From Rhodosporidiobolus odoratus (taxonomy: Eukaryota; Basidiomycota; Microbotryomycetes; Sporidiobolales; Sporidiobolaceae): a stretch of DNA of 64,000 nt. Each line of letters begins with the position of its first letter. The stretch's first letter is position 1. A program made the translations under genes and the position numbers. Under the pieces are notes generated by a model that was not told the origin of the DNA, did not search any database, and worked only from the letters and a program-made list of their open reading frames with translations. The stretch spans positions 930,001-994,000 of the forward strand of contig JAOANU010000003.1 in assembly GCA_034387635.1 (NCBI GenBank), given 5' to 3'. Shown here one piece after another: positions 1 through 64,000 of this stretch.

Positions 1-941
1 CCCCGCCCCCGGCCGGCGGTTCTCCTGCATCCGCCGCTCCCGCTGGGGGCGACATGGGCGCCGTCTTTGCGCAGCTCAACCAGGGAGAGGGCGTTACGAA
101 GGGACTCAAGAAGGTGGACAAGAGCGAGATGACGCACAAGAATCCGGAATTAAGGGCAAGTGGAGCGGTCCCTTCTGCGATTGGTGGTGAGTCGACCAGT
201 CTCCTCTATCTCAGCTTCGACTCTCCTAAACTCGAGGAGTGGTGCTGATGCTTCTCAACCTGCCGATACCGCAGCTGGAAAAGGCCCGCAGAAACCGCCC
301 AAGCCCTCGGCAATGCAGAAGAAGCCGGCCAAGACGGAGCTCGACGGCAACAAGTGGAACATTGTGCGGCGCTCTGACCACTCGCTACTCCGCCAGCTTC
401 CGCTGATCTGTGTTACCTGACTACAGGAGAACCACGAGAACAACCAATCCATTGTCCTCGAGAATACGGAGCTCAACCACATTGTCAACGTCTTCAACGT
501 CAAGTCGTCAGTTATTCAGATCAAGGGCAAGATCAACGCTGTTTCATTGGGTGCGGTTTGAGCCTGTTTACATCGACTAAGTCTTTTCTCCTTATGCTGA
601 TTCCTTTCTTGCTACGTGTAGTCAACTGCCCCAAGACCTCCGTTTTACTCGACTCTGCCGTCTCTTCCTTATCCGTCTCCAACTCTCCCTCCTTCACCGT
701 CCAGATCCTCGGCAAGGTCCCCACCGTCCTTCTCGACGGCTGCGATTCTGGCCAAGTCTTCCTCTCCCGCGAATCCCTCGACACCGAGATTGTCACGGCC
801 AAGTGCTCTGCCATCAACATCTCCCTGCCGGTCGAGGGTGAGGAGGAAGGCGTGTTTGAGGAGAAGTCGGTGCCGGAACAGCTCAAGACGGTGGTTGCGA
901 ACGGGAAATTGGTGACTAGCGTGGTTGAGCACTCGGGGTAG
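1..941 (+). CDS. Cyclase-associated protein (CAP), C-terminal part; 5' end outside window
   Basis: Actin-monomer recycling and adenylyl-cyclase-binding protein (Srv2/CAP family). Only the 3' part is inside the window. Inferred exons are ...-186, 275-363, 427-550 and 622-941; the splice phases agree. Visible in order are the THKNPELR element, a proline-rich PQKPPKP linker, and the CARP beta-helix domain beginning with KWNIENHENN and running through IVNVFNVKSSVIQIKGK, VNCPKTSVLLD and SLPVEGEEEGVFEE. The stop is at 939-941. In the family the CARP domain binds ADP-actin and drives nucleotide exchange, while the missing N-terminus binds cyclase and coiled-coil partners. Nothing in the visible part looks damaged. 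The family call is very secure; the exact 5' edge of exon 2 is less so. Confidence 0.93.
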
Positions 942-3130
942 ACTTCGATAGGTCGGTTCTCTCTTACCCTCAAGTTTGCAAGGACTTTTGACTTGAAGCG
1001 TGAACACCAGGTGACGATCATCAGAGGAAAGGAGAGATGGCTTTCTGTCGCAAACACCATTGTTGGGGATGGAGGGAGAAGGCTGACGCTTCGCATTGGC
1101 AGTGCAATCTACAGGCTTGGAGCGTGTCGGCGTCACACAGCAAACTGTGACTTGTTTACCTATTTGAGAAGGTCACTGATCCAAATTTCGTCCTGATTGT
1201 GCTAGGCCCGCTGGCCCCTTCCGTCTCTCATGCCCAGCCTCGGACTTGTGATGTAGGTGACGAGCGCTCTGAGCTGGCGAGCGGTTCGACTCACCGGAGG
1301 CAGCGCAGGGTATAAAATTCGCTGCCCCACAGCGGGCCAGGCTGAGGTTTTCTGTTTCGCCAGTCCTTATCGACGTGTGCCTTGGAGTTACCTAATACTC
1401 GATTGGCGAGCCCTCGAGCACCTTGCGACTTGCTTCGAACACCGTTCAAAGCTCCATCAGCATTTCTGCCTCGACCCCTTGCTCGAACCGCGCTTGCCCC
1501 CTCTTTGCACGCGACACCGCGGACCACCCGGATAGGTCTTCGTCCATGCTCTTCCTGCTCTGTCCTCCTCATCTCCGCGCCTTGCTATTGAACGATGCCA
1601 GGTGTGCTCTCCTCCGACTGCAGGCTCTTTGAGGATCCCTGCCGACGCACAGTGGAGGGTCGCTCGAGTCAATTGGCAGCTGCGGCGCTACTCGCGTCTT
1701 GGATACTCATGCGAGCCCCTCGTCCTTTACCCGCTTTCCCTCCCTTGGCCGCCTTTTCTTCCACTTCCCGCCTCTCTCTTCCCTCCTTACATCTCGTCTA
1801 CTCATCTTGGTGGACTATCCGTCCTCCTCCCGCCCCACCAACAGATCCGCCTCCCCTCTGCTCTCCTCCTTCCCCACCTCACATTCCCTTCCTCATTTCG
1901 CTTTCTCGTTTGCCCATCCTGACTGACCGCCTCAACTATCGTCAAACTTGCCTCCATTGATCCACACCTCGCCCTCGTCCCGGCACCTGTCTCTTGCGCG
2001 GCCGTTACCGCTCCCTCTGCTCGCACCTTGTCGCTTCTTTGTTCACTCACTTTTCCGTCGGTTTTCTCCACTTTGATTCCCCGTAATCCTTGGGCATAGT
2101 CGTAGTACCGATACAATGAAGGGCATGTAGCTATCCGAAATAGAGCGGACAGCTGAGCTGCAGTGGAAAGACTTGTGGAGCAAACCAGAAAAGGCGCATT
2201 TCTGTTCCCCATTGCTAGCCTCGTACAAGCAGCCTCTGGACGGAGGGGAGCTTCCCAACCGATCGCTGTGCGTAGGACTCTCCATCTATCTGCAGGAGGG
2301 CCCAATGAATTGGTACGCCAGCTGCGAAGGTTGTCCTCAAGGCAGAAAGCGCCCTTTTCAGTTCGTCCACGGGCCATCACCCGCTCACTTCAGAGCCCTC
2401 TCACAGCAAGTAAAACACGCTGCACGCTGCTACCTACCATGGCAGCCTGCTCTGCGCGGCTTCTGATCAAGCCAAAGTGCTCTTTCTCTCATCCAGGTAG
2501 CCAACACTTTGTCATTGCTGCTGCGGGGCTGACTCTCTTCTCAGGCCAAGCCTGTGGATATTGTAGCAGGCTCGCATGCCACAAGGGTGTTCCAGCCATG
2601 ACACCCAGCTGCAACCGAGGAAATGCCTGTTTGAGAAGGCCATCTTGGGGAGAATTGGTTCGTTCTCAGCCGATTCGCCAGGCCCTCGCGTGCCAAGAAG
2701 CACGAGACGTAAGCTGTCATTGCTGAGAGTGACTTGGAGGCGCCTGCATCCCCAGTTTCGCCATACTTGATTGTACATCACTTCGACAATCACGGCAAAG
2801 GGTGACATGCACTTTGTTGACTGCTGGTTGTGCTCTCTGTTGGTCCAGTGGCATCCTAGCCTTGACTTGCTCGCCTGAAAATGGACGCTGAATCACAATT
2901 GGTTGAGAGACAAGGAAAGGACTTTGCCCAGCTCACGCTATCTCATCCCATCAGAAATCCAGTCGGTTACATGCACACTCAATGTGGCTCTCTCACATTG
3001 CGGTTCGCCACGCCCAAACTCGCTTGTATTGAAGAGGACAGGGCCTTTGGCAAGTACAGTACAAACACCACGACCGAATCACTTCTCCCACCGCGAACCC
3101 TACGCCCATTCCGTCCCCAGCGCATCCCGC
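942..3130. other. Intergenic stretch, no convincing gene
   Basis: This region lies between the CAP stop and the 3' end of the next gene. It holds a TATAAA-like element near 1310-1316 and a long pyrimidine-rich stretch at roughly 1500-2050 of the kind that precedes transcription starts in these yeasts. The longest open frames (for example 2163-2726, +) use near-cognate starts, have no recognisable motif and no consistent splice pattern, so I do not call them. A short or non-coding transcript cannot be excluded. Confidence 0.5.
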
Positions 3131-4661
3131 TCACTCGCTGTCATAGTCTGAGACATCCTCCGAGTCTCCCTCCTCTCGAGCTCGATGACCCCACTTGCAA
3201 AGCTGGTCATGCGCGACGAGCTGACCGCGGTAATCGACACCGACCTCCTGCGAGATCGTCGAGTTGCGCTTGGTCGGATCTGCGAGCGCAAGATTGATCA
3301 GATCCCACACAGCAGACGGGGCTGAAGGAATGTCAACTGACCCATGTAAGGCACCCTGAGGATATGATATACGTCTTTGTCGGACTTCGTCACCACGGCC
3401 TTCCTGAAGTTCGCTTCACCGGGCCCGTTGCCCGGAAACAGACCGCAGGGCATGAGGCGGTAGCTGCGGGAAGCATGGATTATCAGCCTAGAATTGACAG
3501 AAGTAAAAGCAGACGCAAGCTGGGCGTACCCGAGAGACTTTGCCTTTTCAGCGAGCGCAGCAACGACTTCTTTCCCACTGGCCCAGTGCACCTCCATCGC
3601 ACCACGACTATCCACACGGCCGACCGGCATGTCGAGCTTGACGTCGTAGCCTTCGAAAGAGATCATGCCCTTGAACTTCCACAATCCGGAGTTGCCGCCC
3701 TGCGCGCCTTCGACCGTGGCCCACAAGTGTGTTTCAAACCTTTCAAGAGTGCCGTGATGAGCTTTGGCTGAGCGAGAGAAGAGAGTCATCGCTTTAAGTC
3801 TGCGCTTGTGACTATGGGGAAGGGTTGGACTGACCGAACTCCTTGAGGACCCAGTATGCCTTGTCAAGCGTGGCGGGTATCGGGTCGCCGTACTGGCCGG
3901 AGACTACGATGCCAATGTCGGCATCATGAAGGTAGTCCCTGCCCGTCGCCATTCTGTTTCCGACAAGTTAGGACTGTTTCCATCGAGACGAGATGAAAAT
4001 GGCGCACCCCCCGAGCTCAAACACCTCGACTTCCACACCATGCTGAGAAAGGTAATTCTTGATCTCATTAAACAGCCTAGTCAAGAGAGGACGGCGGAGC
4101 AGCCTGTACATCCAAGGTGAAAAGCTATTCATGGAAGACCTACACTGACTCACCAGCGGACTAGATGTACCTGTTGGGAACCGGGTTCAAATCGAGGTAA
4201 TGCTCTGCGGCACATTCCCAGAGTCAGTCCAATCCTTGTAGAGCAGGGGAGACCGAACGTACTCAATACCTCGCGGCTTGGTCCAGTTCCACGGTTAAAC
4301 AGCTCGTGAACCTCTTGCAGCAACACCTTCTTGCGCTTCGTTCTGAGGTGCGATTTGACCTTGTTGAACAGCTGCTTGGTCTGCTCATACTCGAACATCT
4401 CAATGTTGCAGTGCAAGGCGATCGTTGCCAGTTCGGAGAGGAATTTGCACACGTCCGCTGCTCAAATAAAGGTTCAGTCCCTTCCCTTTAGTGGGCACAG
4501 AGGTGAGGGAGTCTACCATGCGTGTCTTCACGACCGTACTTGTGGAGGAGGAGCATGGTGATTATGTGCACCTGATTGCGCACTCCGCCTAGACGGGTGG
4601 AGAAGTCAACTTCATAATTCGGAACTTCGAGGGCATTGTTGAGTGCATCTCGGAAGTACAT
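3131..4661 (-). CDS. Unrecognised intron-rich protein, about 300 residues
   Basis: I do not recognise this protein. Reading the minus strand from the ATG at 4661, a continuous product can be assembled through several short introns. It contains MYFRDALNNALEVPNYEVDF, a Lys-rich helix (KVKSHLRTKRKKVLLQEVHE), LLTRLFNEIKNYLSQHGVEVEVF, a segment with SGQYGDPIPATLDKAYWVLK, a mixed beta region WATVEGAQGGNSGLWKFKGM, and an acidic C-terminus (EEGDSEDVSDYDSE) ending at the TGA at 3131-3133. Amino-acid composition and splice phases support a real gene, although two introns would be unusually short. It lies about 360 bp downstream of the Fanzor-like copy A on the same strand. That neighbour relation is the only functional hint, and it may be chance. 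Upstream exons are possible. Confidence 0.6.
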
Positions 4662-5017
4662 TGTACGGGAGCTAGTTCTGTGGGAGTGCTTGCAGAATCA
4701 AGGTAGCAGAAAGTTGGAAGGGAAGCTTGTCCGTATATCCGGAACGTGGAGAGCACCTCAGGAGCTGCTGCTTTTCTTGTCTTATTCAGTGCCCAGTCAC
4801 CCCCTTTCAGTTGTCATCGTCCAGCAAGCATGCCTCCTGTGTTCAGCTGCCCAGTTTGGCCTTTAGGCACAGGACCTTCTCAACTCAGTCTCTCTCTTCG
4901 AAGACGAAGTGATTCGCTCTGCAAGCGAGTCAAGACACCGCGGCACGTACACTAACCCGAAACAAATAATGGCAGCTACAAGAACGAGTATAGACCAGAA
5001 CGGCGGGTACAGCTATA
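4662..5017. other. Spacer between the unknown gene and the 3' end of Fanzor-like copy A
   Basis: This 356-bp non-coding stretch follows the stop of the minus-strand Fanzor-like gene and contains the promoter of the next minus-strand gene. In characterised TnpB and Fanzor loci the guide (omega) RNA starts at or overlaps the 3' end of the nuclease gene, so this is where one would be expected. I could not identify a specific RNA structure by eye. Confidence 0.4.
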
Positions 5018-8000
5018 CTACTTGGGGAAGGAGGGAACATCAACGTTGGCTTTGACAGAGCGAGAAGGTGGGAACGGGATCTGGAAGCGAGTCGAAAAGG
5101 CCTCTCCGAAGGGCTGCGAGTCGGCACCACCGAGGCGTAGCGCTGCAAGGAGAACTGCGGCGTTGTTTGCGGCACCGACTCCGAGATCGCGGTGGAAGGT
5201 GACGTCGCATTCGGAGCAGAGCTTGACGCGGTGGTGCAGCTTGCCTTCTGGGGTGTAGTAGTTACGAAGGCTGTTGGTTGGGAAGAGTCAGTACAAAGAA
5301 GAGTGGTAACACAACGGTCGGGGTGCGTACAGCTCGTGTGCATTCGTCCTGCAAGTAATGTTGGGACACGACTGAGACGTGCGAAACTCGTCAACCACAA
5401 CCGCCTGGACCTTGTTGATGTCCGAGCGGGCACCGAGGTGCTTGAGGATCGAGTGAAGGAGCGCACCACCCTTGCCGTGCGAATGACCGGCGACATGAAC
5501 GGGATCGTCCTTGCCGACCGCGATGAGGACGTCCTTGATGGTGTCAGAGGGAGAAATTGTGCGGTTGATCAGCTCAGCACCCGCCGAGTCGAAGGCGGAG
5601 CGACGGCGTTGACCCGTCTCGAAGGAGTGCTTTGCGTCTGCAAAGAACGGTGAGGTGCAGGGATCAGCCGGGATCTCACAGTAGGGACCAAACAAAATGA
5701 ACCTTGTGCTCGAAGCGCTTGCGTTCGGCAATTTGATGAGGAGCGAGGGAGACCACTTCCAGCGCAGTCAAACGCCGCTGCTGCTCTGCCCATTCCTTCG
5801 TCCTCGCAGACTGCTGGAAGACGCCGGACTTGACGCCCGCCTGGATCGGCAGCGAGCCGTCCATCTGCTCGGCATGCATCGCCCCGGTCCAAGCACGGCC
5901 GGTATCAAGTCCCGCCAGGACGAGAGAAGGAGGGAATTCACCGCTCCCGTTGTGCGGGTTGAGCTGGGCAATGATGCGGCAAGCCTGCAGGATGACTGGC
6001 GTTGCACGAGGGTCGGATGGAAGGAGGTGGTGAACATGCGGCGTTTGCGGGATCGGATGGTTTTTGGCGTCAGGAAGGGGGAGCGGGTCAAGTCGACGTT
6101 TCAGCAGCTCCGGACGTAAGGTGAGGGTATCGGGCGAAGCGGTGAGGCGTTTGAGAGCTGGCCGAGCATGCTCGTTAATCTGTACCATCATCTCCTTGAC
6201 CGTGCTCGGGGTCGGTTTGGGCAGAGTATCGAGGAAGCTCTGCTGCGGACGAGCGGGGTTGAGCACCTGGTAGTGGATGCGATGTGGGTCGTAGGTGGCT
6301 GAACCATGAGGGAGAAAGGTCGTGGAAGAAGAGCTGTGGCCGCGGCAAGGCGGTTAGTGCGAAGCAGATCCTCGAGAGCGATTTTGCGTTTTGGCTTGGA
6401 GAGCAGTTCCGGTTTCTGTCCATGCAGGAACTCCCTGACAAAGTCGACCAACTTGTCCTGCACGTCCTGATCTAGGTTCTGAGAGAAGACGGATGGGAAG
6501 GGAGGTGGGGCGCAATGCGTGTTGGAAGCGCGAGGTCGATTGGTAAGCTCAGAAGTGTAGAGGTCAGAGAGCTCGGAACCCATCGAGTTGAGTGCCGTCA
6601 GAAGGGTGTCGTCGGAGCCGGCATGATCGAGGAGCGTCCAGAAGTCGGCGAGGTCAAAGCTGTCTTGCTTTGGGTTGTAGGTCTGCAGACCTGCGATGAG
6701 CGACGGCGCAATGAGGGAGCAGAGCGAAAGTACGTACCGTGAAAGGCAATCCCGGAGCATGTTCCTGAAGCCACACCACGTCCTTTACTTTACTGATCTC
6801 TGCCAGCCCACTCACAGCCTGTGCCAGCTCGAGTACGCCTTGCGCTGCGCACCGCAATACCCCAACCCGTGCTGGCGCATCCCGAGGTGCTGCGAGCAGA
6901 GCCCGCCAAGTCCAACTCTCGTCGGCCGATACACCTTGTACCAAGTCATTTTGCGCGAAATCTTCCGCTTCCCTCCTCGCCTCTGCATTCCACGTCGTGC
7001 GAGCTTGCTCGTCCAAGCGCAAGGGGCCGAGGAAGTTGGCGAATGGCTGATGTCGAGCGTCCCATTTTCGCTGTGGACACTCGCAGCCTTTGGAGTGATC
7101 GTAGTCGTACCCCGCTTGATGAGTACAGGCTGCGGCAGCCGTGTGGGCAAAGAAGAATGCCGCCACTCGGAACGGAACAACGACGGCAAGGGCGTAACGC
7201 TCGACGGTTGGCGCATCTACAGAGGGGAGCAGTTGAGGCAGAGTGATGAGCTGAATCTCGTGCTCGGTGAGCGTCGGAGAGTAGAGGCGGATGGGCTCAA
7301 AGTCGATAGGTGCGTCCAGGAGTAGGTCGGACAGCATGGAAAGCACCTTGTCGAACGAGCGAGACTGACGGAGGAGCGCTGAGAACTCGCCGAGGCTGGG
7401 GAGTACAAAGGCGGGGACGGCGAAAGCGAATGGAGCGAGGTCGGGGACTGTCGCGGTCCAGTCAAAGAGGCGTGTAATGGCGTAGTGAACGAAGGGAAGG
7501 AGTTCGGTTGGGCGGTCAAGGAGGATGGCGGCAACGGCGCGAGAGAGCTGGCGTGGCGCATGCTGACCGTGCACGTCGATGTTGGTGGCGATGGTGCAGA
7601 TGTGCGGAAGCAGGTGCTCACGAAGGGGTGTATGGGCGAAAAGGATGGGGGAGGTGAGGCGGCCGATAGCGGAGTCGAGGACCTTGGAGAAGCTCGCAAC
7701 GACAGAGGGCAGCAGCTGTGAAGACCACGTCGGGAGGGTATGAGCAATCTCTGCCTATGACTGGGACAAACGGAAAGACTCACCCCGAGCTCTTGCGCCT
7801 TGGTAAAGCAGGAGTCGAGGAGGATCGGCGGTGGTGGCGGGAAGTGGGATTGGGCAAAGGGGCCGAGCTGCAAGCGCATTGCCTCGGCGGGGTGGACAGC
7901 GGATCGGGTTGCCGGTGCAAGGGCCGCGCGAAACAGGCGACACAGGAGATCATAAGAGCCGTGAACGGCTGAGTTGAGGAGGAGAGGATGAAGGGGGTGA

Positions 8001-9649
8001 ATCTGAGCGATGCTGGCAAGGGCGACGGCTAGCAGGGAGTGAAGCAGAGGTGCAAAGCCGGCGATGGTGGTGTAATGCAAGGCAGTGACGAAAGGGACAA
8101 CACGGGGATCCATGACCTTGTCGAGGGACCCCGTCTGCGTCGAGATGGGGAGACTGTTGGCGAAGGCGCCTCGGCTACCGGCTTTACCCGTCGCAGGCTT
8201 TGACTGACTCGCCTCGTCGCCCGCGGGCTGTACCGCAGCTGCTTCCTGAGCGTATGCTTGCTGTTGCGCTCGTCTCTTTCCTGCCGCCTTTTTCTTCGGT
8301 GCTCCCGTCTGGGGGCGAGGTGTTGGGCGTGTGGGCGGATGAGAGGGAATCTGTTGTTGCAGCCACGCGTCGAAGGGCTGAAGGACTTGAACGGGGACGG
8401 TGCAAGCGGAGACATTGTGCGGTGGCAGTGGGGCACCGATACGGGGACAGTGACGGCAGGAGGTGGGCGTGGTGAGGAGGTTAGGGGAAGCGGAGGTGTG
8501 AGGTCGAGTACCGGGGAAAGGGCGTGTAGGAGCGAGAACAGGAGGTGGAGGTGCGGAAGTCGATGCGGAGGTCGGAAGGGGAGGACCTCGAGTAGCGTTG
8601 TGCTCGAGGAAGAGACCGCGAGAGACGTAAGGCGTGCTACGGGTAGAAGGACTGCCGGATTTCTGATCTGAGGGGACGGAGCGAGGCTTGGGGCGAGTAG
8701 TGGAGAAGCGATGGCTGAGCTGCCGCTGGTACTCCCGGTCGAACACCTGCCTTCTAGGATAACACTCTTCGGGGGAGAGGGGAAGACTCACGAACGTTCT
8801 CGCTGCAAGGATGTACGCCGGGAGCTCAAGGTCCCAGAACAGACGCTCTTTGGCCAGCGCTTGTTTGCTAGCCCGCCACGCCGCCGTTGCTTCTATCGCA
8901 TCCGCTGCGTACCGTCCCACCCAGTCCGTCCCCATGAAGTCTCATACGGCATTGCTTGGGGCGAGCGCATGGGCGAGGCCAAAGGGCTGCAAGCCGGAGG
9001 GTTCCGAGTAGTCCTGTCCCAAGGCAAGGGCGAGGTTGTAGCTGTGGAAGGTTGGATAGATCTGGCTGAGGTAGGCTTGGAGCTGAGCGCGGTCGACGGG
9101 GAGAATGCTTTGCGAATGGAGATGCAGGAGAAAGACGCGAATCTGGGGAAGGTCGAGGGCGTTGAAGGCGTTGTCGGTGTCGACGCCTCCCAGGATGGCA
9201 ATGTCGGGCTGAGAGAAGGAGTAGGTATCGAGGATGTGACAGACATTCTCAAGCCCTTGCACACCCGGAAGGACTTGGGCGGTAAAGTAGGTGAGGGGAG
9301 GTGGAGTGGGAGAAAGGGCGGCGTGGGAGAGCTGAAGGATGGCGGGTTCGGCTTCGTGTGGCGCAGTGACGAGGACGCAGTGGTTGCAGAGCCAGATGGC
9401 GTCGGCGTGACCTTTTTGAGCCTGCAGGCGAGGGTGAATAAGCGCGAAAAGATCTTGCTGATGGATATGGAAATGCTCACGAGTTGAAAGACATCAGCAG
9501 CAGACAGATTAGGTGTGTCAAAGGGACTCAAATGGGGGAGAGAGTTGATTGGGAACGGAGACTCTTCAGGGCCCCGATGAAATAGCTTGCTGTTGGCGAA
9601 AACTTGCGCATCCCTCCTGTTCTTCCCTTTGTGCAGCGCTTTCAACCAT

Positions 9650-9654
9650 AACAC
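9650..9654. repeat. Target-site duplication (left), 5 bp
   Basis: The five bases AACAC immediately precede the 5' LTR. The same five bases follow the 3' LTR at 15375-15379. A 5-bp duplication is the usual product of Ty1/copia integrase. Removing the element plus one duplication rejoins the Fanzor-like reading frame exactly. Confidence 0.92.
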
Positions 9655-9888
9655 TGTTAGCAGGAGGGGATAGGATGGTTACGACGGAGTCGACGGGAAG
9701 AGGATGTGCGGGTTGAGGGGAGGTGGGAGAAATCTAACTTGATGGCGGCGGAGAGACGGGCCTTCCTTTCCTTTAAGGCTCATCGCAATCTCTCCGTTCG
9801 CCAGGTCCGTAGAGTCTCTTAACCTTCTTACAGCTGAAATAAAGGCTCATCGCAATTTCTCCGTTCTCTCGAGGGAGAAGCTGTTTTA
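9655..9888 (+). repeat. 5' LTR of the copia element, 234 bp
   Basis: It begins TGTTAGCAGG and ends GCTGTTTTA. Compared with the 3' LTR it lacks 9 bp in the segment before CTCTCGAGGGAG and has one T for C. Internally it carries a direct repeat of about 28 bp (AAGGCTCATCGCAAT...). The terminal dinucleotides are TG...TA rather than TG...CA. Confidence 0.93.
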
Positions 9889-9898
9889 TGGTAGCACC
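9889..9898 (+). other. Primer-binding site, Ty1-like
   Basis: TGGTAGCACC starts immediately after the 5' LTR. The yeast Ty1 site, complementary to the initiator tRNA-Met 3' end, is TGGTAGCGCC; this differs by one base. Priming by initiator tRNA-Met is therefore likely. Confidence 0.8.
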
Positions 9899-10082
9899 TT
9901 TGGTTCGACGATCCGAAGCCTTAAACGGCAGCCAGTCCGCACTCCAGGGAGCAGCAGCGACAGCTGATCCGATCAACCCCACGACTATCCCGCTCCCACC
10001 TTCCCCGGCATCCTCTACCGAGTTCGAACACCTAGACACCCTCCGAGATTCCCTCGCCCATACCCGTGCATCCATCCCCAAG

Positions 10083-13000
10083 ATGAGCGCCTCGACTTCC
10101 TCCTCCCTCGCCAAAGACACCCTCGAGTCGCTTGGTGAGCTTACGGCAGCCACTTGGCAAGAGTGGAAAGTCTACCTCCCTAAAGCCCTCGCCGCTGTCA
10201 CCCGCGAACCCGCCGCCCACTTCTACCTGAATGGCATACTCCCAAAGCCTTCCTACGACATAACGACCATTGGCGAAGTACTCAAGGACACCGAGAAGCG
10301 CACCGAGTTCGAAAATTGGGTATCACTAGCAGACTCGCTAAAACTGTTGGTCGTCAATTATGGAGGCGCAGACGCGAAGGCTCGCGTCCAGGGTTTTGCT
10401 ACTGAGTTAGGAGACGCAAAAGGTTTATGGGATAAGCTGGAGAGCTGGTACGGAACTACTGGGACGGGAATGGAAAAGGTGGCGATTTTATCGAAGCTAT
10501 GGCACGAGCGGTGGGATGAGGTGGAGTCCCCTGCTCTCTGGTTCGCCCGTTTCTTCACTCTCAGTGAACGGCTCAACACCGCCTACAAGGCCGATGCCGC
10601 CCTCGCCCTCGACCCCTCGAACCCCTCGGTTATTGCCGCTTCTCACGCCTCCCTTAACGACTTCCTTCTCCGCGACCTAGTCATCTCATACCTCCCTTCA
10701 TCCTATGCTGAAACCCTCACCCCAAACTGGACCAACCGTACGGCGCTGGACGACGTCAAGACCGGGGTTCAAAATTTGTGGGCGACCCGGACGTCGCGCG
10801 AGGAAATTGCAGGAGAGGAAGCCAGGAGGGTGGGACGGATGAACTCGGGGACAGTGCAGCGAGGGAAACCAGAAGACGTGCCTGGAGGAAAAGGGAAGAA
10901 AGGCGGGAGGAGCGGATGGAGTCAGAATCGCTTGCCAGCCGATCGGTACACCGGCTACGAGAAATGGCGGGGCGGTACCTTCCTCGACTCGCAAGGCGTC
11001 ACGAGGTTCAAGATCCCCGAAGGGACTTGCTTTTCCTGCTTCCAACACGGGCACCGCAGGGCCGCATGCCAGATCAGGTCCGACCGCAACGCTTGCGCCA
11101 GGTCGAGGACAGCGGAGCTGAAAAAGGATGGAATCCTTGTACCAATGGAGGACGCCAACGCCCTGTCAGTTGCCGACCTCGCCGACCCGGACCGCGCCAC
11201 CCTCACCGCTCTCGTCGCCCAACTCGAGTTGAGCAGTCGCAATTCCGCCAACCTTCTCCCTCCCGCGCCCTCCGTGCCCGTCGCCCCTGACGTCCCTCAG
11301 CAACACGCCTCCCTCTCTGTCATCGAAGACGACGTCCAAACCCGTCCCCGTTTCTTCCGCGTCACCGAGGCCCATGACCCAGACGCCTTTCGCTCATCAA
11401 CCTCTCTCGATACCTTCTCCGCCGACTTCGCTCTTCGCACCAATCACGTCTCCCGCCCTTCCAAGTACGTCCTTGACTCAGGCGCCACTCGACACTTCAC
11501 AACTTGTCGCGACCACCTGCACGACTACACGCAGTATCCGACCCCTCGCAACATCAACGGCGCATTCGGAAGCGCCGGGGTCGCACTCGGCGAAGGAACG
11601 CTCCGCTTCAATTTCCCCGCTGGACCCGTCTACATCTCGCAAGTCATGCTCGTCCCTACACTCGGGGTCAACCTCATCTCCATGACACGACTCACGATGG
11701 CCGGCGCCAAGTTTGAGAACGACCGTTCCACCCTCACCCTCCTCGACGAAAAGCGGCGCCTTATCGCTCGTCTACCAGTCGGGGTCTCGATCACTATTGA
11801 GGCAAGCCGAGTCTCTCCTGCGCCCCTCTTTCCCCTTCCTTCCTCTTTCCTTACTCTCTCGCCGGCCCCTTCACCCAATGCGAGTGATCCGGTCGTTTTT
11901 CCCGCTTCTTCGAGCAGTACTGACGGAAACGTCTGGCACTCGCGAACAGGGCATCTGAGCGGAGAACGACTGGGGAAACTTGTGGCGGGCGGGGGTTTAG
12001 GTGTAGAGATAGACGGATGGAAGCCGGGAATGTCGTTCTCCTCGTGCGAAGCCTGCGCCGCCGGAAAACTGACAAAGGCGTCAGCAAACAAAAGCAGTGA
12101 GCAAAAGAGCCGTCGGGTTGAACGCCTTGTGGCGGACGTGTGGGGACCTTCCCCCATTCTCGGGTCAGATGGGTCTAGGTATATCGTCGGAGTCGTGGAT
12201 GATGCGACGCGGTACATGTGGGTGAAGGGGATTAAGTCGAAGACGGAGGTGGCGAAAACGATTGAAAGGTGGATCAGGGAGAGGGAGCGGGAGACAGGGG
12301 AAAAGGTGGTGGTTTTTCAGTCGGATCATGGCGGAGAATTTGTGGGCGGGCCTCTCCCGGGTTTCCTTCGGGCTCAAGGTATTCAACATTTCAAGACGGT
12401 TCCCTACGCTCACGGTCAAAACGGGCTAATCGAACGACAGTGGAGGACACTCTTCGAAACGGTACGATCCTGGCTCGCAGAATCCGGCCTACCCACCTCT
12501 TTCTGGATCCACGCCCTCCACTCCGCCTGCCACGTTCGAAATCTATCCCCGACTGTCTCCCTACCACGCTCGATCTCGCCCGCCCACGCATATTATTCGA
12601 ACGTACCCGACCTCTCGCACCTCCGGGCCTGGGGTTGCGTCGCCCATCTTTACGTCGAAGGACCTAAGCGTGGTGCAAAGGTCGAGGGGAGGAGTGTCCG
12701 TGCCAGATTCATTGGGTACGAGGAGGGTACAAAAGGATGGAAATTCTGGGTGCCCGAATGGAGGAAAACCGTGTTGGCATGGTCGGTACGGTGGTTTGAA
12801 CGTTCGTTCGATAAGGTCAGGACGAAAGAGGAGGATAAATTAGGAGAAGAATGGTTGGAGGGAATGCTGGAGAAGGCGGATGAAGTGGATGAAGGGCGGA
12901 GGATCCCGGACCAAGGAGGGGTGAAGGTAAAACCACCTTCGCAAGTCGAAGAAGACTTATATGTTCCGGCCTCCTCCACCCACTCTCACCCTCTTCCTTC

Positions 13001-15137
13001 ACCTGCACACACCCCGCCGCAAGCTTCCCCAGTCCCCATTCCCGCTCCGCCTACTCAAGCAAACACCCGACCTTCCCTTCCTCCCACAAATCCATCTCCA
13101 TTTCTTCTCGAACCTCGCAGATCACGTCGCCTTGACAAGCTCCGACCCGAATTCAATGTACCACTTGAAGGCGCGCCTCCCGAAAACATCCCCACAAACG
13201 AGATCTCTCCCCTTCCCGAACCCCGTCCTGAACCCCTTCCCGAACCCTCCCAAATCGCTCTATCTACCTTCCTCCCTCCCTTGGGCCTGTCAAACCCCGC
13301 CTCCGATTCCGAATCCCTACGAACCCCTCCACCATCCCGTCTCCCTGCTCGTGTAGTAGGCGGGGCTCGACTTCCTCTGCCAAAACCTAAGCCTGAAAAG
13401 GGTGAACTTGCTTTTGCAGTACTCGACGCCGACCTCGACTCCGACCCCGAAGCCATTGAATACCTCGTCTTCAGCTTAACGCAGGACGAAACGGCCCTTG
13501 CGGTTGGGGGCGAGTGGGGAAACATCGACCACCCTACGATCAAGCAAGCCATGGCAAGGCCGGACTGGGAAAAGTTCCGTCTTGCGATGGAGGTAGAGTT
13601 AGCGGTATTGGATGCGATGAAGACGGTTGTTGGAGGAATGAAGAACGGGTTGATGGACCTTCCTGAGGGTAAAAAGGCGATTCCCCTCAAATGGGTGTTG
13701 GTGATCAAACGCGACGGGGAGGGGCGGATTGTGAAGTATAAGGCTAGGCTGGTTGCTCGGGGGGATAGACAGGTTGATGGCGTGGATTACGACGAGACTC
13801 ACTCCTCTACAGTTCGCCTCACCACAGTCCGCCTCATCTACGCCCTCCTCGCACGCCATCCGAACTGGCGCCTCTTGCAATTCGACGTCACATCCGCATA
13901 CCTTCACGGCCTACTCGATCACGAAATCTACATCCAGCAACCCTCAGGATTCGAAAATCCCGACTTTCCTCGCCGCGTCTTCCGACTCCAGCGGGCGCTC
14001 TACGGATTGAAACAAGGGGGACGAGAATGGCAGAAAGTCTTCAGGGCTGAGCTGGAAAAATTAGGTTTCACGAGGTGTGAATCGGATCATGGGTTGTATG
14101 TAAGGAAGCGGGAGGGGAAGGTTGCGTTGGTGCCGACGCACGTGGATGACGGGTTGATGGTGGGCGATGATGACCTCAACGGCATCCTCAATGCCCTGAA
14201 TGAGGCGTTTGAGGGACGAGTAAAGAGGGAGGATGACGGTTTGTTCTTGGGTATGAGGGTAAAGAGAAAGGAGGATGGGGGGGTCGCCATCGACCAAGGT
14301 CACTACGCGGCCGCCGTTCTTGAACGTTTCGGCCTCGATAAAGCTGATCCCGTCTCCACCCCTATCGACTACTCTTCTCCTCTTCCTACCCCCGCCACCG
14401 AAGACGAACGCATGGACGTCCCCTTCCGTGAGCTTCTCGGCGCCCTCGTCTGGCTATCATGCTGCACTCGACCCGACCTTGCCTTTGCCGTTTCCGTCGT
14501 CTCTCGCTACTCCTCCTGCCCGGCCGAGCGCCACTGGAACATGCTCAAACGGATATGCCGGTACATCGCTGGGACCGTCAATCATGGCCTACTTTATTCC
14601 CCTCCCTCCGACCCTTCCTCCCCTTTCTCCGCCGCGAATCTTCCTGGATGGAGCGACTCCGATCATGCTGCCGACAAGGAGACTCGACGAAGCGTGTCGG
14701 GCTTTGTCTTCTGCGTCGGTGAACTCTTCGAGTTTACAGCCATTTGCTGGAACGCGAGGAGACAGAGGTCGGTCGCTATATCGTCGACGGAAGCGGAATA
14801 TATGGCGCTTTCCGAGGCGGCAAGGGAAGCTATGTGGCTACGGCAACTCCTCGTCGACATCGGTTTTTCTCCCTCCGCCCCAACCCTAATCCGCGGCGAC
14901 AACTCCGGTGCACTCCTTCTCGCCAACCACCCGGCGTCACACGGCCGCACCAAGCATATTGCCGTCCACTATCATTTCACGCGGGAGCAAGTCAATGAAG
15001 GTACAGTAGAATTGAAGTGGGTGCCTACGGGGGAGATGGCGGCGGATTTAATGACGAAGGGTTTGGGACCAGCCAAGCACATCCTGTTCTCTAAGAGGTG
15101 TGGGATGGTCGACTGCCGCCGCAAGGAGGGGTGTTAG
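10083..15137 (+). CDS. copia gag-pol polyprotein (about 1684 residues)
   Basis: One open frame without introns or frameshift. The frame is open from an ATG at 9888 that overlaps the last LTR base and the primer-binding site; I prefer the internal ATG at 10083 because the earlier one would put the primer site inside the gene. Signatures from 10083: gag with a CCHC knuckle CFSCFQHGHRRAAC (about residue 316), aspartic protease DSGATRHFT (about 465), GAG-pre-integrase WHSRTGHL, integrase with VADVWG (Asp about 685), VDDATRY and SDHGGEF, reverse transcriptase with ARLVARGDRQ, FDVTSAYLHG, YGLKQG and HVDDG in place of YVDD (about 1355), and RNase H with ISSTEAEYMAL and RTKHIAVHYH. The stop lies in the first bases of the 3' LTR. 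The element encodes its own reverse transcription and integration. Confidence 0.95.
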   Translation: MSASTSSSLAKDTLESLGELTAATWQEWKVYLPKALAAVTREPAAHFYLNGILPKPSYDITTIGEVLKDTEKRTEFENWVSLADSLKLLVVNYGGADAKARVQGFATELGDAKGLWDKLESWYGTTGTGMEKVAILSKLWHERWDEVESPALWFARFFTLSERLNTAYKADAALALDPSNPSVIAASHASLNDFLLRDLVISYLPSSYAETLTPNWTNRTALDDVKTGVQNLWATRTSREEIAGEEARRVGRMNSGTVQRGKPEDVPGGKGKKGGRSGWSQNRLPADRYTGYEKWRGGTFLDSQGVTRFKIPEGTCFSCFQHGHRRAACQIRSDRNACARSRTAELKKDGILVPMEDANALSVADLADPDRATLTALVAQLELSSRNSANLLPPAPSVPVAPDVPQQHASLSVIEDDVQTRPRFFRVTEAHDPDAFRSSTSLDTFSADFALRTNHVSRPSKYVLDSGATRHFTTCRDHLHDYTQYPTPRNINGAFGSAGVALGEGTLRFNFPAGPVYISQVMLVPTLGVNLISMTRLTMAGAKFENDRSTLTLLDEKRRLIARLPVGVSITIEASRVSPAPLFPLPSSFLTLSPAPSPNASDPVVFPASSSSTDGNVWHSRTGHLSGERLGKLVAGGGLGVEIDGWKPGMSFSSCEACAAGKLTKASANKSSEQKSRRVERLVADVWGPSPILGSDGSRYIVGVVDDATRYMWVKGIKSKTEVAKTIERWIRERERETGEKVVVFQSDHGGEFVGGPLPGFLRAQGIQHFKTVPYAHGQNGLIERQWRTLFETVRSWLAESGLPTSFWIHALHSACHVRNLSPTVSLPRSISPAHAYYSNVPDLSHLRAWGCVAHLYVEGPKRGAKVEGRSVRARFIGYEEGTKGWKFWVPEWRKTVLAWSVRWFERSFDKVRTKEEDKLGEEWLEGMLEKADEVDEGRRIPDQGGVKVKPPSQVEEDLYVPASSTHSHPLPSPAHTPPQASPVPIPAPPTQANTRPSLPPTNPSPFLLEPRRSRRLDKLRPEFNVPLEGAPPENIPTNEISPLPEPRPEPLPEPSQIALSTFLPPLGLSNPASDSESLRTPPPSRLPARVVGGARLPLPKPKPEKGELAFAVLDADLDSDPEAIEYLVFSLTQDETALAVGGEWGNIDHPTIKQAMARPDWEKFRLAMEVELAVLDAMKTVVGGMKNGLMDLPEGKKAIPLKWVLVIKRDGEGRIVKYKARLVARGDRQVDGVDYDETHSSTVRLTTVRLIYALLARHPNWRLLQFDVTSAYLHGLLDHEIYIQQPSGFENPDFPRRVFRLQRALYGLKQGGREWQKVFRAELEKLGFTRCESDHGLYVRKREGKVALVPTHVDDGLMVGDDDLNGILNALNEAFEGRVKREDDGLFLGMRVKRKEDGGVAIDQGHYAAAVLERFGLDKADPVSTPIDYSSPLPTPATEDERMDVPFRELLGALVWLSCCTRPDLAFAVSVVSRYSSCPAERHWNMLKRICRYIAGTVNHGLLYSPPSDPSSPFSAANLPGWSDSDHAADKETRRSVSGFVFCVGELFEFTAICWNARRQRSVAISSTEAEYMALSEAAREAMWLRQLLVDIGFSPSAPTLIRGDNSGALLLANHPASHGRTKHIAVHYHFTREQVNEGTVELKWVPTGEMAADLMTKGLGPAKHILFSKRCGMVDCRRKEGC
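15122..15131 (+). other. Polypurine tract of the copia element
   Basis: CAAGGAGGGG, with a G following, abuts the 3' LTR start at 15132 and lies inside the last codons of the polyprotein. It is the expected primer for plus-strand DNA synthesis. Confidence 0.75.
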
Positions 15138-15374
15138 CAGGAGGGGATAGGATGGTTACGACGGAGTCGACGGGAAGAGGATGTGCGGGTTGAGGGGAGG
15201 TGGGAGAAATCTAACTTGATGGCGGCGGAGAGACGGGCCTTCCTTTCCTTTAAGGCTCATCGCAATCTCTCCGTTCGCCAGGTCCGTAGAGTCTCTTAAC
15301 CTTCTTACAGCTGAAATAAAGGCTCATCGCAATCTCTCCGTTCGCCAGCTTCTCTCGAGGGAGAAGCTGTTTTA
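15132..15374 (+). repeat. 3' LTR of the copia element, 243 bp
   Basis: Same termini as the 5' LTR, with the 9 extra bases CGCCAGCTT before CTCTCGAGGG. The polyprotein stop codon (TAG, 15135-15137) is inside it. Confidence 0.93.
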
Positions 15375-15379
15375 AACAC
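15375..15379. repeat. Target-site duplication (right), 5 bp
   Basis: AACAC, identical to 9650-9654. The minus-strand exon of the Fanzor-like gene resumes here with codons for an AAIEEWDV segment. Confidence 0.92.
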
Positions 15380-16935
15380 ATCCCACTCCTCTATCGCGGC
15401 TTTACATGCCTTTTCTGCACGGCCTACCTCACAAACTTCCTTGGCCCTTGAACGAAGGTCACTGTCGAACATCACGACGGGGATCATATGAGGGAAAGCG
15501 GTGCAGGTCGGTTCGAGGATTTGCCGAGCATGGTGAAGCGTAGGCAAGGTTATGGCAGGAGGCTGGGTGTCTCCTTGATAGTGAGGATGCTGATGGTAGA
15601 AGCGGGTTTGGGCGGGGCGGCATGTGCCCCCCACAACGGCGTTAAAGTCGCAGAAGAGGGCTGCAATCAAATCAGGTCAGTGGGGATATGCTGTAACAGG
15701 TGAAAAGGGGACAACCTTTGGGTGCTGGGCCATTTGAAAAGGCTTTGAGAAGAGCTTGACCTTGACCAGGGGGTCCGCGAGTCGGAAACTGAATGGGTTG
15801 CTGGATCACACCCGCTTGAGAGAGCAGGGGGATGCCGTATTTGACCCCCATACCAAGCACCCTAACGGTCAACAGGTCGATGAACAAGAGTAAGGGGAAA
15901 GAGGAGTGGATGATGTCTGGAGGAGAAAAAGGATGAGTACGCAACTCCATCACGCCCTTGTTCTCTATGTGAAGGTCACACTGACACAGGGCGTACGACG
16001 GTTTCTGCGGTAGAGGAGACTGCCTCTCAGTAGGGTTGATTGACTGAGTCTCTCCCTTTTCAGGTAGCCGGCATGCGATGAGCTCGCCAACTGCCAATGG
16101 CGCTTGCACTTGTGGCGACCACGACAGTCACTTCCTCATGGACAGGGCTAAATTGATCTGCTATATCATGAGAGAGTGAGCTACAGTGGGAGAAGGGAGA
16201 GCGAATCGAGAACAACAGGCTATCCAGAGCTGGGCTGGCGGAAGGGTTGTTGCCAGCGGGAGGCGGTCAGTTTGATGAAGCCGCTGTTGAGTGGGACCCA
16301 TGCGCCGTCGACGAGGGGGCCATAGCCACCAGTGGAGCAACCGCAACTAGCGCAAATCAGCTTGCACAGCAAATTTTCGACAAGAATTGGAGAAGACTTC
16401 ATCCACTTCCGGCGCTAGATCCGTAGCTCGCACGCTGTTGGCGCCTATTCGGGTCAGCTGTCAATGCAGTCGATGCAGTGCGAGTAGCGAGGGTGCGTTG
16501 TCATCTCTCCATCCTGATTTTGCTCGCTTCGCCCCCGCTCTACTAAGAGACCTCTGCTCGCTCAGGCATTGACCGATGCTCGTGGTGCTGCAGGTGTGTC
16601 GCCTCTTCTGAGCAGGTGCCAGCCTAGGTACGCCGTCCCCTTCTCTACCTTTCTGCAATTGGGTCCGAGTCGAGTTGCGATGGGAGCCAGTTGGGAAGAT
16701 GCGGTTTGAGACGGCTCGATGTACGGACTCTGGACAGACTCGGGGTGGGCGGTCAGCACGAGGCTGTAGAGGTAGTAGAGGAAGGCGAGCGGGGGATCTT
16801 GTCGGTGTGAAGGGGCGGAGTCGTCGAACTGGCTTCATGCTTAGCAGGATATCTTTCCTGTTGCGAGAAGACGTACTGACGAGCGTCGCTCTTGCGCAGA
16901 TCGATCGAGCATACTTGGCACTGCGTCCCAAAGCG

Positions 16936-18110
16936 TAAGTCGCTGTTTCTCCCGGTGATTTTTTCCCGCTTCCTCCCGTCGATGAAGCGGTCGTTTCTCG
17001 CGTTTCCTTCCCTTCTGAGCCCGTAACTATCGCTGACTACATGATCTCCTCACTCTCCTCTGCTCTCTCTGTACAGGGATGTACTCGAGGTGCGCTTGCG
17101 CCAGCTTTCCCCAACTTGCCCTCTTTCCGCGAAATGACGCCGACAAGCTTTCGTTTCCGCTGCTGCTTTCTGATCCCTCCCCCTTCCACTCGCTCACTCC
17201 GTATCGTAGAGGACAAAAGGTGCGCGGGGGTTGATCTCATTTCCCGCCTCTACGAGCTGAGATGCGCGAGGTCGATGAGGTGGAGTGGGACTTAGCGGAT
17301 TCTCTGAGTTGAAGGTGAAGAGGGGTGGTGCAGAGGTGGTTACAGGTGAGGAGGAGGAGAGGGGGAGGAGGAGGGGGTGGGTCGAATCGAGGTGAGATCA
17401 TCAGGGGGAGGAGAGAGAGGGGAGGGGAGGGAAGAGTCGATGAGGGGTAGCTCCGCAACGAGGTCGTGAACACCCTTTTCTAGCTTGTCGTGAGGTGGGG
17501 GCCCCAGAGGGGTAGCTAGTAGCGAGCGACAAGAGAGAGCCTAAAGAAACCCCCCTTCTGAGCGTGGTTGCAAACTTCGGAGAAGATTTGCTATTACCAT
17601 GCCTCAGGTCTCCCAAGCCTCGGATTTTTGCCTGTACAGGCACAGGAACGGTTCACTCTGCTCAATATTGCGGGGCCTTCTCCGGGCCTCTCTATCTTTC
17701 GCGTACATACTTCACTTTCCTTGCACAGGCTGGATTTCTTTGCAAGATGCGCTCTCTCCCTTGCCCAGCAGCTCCTGCTCTGGTCCCTCATTGCCCTCAC
17801 CTCGTGCCATTGTCGCGCATTGCCGGCACCGCTCCTCGGACTCTCCGCGGACTGATGAGACATTCCTCTTCTTGCTTCTGGCACTGCCGCTTCTGTCAGC
17901 TTCTCGCCTCCTGCACACAAGCCTGTTGGAAAGAGGATTGGGACACTCTGCAGGGCACTCTTAGTCGCTGTAGAGCAGCAAAGAAGAAAGAGAGAGAGAG
18001 AGAGAATTCTCGTTTCAAGTCGCTTCGAGCACTAAAGCCCACGTGGACCATCTAACTGGGGGAAGGGGGGGAGGTATAGTAACTACTACAGATGAGAACT
18101 AAAGTGGAAG
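16936..18110. other. Region upstream of Fanzor-like copy A; purine tract and GA microsatellite
   Basis: No secure gene. A short minus-strand frame at 17037-17240 could be a further 5' exon of the Fanzor-like gene but has no motif. At about 17310-17445 the + strand is almost entirely G and A with many GGG and GAGGAGG runs. A (GA)n microsatellite lies at 17990-18003. The rest shows no feature I can support. Confidence 0.45.
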
Positions 18111-18193
18111 TATAGTGGACGAAATGGAAAGTGAGAAAAAGGCAAGACAAAAACTTCGACGCTCCGCCCCACCTCTCCTCTTTGCCTCGAAAC

Positions 18194-18655
18194 TCATCTC
18201 CTCCCCGTTGAACCAACTCTGCCGCCTTGAACACCCCGGCATCCACCCCTGCCGCTCCGACTCGACCCCCTACCGCTGCTTGCACGACCCCCCACGACCT
18301 GCTTTCCCCGCACCACCCGCCCGCTCTTCGTCTTCTCCTCTTCCTTCGACTTCACCGAAAAGCGCACATGATAGCGCGAGAAGCGCTCGGTAGCGAGCAC
18401 GAACGCCAAGGTGTGAGGGATGGCGGTATGCGAAGTGAGGAGGAAGGAGATGTCCCGGAAATGGGTGCCGACGGATTTGGCGAGGTCGGAGCGTTGAGCG
18501 CGGTAGAGAGGGCAGGAGAGGAGGAAGTGGGAGAGGGTCTCGGGTGCGTTCCCACACTCACAACGATCTGTAGGCGAGGTGCGAGAGCGGTATCGATCGG
18601 CCAGAAGGTGGGAGTGGCCGTTCCGAAGTTGGGTGAGAAGGGAGGAAAGCGGACG
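18194..18655 (-). mobile_element. 5'-truncated LINE (non-LTR retrotransposon) relic, C-terminal ORF2 fragment
   Basis: The minus strand encodes a fragment typical of the end of fungal LINE ORF2: an LTQLRNGHSHLLADRYR segment, then a zinc-type motif CECGNAPETLSHFLLSCPLY, followed by RSDLAKSVGTHFRDISFLLTS. Nothing of the reverse transcriptase or endonuclease domains is found upstream (higher coordinates), where another gene begins about 150 bp away, so the copy is severely 5'-truncated, as is usual for target-primed insertions. The downstream part of the frame becomes low-complexity (Gly, Arg, Ser rich). The motif match is good; the exact ends are not determined. Confidence 0.75.
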
Positions 18656-18799
18656 AGGTTAGAAAGAGAATGTGCCCGTTAGCTACAAGTCTAATCCAAT
18701 AATTCCCTGAATACAACATCTTCCTAATCCTTTCCTCACTTCCTCGACTCTGCTTTTTCCAACTTCTCTACCCACTTCAACAAAGCCCTGTTCATCACT

Positions 18800-20108
18800 A
18801 TGTCACCCTTGCCTCCCCCCAGCTCCTCTTCTCCCAGCACCCTGGCCCCTCCACCTCCGCCCCTGCCTGCCATTCCGGTTCAACCCTCCTCTTTCTTTGC
18901 TCCTCGTCCCCTTCCTTTGTTGCGCACTCCGGCAACCCCCTGCTCGCATTCTGGTCCTGTTTCCTTGCACTCCTTTCCCTCGCCTCCCTCTCCTTTCTCC
19001 CCTTTTCCCTCACCTTTCTCCCCCTCTTCTTTCTCTTCCACTCCATCACCTTCCCGCTCCCAACTTGCCCTATCCAATGCATGCAGTACTCCTCAGCCCT
19101 GCGCGCTGAACCAGTCCCAATCACAAAACCTGTCGCAAACTGCACTCCCAGTCCTAACGTTCGCACAAAATCAAGCCCTGACACAACCTGAACTCCCGCC
19201 TTTGACTCTAAAAAGGACTCGGCTTGAGGCTATATCTCCTAGTGATCATGTCAGAAACCAGGATGGTGAGGCCGTTTTGACCAAGGAGCAGAAATCGGAT
19301 GTTCTCAGGTTTCTCCTGTCTAATCAGGTAGACACTATCAAGAGCCGGGCTCCTCCGCACCTAAGAAGACAGAATATTACTCACTCTTCTGCTGTTAAAC
19401 TACGCTTGCCTTTGGCTTTGCACTCATGTGAAAACTCATGTGTTGTATCAGCGGCGCAAGCTGCCGCAGCATCCATCTTGCCACCTTGTCCTGTGTCGCC
19501 CAGCTCGTCACTTTCCTCCCAGTCATTCAAACTTGACCATGATGATGTCTCCCCAGTCTATGATGACTATCCAACCTTGCAGCTCACTCAAGCCTGTTAT
19601 TGAACTGACTGTCTGGATCACTGCAGGATGGCCGCGGCGCGACGCCAAGGGTCGATACCTTTGTTCCTTCATTGACGCGCACAAAAAAATGGTGGTGCCG
19701 TTCCGTTGGTCAGATTTGCATGAGGTGGCCAACGCCGGGGGCAGCGGAGTTTATGCCAACATCGGCTTTGAAATCTGGGTGAGCTCTTTCTTTCCCCGTG
19801 TTAAAGGATCCACAGTCTGACAGATATACTTCTCACAGGCGAGGGCTGGAGGAGCCACAAACAAACTGACATTGTACATTGCCCATCATTTAGTGGACAT
19901 AACAATCCTCGGTCGCGTGCGTCATTGAGCCATATACCTACTTAAAACGCCAGACAAACGACTAATCCTTTGCTTGCAGCCTCCCAGCACCGACAAAGCA
20001 GCCGAGCAGGCTGGCAGGGAACACTTGTCACCCTTGAAAAAGCGCAAGGTACAGTATTTTGAGGACAAAGAAAATAGGGGAGCACAGAAGGGTGGGAATG
20101 CGAACTAG
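18800..20108 (+). CDS. Unrecognised nuclear protein with Pro/Ser-rich N-terminus and SV40-type NLS
   Basis: I do not recognise the family. The start ATG at 18800 follows a TC/CA-rich leader. The first about 190 residues are Pro/Ser-rich low complexity, then a region with LTKEQKSDVLRFLLSNQVDT. After an intron near 19.5-19.6 kb (boundaries ambiguous) a more structured segment follows, with AKGRYLCSFIDAHKKM, VVPFRWSDLHEVANAGG and YANIGFEIW. Further introns at about 19779-19840 and 19913-19979 lead to a short last exon carrying SPLKKRKVQYFEDKENRG. The PLKKRKV string is a strong monopartite nuclear localisation signal and KEN resembles an APC/C degron. The stop is at 20106-20108. It follows a LINE relic, so it could be a domesticated or element-borne gene, but no transposon domain is visible. 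Confidence 0.6.
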
Positions 20109-21633
20109 CCAGGTTTCACATGCTGTCAAGTGATTCGACTCGCTTTGTTATGTAATATACTCTCAGATTCAACATCACCTGTTCTGCAGCATAGGAAGTT
20201 AATGTGGTGAAGTTTGCACCGCCGCCTGTCGGCATTTCCCCCATCATGAAGCGGGTGAAAGGAAAGGTGGGCCAAGAAATGAGAAGGAAGGTGGCTCTCG
20301 AGGGTAATTCTGGCCGAGCAGGAGGAGAGCGGGAGGTAACTTTAGTGGAGAAAGCCGTGGTGGGAAGCACCCCCCCCCCCCCCCCCCCCCCCCCCTTTCC
20401 CCCCTCGCAACCTGTCCGAGACGAAGTGGACACAACCCGTTGATGAGCCCGGCTCAACCATGACTTATTGAGCTACCTCACGACCTACCCTCACCTCTCG
20501 TCACTCACAATAACCCGGTGACAGACCCCTCACATCGCGACCCTCGCCAGGTCGAAGGTGTGGAGAAAGAAAAGAGCCTCCAGCGCTGGTCGCTTCTGTC
20601 AGCACAAATCCCGGCTCACGGCGGGCAGCGAAAGGCGCCTTCCTCCTCCTACTTCGCTACGTCACTCAAGCGAGCCTGTTCAGCATGTGCGGTTCGCCTT
20701 GGGTTTGTGATGCGAGGCTTAGACAAACGAGCGGAGTGAATGGAAAAAAGGGATTGCTTCAGACCGACTAGTACAGGCGGCGTGGGAGTCGCGTCCTGGT
20801 CGAGCGGTGCGAGGTAGACTGGCTTCTTTAGCACCTGATCACGAGCGGGGAGAATATACAGCTCAGAGCAACGAGCGAGATAGAAGCGAGATTAAAGTTG
20901 AGAAGGTTGCACATCTCGACAGGAGAGCGGACGATGCGAGCGACGCTGCTGCAGATCGAGGGTCACGATGGGTTCCGTCGTGCAGAGAAGGTGGGGACAC
21001 ATCTCGTGCGCGTACTCTCAGCGATAGACGACTTGACGTGATCAGGCGGTTTCTCTTCTCTTTCTTCTTCTCCTCATTTCCTCTTTCCCACTCGCTTGCA
21101 CCTTACACCCACGAGCTCTACCTTGCCTTGAGCGTGAGGAGACGGTGCGTGTGCCCCTCTCATTCTCTCTCTTCTCTTCCCTGCTCTTCTTCCTCTGCTC
21201 CACTCGACCTCTTCCCTTCCTTTCCCTCTCCGTATCTCACTGACCGCTTCGCCAGCATAGCTCTTTATTCCCTTTCGACCATGGACTAGCGTTGCCAATC
21301 GGGCACCTGGCGGGAATTGACGAGCTGAGCAGGAAGGGAGGACGAGCGGCAGTTCTGGTATACCAGTAAGGCTCTTCTTTCCTTGTCCTTCTCCTGCCTT
21401 TGCCTCCCTGTCTCGCTCAGATTCACGGCTGACTGGTACATGCAGCCTCAAACAGCCATCTACAACTCGCCTGTCTCTCTCTTTTCTCCGCTCCCCCGAC
21501 TCCCTTTCGCCAACGATTCAACCTTTTCTGGCCTTTTCTTCCTCCTTTCTTTTCTCTCTCATCATTCTACCTCTTCACCAACCCCCGCTACGATCCAACC
21601 CTTGCTATTCACCATCCTTCTCTGCGTCAGGAA
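20109..21633. other. Intergenic, with a long poly-C run
   Basis: A homopolymer of 26 C lies at 20370-20395, followed by TTT and six more C. From about 21040 to 21600 the + strand is strongly pyrimidine-rich, consistent with the promoter and 5' leader of the next gene. No open frame here shows recognisable protein features. Confidence 0.5.
20370..20395 (+). repeat. Poly-C homopolymer, 26 nt
   Basis: Twenty-six consecutive C residues by direct count. Its length may be a slippage or assembly approximation. Confidence 0.9.
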
Positions 21634-24600
21634 ATGGAGCAGAAGATGTCCGGGAAACCCAGGTTCATTCCATCAGGGGCGAGCAAGGAGGGGGCGGACG
21701 GCATCGGGCCGAGTAGTCTCAGTGACGGTTGTTCTTTGTAGTGGGCTTAACCTAAACAATGAGGGACGGGTGAGCCGATCCCGAATCATGCATGAAATGC
21801 GCAACTGATCAAACCTCTTCGCCTCCGGTCCCGATCCCGCTACAGCTAACACTTCGTCTAGCGGTGTGAAACTGCAGTCGGCACAACAGTCCGATGTCGA
21901 GCTCGATGCCGCCGTGCAAGAGCTGAACGACCTGCTTCCCCGCCTGCCAGAGGATGACCGCGCCAAATTGCGCCGCTGGCTCAACGACATCAACGGCTGC
22001 GCGGCGAACGAGCAGCATCGGCAGTTGCAGGAGGTCCTCGACGATCGAAATATTGCGACAAGCTTGGAGGCATTCGAATCGGACCCGCAGAACTTTCAGA
22101 ACTGCCTCGGACGGCCTGGACAAGTTGAGGCGCTCCTCAAGTCGCTTCTCGAACCCGCTGGCAGACCCTGTTCTGACCGACCTGCGCAGTACCCGTCGGT
22201 GCGCCTTTCTTCCACTCATGCGGTAAGCAGTACTAACCCTTTTCTGCCTTCTCCAGTACGGCGTTATGAACTTGTTACAACAACGCGTCGGCCAGCCGCA
22301 AAGTATCATGACGAAGCTGCACCAGGATACAAAGGCGGGCGTACGCGTGATCAAGTTCATTCAGACGCCGTGCTTGACGTATGTCCTGCTCCCTTCAGTC
22401 CCGCTCCTGCGTCGTTCTATTTACCAACGACGCCTCCGGCTTGGCGCAGCGAGACTTTCATCACGGACACGATGTGCCGCTACGGGCCCGAATTCAAGAA
22501 GGGTCTGCGGCTCTTCCTCGGCGCCTCGATCAAGCAAGCGCAGCCAGTTGCGGCGCTACTCCAAGCAGCCATGCACCAAGCCCGCGACCTCGGCGGCCTT
22601 ATCTTCCCCTTTTTCCTTTCAGAGCATGAGGGTGCGTACCTTTCCTCCGCAAAGTGTCTTCCGCGACACTGAGTTCTCCCTTCGCAGATCGACTCACCGA
22701 CCACGAAAAGCTCGAATGGTCCGTCGACATCATCACGGGCATTGCCACAATCACCGTAATGACGAGTAATGCTGGCAGTCGCGGCATGGGTGAAGAGAAT
22801 GCCTGGGCAATAGACCCGAGCGCGGCGCCCAACTCGTTCGAGATGCTGTGCCAAGGTCGGTTTGACGCTCGGGACGAGAATTCAGACTTCTGGCGGCATC
22901 TCGCAGTGATAACGGACGGACTCATCGTTCGCCGCGCGCTTGGGGCGTTGATCATGCCGACGGACGGCCTCTTCGCCTTATGTGCGTCATCCTTCTCCCG
23001 TTGCCCCTCGACAAGTGCTGATCCAGCTTGTTTTATAGGGCTTCGCCGCCCGGATCCGCGTGACATGTTCGATGAGGCGGAATACCGTCGCGAGTACGCT
23101 GCGGAGCGCGCCAGGAAGGCCGCCCAAGCCGACCAGGACCGCCAAGACCGCGTCGGCAAGAAGAAGAACCCGCGCACTGCGATTCAGCTGAGGCGCGAGC
23201 GAATGGGATTTGCGTCGGCCGCCTCAAGCGATGAGGGCATTCAGGCGGCGGCAGCGGCGGCGGACGTTGGACCCGCCGACGCGGTGCGCTCTCTTTCGGA
23301 GGGCGAGAAGGAAGAAGGGAGGCGTACTGCGCAGGAGCTGCAAGACTACCACGACAGCATCCTAGCCGACAACCCGCAGTCGCACAAGGCGCTTACGGAA
23401 GTGAAGGATCGGAAAGTTCGGAACTTTTCCCTGTCCTCTTTCCCTTGTCCCGTTCCGATTGAAAGACGGACTGACATTGTGCTGTTCCTCGAGCAGGCTG
23501 CGATCCGCAAGTCCGTTAAGGACTCAATTCCGATCACTGCACTTCCGCCGGCGCGGCACAAGGTGAATCCGGCTCTGACGCTGTTTCTCCTTCTCCCGCT
23601 TTCTGCGTTGTACTGACGCGTCCCGTACCTCAGCCCGCCCGCCCGAAGCCCTATGCCTCCCGTATCCCTCACGTCCAAACCCGCTACCGCATCGACGCGA
23701 TCGAGCGCATCTTGCGTGAGCGGAACGCAGAAGAATGGGTCGACGAGGAACAGGTACAGGGCGACATCGATGCTGGACTCCTCGGAGGCGTCGGTCAGGA
23801 GAGCGATGTCAAGATGAGTCACGTCGAGGATAGCCAGCCGGACTTCAGCGGCGGAAGGAACGGGACCATGAGCCTCGAGGGGAAGGTTTCGGCGGCGGGA
23901 GGCGGAGTGTCCGAAGACGACGGCGCATCGGCTGTACAGCAGGAGATACAGTCGTCAGCGAAGCATGCGGGAGGTAATGAAGGGGAAGAGGAGCGCGTGG
24001 TGTCGGAGCGGCAGGTCGAGAAGAAGGGTGCGTTTCTGTCTCGTATCCGCCCTTCCCGCCTCGTTTACGATCTCTCTCCACAGCCGTTGGAGCTGCCGCT
24101 CGCAGAAACGACGATGCACCCTCCTCTGCCACACCTCGCCCCGCCCAAATCTCCTCATCCGGCAATGACCGCCCACCCTCGCTCAGCTCCGCAGCTTCCA
24201 CCTCGAAGGAAGCAGCTACAGGCAGCACTGCCCTCTCCCCGCCGAGCGTCTCGAAGCTGTCGAAGGCACAGAGCCAGCGTAGACTGAAGCCGAAGGCGCC
24301 GGCTCCGGTGCCGAGCAACGGGAAAGCGGCGGCGCCCGCGAAGGGGGGACGGAAGAAGCTCAAAGGGGAGAACGGACGAGGGGTGCCGAAGAAAGGTTTC
24401 TCAGCCGATGACGACGACTTCATCCCGTTCGTACGCGTGGATCGCCGAGAAGCTGGGGCGCGTCGGAAAGGCCCCCGACATCGTCGTCAAGAACCGCCAT
24501 AAACTCATTCTCTCTGGCATGATACAGCGGCGGCACTACACGGCAGCGGACGACAAGAAGATCCTCGCGCGCCGGGCCGAGGGATTGTCGTGGTTGACGA

Positions 24601-24680
24601 TTGGGCAGGAGTTAGGAAGGGTTGCTTACAGTGTGCAGGTGAGGTGGGAACGGCTTGACGAACGAGGCGAGAAGGTTTAG
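21634..24680 (+). CDS. Unrecognised multi-exon protein with a Myb/SANT-like C-terminal domain; apparent frameshift
   Basis: Not recognised as a known family. The proposed start is the ATG at 21634 ([15 protein letters not shown]). After several introns there is an acidic helical region ([20 protein letters not shown]), then [54 protein letters not shown], a charged coiled region ([19 protein letters not shown]), then low complexity. The last part reads [10 protein letters not shown], then [20 protein letters not shown], then [20 protein letters not shown] followed by TIGQELGR, which resembles one or two Myb/SANT helices with the spaced Trp. Between FI and YAWIAEKL the reading frame shifts by one base near 24427-24435 with no intron visible. 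This could be a sequencing error, a real frameshift or an unusual splice. A chromatin or DNA-binding role is a guess from the C-terminus alone. The gene is convergent with the V-ATPase gene, 147 bp away. Confidence 0.6.
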
Positions 24681-24827
24681 CAGTACTGTCCTGAACGAGC
24701 TCTTGTGCAAAAGCTTTTGCTGCTTCTGTCAGCTCGGGGTACACGAGGGGAGAGAAGACCGGAAAGACTTTGCACGGCAGAAAAAGCTGGTACGACAACG
24801 GAGGAGAGAACAAAAACGAATATGCGA

Positions 24828-27251
24828 CTAGTCCGAGAGGTTGCGGAAGGTACTCTGGATGCGCTCGTGAAGCTCGTCCAACTCCTTCTTGACAGCCGCT
24901 TCGCCGTCGGCGGGGTCGAGGAACTTGGCCTGTGTGAGGCCGAAGATGAGGTCCGACGTGGCTTCCCTAACCTTGGCCCAGGACGTCGCGTCGTTGCTAA
25001 CAGCTTGCACGGCGAGCTCGTAGTAGACGACGAAGTTGCGAAGCATAGCAGTCTGCGGAACAGGAGACGGGTCAGGTCGAGCAAGGGGGGTAAAGGGAAG
25101 ATGCTGACAGTCTTGTAGAAGGGGCAGTAGCGGTCGTAGGTAGAGATACCGTTCTGCTGCAAAAAGTCCTCCTTGATCAACCGTGCGACGTCGAGCGTCA
25201 CCTTGTCCCCTTCTCCCAGAGAACTCTTGCCGACAAGCTGAACGATTTCGGCGAGCTCGTCCTCTTTCTGCAAGATCTGCTTGGCAGTGTTGCGGTAGTG
25301 GAGGAAGTCGGGTTCAGTCTCCTCGTAGTAGGGCTGGAGAACGCGGGTGTATTTCGAGTAGGAGACGTTCCAGTTGACGGATGGGAAGTGCTTGCGCTGG
25401 GCGAGCTTCTTGTCGAGACCCCAGAAGACTTGAACGATACCGAGGGTGGCGGAGGTGACGGGGTCGGAGAAGTCGCCACCGGGAGGCGAGACGCTGCGAG
25501 AAGGAAAGTGTTTCAGTGCCTACCACAACACTCAGCAGACGAGGAAAGCCACGCACGCTCCGATGATCGAGACAGTTCCGGTACGGTCCGGAGATCCCAA
25601 GCAGGTAGCCTTGCCCGCACGCTCGTAGAAGGAAGCGAGTTTGGCACCAAGGTAGGCGGGGTAACCCGAATCGGCGGGCATCTCTGCGAGACGACCGGAG
25701 ATTTCACGCAGCGCCTCGGCCCAACGAGAAGACGAGTCGGCCATCATGGCGACGTTGCGACCTTGATCCCTAAAGTATTCCGACAGCGTGATCCCCGTGT
25801 AGATCGAGGCTTCACGAGCGGCGACGGGCATGTTGGAGGTATTGGCGACGAGGGTGGTACGCTTCATGATCGGCTCCTGGACGCCGTTGACATCGATGGA
25901 CAGCTCGGGGAACTCCATCAAGACTGCAAATTTGGATACTCAGCATAATCTTCAAAGACCTCGAAATGGGACGAAACGTACCCTCGGCCATCTCGTTTCC
26001 TCGCTCTCCGCAACCAACGTAAATGATGATGTCCGAGTTTGAGAACTTCGATACCGCCTGTGAGATGACCGTCTTGCCGCAACCGAAAGCGCCCGGAATG
26101 GCAGTCGTTCCTCCCTGAACGCAAGGGAAGAGGGAATCGAGGACGCGCTGGCCGGTGAGGAGCGGGTAGTCGGCCTGTTGCTTCTCGCCGGTAGGGCGAG
26201 GGGCACGGACGGGCCAGAGCTGGAAGAGGGTGTGTGTGGTTTTCTTGCCTTCGAACTCGGTCTCGAGAACAACGTCCTGCACGACAAGGATGGTTCAGCG
26301 AGAGCAGAGTCGGGAGCGAAGGTTCTAACGCACGTCAACGTTGTAAGATCCCTTCTCTGCAATGTGCGTGACCGTTCCCATTCCTCGCGGGTTCATCATG
26401 ATCTTGTGTTCCGAGACGAGCGAGTTCTCGTACACTTGTCCGAAGACGTCGCCGCCCGAGATGTGGTCTCCAACCTTGAAATTGACCGGCGTGAAGTCCC
26501 ACTTGATGGTACGGTCCAACGCCTCAGTGTTGATACCACGAGGAATGTAGATCGAGTTGGACATTTCGGCGATGCCTTTCAGCGGACGCTGGATACCGTC
26601 ATAGATATTGGACATGAGACCTGGATGGGAGAACGAGTGTGAGTATCCGCAGCGCATAGCAGCTCATACGAGCAGGGAATCCGTTAGCATAGCTCACCGG
26701 GACCGAGTTCGACCGACAAGGGCTTGCCCGTTCGCAAGACTGGGTCACCGATAGTCATGCCCGACGTCTCCTCGTAGACCTGAATCGTCGCCTTGTCGTT
26801 CTCGATACGGATAATCTCGCCAACGAGTCTGGAGGATCATGGGTATGAGTACCTCAGGGAAACAGCGTCAAGGGAAATGAAAACGCACTCGTCGTGCCCG
26901 ACGCGGACGAGCTCGTACATGGCAGCTCCTGCCATCTTCTCACTGTCAGGTCACAGGTCAGTGTGAGTAACGATTTGCATCTCGGCTGTCTGCAGCGGCC
27001 TGATAGCAACAGCGAGAAAAGGACGAACGCGACAACGACGGGACCGGAAACGGAGAAGACGGAACCGAACTTGGACTCGCGGTCTTCGTCTGCACACAAA
27101 GAGGGAAGCTACGAGTTAGGCTAGACCGGGGAGTGAAGAGGGGGGTCGGGGCGTGAGCCGGAGGGGCCCAAGAAGTGGGAGAGGGGGAGAGCCGGGAGGA
27201 GGGTGACAGCAGCGTACCCTGAATGCGGATCGTCTTCTTGGCGTTGTTCAT
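24828..27251 (-). CDS. VMA1: V-type proton ATPase catalytic subunit A
   Basis: Catalytic subunit of the V1 sector, which hydrolyses ATP to acidify the vacuole. The ATG at 27251 opens [11 protein letters not shown]; about ten exons follow. Signatures in order: [50 protein letters not shown], the subunit-specific non-homologous region ([20 protein letters not shown]), [10 protein letters not shown], the P-loop [73 protein letters not shown] and [10 protein letters not shown]. It ends with [10 protein letters not shown] at 24828-24830. The P-loop region is continuous, so no VMA1 intein (the homing element found here in some yeasts) is present. Length and motif order are normal. It is divergent from CENP-C over a 486-bp shared promoter region. 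Confidence 0.97.
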
Positions 27252-27737
27252 TGCTCCAGCCTACGAACGTCCAAGGTCAGGGCCTTCCATACTGTGCATC
27301 GAAAGCGACGAGAGAGAGGCGATGACGGACCATGATGGGCCAAGTTAATCGGGTGGTGGGGGTTTAAAGCAGAAGGTTGACGAGGCTGGCGGTAGGGAAA
27401 GAGCTGAAACGTGGATCTAGCGAGCCAAGCGAGAGCAGTGAAGCGAGTATAGCGGCACTGGTCCACGAGGAGGGGAAAGGTGGAGAGTGAGATTAACTTT
27501 GAATACAAACTCGAAATTGACAGCAACTGTATTCAGCATTACACTTGACCGGTGACCTCGATCCGCTTAAACCTCGCTCCTCTCCTCGATCACTGCCTGC
27601 TGGACTGCAAACCCGCTCCTCTTCATCTGCAGCTCGCAGGAGACCGCCTTCGCTCGTGCCCTCGGTTCCCCAATCGTTGCTCTCTTCGTCCCCATCCTCA
27701 ATCAACAATACTCGCCCGTCTCCAACGTTCTCCTTAG

Positions 27738-30583
27738 ATGGCTCCCCCGACCCCAGGAAGGCATCGAGGTCCTCGTCCGCAGGTCAACAACAACATCGGC
27801 GAAGCAGGAAGGTGAGCAATCTCGACCAGGTTGACATTCCCCTCCCAGCGACCTTGTTTGATCCCGCTTGAGAAGGCCATCCTCACCCGATTGACGTGCA
27901 CTTGCACTCAGAACGACCAACATTGCACCTCCAAAGCATGTCCCGCGCGATTCAGCCGGCCACGAGCGCGCCGAAGACTTCTTTGAACGGGCTATCAACG
28001 GCGAGCAGGACGACGACGACGACGAAGGTTACGGAGACACGCGGACACCGGCTATCAAGGTCAAGCAGAGTGCGAAGAAGAAGAAGGTTGTCGTCAATGG
28101 CGCAGGTCGGGGGAAGAGGGGCGAACGGCCAGACAAATATGCCGTCGGAGGGGATCGCGGACGGTGCACATTTTTTCTCTCTCTCTACCTGATGGCTAGC
28201 TCACCCGTAATGCCTGTCTTCAGAAAAACTGGCGTCGTCAAAGCTGTCTCCAAGCGGGACGCGGAGGGTTTCGAAGACCTCGACAATTTCTTCAACTCAT
28301 CCTCGCCCGCTCGATCACTCGCAACAACCGTCAAGTCTACCGTGAAGAGCCGGAAGAATGGTCAACTCTTCAATCCTCTATCATCAGAATACGAGCACAA
28401 CGGCTTCGAGGAGGACGAGGACAGCAACATGATGGTGGATGACGGTAGGCACCCCTTCCTCGTTCCTCAACCCCGTTTGCTCATGTCTCTCGTCGTAGGC
28501 ACATCTCTCTCACCCTCAACCTATCAACGTCAGCACCTTTCGTCCGCACGCCAACCTTCCTCTTTACGGCATTCGACCGGCGCAAACGGCTCGCAATCTC
28601 ATTCCCGGAAAGGCCTCGCCACCTCGTCTCCCAATTCACCACGAAAGTCTACGGGTGCGAATGGCGCACCTCGGAGGCGTCTGTCGAGCCTAAGCGCAGG
28701 GGACGAGGATGATGAGGTGGAGCAGGAGGAGCTGAACCTCGCACCGAGTAGCGAAGAAGACGAGGACGAGGACGAGGTGGTCCGGGCGACGTTGGGAGCA
28801 AACCGCTACAGCAAGAACGGCGCGGGAGGTGGGTCGGCCAAGAAGCTGGACGAGGGCAAGGGGAGAGCGTCGCGAGCGAGGGCTTCGGAGGAGATTGAAG
28901 AGGAAGAAGAGGAGGACGACGCTTATGGCGACGCTCAGCAGGACGAGGACCTCGAAGAAGCGCCCCCTCCACGGAAACCTCCTCACAAGAAGAAACCCGC
29001 TGCGCCTCGAGCATCGAACGGGTCTAGCGCCTCGCCTTCCGTTCGCGGTTCTCCCGTCAATACCTCCGGCCTGCTGAAACTCGACAAGAACGGCCGGCCG
29101 GTACCTGCCGACCGGAAAGGCAAGGGCAAGGAGGTCGTCCGATCCCCGTCCCCCGCCCAAGAGCCGATGTACGATCAGGACTTTGGTGGAGGGTTCGACG
29201 ACCAGGAGGACCAGGGCGCTGTCGACGAGGATGGGTATCAACATTACGACCCTGAGGACTATGAGGAGGAGGATGACCCGGACGCGCCGGGGCCTTCAAG
29301 CCGGCCGATCAAAGAACCGAAGAAGAGCAAAGGCAAGAAGGCTCCGGTGGTCGTGCAGGAGGAGGAGGAAGAGGAAGACGAGGAGGACCTCAGTGACGAG
29401 CGAGATTCGGCCAGCCCACCGCCGAAGAAGAGCGCCAGTCAACGGAAGAAGGGGTCAGATCAGCCGAAGGAGCGCAAGGTAGTGACACAGCTGTCGAGAA
29501 AACGAGGACGAGAGGGAGGGACGGTCGACATTGACGGAGGTGCGCCTTTTCCCAGTCCTCTAGCGCTTGTTCCATGCTGATGTACAGCTGTTCCTCAGTC
29601 CGTCGATCAACCCGGCAACGCATCGAACCTCTCGAGTACTGGCGGAACGAGCGCGTCCTCTACAAGCGACGCTCTTCAGGCGTCGGCATGAACGCCATCG
29701 TTCGCGTCCCGAAGGAAGACCCGGCACCTCTCACCAAAGCTGGCAAGAAGAAGGGTACTCAGGCCAAGCGGAGCAGCAGCGCCAAGCCAAATAGCCGGGC
29801 TGGAACGGTCAAGGATGAACATCCGGAAGAAGAGGGTTGCGACGATATGACAGACCCGGACGGTCTCGTCTGGAGCTGGGAAGGGAACGCGGAACAGTCT
29901 CGACGTACGCTCGTTTCCGTTTTGCCTTTGCTGGCGCATTCTAGCGGGCTCACACTTCTTCGCGATTCTTCGCACAGGAATCGCTTTCACCTCGAAAATG
30001 ATGGACCCGAAGCCAACGTTCGACGGCCAGTTCGCGTTCCAAAAGATTTATCAAGAACTCGACTACCTGGCTGGAGGCATCATGGTCATTCCGCCTGGCG
30101 GGCAGAAGGCAATCAAACCTGCGAAGGACAATTCTTATGTGCGTATGCCTCTTCCCGTCTCATCTGCCTTGTACATCTGTCTCACCCAGCCGACTGCTGT
30201 TCTGTGTACTGCAGGTCTTTTACTGTATACAAGGCTCTGTCTCGGTCACCATACACCGCACTCGCTTCACGGTCGGACCGTAAGTCCTCGTACCTCTCGG
30301 CGGCCTCGCAAGAGCCGCGTGCTGACCTTTCCATCTGAATAGCGGTGGCACGTTCTTCGTACCGCGAGGCAACCACTACGGCATCGAGGCGACGTCGAAC
30401 CGGGAAGTCCGGCTCTTTTTCGCTCAAGGACGACGAGTGATCGAATACGAGAACGGCGAGACGAGGGCCGACACTGTCGAGGACAACCAGCGATATCAAG
30501 ATCAACAGCAGCAGCAACAACTCGACGCGGTGCCCGAGGAAGACGAGGAAGACGAAGAAGAAGAAGAAGACGACGAAGAATGA
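27738..30583 (+). CDS. Kinetochore protein CENP-C / Mif2
   Basis: Inner-kinetochore scaffold that binds CENP-A nucleosomes. Eight exons can be phased: 27738-27811, 27912-28163, 28224-28444, 28499-29539, 29599-29904, 29978-30138, 30215-30279 and 30343-30583. They sum to 2361 nt (786 residues plus stop). Features: N-terminal MAPPTPGRHRGPRPQ, the conserved block TGVVKAVSKRDAEGFEDLDN, long acidic and Lys-rich disordered regions, the CENP-C signature RRSTRQRIEPLEYWRNERV at about residues 531-549, and the C-terminal cupin dimerisation fold (DYLAGGIMVIPPGGQKAIK, VFYCIQGSVSVTIHRTRF, GGTFFVPRGNHYGIEA, VRLFFAQGR). It ends with a Gln-run and an acidic tail. The ATG at 27738 is chosen because only that frame joins in phase to exon 2. 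A retained exon-4 intron (28445-28498, 54 bp) would also stay in frame. Confidence 0.96.
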
Positions 30584-31193
30584 GGAAAAGGCGGTGAAAT
30601 GTGAACGGTAATCAAACACTTATTTAGTATATACCCCTCTGTCGCGCCTCCTTTTTCCTCTCTACCTTGGCTGTACCGAGATACCTTTAGTAGCGGAAGC
30701 AGTAGCGATGTAACATAATTCGATCACGTTTTCTCCCCCAGACTGGTCCGCCCCCTGTCTGCCCGTGTCTGCCAGCATTGTGATGTGGGGTTCAAGCGGT
30801 TGATTGAGTCTGAGCTCTGCGATGTTGAGAGGAGAAACTGCAAACATTGCCACATAATTAGCGCGCCGGTCACGCGGTCCCGCGCCGACCCAGAAGAAGG
30901 GGAAGGCCGCTCTCTCTCGCTCGCTTGATCCTACAGCCTGACTGCTCTGTAGACACTACTCTACAGCACTCACCGAGTCTCCTCCCCCCCTCTCCTCTCC
31001 TTCGACACTCTCTTTCCCTTGTCGCTCTGCGTTCGCACCGCCCGGTTCGCTCAACATCTTCCAAGAAACCGCGACTTCCCCCTTGTTAACCCTTGTTCTC
31101 CTCCCCAAGTCACTCCTTGCACTCGTTCCACCGTCGTTGAACGGACTTTCCCTCCTTTACGCATACTCTATATTCCCACCCACAACTTCTACG
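30584..31193. other. Intergenic: CENP-C 3' region and promoter of the secreted-protein gene
   Basis: No open frame with protein character. An AT-richer segment with TTTAGTATATA-like sequence at about 30620-30640 may contain the CENP-C polyadenylation region. From about 30960 to 31190 the + strand is pyrimidine-rich, typical of the upstream leader of the next gene. Confidence 0.5.
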
Positions 31194-33484
31194 ATGCACC
31201 TCGCAACTTTTCTCACCCTCGCCTCCTCAGCTTCCTTGGCAGTCCTCCCGGCCTCCGCTCGACTCGACAGGCGCTCCTCCGCTCACCGTGAGCTAGTTCA
31301 CCACCAACTCTCCAAGCGTACTCCATCTGCCGAACCCTACCGCGTCTTTGCCCAAAACTCGCGATCTCCTTCCCCCGGCTCGTTCGCCGCCCTCGACAAG
31401 CGCGATGACGGGGACCTCCTCGAGCAAATCGGCGAAACCGTTCAGGAAGTCGCCGTAGCATGGAAGCTCGCCGTCCCGGACCCACACCTTGCCCTGGCGG
31501 CAATTTCGACGCACAAGGTTGACGAGGAAAAGAAGCAGAAGCAGAAGGAGGAGGCTGATGCGGCGGCCGCTTCTGCTTCGGCATCGGCCAAAGCTAAAGC
31601 CAAGGCAAAGAAGCTCGCTGCGCAGAAGAAGAAGGAGCAGAAGGAGAAGGATGCGGCAGAGCGTAAAAAAGCTCAAGCGTGAGTAATACTTTCTCGCCCA
31701 GATATCTTCGTACTCTTTCTCTTACATGCTTGGTACTAGTCGTCACAGTGCCGCCAAGAAGAAGGCCGAGGAGGAAGCGTATGTCGAGTTCTGTTCTGCT
31801 GCCCACACCGAACTGTCTGACCTGGGCTTCTTCCGCAGTGCCGCTAAGAAGCTCATCGCTCAACGCAAGAAAGCTGCCAAAGTGTCAGTGCAATATTGAG
31901 CTCTCTCGAATGCAAGTCTGATGTCAATACTTTCCGTCTCGACAGTGCCGCCCAGAAGAAAGCGGCCGAAGAAGCGTAAGTTTGCCTTAATCCGCCTCTG
32001 CGGCCCAGAATCCTCACCTACTTACCTCACAGCGCCGGCGCAAAGAAGAAACAGGAGGAAGCTGCCGCAAAGAAGAAAGCGCAAGTTCCCACCGTTACCA
32101 GTACCGTCTGTCCATACTGATGCTCTTCTCTCTGTGTAGACTGGCTGCCAAGGCTTCCGAAGAGAAGGTAGTCAAGCCGTCGAGCTCGGTGGCCAACTTG
32201 GGAACTGTCAGCGTTCAGGTGTGTCATCATTCGCGCTCTCCTCTCAACACCTGCTGAACCTCTCATCGCTCCAGCCGATCTCTCTTCTCGGGTTCAAGAG
32301 CGACAACTGCGGCTCCAGTGAGGCTAGCGACGATCAGCCCAACGGTGGCCTCAACTGGCTGAACTGCGGCATTTCAAAGTCGAACCCTTCGGGTGGCTGG
32401 GTATGTCGACTTTTCTTTCGTACATTTAGTCTGTTCACCTTGCCTGGACGAGCGCACTCGCTGCCTCATTGCCCGTGGCCCACTCCGTACGATCGCATTG
32501 GCTCACCTCGCGCTTCACCTCCTTTCATCCCTTCCTTATGTGATGCAGACTCCTCCTGACGGCGTCACCCTCGCCCGCATCACCACTGTCACGGTCGAAC
32601 ACGCTCTCAAGACCAACTCTGTTTGGAAGCCCTGCTCGCAATACGCCAACCTTTTCGACAAAGTCGCCGATGAGACCGGTCTTCCTGCCATCCTTCTCGC
32701 CTCCTTCGCTCTTCAGGAGTCGACCTGCGACAAGAACTGCGTCGGTGGTGGCGGCGAGGTTGGCTTAATGCAGATCACCGAGGACAAATGCGGTGGCAGG
32801 AGCCGTTCCGAGTGCGCCGACCCCGAATACAATGTGCGTTGCTTTCCACACTGCTCGAAGCTTGCTATACTACCGGGTACTCACCCGGTTGTCGCTATCG
32901 CGCAGGTTCGCACGGCCGCCAAGTACTTCAAGCAGGAGCTCGACAACCAGGGTGGCCAAGTCCTGAAGGCCATCGGAGCTTACAATGGCGTTCGTTTCTT
33001 CCCTACCTCAACGCAAGAGAGTAGGTTCTGATCAACCCTTCCTTCGCAGTGGTACTCTGGCCTTTCGTACGAGAAGGCAACCGCTGCTCGGTACGTCTTC
33101 TGTCGCTGAATCCTCCGCACCCCAGCAGTAGCTGACCTCGTCTACTGCGCTCGTGTTACAGCTGGTCCTCGTGCTGCAGGTGCCAGAACAACCGTACGCT
33201 TTTTTCCTGCTGACGAACAACTTGACCTTCGCAATCCCGGGCTGACCTGTCTCTTTCCTTCCGATCGCTTTGGTTGGAAACCATAGTCGACTACCTCTAC
33301 CAGATGATGAACGGTTGGCTTCTCGGCCGCACTGGCTACGAGCTTAGCCACTACAACAACCTCGCCGTAAGCACCTCTTCCCAACCTCACTCTGCTTCGT
33401 TGCGAGCGACCCGTCCATCCGGCCTCGACCGCCTGCTCGAGACAGACACTGACCGAGACTCTTCTTAAGGCCTGCGACGAATAA
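31194..33484 (+). CDS. Secreted protein with Lys/Ala-rich stalk and lytic-transglycosylase-like (SLT) domain
   Basis: The ATG at 31194 gives a signal peptide (MHLATFLTLASSASLAVLPA, cleavage after ASA) and KR sites typical of Kex2 processing. A Lys/Ala/Glu-rich helical stalk follows, spread over tiny exons, two of them only 30 nt (31749-31778 and 31946-31975) and near copies of each other. One intron (32081-32139) has a GC-AG boundary with donor GCAAGT. The C-terminal domain has LLGFKSDNCGSSEASDDQPN, then a lysozyme-fold core with FALQESTCDKNC (candidate catalytic Glu), the glycine-rich VGGGGEVGLMQITEDKC, and AIGAYNGW followed by WYSGLSYEKA, as in SLT domains. The last exons encode a Cys-rich piece and LDYLYQMMNGWLLG, ending ACDE at 33484. 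Fungal members are usually secreted; a glycan target is inferred, not shown. Confidence 0.85.
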
Positions 33485-34252
33485 ACCACATTCCGATACC
33501 CGGCATCGCGCTTATCCCCCTTCTTCTCTGCCTTCCTTCCTGTCAATACCCGCGTTCCGTTCCGTTCTGTTTTAACGTGCTGAGCACTCCCCCTCTCTCA
33601 CCGGACGTACCTGTATACCCTCTCGTCGTTGTCTCGGGGTTACGTTCCCCTTCTTCTCTCGCCATCCCCCACTTCCTTCCCTTCCCCTTTTCGCTCTTCT
33701 TTGCACGGACACTCTTCGCACGCAGGGAAGCACTTTCTTACTTGTTGCACCTCTTCTCCAATCTCGCTTTATGCTCTCAGAATCCCGGACCAGCAAGGAA
33801 GAAGAGATGAGAGAAGTGTCTGTTTGCAGTAAGCGCGTTGAGCGTGTCTTTTGCGAGTAAACGATGCGAGGCTCCAGCGAGAGGGGAAGAGGATGTAGAT
33901 GCGGAATGTAAGATGCAGGAGGAGAACGGAAACGAAGGAAGAAACGATGCAAAGGAGAGAACGACGGGGTATGCTGCTCGTAAGGAGGACTCGTTGGAAT
34001 TGGGAAGTGGGTGAGGTATAACTACTTATAGTGGGGCTTGTTGAGAAACGATGATGCGAGGTTGCGGCGTGCGAGGGTGACAGAACAAGCAAGGGTGAGG
34101 GAACGACATTAAGTTGCGAGGATGAGACAAGTGAATAGGAAAGGAAGGTGCCTACGAACGCGGCTTTTTTTGAGGAAGATGAGCGACGAAGCAGAGACGC
34201 CAGGGGGATGGCGGAATTGCTGAGAAAGGTTCGAGGAAACGGGGGCGGTAGG
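33485..34252. other. Convergent intergenic region
   Basis: Lies between two genes whose 3' ends face each other. It is mixed composition with a pyrimidine-rich segment at 33580-33760 and a purine-rich segment after it. I see no gene or structured element. Confidence 0.5.
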
Positions 34253-36273
34253 CTATCGGCCACGGTCGGACTCGTCGCTGGAATCGAAATGACCGTAGGC
34301 TCCCTGCGAGATTATGACCTCCCTTCCCCTACCGCGCCTCAGCAAGCTCCGACTGCGACTGCGCGAGTCCCTCGTCCGGCCCCTACCCCGCTCGTCCTGG
34401 CCATCGTCCTCCTCTGCATCTTCTGAGACGATCCCTCCCCGCGTCCTGCCTCGAGGAGAGCAACTGCGCTCCCCTGCCCTACCCCGATCGTAGGAACTCC
34501 GACTACTTTGCCTCGTCTGCGTACGCGATCGCGAGCGAGAGCGTGTTCGTTCGCGGGAAAGGGAGGTATCGTGCGTCGGAGGGGACAAGGCACGCTGGAG
34601 CGCACCCGTTCCGCGAAGCTGGGACCGTCCGCGGGGCACGAACGACTCTACAGTAGCGTCGACCCCGACAGCATCCGAAAGGCGGCGAGCAGATGACCGA
34701 CCACGGCCAGCGGTAGGAGGGGAAGGAGGCGGGGAGAGGAACGATGAAGGCGAGGTGAACGTCGAGGAGGATGCACAGGTAGCCTCGATGAAGTGGCCTG
34801 GCGTAAGCTTCATACGTTCTGAGCGGCCTCGGCGCTCGACGGGAGGGCGAATAGTAGCATCGCGATCGTGAATGCGCGAAGATTGCGGTTCTTCGGTCGA
34901 GTCGGCACCGATGGAAGTGAGGGGTTGAATGGCGGGTTCAGAGCGGATAGCCGCCGCAGGCGCTGGGCCACGACCGCCGAGCATACCGCGAATAGGGCGA
35001 ACGGGACGGGCAGGAGAGGGCTTGCTCGAGTTGGACACGGCGGATGATGCGGTAGGAGCGCGAGTTGCGAGCGCTGCGTCGACGGAGAGACTGCGCTGAA
35101 GTTCTGCCGCCACGTGTTCGATGGAAGCGGACCGTCCGCGTTCTGGTGGTGCAGGTTTCGAAGTAAGGTGGGAGAAGAGGTAACAGGCGAAGGCGGAATG
35201 CGCATCGTCCTCATCTTTCGCCGCCTGTTTCACAAGTATGCCCTGCTCAGGCGATTCCCTTCCCGTCCTCAGCGCTCGGATCCTCGGCGACAGCAAGACC
35301 TCGTCTGTCGCCTCAGTCGGGGTCAACGCCGCCGGAGCTACTCCACCATTCGCCTGCCAAGACTGCCTCCTCCCGTTCTGTCCCGCCAGTCCCGCCACGC
35401 TCGTGTTGATTTTTGGCCGCACGGGCGCCCCTACCGGCGCGCCGACGCAGCCTGGCCGGCCGCAATGCGCCGGTGTCGGCACGATCGGGGCAGGAGCCGC
35501 CGGGTCCTCGTGTCCCGCCAGCGAGAGGGCGGTAATCTCGTCTTCAAGCACATGCGCTCCAGAGAAGTCGGTCGCCGAGCTGAACGAAACCATTCGGGCG
35601 GAAGGAGAGATGGGACCGAAGGCAGGGGATGAGTGGACTGCGGCGGCTTTCTGGCGAAAGTAGAGAGGTGAAGGGACGGCGGCTTGGGGGCGGTTCATCC
35701 TGCGTCGGTATTGGAAGGAAACGTCTTTGGAAACCGGGGCATCGCTGGGCGTCACGAGGGGCGAGGCGAGAGAATCCGCTTGATAGTTGATGGTCCAGTT
35801 TGCGGGTAGTGGCAGACCAGCAGTAGGGAGGGATTGGGCGCCATATTCGAAGCGGGGTTTCGGCGGGGGAAGGTCGAGACTGGGAGGCTCAGCGAGATGG
35901 CCCATGGCGTCGCTGATGGGCGATGGGCTGTTTTGTGCGGAAGAGGGTGGGGTGGAGCAAGCGGATCGCGCAGACGAGACGAGTGGCGGTACAGCCGAGA
36001 GTGAGGGCGAGAAGTCAGGGGAGGGTTCGCTGCGGTCGATGTCGGCTTGGCGGCAGTCATCAGAGCAGTACGACTGACCCTGTGTTGCGTTTCCGCAGCT
36101 ATCGAAGCAGAGATGAGCACGATTGCCAACAAGGTCAGCATGAGAGCTGGCGCTCACCGCAAAACGATCTCCAATCTGAGCGAAAGAAGGACGTACGTAA
36201 AGCAGAAGTCACCAAAGGGTAGTTCATCACCCTCCTCTGATGGTCGCCACAAACTCGTAGCGGTGTGTGCCAT
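34253..36273 (-). CDS. ECL1-like zinc-binding protein with long disordered, RS-rich C-terminus
   Basis: Two exons: 36273-36197 and 36098-34253, joined in phase across a 98-bp intron. The N-terminus has MAHTATSLWRPSEEGDELPF, then GDFCFTCGNATQGQSYCSDDCRQ (two adjoining segments), i.e. C-x2-C...C-x3-C as in fungal ECL1/2/3 zinc-binding proteins, which in fission and budding yeast affect lifespan and starvation responses. The remaining about 600 residues are low complexity, with a second Cys/His-containing patch PAHCGRPGCVG, and end in an Arg/Ser-rich tail (RERTRSRSRSRTQTR, RDSRSRSRSLLRR) and GHFDSSDESDRGR. The first exon restores the missing first Cys pair, which is why the start at 36273 is preferred over the internal frame. 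The family call rests on one small motif; the RS tail suggests nuclear or RNA-related partners but this is inference. Confidence 0.75.
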
Positions 36274-37014
36274 GCGCCAGAAGTCGGCTTTGCCGATATG
36301 AAGATCGCAGACCTCGGGTGGTGCGATGAGAGAGTGTAGGAGGGCCGATCAAGTTTTCAAAGCTGCTGAGTGTACTGCTGACCCGGCGGCGTGTCGAGAT
36401 GGGCGAGGGCGAGGGCGAGGGTGGGTGACCGGAAGAGAGGAGAGGATGAGTCCGGGTGAGAGAGCGGAAACGTGTGGAGAGAGCGAGAGGGTGATGCAGA
36501 GAGTCGGCAGCAGTCCCCTGGTCGACTTGAATGCGCTACACGAGGCTTGGCTAGGACGGTGCGAGCGAGCGTGAGTCGCAGAGTTGCCCGGCGGAAGTTT
36601 TGACCCCGCATTCGCAATAGGTTTCGCCCCTCCGCCCTCCCCGTCGATCCTTCCATCTCAACTGCATCGGAACGCCTTTCTGCGCGCGCGACCCTCAATC
36701 TTTTCTTCTTCTGCACGCTCCTCTCGCCTTGATCCTCTCGCTGTCCCGCTGCTCTCCTGTGTACCACGCCATGCGCTACCGTGGCAGTCTGTCTCGCTCA
36801 CACGCGTCCGTTCCCTCTCAAAGCATCGCGACGATGTTGCACTCAGCAGACTCGTTTCATGGTCCGAAGAAGCGTCCTGCGCTTCAACAAATTTCCAGCT
36901 AGCTATACTCTTTTGACATCGCCCATCACAAACTCGGAACGTGAACTCGTCTGAATCGTTGATCCCTTGTCAAGCTGCACTAGGTGAAGATCAACAAGGC
37001 GTCCTTTGTTTGCC
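36274..37014. other. Intergenic upstream of the ECL1-like gene
   Basis: This is the promoter side of the minus-strand ECL1-like gene. A GA-rich patch on the + strand at 36400-36500 corresponds to a pyrimidine-rich leader on the minus strand. Open frames on both strands here lack recognisable features. Confidence 0.45.
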
Positions 37015-37545
37015 TCAAGTGGCGAGGAAAGGTGGCGGGCGTGCGATGGCTTGGGCTCCTAGGCGCCCTTTTTGTCGTGACCACCCTGCGCTATCCCAGC
37101 TGGACCCTTCACCCGCAGACACATACAGCCATGTAAGCCGGAGCTCCCGACGGCTTCCCTCCGCATGCGCTGGCGTCAACTCACCTCGCCATGGAGTCTG
37201 CTCCGGTTGCTTATCTAGCTTAAAGCCCCAAACTCTGGCTGCATGCATCTTGACAGAACCTCTACGACCCGGCTTACCTTGCAAACGCACTGGCCGCTGT
37301 TTAGCGCTCTTTGCAGGCTCGACAAGCTGGTCGAGGCTGGCCGATTTTCTCCTCCGCCTCGATAACGACGGCCTCCTCTTTTCACCTCCGGACATCTGAA
37401 CAGTGGAGCAGCTTGAAGAAGCCTGTCTTTGCAGACCGGTCGAGGCGGTTTGATGGGAAATGAGCCCTTCGAAGTCGGTCGGAGTTGAGAAGGTCAGGGT
37501 GAGAAGAAAAAACGATTGTCCTCGATGAGGTAACGCTGCGGCCAT
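37015..37545 (-). CDS. Possible small basic protein, unrecognised
   Basis: An uninterrupted minus-strand frame of 176 codons from an ATG at 37545 (MAAALPHRGQSFFLLTL...), with a very basic central block GGEKRRPSLSRRRRKSASLD and GKPGRRGSVK, and a C-terminus rich in Trp/Gly/Ser. The basic block looks like a nuclear-localisation or nucleic-acid-binding patch. There is no homology I recognise, and a similarly long frame is open on the other strand, so the call is weak. Confidence 0.3.
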   Translation of the reverse strand: MAAALPHRGQSFFLLTLTFSTPTDFEGLISHQTASTGLQRQASSSCSTVQMSGGEKRRPSLSRRRRKSASLDQLVEPAKSAKQRPVRLQGKPGRRGSVKMHAARVWGFKLDKQPEQTPWRGELTPAHAEGSRRELRLTWLYVSAGEGSSWDSAGWSRQKGRLGAQAIARPPPFLAT

Positions 37546-38591
37546 ACGCCGTGCCCGTCGAGCTTACTCCTCCTGCGCCTCCCTCACCTACCCTCCTGGG
37601 GTCGCCTGCATTTTTCTCCCGCCGCGCATAGCGCTCAATCAGATCCGTCCTCCCTTTTTTTTTCCCTGGCTTTGTGACGACTGCGGCAACCTGCGAGAGC
37701 GCTCGATCGACATGACTACTCTAGCCGAAGCTCATCAGCTTACGACGTTTGCTTGCTCGATGGCTCAGGCTTCCTGCTGATCGTGATGGTGCTCGTAGCC
37801 GAGCGAGAGGGGCGGGTCGATGTCCGGTATTCTTCGCTGACCGGTGCTATTACCAACGTCAAATGTAGGCGCGATCTACAATGACTCCAAGGGTCAACCA
37901 AGGGTGGTCCCGCTTCGGACGTTTTCCAGAACCGCTTCGAGAAAAAAGGTCGACTTTCTTGCGCTCAGCTGCGTACGCCGTTGCGCTGGTTCGCGTCCAT
38001 CCGTGTTTCCGTTGCTTCTGACCGGTCCCAAGGCTGCATCGCACGCTCAACGTTTCCCGAACCTCCTGCTCTGCCAGTTCGGCATTTTCCCGTTCGCAGG
38101 AGGTAAATTGAAATGCGCCCCCGTTCTGGTCGGGGGTGCCAAGCGGACACAGCGGCAGCGGCGGTATGTTCTAGAGGGAAGAGCTCCGGTGTAGGCTGAA
38201 GAGGCTCGGTGTACGCAGCCTCGCGGGGGCTGCTCAGCATCAGGGAAAGGCGCTGACCGACACGTTAAGATGCACACTTACTCGGCACTGTCGTTACCGT
38301 GTCCGCATTACAAATCCGTAGCTAGCCGTTCCGGGACAGAGGGCTGGAAATGAAGAGCGTTGTAGTGAGAAAAGAGAAGTTTTGGGGTCAAAGGCGACCC
38401 GGCGCCATCGAAGCTCGAGCGGCTTGACGATTCTTGAAGCCGGGTAGCCTCGTAGGAGCGAGACGGTCACACAACGGCGGCGAGAGCATCGGAGAAAGAT
38501 GTACCAGGCAGAGAGCCGTGAAGCGGAGTGGAAGGCAAGCTGAAACGTACGAAGTCCGGAGGATATCCCGTCTAAACACGATGCCCCTGCT
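37546..38591. other. Intergenic, no convincing gene
   Basis: Several short frames exist (for example 37844-38194, +) but none starts with a good context, shows splice structure or carries a motif. It contains the 3' flank of the Hsp40 gene. Confidence 0.45.
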
Positions 38592-40440
38592 CTACAGCTC
38601 TGCATGCGCCGCCTTGTCCGGATGCCGGTAGCCAAAAGCCTTCTCGAGCGCTGCAAAGCGAGGCAGAGATCAGGGAATGTCCTCGTGTCGGGCAACTTTG
38701 AAGGCTTACCTGCTGTTTGAGGCGCAGTGAGAGACGGAGGCAGCACGAGCTGATACTCGACAAAGAGGTCGCCGTGGCCGGAAAGGTGATATATCGGCAT
38801 CCCCTCGCCGTGCACGACGTCCACAAACCCTTTGTCAAAAAATGAAGTTAGCGGGAGAAGGCGGCGAAGTGGGATGAAGGTCTGATCCGCGAACCTGGCT
38901 GGGTGACGCCTGTTCGCGACAGAACGATGTTGTGTCCATCTAGCCCCGTCAGGGTGTGCTTGAAACCCAGAAGCGCCTGTGCGACGAGCAAGAGCACGGC
39001 GGCGTTAGCGATCTCTGAGCCAGATTCCCAGAAAGGAAGACATGAACAAGAAAGGCGGAAATGGTGCGTACTTCAGCCACTGATATCGGCTCCTTCCAGT
39101 ATAGATTGCTCTCCTTTCGCACAAAGCCCCCTTGTTCGCGCTTACTTCGTACGCGCACAATCACGTCGCCTGCAACCACGTCCGGCGATTCATCCGCTTC
39201 GCCCTCAAACACGATCTCGGCCCCTTCTGGCATCCCGCGGTCGACATGTAGGTTGAGTTCGGACTGCGAGTCGACAATGCGGTGCCCTTTGCAAACGGGA
39301 CAGAGATGCTTGATGCTTTTTCCTCGACCACCGCATCTGCGACGAGAGCGCGGAAAGATGCAGCGATACGAGTTCGTCAGTGTGGAGATGTGGGTTCGAG
39401 GGCAGGTGGTAGAGATGCCAGGAAGCATGGGCATACGGAAGGTTGTAAAGCGGTGACGACGATGCGGGCAGACAAAGTCAAGTCAGCTATCGAAAATCAC
39501 GAATGAGCGGGAAAGAGGGGTGTCCGCACCGGTCACAATGCATCTGCATTTGTTGGAAGATACCCGGGCCAAGCTGATGCCGTACGAGGCGAACACCTCG
39601 ACCGTCGCAAACAGGACAAGTGACAATGTCTTTCTCGCTCCGTGCGCCAGTTCCTGTCACAGAGCCGAGTCAGCGCCGGCTTTAGATGCTCTGGAAACAC
39701 AAGAACACACCGTCGCATTGTTCGCAGACTGCTTTGCGTGCAATGGTGAACTGCGCAAGGAGAAAACGGTCAACTTCGCTTGCTGTGTGAGCTGGAATTT
39801 AGACGCGCCTTCATCGAGTCTCCCTTGTACATTGCCTTGAGGTCGACCTCAATCTCGGCCAGCATGTTCTGCCCTCTCCGCTGACCCTGCTGACCCCCAC
39901 CAAACCCAAACGCGTTCCGGAAAATGTCGAACGGATCACCGCTTCCCCCACCGTTTCCTTCTCGTTGTTTGAGACCCTCTTCGCCGAATCTGTCGTACGT
40001 CTTTCGCTTGTCGGTGTCGGAGAGGACCTCGTACGCCCGGGACACCTCGAGGAACTTCTGCTTCGCCTCGTCCGAGTCGTTCTTGTCGGGGTCTGGGAGT
40101 CGTGCCGATCAGCGCGACTGTCTGCTGGCTTCCAGGCTTTCGAGAAAAGGCGTACGGTACTGCTTGCTCAGTTTCTGATTATGGAGTGGGGTGAGAAGGT
40201 CAGCGAGGCCTTTTGAGGAGCGATATCGGCGAGTGTACGCACTCGATCTGCAGGAAGAACAGATAATCAGCTTCACAGTTGCCTTCTCGTGAGGATCAAG
40301 GTGCACGTACACGCCTTCTTGAGTTCCTTATCGCCAGCGGACCGCCCAAGTCCAAGTACCTTGTAATAGTCCTCACCTGCCACGACCAGCACTGCGAGTG
40401 TCGCCACTACCACGAGGCGGAGCAGAAGCAGCATCGCCAT
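38592..40440 (-). CDS. ER-lumenal DnaJ (Hsp40) co-chaperone, Scj1/ERdj3 type
   Basis: The ATG at 40440 begins a signal peptide ([20 protein letters not shown], then AGE), followed directly by the J domain ([38 protein letters not shown], then [12 protein letters not shown]). A Gly/Phe stretch follows ([20 protein letters not shown]), then four CxxCxGxG-type zinc repeats ([30 protein letters not shown]), and the substrate-binding domain ([47 protein letters not shown]). The last exon ends KAAHAEL, an HxEL tail resembling HDEL and consistent with ER retention. It stimulates BiP ATPase during folding and ER-associated degradation. The gene is divergent from the SDR gene, with start codons 144 bp apart. 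An upstream start is less likely because it would bury the signal peptide. Confidence 0.93.
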
Positions 40441-40584
40441 GCTGGAGTATGTCAGACAGGTCGAACGTGCGAGCTGAAGCAGAGCAGGTAGGGCAGATCC
40501 ACGTCGACCCCTCCCCCTCATCATCGGCTTACTTCTCTTTCCCTCCTGCTCTACACTCTGACCCCTAGTCTTCAGTACGACACC
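40441..40584. promoter_or_regulatory. Bidirectional promoter between Hsp40 and SDR genes
   Basis: Only 144 bp separate two divergent start codons, so both promoters must lie here. The right half contains a pyrimidine-rich run (CTTCTCTTTCCCTCCTGCTC). I do not see a clear TATA box or heat-shock/UPR element. Confidence 0.6.
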
Positions 40585-41693
40585 ATGACCGCTGCCGCTG
40601 CCACCACCGCCAAGTCTCTCGCCATTATCTGCGGCGTTGGTGAAGGTTTCGGGGCCGCCCTCGCCTCAGCCTTTTCCGCCCACCACTCTTGCGCTCTGCT
40701 TGCAAGGAGCAAGCAGAAGCTGGATGCCATCACAGCGGAACTGTGCGACTCCGGTGCCGACGTGCGTTGCCTCACTTCGACACCTTGCTTGTTTACCTAA
40801 GCGTCTCTCTTCTTGCTTGCGCAGGCCGCTGCCTTTTCCTGCGATGTTTCCTCGCTCGAGTCTGTGCAGTCAGCCTTCTCCGCTATCAAGGAGAAGTATC
40901 CTGAACATCAGCTCAAAGCCGCTATCTTCAATGCCAGCTCGCCCTTCATCATGAAACCTTTCCTCGAACTTCAAGCTACCGATCTTCAGCCCTCGATCGA
41001 CGTCAACATCAACGGGGCGTTCCATTTCTCTCAGCAAGTCATCCCACTCCTCTTTGAGGCGGGAGGCGGCTTCTTGTCCTTCACCGGCGCTACAGCTTCG
41101 TTCAAAGGTGCGCTGGTTTTCCTCGTTCGCCCCGATAAAGCCTCGCTCAGCTCCTCAAGCACATACCAGGTGGCGCCAAGTTCGCTGCGTTTGCACCGGG
41201 CAAGTTTGCCGTCCGTGCACTGAGTGCGTCTGCCCTCTCCCCCTTCCTAGCTCTGGCCTTCCTAACTTTTCTTCTTGCCGCCTCAAGGCCAGTCCCTCGC
41301 CCGGGAGTTCGGGCCGCTGGGTATCCACGTCTCTCACTCCATTGTTGATGGTACGCCCCCTGCCAAAGCTGCGTGACCCTCAATCGAGAATGTCAGCAAC
41401 TTACAACTTGTCATCCTTCAGGCCTCATTGGTCAGCGCGGAATCACGGCGGAGGGCGACGATACGGTCGGTCGTTCATTCTCTTCCTGCTTGCTCTTGTG
41501 CAGCTGATCAGCCGTTTTCAGCATCTCGACCCCGATGCCATGGCCGCAACGATCCTCCACCTGTCGGAGCAGCCCAAGACTGGCTGGACCTACGGTACGG
41601 TCAGCGACTAGCGTGAGTGTTATGCCTGTACGCTGACGACACCTTTCTCGTTCTGCAGAAATTGTCCTCCGTCCTGCGAAGGAACGCTGGTGA
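40585..41693 (+). CDS. Atypical short-chain dehydrogenase/reductase (SDR)
   Basis: Rossmann-fold NAD(P)-dependent oxidoreductase. The ATG at 40585 gives MTAAAATTAKSLAIICG, then the glycine-rich cofactor loop CGVGEGFGAALA, CDVSSLESV, the NAG-like FNASSPF, INGAFHFSQQVIPLLF and FLSFTGATASF. The usual catalytic YxxxK is read as FAPGKFAVRALGQSLARE, so Phe takes the place of the catalytic Tyr, while the Lys and following helix are kept. Introns interrupt the region several times; the last one rejoins TYE to IVLRPAKERW, stop at 41691-41693. Proteins of this subtype are annotated as SDRs of unknown substrate. Whether it is an active reductase is uncertain because of the missing Tyr. It precedes the monooxygenase on the same strand by about 200 bp. 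Confidence 0.85.
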
Positions 41694-41895
41694 TCTACTT
41701 TGGATGGTAGGACGTTGTGCACAGAAGTACTGTTGGCTATGCTGGACCAGTTGTATAAGCCTGTAGATAGATCGAGCAGAGTGTTGCAGAGTTATAATCA
41801 CAGGTCCGATGATTCGCGTTCATGATCAAGGCAACAAAAAGGCTTGGCAATGACACCCCTATTTCTATCGCCGACTATTCCTTCAGCCGCTTCCA

Positions 41896-43823
41896 ATGTC
41901 CACCAACAAGAGGGTCTTGATAGTCGGCGCAGGCTCAAGCGGTCTAGCTGCCATTCAGCAACTCCTTCAAGCCGGACTCGATCCCGTCTGCGCCGAAGCC
42001 AACTCGGGGATCGGTGGGGCATGGCGATACGACGAACAGCCCGGACAGTGTACCGTCGTGTTTGATGAGCATGGCGCAGCCGTCGTGTCAGCTCCCGGCG
42101 AGAGCGATGACAAGGGTCGCCCTCCGCCTTCGCCCATGTACGCATCCCTTCACACGAATGTACCTACTGTATGTTTTTCTGTTTTCTCTTGTTCTGCTTT
42201 CTGGGTTGTCCCTGCGTCGCATCCACGCGCTCATTGTACTCGTGGCTCCTTCCTACAGGCTCTCATGCAGTACCGTGGGCAACCCTTTCCTGGCTCAGTC
42301 GTGCGTCTTCTTCTCTTTTCTCTCCCCGCCTTCGCCTTCTCCGCTCCACGCTGTTCTGCCTGCATTCCCCTTGCAATATTGTTTCTTCCGATGCTTAGCC
42401 CGTCGTGGTGAAGCTCTAGCTGAAGCCATACACCTTGGCAGCCTCTCTTCTGTTCCCACGACCTCGTTCAATCCTACCTCGTCTTTCTCTACCGCTTTCC
42501 TCCCCTACATCCGCTTCGACACGCGACTGGTTCGAGTCCGGCACACTCAGGGGTCCGACGGTGGCCCGCAGAAGCGCTGGTACGCCGAGCTGCGTTCTAC
42601 GCTCGATGAGCAGGCCGAGGTTCAGAAGGAGCAGTTTGATGCCGTTATTATCGCTACCGGCCACTACAGCAAAGCTTACATACCCTGGGTCGAGGGGTTG
42701 AGCTTGTTTCAGGGCGAAGTGCTGCATTCGAGGTGGTAACGAAACGCGGACGCACTGAAAGACAAGGTCCGCTATCAAGTCTCTTTCTGTGCAGTCTTGA
42801 ATTCTGACGCAGACCATCTGCAGACTGTGTTCGTGATCGGTAACTCTGCTTCAGGCTACGACATTACCCGCGAACTGGCCTCTTCCGTTCACCAGCGACG
42901 GCAAGAAGGCGCTACGAGCTTGCCACGGATCTACCAGTCTGCGCGAAGTCCGCCAGCTCTGGGCATCCCCTTCGACTCGCCGGAAAGTCCGGAGTACGGC
43001 AGAGAGGTCGGGCTGTACCCGCCAATCAAGAAGGTCGAGGGCGGAAGGATCGAGTTCGAAGACGGAAGATGTGTTGAGGACGTCGAGGTCATGTACGTCC
43101 ATGCCTTATGGTCATCGATATCTTCAGAGCTCATCTCCATCGTCCACAGTATGTTCGCCACTGGCTACCTCTTTTCCTTCCCTTTCTGCGACACAGCCGA
43201 TGCACCTTTCGCCTCTCACCCTCTCACCTATGCGCCGCCTCTTCCGCATTCAGCACCGGGTTATTCAGAGACCGTAGCGACTGATCGATGACCGAATGAC
43301 CTTTTATCTGCCTGATCCTACGCTTGCATTCCTAGGCCTTCCTTACCTCGTAAGTCCTGTCCTTCGCTCTTGTACCTCACAGAAAAAACGGTCTGCTGAA
43401 ACCCGCTCCGCCCTTCTATGCATGCAGGTCATCCCCTTCCCCCTAGCCCAACTCCAAGCCCGTCTCGCCTCCCTCCACTTCGCCTCATCCCCTCGCCTCC
43501 CCGCTCCACTCACCTTCATTCCCGATCCTGCCGCTCGCCTAGACCCATCTTCCCCTCCCACCTCCTCGACTTCACCAGAAAACTCCGCACCCGAATCGAG
43601 AGGACCCGTGATTTGGGGTCACCCGAAGCAGTATGATATGCATGATCGGTGGTTGAAAGAGTGTGGCGACGTCGATGAGGATGGGAAGGCGGTTGAGAAG
43701 GTCGGGGATACGGAGAAGGGTGGGGTAACGGGTGAGAGAGGAATTTGGGGGTTGACTAGTGTGGCGGAGCGGGATTTGAGGAGGGGAGCGAAGGGGTTGC
43801 GCAAGGCGGTATTAGGGTACTGA
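41896..43823 (+). CDS. Flavin-containing monooxygenase-like FAD/NAD(P)H oxidoreductase
   Basis: The ATG at 41896 opens MSTNKRVLIVGAGSSGLAA, an FAD-binding GxGxxG fold, followed by EANSGIGGAWRYD. Downstream are DAVIIATGHYSKAYIPWVEG (the ATG motif linking FAD and NADPH domains) and the second dinucleotide fold FVIGNSASGYDITREL. The C-terminus carries PVIWGHPKQYDMHDRWLKEC and ends KGLRKAVLGY at 43823. At least five introns occur; those around 42170-42480 and 43095-43430 are only approximately placed. The family oxidises N or S groups or performs Baeyer-Villiger chemistry; the substrate is unknown here. The SDR directly upstream suggests, but does not prove, a shared metabolic context. Confidence 0.85.
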
Positions 43824-45832
43824 GCAGAGCGTCAACGAGCAGCACTACCCCGTCAGGGAGGAAAGGGGAAGAGGCACGGGCTGGGCAAGGAGATCCTTCC
43901 TTTGCGGGCGGAAGCAAAGAAGTATATAGACTGTTGTAGCTAGACAAGAACGAGCACGTAGAGCCAAAGACGCACAATCGTTTGCCCGGTGAACCGCGCG
44001 TCAAGGGTCTCGAGCCACAAAAGAAATGGGAAGAGACTGCTTTTTTTGCGCCATTTTTGTGCCAATGACCTCGCTGTAGAGGTATTCAACGATGTGTTCG
44101 GAGACTGGAAGGAAGGGTCGTCAGCACGCGAAGGAGGTGACGACGCAAGAACCCCGACATACTGGAGTCGGTGAGAGGCTCCGGCTTATTGACTACCGAA
44201 GAACACGACCAGGTAGGCGTTGTTATACTGTCATCGAGCGAGTCAGCCGTGCAGGACGGATGAGCCAACACCAAATCGCGAATGGCTGGTGCACGGACTC
44301 TTTCTGATCGAATACACCGGCCGAGACGACTTTTTCTTCTAGCCTGCGAGGTAGTAGTTTAGCGCGAGCCTGAACAACATTGGAAAAAGCAGCGTAGAGA
44401 TCGCACATTGGAGCATAGCGGGGTGGAATAAAGGCGCAAGTAGCGGAGGCTCCACCCATTCCCACAGGACGGTGCGATCTGAACATGCTCAGCTTCAGTT
44501 GACGAGGACTGAAAGGCTGTGCAAAAGAAGCGGGCGCATGAGGAAGGAAGAAGACGAACGCATCCAGCATCAACCGAGGAGTGACACGCATAACCCGCAT
44601 CAAATCACATTCATAACACGGAGGGTGGAGTGGCGGAAGCGGAGGCGAGAGCTCGTGTCTGTAACAGACGCCCGTCACCCTGGGATGCTCTAGGCTGTCC
44701 ACAGGGTGAGCCAAATCACCATGCCCCTCAGCGCGCTCTGGGCGGTTCACCGAGGGAGGTGCCGCTATATGTCAGAATCAAGGCAGTCTGACGGCGTGCG
44801 GGGCGGAAACAGAGGTATCCGAGCCCGGAAAACAAGAGCGACTGTGGAGTGTTTACGGTACGTACATGCTCGCTGTCTGTCATCAAAGAGCAACTGACCT
44901 GCTTGATCGACAGTGCATGTGCATGGAAACGAGGGCGAGAGGGAGCATCTCGTTCGACTACGCCCAGACCAACATGCCCTAGTGAGGCAGACTCGTTTCA
45001 CTCGGACTCGCAATGCCCTGCTGACTTGTCTTTGTATTCCAACAGTCTGCGGCAGAAGATCATGCTCGAGATCGACCAGAAGCGTCTGTTGGTTCTCGAA
45101 CCCTCGCAGCGCGGCGGCTAAAGGAGAGCTGAGAGTAGGTCGAGAGGGGATAGTGTAACAATGCCGGCGATTGCGAAGCGACACCTGAATGCTGCAGACG
45201 AGAGGCGCCTTGGCTGCGCCAATCATGCAAAGAGCCGCAGAGATGGACAAGGTCAGAGGCCGAGTCGGCGGCGAGTCATACGAGGAGGAGAGAAGGGTGT
45301 AACCTCGAGAAACCGCACGACGCACACGACGGCGTAAGGGAAGGGGAGGTGAGCGGTGGTAGAACTATAAGCCGTCAAGAAAAGGGAACGGGACGGCTTG
45401 GACGTAAACGTAGTCACAGTGAACGAAATGCAGGGAGATCCGATCCGATGTGTAAAATTGGTGTTTGCGGGGCGGCGAGTATTGTATGCGATTGCACAGG
45501 AGAAGCGGCAGAGCCGAGACGGAAGGAAGAGAAGAAAAACAGGCACAAAACAGGTCATCAGCGCATCAGCGTTCTGCGCTCTGGTGTCTATACCTTGAGC
45601 GCTGCTGCCTCACTGAGAGCGTGGGTCGAAGGACGAGCCTACACTCAGGCCAATCAGAGGAACATCCTTTGAATACCGACAACACTCTTTGCGACCTCCT
45701 CTCCGTCTGCCCCTCTCTTGACTTCATCGCTTCCACTCCCTGCCCCACTGCTCAGAGACTGGCAGAAATTGGCTAGTGCACACTCCGGCAAGCTCAAGAC
45801 AATCCCCCGCCGGACACCGGCTCGACAACGTC
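43824..45832. other. Two-kilobase region 5' of Fanzor-like copy B, no convincing gene
   Basis: Open frames on both strands (for example 44765-45325, -) are compositionally unlike real genes of this window and lack motifs and splice structure. The segment 45680-45770 is pyrimidine-rich on the + strand and likely contains the Fanzor-like gene's promoter and leader. If that gene is carried by a transposon, the left end should fall in this region. I could not find terminal inverted repeats by eye. Confidence 0.45.
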
Positions 45833-48800
45833 ATGGGTCATGCCGGCAAAGTCAGCGCAATCAACGCAAGGGCCAAAGAAATGGCAGGACCGCATGGAGA
45901 TCGCCAGCGCCTTCAAAACACGGTAGCAACGCCGCTGGGCTTGTTCATGATCATAGCCGCGGAGAACAAGCACACAGGCGAGTTTCTCCTTCGGAAGGGT
46001 GGGACGGGTGCTGAAACCTGTTGCCCTAGCAGGTGACTTGGGTCGATCACTCGTTTACATACGAGATCTCGCCGGTATCTTCTTCTCCCAGCACCAATGG
46101 TCCGTCCGTCGAGTCGCGAGCCTCCGCAAGGAGGAGGAGGTGCGCAAGATCGTACGGCGTGAAGGCTTGATTGCCGTCACTCGGAGCGGCCGGGAGCTCA
46201 AGGCAGCAGCCAAAGAAGCAGGGTTCGACAGCTTCCACCTGCTGGATCTCGGCGACGGCCCCGACCGCCCCAACGGAAAAGATGAGGAAGCCGAGAAGCG
46301 GGCACGGCGTATTCGAAGCGAGCGAGTCACTCAGGGCCGGATGGCGTGCGGACGCTATCAGGACGAGATCGAGATGACCTGGAGTGCAGAGGACTTACCG
46401 GTGCGATGGCCTTGCTTGCCTGAACTAGAAATGCCGCACTGATCCCCTTTCCATTGTTTGTTCAGACTGAGCAACAGGAACTCGCAGCGGATCAAGCTTG
46501 GCACCACATCCTCCTAGGACCCGACGAAGCCGATCGACTCGCGTACCAGCTGCTCGCAAGTGCAGACGACCGCCGCAGCGGTCGCGGAACAGCAGCAGCA
46601 GGATCCGCAGCCTTTCCGGTCATTCAAGGCTGGGACGCCGAGCAGACGGAGACGCTCGTTGAGCTGATTGCCGGCGTCAAGGCAGGCTGCGTCGTGCGCG
46701 AGTCTCGGGACTCGGACTGGATTGACTTTCCTCCCCATCTTTCCCGCTTCCATGTTCGACCTCAGCTGGGGAAGGACTTTGCTTACCTCCCCCGTCCACT
46801 CCCTACGACCGACATTACGCTGCAGCTGGGACAACCGCCAACAGAGGGCGGCCAGGGAGGAAGCGGAGAGGACGGTGGAAGAGACGCGAAAACAGGAAAC
46901 CTCGAGGAGGGACGGGCAGAGGTCGAGATGGACTGGGAAGCTGATGTGGGGGAGGGGAAGAGTTTGGCAGCGTCCGCGGCCGCAGACAGGGGGGCGGAGG
47001 AAGACCTTTCGCCGGCGTTTACGCGTCTCAACTCGATCCTGGGGTTGGAGGACGGCACGGACAATGGTTTGACGGATCTGTCCGAGGAGGAGGGGGAGGA
47101 AGAAGAGGAAGAGGAGGATTTGAGGGATGGGAGAGGGGTCAGGAGGTCGAGCAGGTCGAGCCAGAAGAAGGACGTAGGAGGAGAGGGAAAGGGGAAGGGG
47201 AAGGGAGCGGGAAAGACGGGTAGGCAGGGCAAGGGAGGACGGCGGGGCAGGGGCAAGAAGAAGGGTACCGAAGAAGGGGGAGGAGAACAGGGCGAGGGGG
47301 AAAGAGGGCGCAAGAGGAAGCGCAAGGCGGGACGCAATAAAGGGCCCCCGGCTGGCCCGCCTCTCGAACCTCTGCCCGCCACCGCCCTCTTCTCCGAGCC
47401 AGTAGAGCCGGTCCCAGGACAAGTTGTCGCCCTCGTCGACACTCTCGAGGCCAGCAAACTTCTCCCGGGCTGGGACCTATCGCCCGAGGTCAAGGCCAGA
47501 GCACGCGCCATCCAGGGCGACGACATCAGCGGCATTGGGCTGCCTCACGTCGGCGAGGCCACGGTGTTCATGGTCAAGCATAGGGAGACCCTGGAAGACG
47601 ACGTCACTTGGGCGGCGGCGGATCGCCTCGCTCCGCATCTACAGCAAGCTTTCAAGGAGCAGCTCAAAGCCCGCAAGGATCGACGGACGGGCAATCACAT
47701 TCCGGAATTCGAGGTCACGGTTGCCGTCGCGTCTAAGCTCATTCTCAGCGTCAACACCCGTCTAGGCAGACCCGTCACCTGCGGACCGTAGCGCACGATC
47801 TCGACCAACAACCACGCGACTGCGCACCACCTCACCTTTTGCCAACAGCAGCTCACCGACAAGGGCACGCGCTCGCAGCGTCAAGGTCGAGAGAAAACAA
47901 GCAGCGAGGCAAACAAGAAGCAGGGGGGGGCAAAGAGAAACGAGGGCACAACCGTCAGCAGTGCCCCCCAGACGGCATTGCAGTACAAGGAGTTCCGCGG
48001 TCGCGAATTCCTGCCGTCGATCCTCGAGATGGTTCCGGAAGAAATGCCGAAGGGGAAGGAGAAGGGAGGCGAGGAGGACGATCGAGAAGGGCAAGGAAAC
48101 GGCACAGATGGGGGTTTCGGCGATGACGACTCAGAGTTAGACTATACGGACGACGACAACGATGGCGAGGAAGGAGAAGAGGACGGAGAGGAGGACGACG
48201 GCGGACAGCAAGAGGGAGGGACAAAGGGAGGCGGCCAAGCAGGGAAGCAGAAGGCCAAATCGCAGCAAAGCCAACGCCACAAGACTTCCGTCGATTACGA
48301 TTGCGTCACTTTCCCGCCGTTCACCCACAAGTCCATCACCCGCACGCTGCGTCCAGAGGAGATCAACTTGACGCGGCGAGCACTCGAGGCGGGCGCCAAG
48401 GTCAGCTGCAGCGGCGCGGCGATTTGGCAGGCTCGTCGACAGGGCTCCACGCTACCGAGAGAGCGCCAGGTACGACAGAGCGACGTCGAGCAGGAAACAG
48501 TCGACGTCAGGATCAACAACACCGCGACCTGGCTGCTGCGCGCTCACCACTTGGTCAGCGTTGCATCGGTCCCCCGCGCACGGCAGGCGGCCAGCGAGTA
48601 TGTGGCGCAGCAATGCCAAACGGAAGCAGGTCGACGTAACCTGAACAACATGAAGGAGAGGGATTTGAAGCAGGCATTGGGACGAATGATAGGAGAACAG
48701 GAGCCGAAGAAGGGAGAAGAGGTATGTATCGTTCACCAATCCACAAGCTACAATGGACTGACTCGCTCATGCAATCAGCACTCCGTCTACGACAGGATGG

Positions 48801-51595
48801 ACGACCAGACAAGGCCTTGCCGCCTGAGAACCGCGCAAGATCGTGCCGTATTGACCTCGCCGTTCTCAAACACCATCATCAACACCGCTCGTCGTGGAAA
48901 CGACGTCCTGCGCTTGCTTGCGAAGTACATCCAGGGCAACCTCGCCCGGTTACCCGAACTGCTGGCATGTACTCTCTCAGGTCGAGGAGGCGCGCAATGG
49001 AGCGCAGCAAGCCTATCCTTCCTCACCAGCCCAGGCGGGGGGTTCGCGGCAGAGCAACTGCGCAAAATCGGACGGAGCCTCGAGTACATACTCGTAACGG
49101 ACCCCTTCTCCCTCGCTCGGAGCCGCACCGGTGCACCACCAAGGACCGACACAGGCGCTGCGCCAGGGAAGAAGACAGAAGCCTCGAGAAGAACCAGCAA
49201 GCGTCAGCGTACGGCAGCAAGCTCGAGCAAGTACGTCATGCATGATATGGACGACGACGACGACGACGACGACAACGACAACGACGACGACGAGGTGCGA
49301 GATTACCCTGAGAAGCTGGTCAAGGAGGAAGAGCTGCGCAAGGTCATCAAAGCGTCGGCCGCGCCGTCCGCCTTCGCAAACGACTTGGTCAGGCTCATGG
49401 ACCGCTTCCTCGCCTTTAGGGATCGAGAACTGGCGACGTTCCTCGACGAGCGTGAAATTGGGCTAAGACAAGGCGACGCGATGCCCAAGAACGGCCAAGC
49501 GAGAGCCGAGGACGGGCAACGCTTCCACAAGATTGGCGCTCGCAAGGCATTGGTGAGCTTCTTCTCAACCGTGCGGCAAATGGTTCAGCGGTCGGCACTG
49601 CCGGTGAGTGGATTCCCTCAGCCTCAACACGAACGACGACCTGATCGAGTCTCATACAGTACTACGACCCGGATTGGGTCGACACAGGCGCGTCAAGTCT
49701 CGCGACAATGCTCGACCATCCCGACGAGATCATCGCAGCCGTAGAAGAGGAAGTCACTGCGCTAACCGAGCCGGCGTTCGAGAAACTCGCGGGACTGGCG
49801 ACACGCGATCATCAGGCGGCGTTACGGGACCTCTTTGAAAGCCTTTACCGCCTTGTCGAGTTCCGCGCGGCGAGGGAGGACGGCAGTGAGAAAGTGCTGA
49901 GCCGTGAAGAGTTGAGGGAGGAGGCAAAGTTAGGGGGGAAAGTGAGGGTGAAGGTCGCAGATGAGGTGGCAGAGGGCTTGAGGAAGACGGGAGACATCTG
50001 TCGGGAGAGATTTGGTCTCGAAGGGAAGAAGAGCCTGCGGAACCAGTTGACCCAGAAGCTCGGCGCGACGTCGGAACTCCTCAATACCCTTTTCGATCTG
50101 TCCAAGCTGCCTCCTTACTACCTCCCGACTGGCTACCTCCGCATCTCCTCTACTCACATACGCTTTACGGTGGCCGATTTGCGAAGACCCAAGTCCGTTC
50201 CGAAAGGTGCAGCCGACTCACCATTGCGGCATCGTGTGTTGACGCTGACCCTTGTCTGTTTGTGCGGCACAGACTTCGACGTTGAGAAGCACTCCACCGG
50301 CGACCTTTTCTTGCACCACGTTTGCTCCTCAGCCGGCAAGTCAAGCAATCTCAGCGTCAACGAATACGCAAAGCTGCTCCGCCCGGTGGAAGAATTCATC
50401 GTCAACAGCGACGAGATCAAGTCGCGTCCCGTATCACCCATTGTTTCGAAGCAGGCAATGGAGTGAAAGGTTGGCCTGCAGATGCAAGACGTGATCGACT
50501 TCAAGCAGACCGGCGCGACAGTCGACCGCGTCTTCCTACTCAGTCACCGCGTCCAGCTCGACTACGAGAACCCCGGCACCTGGAAAGGCCTCCCACGAGA
50601 CTGGGACGACATCGCCAAGGCGGAGGGCCAGTCAGAGCTCCGTAACTTCATTGGTCAAGATTCAAATGGCGAGCTCGACATCAAGAACACCTCGTTCGTC
50701 GGAGTCGACCCGGGCAACGTCTGCCCAGTTGCTGGCGCGGCCTCAGTACCAGTCAGCGGAGACAAAGGCAAGGCCCGCCGTGAAGCCGGGTTCGTCCTCA
50801 AGCGGGGCGTGTTCCAAGCGGCGACAAGGGTTCTCAATCAGACTGCTTCGCACCGCAACAACAAGATCGCAGCCCTTTTCAACGCCGGGTCGCCTACGTC
50901 ACCATTGCCGGCCGAATCACAGTCCATCCCGGCTATCCCCATCTTGAAGAAACTCAGCACAGTCCGCTCGCAAGATCGTCAAGAAGCTCAGCGGCGCGGC
51001 AGGATCAAGGAGAACCAGGTCGCAAGCGAGTTTGTTTGTCTGGCCATGAACGCCGCAAAGCTGGCAGCAGATCCCAGCGCCATGAAGACAGACGAGTCGA
51101 GCGAGACTCAGAAGTATGTCGTCTTCGTCGGCGACGAGGGGGGACAGAAGAACTCTGGCGGTCGTCGAGGAGCGGATAGAGGAGGTCCTCTAATTCGTCG
51201 CGCCGCCATCGAATGCCGAGCTCGCGGGACCAAGGCCAAGTTTGTCCGTACCCCGGAGCACTTCACCACGAAGCGATGCTCAAAGCCCGACTGCAAAAGC
51301 GCCAATGGTCTGCGAAACGAGTGAGTAATTCCTTTTGAGTCTCTCGAGCTCGAGCGAGCTCACACAGCCTGACCGCAGGCTCTCCAATCCCCGCTACGCC
51401 TCAGGGAACCCGTGCTATCGAGTCGTCGCGTGTGATGGACCCGCCGGCCAGAATCAACCACATGCCTCCCACCGCGACGTCAACGCCGGCGTCAACATCA
51501 TCGCAAACGGAATCAGCTACCTTCGGAACGGTCAACAAGCTTGGCAGCCTGCGGCAAAGTCTCGAGCGAAGGGAAAGGGAAAGGGAAAGGCATAG
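45833..51595 (+). CDS. Fanzor/TnpB-like RNA-guided nuclease, copy B, apparently intact (1766 residues)
   Basis: Nine exons can be phased: 45833-45998, 46033-46400, 46466-47773, 47849-48721, 48779-49603, 49660-50206, 50273-50430, 50482-51320 and 51379-51595. They sum to 5301 nt, a multiple of three. An apparent stop near 50465 falls inside the 51-bp intron 50431-50481. Nuclease signatures are at the C-terminus: RuvC-I SFVGVDPGNVCPVAG (Asp about residue 1491), KRGVFQAATR, VVFVGDEGG, then TPEHFTTKRCSKPDC (Glu about 1674), a second Cys pair NPCYRVVACD, and RuvC-III SHRDVNAGVNIIANG (Asp about 1728), then a Lys-rich tail. The first about 1450 residues have no recognised domain but contain a Glu run (about 385), Gly/Lys/Arg-rich basic stretches and an Asp run (about 1061). 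Fanzors use a 3'-derived omega RNA to guide DNA cleavage; activity here is inferred. Intron 1 (34 bp) is suspiciously short. Confidence 0.85.
49247..49292 (+). repeat. (GAC)n trinucleotide repeat in coding sequence
   Basis: Within Fanzor-like copy B a run of GAC codons with a few AAC codons encodes an Asp/Asn-rich acidic tract. Such tracts are prone to length change. Confidence 0.85.
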
Positions 51596-51866
51596 GGGAG
51601 GTACAGATCAGGGTGGCTGAAGGATGTGCTTGATTTTAGTAGGAGGAGCGCTTGCCATGATGATAGGACTTCTCTCTCGTAGTACTGTGGCTTCTCTGTT
51701 GACTCTTTGTTGCTGTTTCCCCTCTCTCTTTCGTCTCTCCCTTCCTGTAATCACGGGTCGCTTGATGCACACCAGAGGAATCAGAGAGCCGAGAACACAG
51801 GCTTGGTTTCATGCAACACACAAGTCTCAAGCGGGAAGAAAACTAGACACTGACGAGAAGGCGGAA
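51596..51866 (+). other. 3' flank of Fanzor-like copy B, candidate guide-RNA region
   Basis: This 271-bp convergent spacer follows the stop of Fanzor-like copy B. By analogy with other Fanzor loci, an omega RNA would start in or just before this region. The sequence has pyrimidine-rich and AT-richer parts but no hairpin I can assert by eye. Confidence 0.35.
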
Positions 51867-53048
51867 CTACGAGTTTCGAGTGTAACGAGCGCGCTTTTGG
51901 GAGGAGCTACCCTGATCGGCGAGTGCAGCCTGCGGTAGCGACTGGTGAGCACAAGGGAAAGAAAAGAGGGAGCGAGAGAGAGGGGACTGCACCTGCTCAC
52001 GCAACTTGGCGTTCTGTCGGAGAAAACAAGTGAGCTCGGAGAAGTAAGAACGAGAGACCAGGCGTACCTCCTTCTTAAGCTCAGCGTTATCGAAGCGGAG
52101 TTGCTTGAGCTCGGCCTCAACCGGGCTGACTGGGGTATAGTCCTGCAGAACAACAAGTCAGGAGAGTCGAGTGGGAGAGGAGAAAGCCAGACAACGTACA
52201 AACTCTTCGATCTCGCCGGTTCCATCCTCAAAGGTGATACAGCCCACCAGCTCCTGAATCTTGCGCATAGCCGCATCTTCGCTTGGAAGAGGGGGGAAAT
52301 TATCGGCGCTCAATTGGGCGAACTGGAACCTTTGGACGTCGCGATCTTCGAGGTACTCGTCGTAGCCTTGGGCCAGGGCGCAGGTGAGCCCGTAGAAGAT
52401 CTTGTAGTACAGGCGATTTTGACTAATGTTGAGGTAGTATTTGCTGTCGTCCAGCTCGTGGCCAGTTAACTGGTGGAACAGGTTGGAAATGAGAGAGTGC
52501 GGAAGAAAGTCGCGTGTCGGGTCGGGGAATGGGAGAGGAAGCTCGGCATGGAGGCTGTTCTTGTGGAGGTTCCTGATGAGATACTCTTGGAGAAGAGTGG
52601 GGAGACCGGTCGTGACTTGGCCGGCTTGAAGGGCGATCTTGAAGGCGCAACGACGGACGGGGGACAGGTCGCGCAGCCATACCCAGAGGCGACACTGGGC
52701 TGACTCGGGCGCATGGATGTTGCCGCAGACAAGGTAGGGTCTGCGAGAACCAGTCCTCAGCAAAATATAGAGGAAGGGACAGAGGGGAAACGTACTCGAG
52801 GTAGTGAAGGTTTGTCTTCGAGATCTTGAAATGAGCCGGATGCGGCTTGCGACCATACTCGAAGCAGTAACAAGGCAGGACTGCCAAAGCAAAGGGATCA
52901 GCAATTGTAACCGAGGCGCGGGAAGAGTGAGCGGAACAGGCGTACAAGGCTCGAGATCGTCCAGTTTGGCCTGCTCAACAGCTTCAATCGTCTTGAGCGA
53001 GTTGCCATGCTTGTCGCAGGGAGGAGGGGTGTTTTCAACAAAGCCCAT
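51867..53048 (-). CDS. Unrecognised protein with possible GRF-like zinc motif and C-terminal coiled coil
   Basis: The ATG at 53048 gives MGFVENTPPPCDKHGNSLKT. After introns come CYCFEYGRKPHPAHF and then YLVCGNIHAPESAQCRLWVW. The pattern of an early Cys-x2-His, GR, a Cys and a final Cys followed by aromatic residues resembles GRF-type zinc fingers, but the match is partial. A helical middle region follows (QEYLIRNLHKNSLHAELPL, HQLTGHELDDSKYYLNIS, YKIFYGLTCALAQGYDEYLE). Three short final exons encode a leucine-type coiled coil (ELKQLRFDNAELKKE, NAKLREQ) and a basic tail SSSQKRARYTRNS, stop at 51867-51869. The splice phases agree throughout. Nuclear function is a guess from the basic tail and possible GRF finger. 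Confidence 0.7.
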
Positions 53049-54773
53049 GATGTGGTTGATGTGGTGATCGATGCGGTGGATGAGAGAAGTGGGGGTGAAG
53101 GAGAGAAGAAGGAATGCGGTACGACCCTGTGTCGGCTGCAGCCAAGGTGGCATTCGAGCAAACAGGAGGCAGGACAAAGCGGGAAGCGAGATTGCCCAGG
53201 GCTCGCTTGAGAAGGTCAGTCATCACCAAACGAGCGGAGAAATGTGCGGAGTGAATACGTCTTGAACCAGCGCAGCGATCAATCAGACACGTTAACAGGG
53301 TACGCTGTGTGAGCAAGCGAAGCAAGTAGTACAGCGAGACGCCATGCACAGCTTGAGCGAGCTAAGGCCCATGAGCGAGCGAGATGACCCAAATTGAGAA
53401 GGTCGAAAGGTTGTCAACCGGAGAGAGGACCAGAACCGGACCACTGGGGATGAGTAGGCCGCATGCAGGCGAAGTAGACTCGCACGAGAGCGAGGTCGTG
53501 CAATGGTTTCCGAGAGGGATGCTGAAGCGTGAGAAAGTACATGGATGCGTGCACCGGGCACGCCTCCTGAACTCAGTTCTCATGACTTTCTCTCGCGCTC
53601 GTCCGCTCTCTCTTTCTTTCCTTCAGTTCACTCTCTCCCAGCAGCATCTTGAACCGAGGTGAGTATCTTGTATCGACTGGTGCTTACCCTTGGGCGAAGA
53701 GCTGATCTTCTCTTGCCCACTCCGCTCCCTCTCCCGTCCCTCCCTCTGCTGCACCGCTCCTCCTGCCGCCTTCTTCGATAGCTCAGCGGTCAAGGATGCC
53801 TCCAACCTCACCTGGACGAGTCAAGTGTTGGAGGAAGGCAAGACACAGTGTGTCTTTTCTGATGTACTGGGTTCGTCTGAAAGGAGTGGCTGACCCGTCA
53901 CTTGGTACACAGATCTGTCGATGCGGACTTCCAAGTGAGCAGTATCTGACAGATTTTACACGTACTCGGCTAACGAAGGATCCTGTTGAGTACCAGGCTC
54001 CAGCTGAATCACCTCCGCGATGTTTCCCTTTCGGTTCACCTCTTTTCTTCTGCTCTGTGGTTTTGAGGTGCGTATGGTTCATGTCCGACCAGCGACTGGC
54101 CTTGCTGACCTACTCTCTACATAGCTTCACCCTCCCTCGACCGATCCTCCGCCCCGTTGTCTTGTTGACCCTGGTGCGCGCCGTTTCTCTCTCTCTCTTT
54201 CGAGTGTTCAGATCTTGACCCACTTAGCTCTGCAGGGCGTCTGGTCATTCCGGCTTGCCGTAGAGTGACCGAGGTGGTGAGGGGAGTTTCTCTCTTTTCA
54301 GGCCGCCCAGACAAGGACCGCGGCAGGGGCCTTTGTGGACCCGGTGTTGTAGCTGCAATACTTTAGCAATCTTTCCTCGTACTCAGTTTGCACCGGTCTC
54401 TTTGTCATCCTCGAGGACAACATCTCTTGTAGCCCACATTGATTGCGAATACAACAACTGTACCACCGCAAGCTCATGGCACACTCAAAGCCCGAGGGAC
54501 AGAACAGCCGGACCCGCAAATGCAGACAAGGAGAAATGTAGGAATCGATCTAACGTTGCTTGAAACGGTACGAGCTACAAAACGACAAGGCAAGAACAGC
54601 ACGTATGTAGGAGTGGGTGACGGGTGAGGCGAGGAACGGCAAGAAAACAGAGTCATCGCAAGGAGCACGGCTACGATGGAAGACGCTAAAATAGCGAGAA
54701 CCAAAGGATGAAAGGATACAACGAGGAGTCGGCTGAGTGTCTATTATAGGAGGCTTGGCCTGTAGATATGACC
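53049..54773. other. Intergenic; possible small spliced transcript, not called
   Basis: Between the starts and ends of neighbouring minus-strand genes. At 53659-53781 there is an intron-like structure (GTGAGT donor, pyrimidine-rich tract, TAG acceptor) followed by an ATG at 53796 with an open frame to 54218, but the predicted peptide has no motif and odd composition. No tRNA is present despite a D-loop-like string at about 53778. Confidence 0.4.
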
Positions 54774-57057
54774 CTACAGGTCGATGGGCTGCCCACTGGC
54801 AGCGCCGCTCTCGACGTGTTCGCCTTGTATCGAAGCGTGGTTCCCGCTTGCCAAGCTCGCTGCATCGGTGTCGCTTTCGTCCGGTAGTGGCTGGTAGCCG
54901 GCAGATGGTGACGGAGAAGGCGAGGGCATTATCGAGGAAGTACTTTCGGACCGAGCGATCGAGACGGCGGATGAGGCGGAGGTCAAAGACGGGGGCAGGC
55001 GCGAGAGGCCGGCATCGCGAGCTGATCGGGAGTCGGGATCAGGCACAGGATCCGAGGCAGTTGTAAGCGGCAATGGGACAGGAGAGCGAGAGGCGACGGG
55101 CGTGTCGAGGGAAGGGGCTTCGAGGGGGGTAGACGGGATGTCGAGGTTGATCTGGGGTACAGCCGACAATGGAGCTAGCTGAGGAGGCTGACCCTGTTGT
55201 GGAGCGCCAGCGAGAGGCGGCGAGGACGCGCTTTCGGCGCGAGATGTTGAAGCCGCGGCGAGACCCGCGCCGACGATTCCGCGCTCTAACGAAGAGCCTG
55301 CGGTGGACTCGCCAGATTGCGGAAAGGACGAAGAGGTAGAAGGAGAGATGACGGAGGCAGCAATCTCGCCACCAGCTAGAGCACCGAGTGGGGAGAGGGA
55401 AGTTGGCTCATTTCGGGAGAAAGCCGAAGTGCGAAGGGGCGAAGAAGGCGAAGTCGACAGAGCGGACGCGCCCATGGCCTCCGAGAGCATAGTCTCCGTC
55501 ATTCTTGGCGTTCGTAGGACATCGGCGTGCCCCGCGGCTGGCGGCGACGCCCCTCCAGCAGTCCCGGCCGTACCTTTTCTAGCCTCCTCCTCCTGCGTCT
55601 TCTTCTGCCGTTCCTCTTCCTCCAGCTGACTGAGCCTCATCGCCTCTTGCACCATCATCTCTTCAATGTCGGGTCCACCGCCAAGCCCAAGTTGCTCGAG
55701 AAGCTGCATCAACTCATCGTTTCCGCCTGCGCCGTGTCGTCTTGAGCTGCGACTCGCGCGCCTTCTGCCGCTAGAAGAGCCACCGTTCTCGTTGCTGGCG
55801 TCAAGAGCAGCTGCGATCTGCGAAAGGAAGTTCGGAGGCAGGGTAGTTGTCGCCATTGTGGGGTTCGCGCCGTCCCCACCCCGACCAGATGCGATGCCAA
55901 CGGGAATGAGACGATCTCCGACTTGGCGGAAAACGATGCGACGGTTCGCGCGGCGAGCCACGGCGGCTTTCATGGTCTCGAGCTTCTCCTCCCAGTCCGG
56001 GTGGATCATGTCTGCAGGAGACAACGGGCATCAAGGCGAGGTAAAGATCGAAGCGTCGAGACAGGACTGACCGGTAGTCACAACGGCCTTCTCGGTATGC
56101 GCAAAGCTTTTCCTTCGAGACTTGGGGGCGGCGGCAGCCCCGGCTGGAGACGCTTCCGTCGAAGAGCCAGACGCCCCGCTCGAGTTCTGCTGAATTGCTG
56201 GTCGCGCGGGAGCAGGCTGCGACAAGGCAGGATCATCAGCACCTACGCTAAGGCCTGTATCAAGCGATACACGAACCTTTGTATAGATGCCTCCGAAGTT
56301 GGGCTCCATACAGAACGGACAGCAGGCGGGCTCGGACTCGAGGTGTGTGGGAGTAGGATCGGCACGCTTGATCTGGACGAAGCACTCGGTGCAGATGGGC
56401 TGATCGCAGCAGCGAGTGTGCACCATGTTGGGCGGGTAGTAGCTGCGAAACAGTACGGTCAGCCCGAGTTGCAAGTCAAGGCAGAAGAAAGCAGACGCAC
56501 AGGAAGCAAATGGGACATTCGAACGCTACGCCTCGATACAGCTTGGCCTGCTCCGCCTTGCTGCTACTAGGCTGCAGTGCTCCTCCGCCCCGCTTCTCCC
56601 GCGCCTTGAGCAGTTCGGCCAAGCGTTCTCGCCGAAGAACGGAGAGATTGTAGGCCTGAATCGATTCTTTGTGCTTGCGCGTTCCGGGGGGGCAGTTGAG
56701 TTGCTGAGCATCGGCCTCATTTGCTGCTTCAGTCGCGGCAGCGAGGGCGTCCTTGAGATTCTGAGTAGCCTGCTGTTCCGCTTCTCCGAGAGCGCCGACC
56801 AGCCGCTCGAGGTCCCAGTCCTCCTCAAAGTCGAGCAAGCCGAGGTAAAAGGGGGAGAGTCGGCGGTCCTGTATGAGCTTGTGTACGGTTGGTCTGCTGT
56901 ACTCGACGTGGCTGTAGAGGAGTGACTGTGGTTCGAGGTATCCTCCGTCAACGGAAGTGGGTCGGGATGGGTTATCGAGGGTGTTTGAGCGGCTGCGTAG
57001 ACCAGGTACTGAGGGTTTGGATGAGCTGCCACCCGAGGAGGATTGGTTGTTTCCCAT
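54774..57057 (-). CDS. Sip5-like RING-type protein
   Basis: The ATG at 57057 begins [13 protein letters not shown], an N-myristoylation-type start as in Sip5. Then [40 protein letters not shown] and a helical region. The cysteine cluster runs FECPICFL, an intron, [20 protein letters not shown], then [15 protein letters not shown], an unusual RING/treble-clef arrangement typical of the family. After another intron comes [20 protein letters not shown], then long Ser/Ala/Pro-rich disorder with a helical [20 protein letters not shown] segment, ending SGQPIDL at 54774. In budding yeast Sip5 interacts with the Snf1 kinase and Reg1-Glc7 phosphatase, linking it to glucose signalling. That role is transferred by family and not tested here. 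Confidence 0.88.
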
Positions 57058-57440
57058 GACTGATGACGGTGGAAGAAAGGGAGGAGGTTGACCGCGGAGA
57101 GGAGGGGAAAGTGGAGGGAACGAGATACGATAACGGGACACAGTCGACGACCAGGATGGGGCAGTAGAAGAATGATCGGCGTCGTCGTTGACTACTTGAG
57201 GTTCTTAGCAGACAAGCGAGATGGGTACGAGGCCAGGAAGAAACCACCAATGGTCGCCGAACTGTCCTTGCCGATTCGCAATAAACGTCGGTGGCTCTTT
57301 TACCGCAGTTCTGTCTCCACGCCGATCACTCTATAGATCTTTGCATTCAGCTGGGAAGAAGGGCGTCGCACGAGTTTTCGAGACTGGTATTCATGGCTGA
57401 TTTACGTTTAGCAAAACTCGCCTGCTCCGTCAACGTCGAT
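57058..57440. promoter_or_regulatory. Promoter region of the Sip5-like gene
   Basis: This 383-bp spacer between two minus-strand genes must contain the Sip5-like gene's promoter and the transcription factor's terminator. I see no gene. Confidence 0.4.
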
Positions 57441-60400
57441 CTACAACCCTCCCATGCCAGACCCCGTCGCGAACGCGCTATCAAAGGTAGACGTGGAAGC
57501 CGACAGCGAACCTGAGGAAGGAAGGGGAGAAGCAACGAGGTCCACCCCTCTGGCCCATGGTTTTCCTCCTTGCGACAGTTCCTCCCATTCCCGCCGATCG
57601 GGCGCACCGTACATCGTCGGTAGCCTTAACGCGACTAAGGCGTCCCAGAGAGGCCTCAGGTCCGAGTCTTCCGCCTCGGAAGACCGCTTGTTGAAGGACG
57701 AGAACGGGTCGAGGGTCATAGGCAACGGAAGTGGTCGAGAGAAGGCGAAGGTGGGCGGAAGAGGCGTCGTAGAGAGGCCGACCGTAGTTGGAAGCCCTGA
57801 GGTGCACATCGCATAAGTCAGCGGATGAAGAAGCCTCATTGCCGATGTCAAGGAAAGAGTGAGAAAACGCACTGCAGTCATCCGAAGGTCTCGTCGCGGC
57901 ACGGACGAGGACACCGACGATGCGAACTACTTCCTGCATCGCTTTCGACCGGTGCTCGCGAGCACTCAGCCTCATCGAAATGTTGGCTATCAGGCGCCGG
58001 TTCTTGTCGGCCGAAGAACCTTGAGGGTCGTCTGCGTCGAAATCGCTCAGTGCCGAGTGAACCTCCCGAGCAGGCACTGCTGTAGTCATCTCGGTATCGG
58101 GGGACTCGTGGGCAGTGACAGAGAACAAGTGAGGACATACGGAAGAGGTCGAGGGCGACAATCAGCATGGCATTGAGCGCATGGTGAGTGACCAGCGGCA
58201 AGCGAGTAATAGCGTGCTTCTCGGGGTAACCGAGTGGGATACCGAGGAGCTTGTGACTAGAGAAAAGGGGAAGAGGTTGAGCGATTTGGAATAACGGAGG
58301 GTAACGGAGGAAGGAGATGAAAGTGTGGAGACAATTTACGCAGCCTCCAGGCAGTACATCCTACCATCCTTCAAGCGATCATCTGCCAGGCCGCGAGTGA
58401 GGCTAGGTGCGAGGAGGTCAGTTACGGTGCCAGGAAGGCAAGCAGGGAAAAGCGCGCACAACGGTCGATTCAGCCTGATGGTAAGCTGCAGGATTGCCGA
58501 GTGCGCTTGTACCCTGAAGCGGTCGGATGCATTCTTGTCTTCCGGAAGGGGCTCCACCGTGTCTCCGACCCATTCGAGCAGCGGAAGCGTCCTTGACAAG
58601 GCCTCGAGACCTTGATTGAGCTCTGCGATCCGACCTAGGGTGAGCTGCCGATGCGGCTTGACGGCATAAACCTCTTCGCTAATGGCGTGAGCGTAGGTGC
58701 TTATCTGGTTGTGCAGGTGGAAGTAGAGCCAGGGAGTGAAGGTAGGGAAGGATCGGGAGTGACAGCTCGTCTCAGTTATCTCGGTATCGTATGCGTTGGC
58801 GGGTTCTTCGGTGTCGTATTGTGTAGTCGTGATAGTGGAGGCGCGAGCGGACGTATCGATCCAGTCAAGGCCGACCAGCATGTGCCAGATTTTGCGTCTT
58901 TCCTCGACCTCGATGCGGTCGAACTGGCCGAGATTGCCAGGATCGCGGTTCTGCAGGAGGGTATAATGAGAAGTTCGCACTGCGGCCTGGAAGGGAAACA
59001 AGGGTCACGCACCAAACCAAGAGTGTGGGCAACCTGCACGGCTTGGGAGAGGTAGTAGCTCGCACGAGCATCGAGCTGCTGCTCAGCGACTCGGTGTAGG
59101 ACAAGCAGGGTCCGGACGACATCAAGATTCGGGTTGTCCATGAAGCTGCAGAGGCAAATCAGCATTCAGTCTCCCGCCTGCCAAATCAACGAAGGAGAAA
59201 ACCGCTCACCCTCCCATCCTGAGGGCCTCGCTTGCTGCTTCGATAAACCTTTTGGACGTATGCTCCTTCTCCGTAGCCGACACGCGAGACAAGCTCGGGT
59301 CCGTGAGCTGCCATCCCATCTCGTGCGCCACAATCGCAAGTAAGAGGGCGAGCAGGAAAGGATGTTCAGGTGCAGTTGCGTTGGTGTAGGCTTGAATTCG
59401 GCTGTTGAAGGTGGGAACGTGCACGATCGGGAAAAAGACGATTTCTGACGTGAGGAAGCGCGACACGAGGGCTTTGAGCTGTTGGAGGAGCGAATTGACA
59501 CATGCATCCCGGGTTGAAAGGGAGGGAACGAATGAACGCACCTCTTTCTTCATCGGAAGGAGGGTGACTAGATGCGATACGGTCGAGACGCCGTTTAGTA
59601 GGCCGGCGCACTGCGAGCCTGGAGAAACAATCCGGCCAGAGGTCGCGGGGGGGTTGGCCTGCGGACAAGGTGAGCAAGTTGGCGGATCGCTCAGGGAGTT
59701 TTCAAGCGCACAGCAAGCAGCCCAAGCGCTTCTGCTGCGCTCTTTTCCGCAATTCCCGTGGACGGCCCTCCCTCGACAGGTATACCGCCAGCAGCCGCAG
59801 CCGCAATCAAGGCTGCCGGGTTATTGCTGACCAGTCCCAGCAGTCCTTCGAGGCGATCTAGCTGCAGTCGCAGTTCTTGAGCTTCGGCGTCGCGAGTCAG
59901 GTGGCTATTGGGACGAGGCAAACATGAGCTGCTCCGGGCTTGAAGCAGCAAGAAGACAGTAAGAAGTCAGACGAACGGTTGCGGCAGACGAATAGCTCCA
60001 TCCCATTCGCAAAGATGGCCTTCTTGCCTATCTCTACAGGCACCGCCTGAACACGCATGCAGGATCTGTGTCAGCAAGGTATACTCCTCGGAGGCATGGA
60101 CTTGGAAGATTGAGGAGAGAAGACGAGACGAACAAGGATAGCCGCGATCGCACTTGAGCTTCCTGCATACCAATATACATAGTCCGTTAGCTCTTCTGGC
60201 ATTCATCTGCGCCTGAGGATCACGCACCTGCGTCGACATTGACTGTAGTCAGCGCACGGAGTTTGCCGGAGAAAGTTGAGCGACGGAAATAGAAGAGGAA
60301 GTAGAGTCAGCGCGGGAGTAGGAAGGGCTAAGAGAGGGTTGAACGTACGCGCAAGATACTGGTTTCCTATTCCGCTTGGCCTTTGCCCCATTATCGCCTC

Positions 60401-60524
60401 CTTCGCCATCTTCATCGTTGGCTCGCTTCTTCCCTTGGGCGTTGACGGAAGGAGCCGGGGCGATGTCGACGGGCGACTGAGTTCCTGTTGAGGATACGGC
60501 GAGCGAGAGCGGAGGCTGCGACAT
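57441..60524 (-). CDS. Zn2Cys6 fungal-specific transcription factor
   Basis: The ATG at 60524 gives MSQPPLSLAVSSTGTQSPVD and a basic patch NGAKAKRNRKPVSCA. The binuclear zinc cluster is split by introns: SCA, then CRRR/RKLKCDRGYPC, then CSGGACRDRQEGHLCEWDGA. A linker/coiled coil follows (EAQELRLQLDRLEGLLGLV). The fungal-specific TF regulatory domain follows, with LTSEIVFFPIVHVPTFNSRI, AIVAHEMGWQL, YYLSQAVQVAHTLGLV, EVEERRKIWHMLVGLDWID and LTIRLNRPLCALFP. A Ser-rich C-terminus ends SGMGGL at 57441. It is a sequence-specific nuclear regulator; target genes cannot be inferred. About eight introns are present, some placed only approximately. Confidence 0.9.
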
Positions 60525-60747
60525 CGTTCAGAGCTGCTGGAAGCCCGACTTGAGAAGGTGGGAGAGGAGAATAGCGGAGACCGCGGTGGGTTAGACGAAT
60601 TGACCTTTTTTGCCTTCCTCTGCGATTTACGCCAGTACGCGGCATGTCAAGCGTTTGTTCGGAAAGAAGCTACGTATAATGGCTACCATAAGGAGGGTGG
60701 TATACGAAATAAGGGTATCAAATCGGTTCCGACGAATACAGGGAAGG

Positions 60748-62408
60748 CTACAAGCGCGAGACGGCGGCGAGGATTTTGAATGCCTCCGCTTGTCGCTCGC
60801 GGAAAGCTGGGAGCGAGGACATTCCTGTGTAGCCAATCCATCTGGGGTCAGTCCAGTTACTTCTTCTTTTATCCCGCTGCAGCGGGAAGGCGGTCTGAGC
60901 TGGCGAGGAAGCGAGCGTACCTAGTGCTAGGGCATTGACGGCGTTCGCGAGCTGTGCGACTTGTCCGTCCGCGCTGATCCTCGAGCTCGTAACGGTTTCC
61001 GGCGCACCCACTCCTTCACTTAGCCGCTCCTTGAGTCTCTCTAGCTTGGGAGGCGTGAGTTGCTCCACTCCTTCTGACGCTTCACGGATAGCGCGCTCGT
61101 TGTCCTCTTCCGCCAGAGCTTGCACCGCCTGTGAAACCTCGACAAGCTTGGCGAGGAAAGGTCGAAGGTAGGCTGGTAGGAGAAAGTGTAAGTAAGCGCG
61201 TCGCAGGGTCAAGCAGTGAGAAATCAGACGTACAAGGTGTCTCGCCTGGTCCGATGACCTTCGGTGCGTTGCGACCGAGATCAACCGCATGGACCCCTGA
61301 GCGATCCATTCGAGAAAGCGCCACCTCGAGAATGGCAAGACATGTAGCAGCGAAGAACGCTTTCGCCGCCCACTCCGGACCTCGGGAGACTTGTTGAAGG
61401 ATAGAAGGTGTCTCGATGATAGAGTCGGCAAGGGCTACTCGCGACAAAGAAAGAGAATTGAGTACCGCAAGCCAGAGGGGGGGGCGGACGAGCAACTCAC
61501 CAGAATAGAGCGTCTCCCTGATGATCGTGAGGTTCTCTTGGTGCTCTAGCGGGAGAGCAGCCTCCACGTTCTGCGCCGGCGTATCGAGCGCAGCTGACCT
61601 CTCACCGGGCGAGTTCAGGTGCCCATGAGCCTGCTTCGTTTCCTCAGTGGGTTGGCCCTCGGCGTACATAGGCGGTGGCTCGTACTGCGTTTGGTGTCGA
61701 GCGCTTTCGCCGCTTGTTCGTGGTCGAACCGCTGAATCGAGCGCTGCTTGCAGGTCATTCTGGTAGCGGGTTTGGAACGTCCGGCGCTGTAAGGGTGTTC
61801 AAGGTGAGTCTGCCGCAGAACAGAAGGCTCAGGATCGCACATACCTGCAGAATCTCGAGCGCAATCCCCTTCAAATCTCCCGCGAGCCTCGCTACATCCG
61901 TTCGCAACGGGCTCGAAAGGGCGGGTTTGTCGCACAGCATTAGGGCCAGATCATGTCGGGCCTCAGAAGGAAGGTGCTGTATGGGTCGTACTGCCGCTTG
62001 CCATAGGCTGAAAGCAGAGCGAAAAGTCTCTGGGCGATTTTGCGAGGTGAGAGAAAAAGACTGATCGGGAGAGGAGATGGAGGAGGGGTCGCCGCGCGCG
62101 CCGAGGGCAGCGAAGTAGAGTGCTAGAGCGGGTCCTGCGACTTGTACGTCGACATCTGCGGGACAAGACCATCAAAACTCGACTAGACGAGCGCGACGCC
62201 GGGAAGTCGGAGAGCGGCGAGGCTGACAGAGTGCGGCTGGCGAATAGGAAGCAAGCACGTATAGAGGGTATAGACCGGAAATTGTAGACGCACCAGCTGT
62301 CTCGAGGTCTTCATCGCTCAGCAATCCTTCCCCTCTTGCCTGCGAGAGCGAGTCCTGAAGGATGCTGTGGAAACCTTTGACGATTTGTTCTTCGGAGAGT
62401 GTAGCCAT
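60748..62408 (-). CDS. Unrecognised helical protein, about 420 residues
   Basis: I do not recognise it. The ATG at 62408 gives MATLSEEQIVKGFHSILQDS, then LLSDEDLETA, AGPALALYFAALGARGDPSS, LWQAAVRPIQHLPSEARHDL, LAGDLKGIALEILQ, a polar region, GPEWAAKAFFAATCLAILEV, YLRPFLAKLVEVSQAVQALA, an acidic helix EEDNERAIREASEGVEQLTP and a last exon MSSLPAFRERQAEAFKILAA, stop at 60748. The helices and consistent splice phases (for example the last intron joining ALALG to MSSLP) support a real gene. There is no membrane segment or catalytic motif. Confidence 0.65.
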
Positions 62409-62613
62409 GGATTGTGTCGAGCTGAGCACGACTTGTCTAGCGAAAGGCGGTGGAAAGTAGATTACGATGAAGCGGAGGAGGGAAGACAAGGGTGCACAGC
62501 AGACTCCTCCAGCCAAGCCCATGCCGAACTCAAACCGAACAAGGAGAACGCACAAGAAGACGAGGCCAAAACGGGTAGTACAACAGACGGTGGGAATATG
62601 CTAACTACAAGGC

Positions 62614-63923
62614 CTACTTCCCCGTCGTTTCCAGCTCCCGCTCCGAAATCACCGCTTGCGGCCCACTGTCCTGCGGTTTCGGTCCTTTCTTCGGCCGACT
62701 CCTGCCCCACTGCACCTTGCACGCATGCCCATCCACTTTTACCCCGACGCTGCACCGCTCGGCAGCGAGCTCAGCCGCATCTCGGTTGACAAAGTTGACA
62801 AAGGCGACTTTGGACGACGAGACGAGGACGATGGATTTAATCTTGTTGGCGGGGAGGGAGGCGGCACTAGTGAAGAAATGGCGAATGCCGTCTTCGGTCG
62901 CGGTGGCGGGGAGGGAAGTGAGGAAGAGAGAGGTCTGGAAGCAAGGGATTTCGAGAGGGGGAGGTGAGCGGAGGAGGCATCAGGAAGGCCGAGATAAACT
63001 CACAATATCCGGGTCGGCTGGAGGAGCGAGACCACTTTCTCCTGCGTGCTTTGACAGAATTTTGCGCGCAACGGGGTCGTTCGATCCATGGTCTGCAGGC
63101 AGTGCATGTCGCGCTTGTCAGTTTCATCCTTATGACGGCGGACTGTAGGCTGGAAACGCACAGCGGTCCTTGATGTTCTGATGACTCAGCTCATTCTCCA
63201 CCGGTAGTTCGTGACGGTAGGGGCAAGCGTCGCCACGGTTGCAAGACCCCTTGGCGTAGAATGAGCAGAGATGTGGCCGGTTGCGCTTGTAGCTCGGGTC
63301 ATTACGCGCGAGTCGCTTGAGCAGGTCGCGCCCCGCACTGTCTGCCTTGCCAAACTGGAATGCGCCGGAAGCGCCTTCTGCCTGTTCCTTCTCAACTGCA
63401 CATGGGAGAAATTGTCAGGATGAGCCTGGAGAACATGGACGGGAGATGCGTACTGTTCTGGGCGTAGTACTCCCTGTTGATGTCGCTAGTCGGGGCCTTG
63501 GAAGCGACACCGAGCACCGTGTCCCTCACTTGGGTCGGCAAGCCAAACTGCAAGTCGAGTAGGCAAGTCTGGCAGACATGCTTGGCGGTCGCGCAGACTT
63601 GACAGATCTCGGTTTTCTTGTAACGCATCCCTTGCCCAGGAAGCCAGCGGAAAACCTGCACGGTCGGATCGAGGTTAGCCTGTATGGCAGGGCGGGACAG
63701 GACGAGAGAACATACGGTAAAGGGTCGAGTGCAGACCTTGCATTCGGATCCCAGGGGTTGCTTGGACATGCGAATGTACCTATGAGCAAGTAGGTCAGCA
63801 ATGCAGCAGTGTGTCGTGCAGCACAAGAAGGACGTACGGGTTTGGCCCGAGGCAGGTGTTGCAGAGAGAGGGAAAGTCGGAGGACTCATAGCCTGCCTTG
63901 TTAAGGTCGGCTTTGGGCGGCAT
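62614..63923 (-). CDS. Pre-mRNA splicing factor SLT11/ECM2 (RBM22-like)
   Basis: Spliceosomal protein of the NTC-related complex that contacts U6 and the intron near the active site. The ATG at 63923 gives [20 protein letters not shown], then [69 protein letters not shown] (the N-terminal zinc region typical of the family), a CCCH finger [20 protein letters not shown], and an RRM ([40 protein letters not shown]). It ends with [10 protein letters not shown], stop at 62614-62616. About six introns. The family match is strong over the whole length. It lies at the right edge of the window but appears complete. Confidence 0.95.
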
Positions 63924-64000
63924 GGTGGGAGTGTTGGAGATGCAGGTGCCGGTGTGCCTTACTTGGCGTAAGTTGAAGGAGGAAGATGGGAGCGGGGGCG

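Follow-up and report, generated by a model that had tools for sequence, protein, structure and literature searches.

The window, by which we mean the whole stretch of 64,000 nucleotides analysed here, corresponds to positions 930001-994000 of contig C3 of Rhodosporidiobolus odoratus; the assembly searched comprises 24.8 Mb in 45 contigs (C3, C10 and so on below). It contains a Fanzor-like gene that lies within a duplicated segment. The features of this locus, in window coordinates, are as follows.

45378-54354, no strand assigned: duplicated segment, 93.8% identical to C10:180357-189341
45833-51595, plus strand: window copy of the Fanzor-like gene, with seven exons and 1,808 codons followed by the terminal stop, two further stops interrupting the frame
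45833-45998, 46033-46400, 46466-48721, 48779-49603, 49660-50206, 50273-51320 and 51379-51595, plus strand: exons of the window copy
47789-47791, plus strand: in-frame TAG, codon 620; a sense codon in the C10 copy
50464-50466, plus strand: in-frame TGA, codon 1452; a sense codon in the C10 copy
50467-51320, plus strand: rest of exon 6, with RuvC-I (DPG), RuvC-II with E1716 and the first zinc half-site, Cx4C
51321-51378, plus strand: 58-nt phase-2 intron within the zinc-ribbon loop, in the same place and phase as in a second family (below)
51379-51595, plus strand: exon 7, with the second zinc half-site and HRDVNAGVN (D1770)

The model of the window copy has six GT-AG introns of 34-66 nt each, keeps its frame throughout and holds 1,806 sense codons. 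Base composition alone would predict about 58 internal stops and there are 2, so the frame at 45833-51595 was once coding. Low-complexity acidic and Lys-rich stretches split it into blocks. Exons 1-5 match no Pfam family (exon 1 was left out of this search), nothing was found when single exons were compared with Pfam and NCBIfam, and Rfam gave no match over 45000-55000 at gathering scores.

The last ~280 residues carry VGVDPG, VVFVGDEGG, PEHFTTKRCSKPDC, a second zinc half-site and HRDVNAGVNII. The putative catalytic residues fall in exons 6-7, within VGVDPG (D1533), EHFTTKRC (E1716, with the zinc ligand C1723) and HRDVNAGVNI (D1770). Both copies have the DPG motif at RuvC-I and a RuvC-II Glu exactly six residues ahead of the first zinc Cys (E1716-x6-C1723), and these two traits are given as Fanzor fingerprints in PMC10711439. 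The pattern DPG-x(120,230)-E-x6-C-x(2,6)-C-x(10,40)-C-x(2,6)-C-x(4,20)-D matches the protein at a single place; of 20,000 shuffles of its C-terminal 421 residues, 0 match. The longer Fanzor motif of Bao and Jurka, D-X(125,275)-[TS][TS]-X-X-zinc finger-X(5,50)-RD in PMC3627910, is matched if the zinc finger is spelled loosely, again with 0 of 20,000 shuffles. The Fanzor search pattern in PMC10711439 asks for a C4 zinc ribbon whose second half is CxxC; here the second half lacks CxxC, the spacing being Cx4C and then Cx5C.

PF07282 is the best Pfam match of the spliced C-terminus in both copies (E 3.3e-4 for the window copy, 1.2e-4 for the C10 copy), the window copy scoring 21.2 bits, under the curated cut-off of 26.3. 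The best E-value to PHROG 506, annotated “transposase”, is 0.0038. Neither exon 6 nor the spliced C-terminus matched the PDB by sequence, and no homologue was found in the protein database among roughly 8,000 candidates sharing most words with the query. None of the viral and prokaryotic contigs matched either of two patterns, both of which derive from residues 1-43 of the query and do not cover the RuvC motifs. AlphaFold2, run on exon 6 only with a five-row alignment (exon 7 left out), returned an unusable model (pLDDT 32.5, pTM 0.18); the alignment consisted of zinc-exon rows of relatives only, short exon fragments misplaced by MAFFT having been left out.

Searches of the genome with PF07282 and guided_TnpB yielded sub-threshold matches only, at five and three places, respectively, and these led to the discovery of a second Fanzor-like family. 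It is marked by the signatures VVVDEFRTS...C and DRD or HRD and is found at eight loci, two on C16, one each on C9, C5, C3 and C7, and relics on C4 and C6:

5021-9493 of the window, minus strand: second-family locus, with the C-terminal exons of the gene at about 5703-6308, 5333-5641 and 5021-5254
C9:895307, C5:610879, C16:583630, C16:495210, C7:102268, C4:1571464 and C6:620068: second-family loci outside the window

The search that defines this set, taken to an E-value of 10, gave eleven rows, among them two rows for each of two loci; C7:501919 was dropped as a weak match (E 1.65). The family includes near-duplicates, the C16 pair being about 97.5% and the C9 and C5 members about 92% identical in DNA. 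At the window locus the last exons carry VVVDEFRTSQSC-x4-C and HRDLGVGAAN, and a block further upstream is also found at the C9 locus. This gene is adjoined by an open 1,764-codon Copia-type polyprotein with RVT_2 and integrase-type domains (window 9843-15134, plus strand). All three spliced second-family members that were scanned match PF07282, the first of them above the cut-off (39.4 bits). In the PDB, the family profile retrieves eleven sequences. LaTranC, TnpB, mimivirus L79 and SpuFz1 are among them, with E-values from 2e-4 to 0.3, as are two zinc fingers of no relation (0.35 and 0.47). GGDSDN and GQDY had suggested that this family begins with an XPG-like nuclease, a reading that was dropped as neither Pfam nor the PDB supports it.

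The two families resemble each other in E-x6-C-x4-C, in RD, and in a zinc-loop intron whose place and phase agree. In profile-profile comparison the Glu, the Cx4C and the RD are aligned (E 1.3e-4, probability 54%); three of the four zinc Cys of the target are kept in alignment with the second family, and the fourth is off its usual place. The zinc-loop intron, in phase 2 and 6-8 codons past the second Cys, is present in both target copies and in six of the seven second-family loci examined, its donor being absent from the C7 locus; a second, phase-0 donor-like site is seen in four of the six loci with the intron. The families differ in that the second zinc half of the second family has CxxC in C9 and C16 (CPGC, CTGC) and in C3 (CSEC), and in that its RuvC-I is by alignment DTG, DLG or DGG, whereas that of the target is DPG. 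The RuvC-I regions of the two give no significant alignment (E 0.41), and the second-family HMM scores the target at 4.8 bits, a value reached by at least 5 of 2,000 shuffles.

Judged from the motifs and the shuffles, the C-terminal TnpB/Fanzor-like signature is real. The first-pass annotation had read these C-terminal motifs from the sequence alone and had proposed an unusually large relative of Fanzor. The motifs are where it placed them; the kinship is upheld by their order and spacing, by the sub-threshold PF07282 matches, and by the profile match and common intron with the second family; and the size stands out still, at about 1,800 codons against 600-700 residues for most Fz1 proteins according to PMC11423790. 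The gene would thus be of a divergent and very long Fanzor-like type, provided that, as we infer, its exons encode one polypeptide.

It is also conceivable, if unlikely, that two genes are present, with exons 1-5 (or part of them) coding for a different protein and the Fanzor-like gene, then of normal length, confined to the 3' end. Exons 1-5 have no similarity to the second family and, as noted, no Pfam match, and the acidic and Lys-rich stretches that divide the frame into blocks would suit such an arrangement. Against this, the frame is kept across all GT-AG introns, the splice dinucleotides are kept in both copies, and there is no in-frame stop other than those at 47789 and 50464. In addition, blocks lying about 1-4 kb upstream of the RuvC exons are common to the second-family loci on C9 and C3 (33% and 27% identity); long genes of this kind may therefore be usual in this genome.

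Less probable again is that the C-terminus belongs to another RNase-H-fold or zinc protein, whose resemblance to Fanzor would be distant or due to chance. The profile scores below threshold, the lack of a PDB match or usable model, and a RuvC-I that cannot be aligned with that of the second family would all be compatible with such a protein. They are opposed by the pattern and spacing of the motifs, by PF07282 being the best Pfam match of both copies, and by an intron whose position and phase are common to a family that does reach the PF07282 cut-off.

The second copy of the gene, on C10, has three in-frame stops of its own (codons 335, 584 and 779) and a one-base frameshift near window position 49192; each of the six introns retains its GT and AG there. 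No clear terminal inverted repeats or target-site duplications were found for the 9-kb unit. A fragment at C21:286990-288235 matches window 53114-54355 and is 99.2% identical to the C10 copy; its right end lies within one base of the right end of the duplicated segment, a coincidence that hints at a true element end. A transposon of known type was considered and dropped, since the unit shows no ends and none of the few frames that were scanned matches a transposase. The segment also contains a 353-codon open frame (window 52158-53219, minus strand) that has no Pfam match and whose genome matches at E<=0.01 are the two copies only. Two stretches are nearly identical between the copies: 49378-49878, which includes an intron and differs by 0.8% compared with 4-9% around it, and about 45640-45850. 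Both are possible cases of gene conversion.

Divergence between the copies is near-neutral. It amounts to 5.1% in coding sequence (276/5,427) and 5.7% outside (186/3,282), and five codon differences involve a stop, compared with 7.4 (sd 2.7) in neutral simulations using the non-coding rates. The nonsynonymous fraction is 0.633, against 0.721 in the simulations, none of 500 falling at or below the observed value, so that some constraint acted for part of the time. The dN/dS ratio is 0.5 over all codons; by 200-codon blocks (the final 9-codon block left out) it is 0.30 in the first, 0.34-0.40 over codons 1400-1800 and 1.0 over codons 600-800.

The first-pass annotation had described a stop-free chain of nine exons and an intact, expressible and possibly active gene. 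A multi-exon GT-AG model that keeps frame is confirmed, with seven exons in place of nine and with the two in-frame stops; the 1,766 residues reported earlier are 42 codons (126 nt) below the 1,808-codon model, and from this difference the nine exons were presumably the present seven with two further introns placed over the stops. Stop codons can be hidden in this way in exon chains inferred by eye. Frame-keeping GT-AG pairs of 30-150 nt that combine a GTRNG donor with a YAG acceptor, a filter that five of the six introns of the model pass, number 0 of 32 over the first stop and 0 of 26 over the second. With a looser GTR donor and YAG retained as acceptor, a single pair spans the first stop, and its donor is absent from the second copy; of the pairs spanning the second stop, 4/6 have a donor that is kept there. 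That the gene is intact, real introns missed by the filters removing both stops so that the protein is made, is very improbable: looser pairs do span the stops (one at 47789, six at 50464), but none has a GTRNG donor, the C10 copy is sense at both sites so that no intron is needed there, and coding and non-coding divergence are alike, with five codon differences that involve a stop. Given the premature stops in both copies and almost neutral divergence, the claim of an intact, expressible and potentially active gene is not supported. With the frameshift in one of them in addition, neither copy would yield the full protein, and the pair looks like what is left of a gene and not like a functioning enzyme.

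Transitions between the copies are concentrated at the cytosine of TCG, where they affect 68 of 407 sites, compared with 184 of 4,282 cytosines in the pooled non-TCG contexts (p 8e-19) and 61 of 942 at CpG cytosines outside TCG (p 3e-8). Among the five nonsense changes, only one is in TCG context (codon 584, in the C10 copy). Hypermutation of repeats at TCG is described in Microbotryum and Puccinia, i.e. in Pucciniomycotina, in PMC10502011 and PMC12730594. The bias fits a Pucciniomycotina host, consistent with the basidiomycete yeast of the first-pass annotation, and a possible repeat-directed cause. Each of the 32 two-kb intervals has a negative value of the RIP-like index of PMC10502011, which is -0.32 for the window, -0.10 for the gene and -0.07 for the C10 stretch; the gene thus has a higher value than the window. 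Since a negative index gives no absolute support for repeat-directed mutation, the pairwise TCG test is the evidence used here. The gene pair was perhaps disabled by genome defence, although the negative index and the single nonsense change in TCG context speak against this.

We consider it fairly probable that the locus preserves, in decayed form, a gene for one protein of ~1,800 residues that ended in a TnpB/Fanzor-type RuvC and zinc-ribbon module. Going by homology, this ancestral protein would probably have been an RNA-guided DNA endonuclease, RNA guidance and DNA cutting being attributed to it through kinship. DNA would have been cut by a RuvC site formed from D1533, E1716 (at the Fanzor-specific alternative position) and D1770, and the roughly 1,400 residues ahead of the nuclease module may hold unrecognised parts. 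In this reading the gene was once under selection, the 9-kb segment carrying it was duplicated, and both copies then gained premature stops and TCG-focused transitions, and one a frameshift.

More doubtful is the suggestion that this lineage had a giant-Fanzor branch of its own, in which the nucleases were some 2.5 times as long as usual, had an atypical zinc ribbon and carried large N-terminal regions that are not recognised. It would have existed beside a second long Fanzor-like family, and TCG-directed mutation would now be erasing both; sister species may still have functional members. According to PMC10432273, Fz1 and Fz2 are widespread in fungi, and its main text does not name basidiomycetes; among PMC papers searched by their main text, none was found that treats Fanzor together with Basidiomycota, Rhodotorula or Pucciniomycotina. 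If our reading is true, the size range of Fanzor would widen (to about 1,800 residues), as would its host range, perhaps to a Pucciniomycotina yeast. Two broken copies with a TCG bias would also be a tangible example of an RNA-guided nuclease family that mutation directed at repeats may have put out of action.

Among known systems, the TnpB proteins of IS200/IS605 and IS607 elements (PF07282, NF040570) share the zinc ribbon and the RD with the gene described here. TnpBs typically have D-hydrophobic-G at RuvC-I and a Glu some 50 residues ahead of the zinc finger, as stated in PMC10711439, whereas the present gene has DPG and a Glu six residues before it. The resemblance to Fanzor1, represented by SpuFz1 of Spizellomyces punctatus (PDB 8gkh), extends to a DPG-type RuvC-I, a Glu that precedes the first zinc Cys by six residues, and a zinc ribbon and then RD following the Glu. 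The spacings from D to E and from E to D are 183 and 54 residues here, compared with 158 and 65 in SpuFz1 (D383, E541, D606). The present gene departs from Fanzor1 in that the second half of its zinc ribbon is not CxxC, in that its frame is broken in both copies, and in its length, about 1,800 codons if exons 1-7 form a single gene, in contrast to the 638 residues of SpuFz1.
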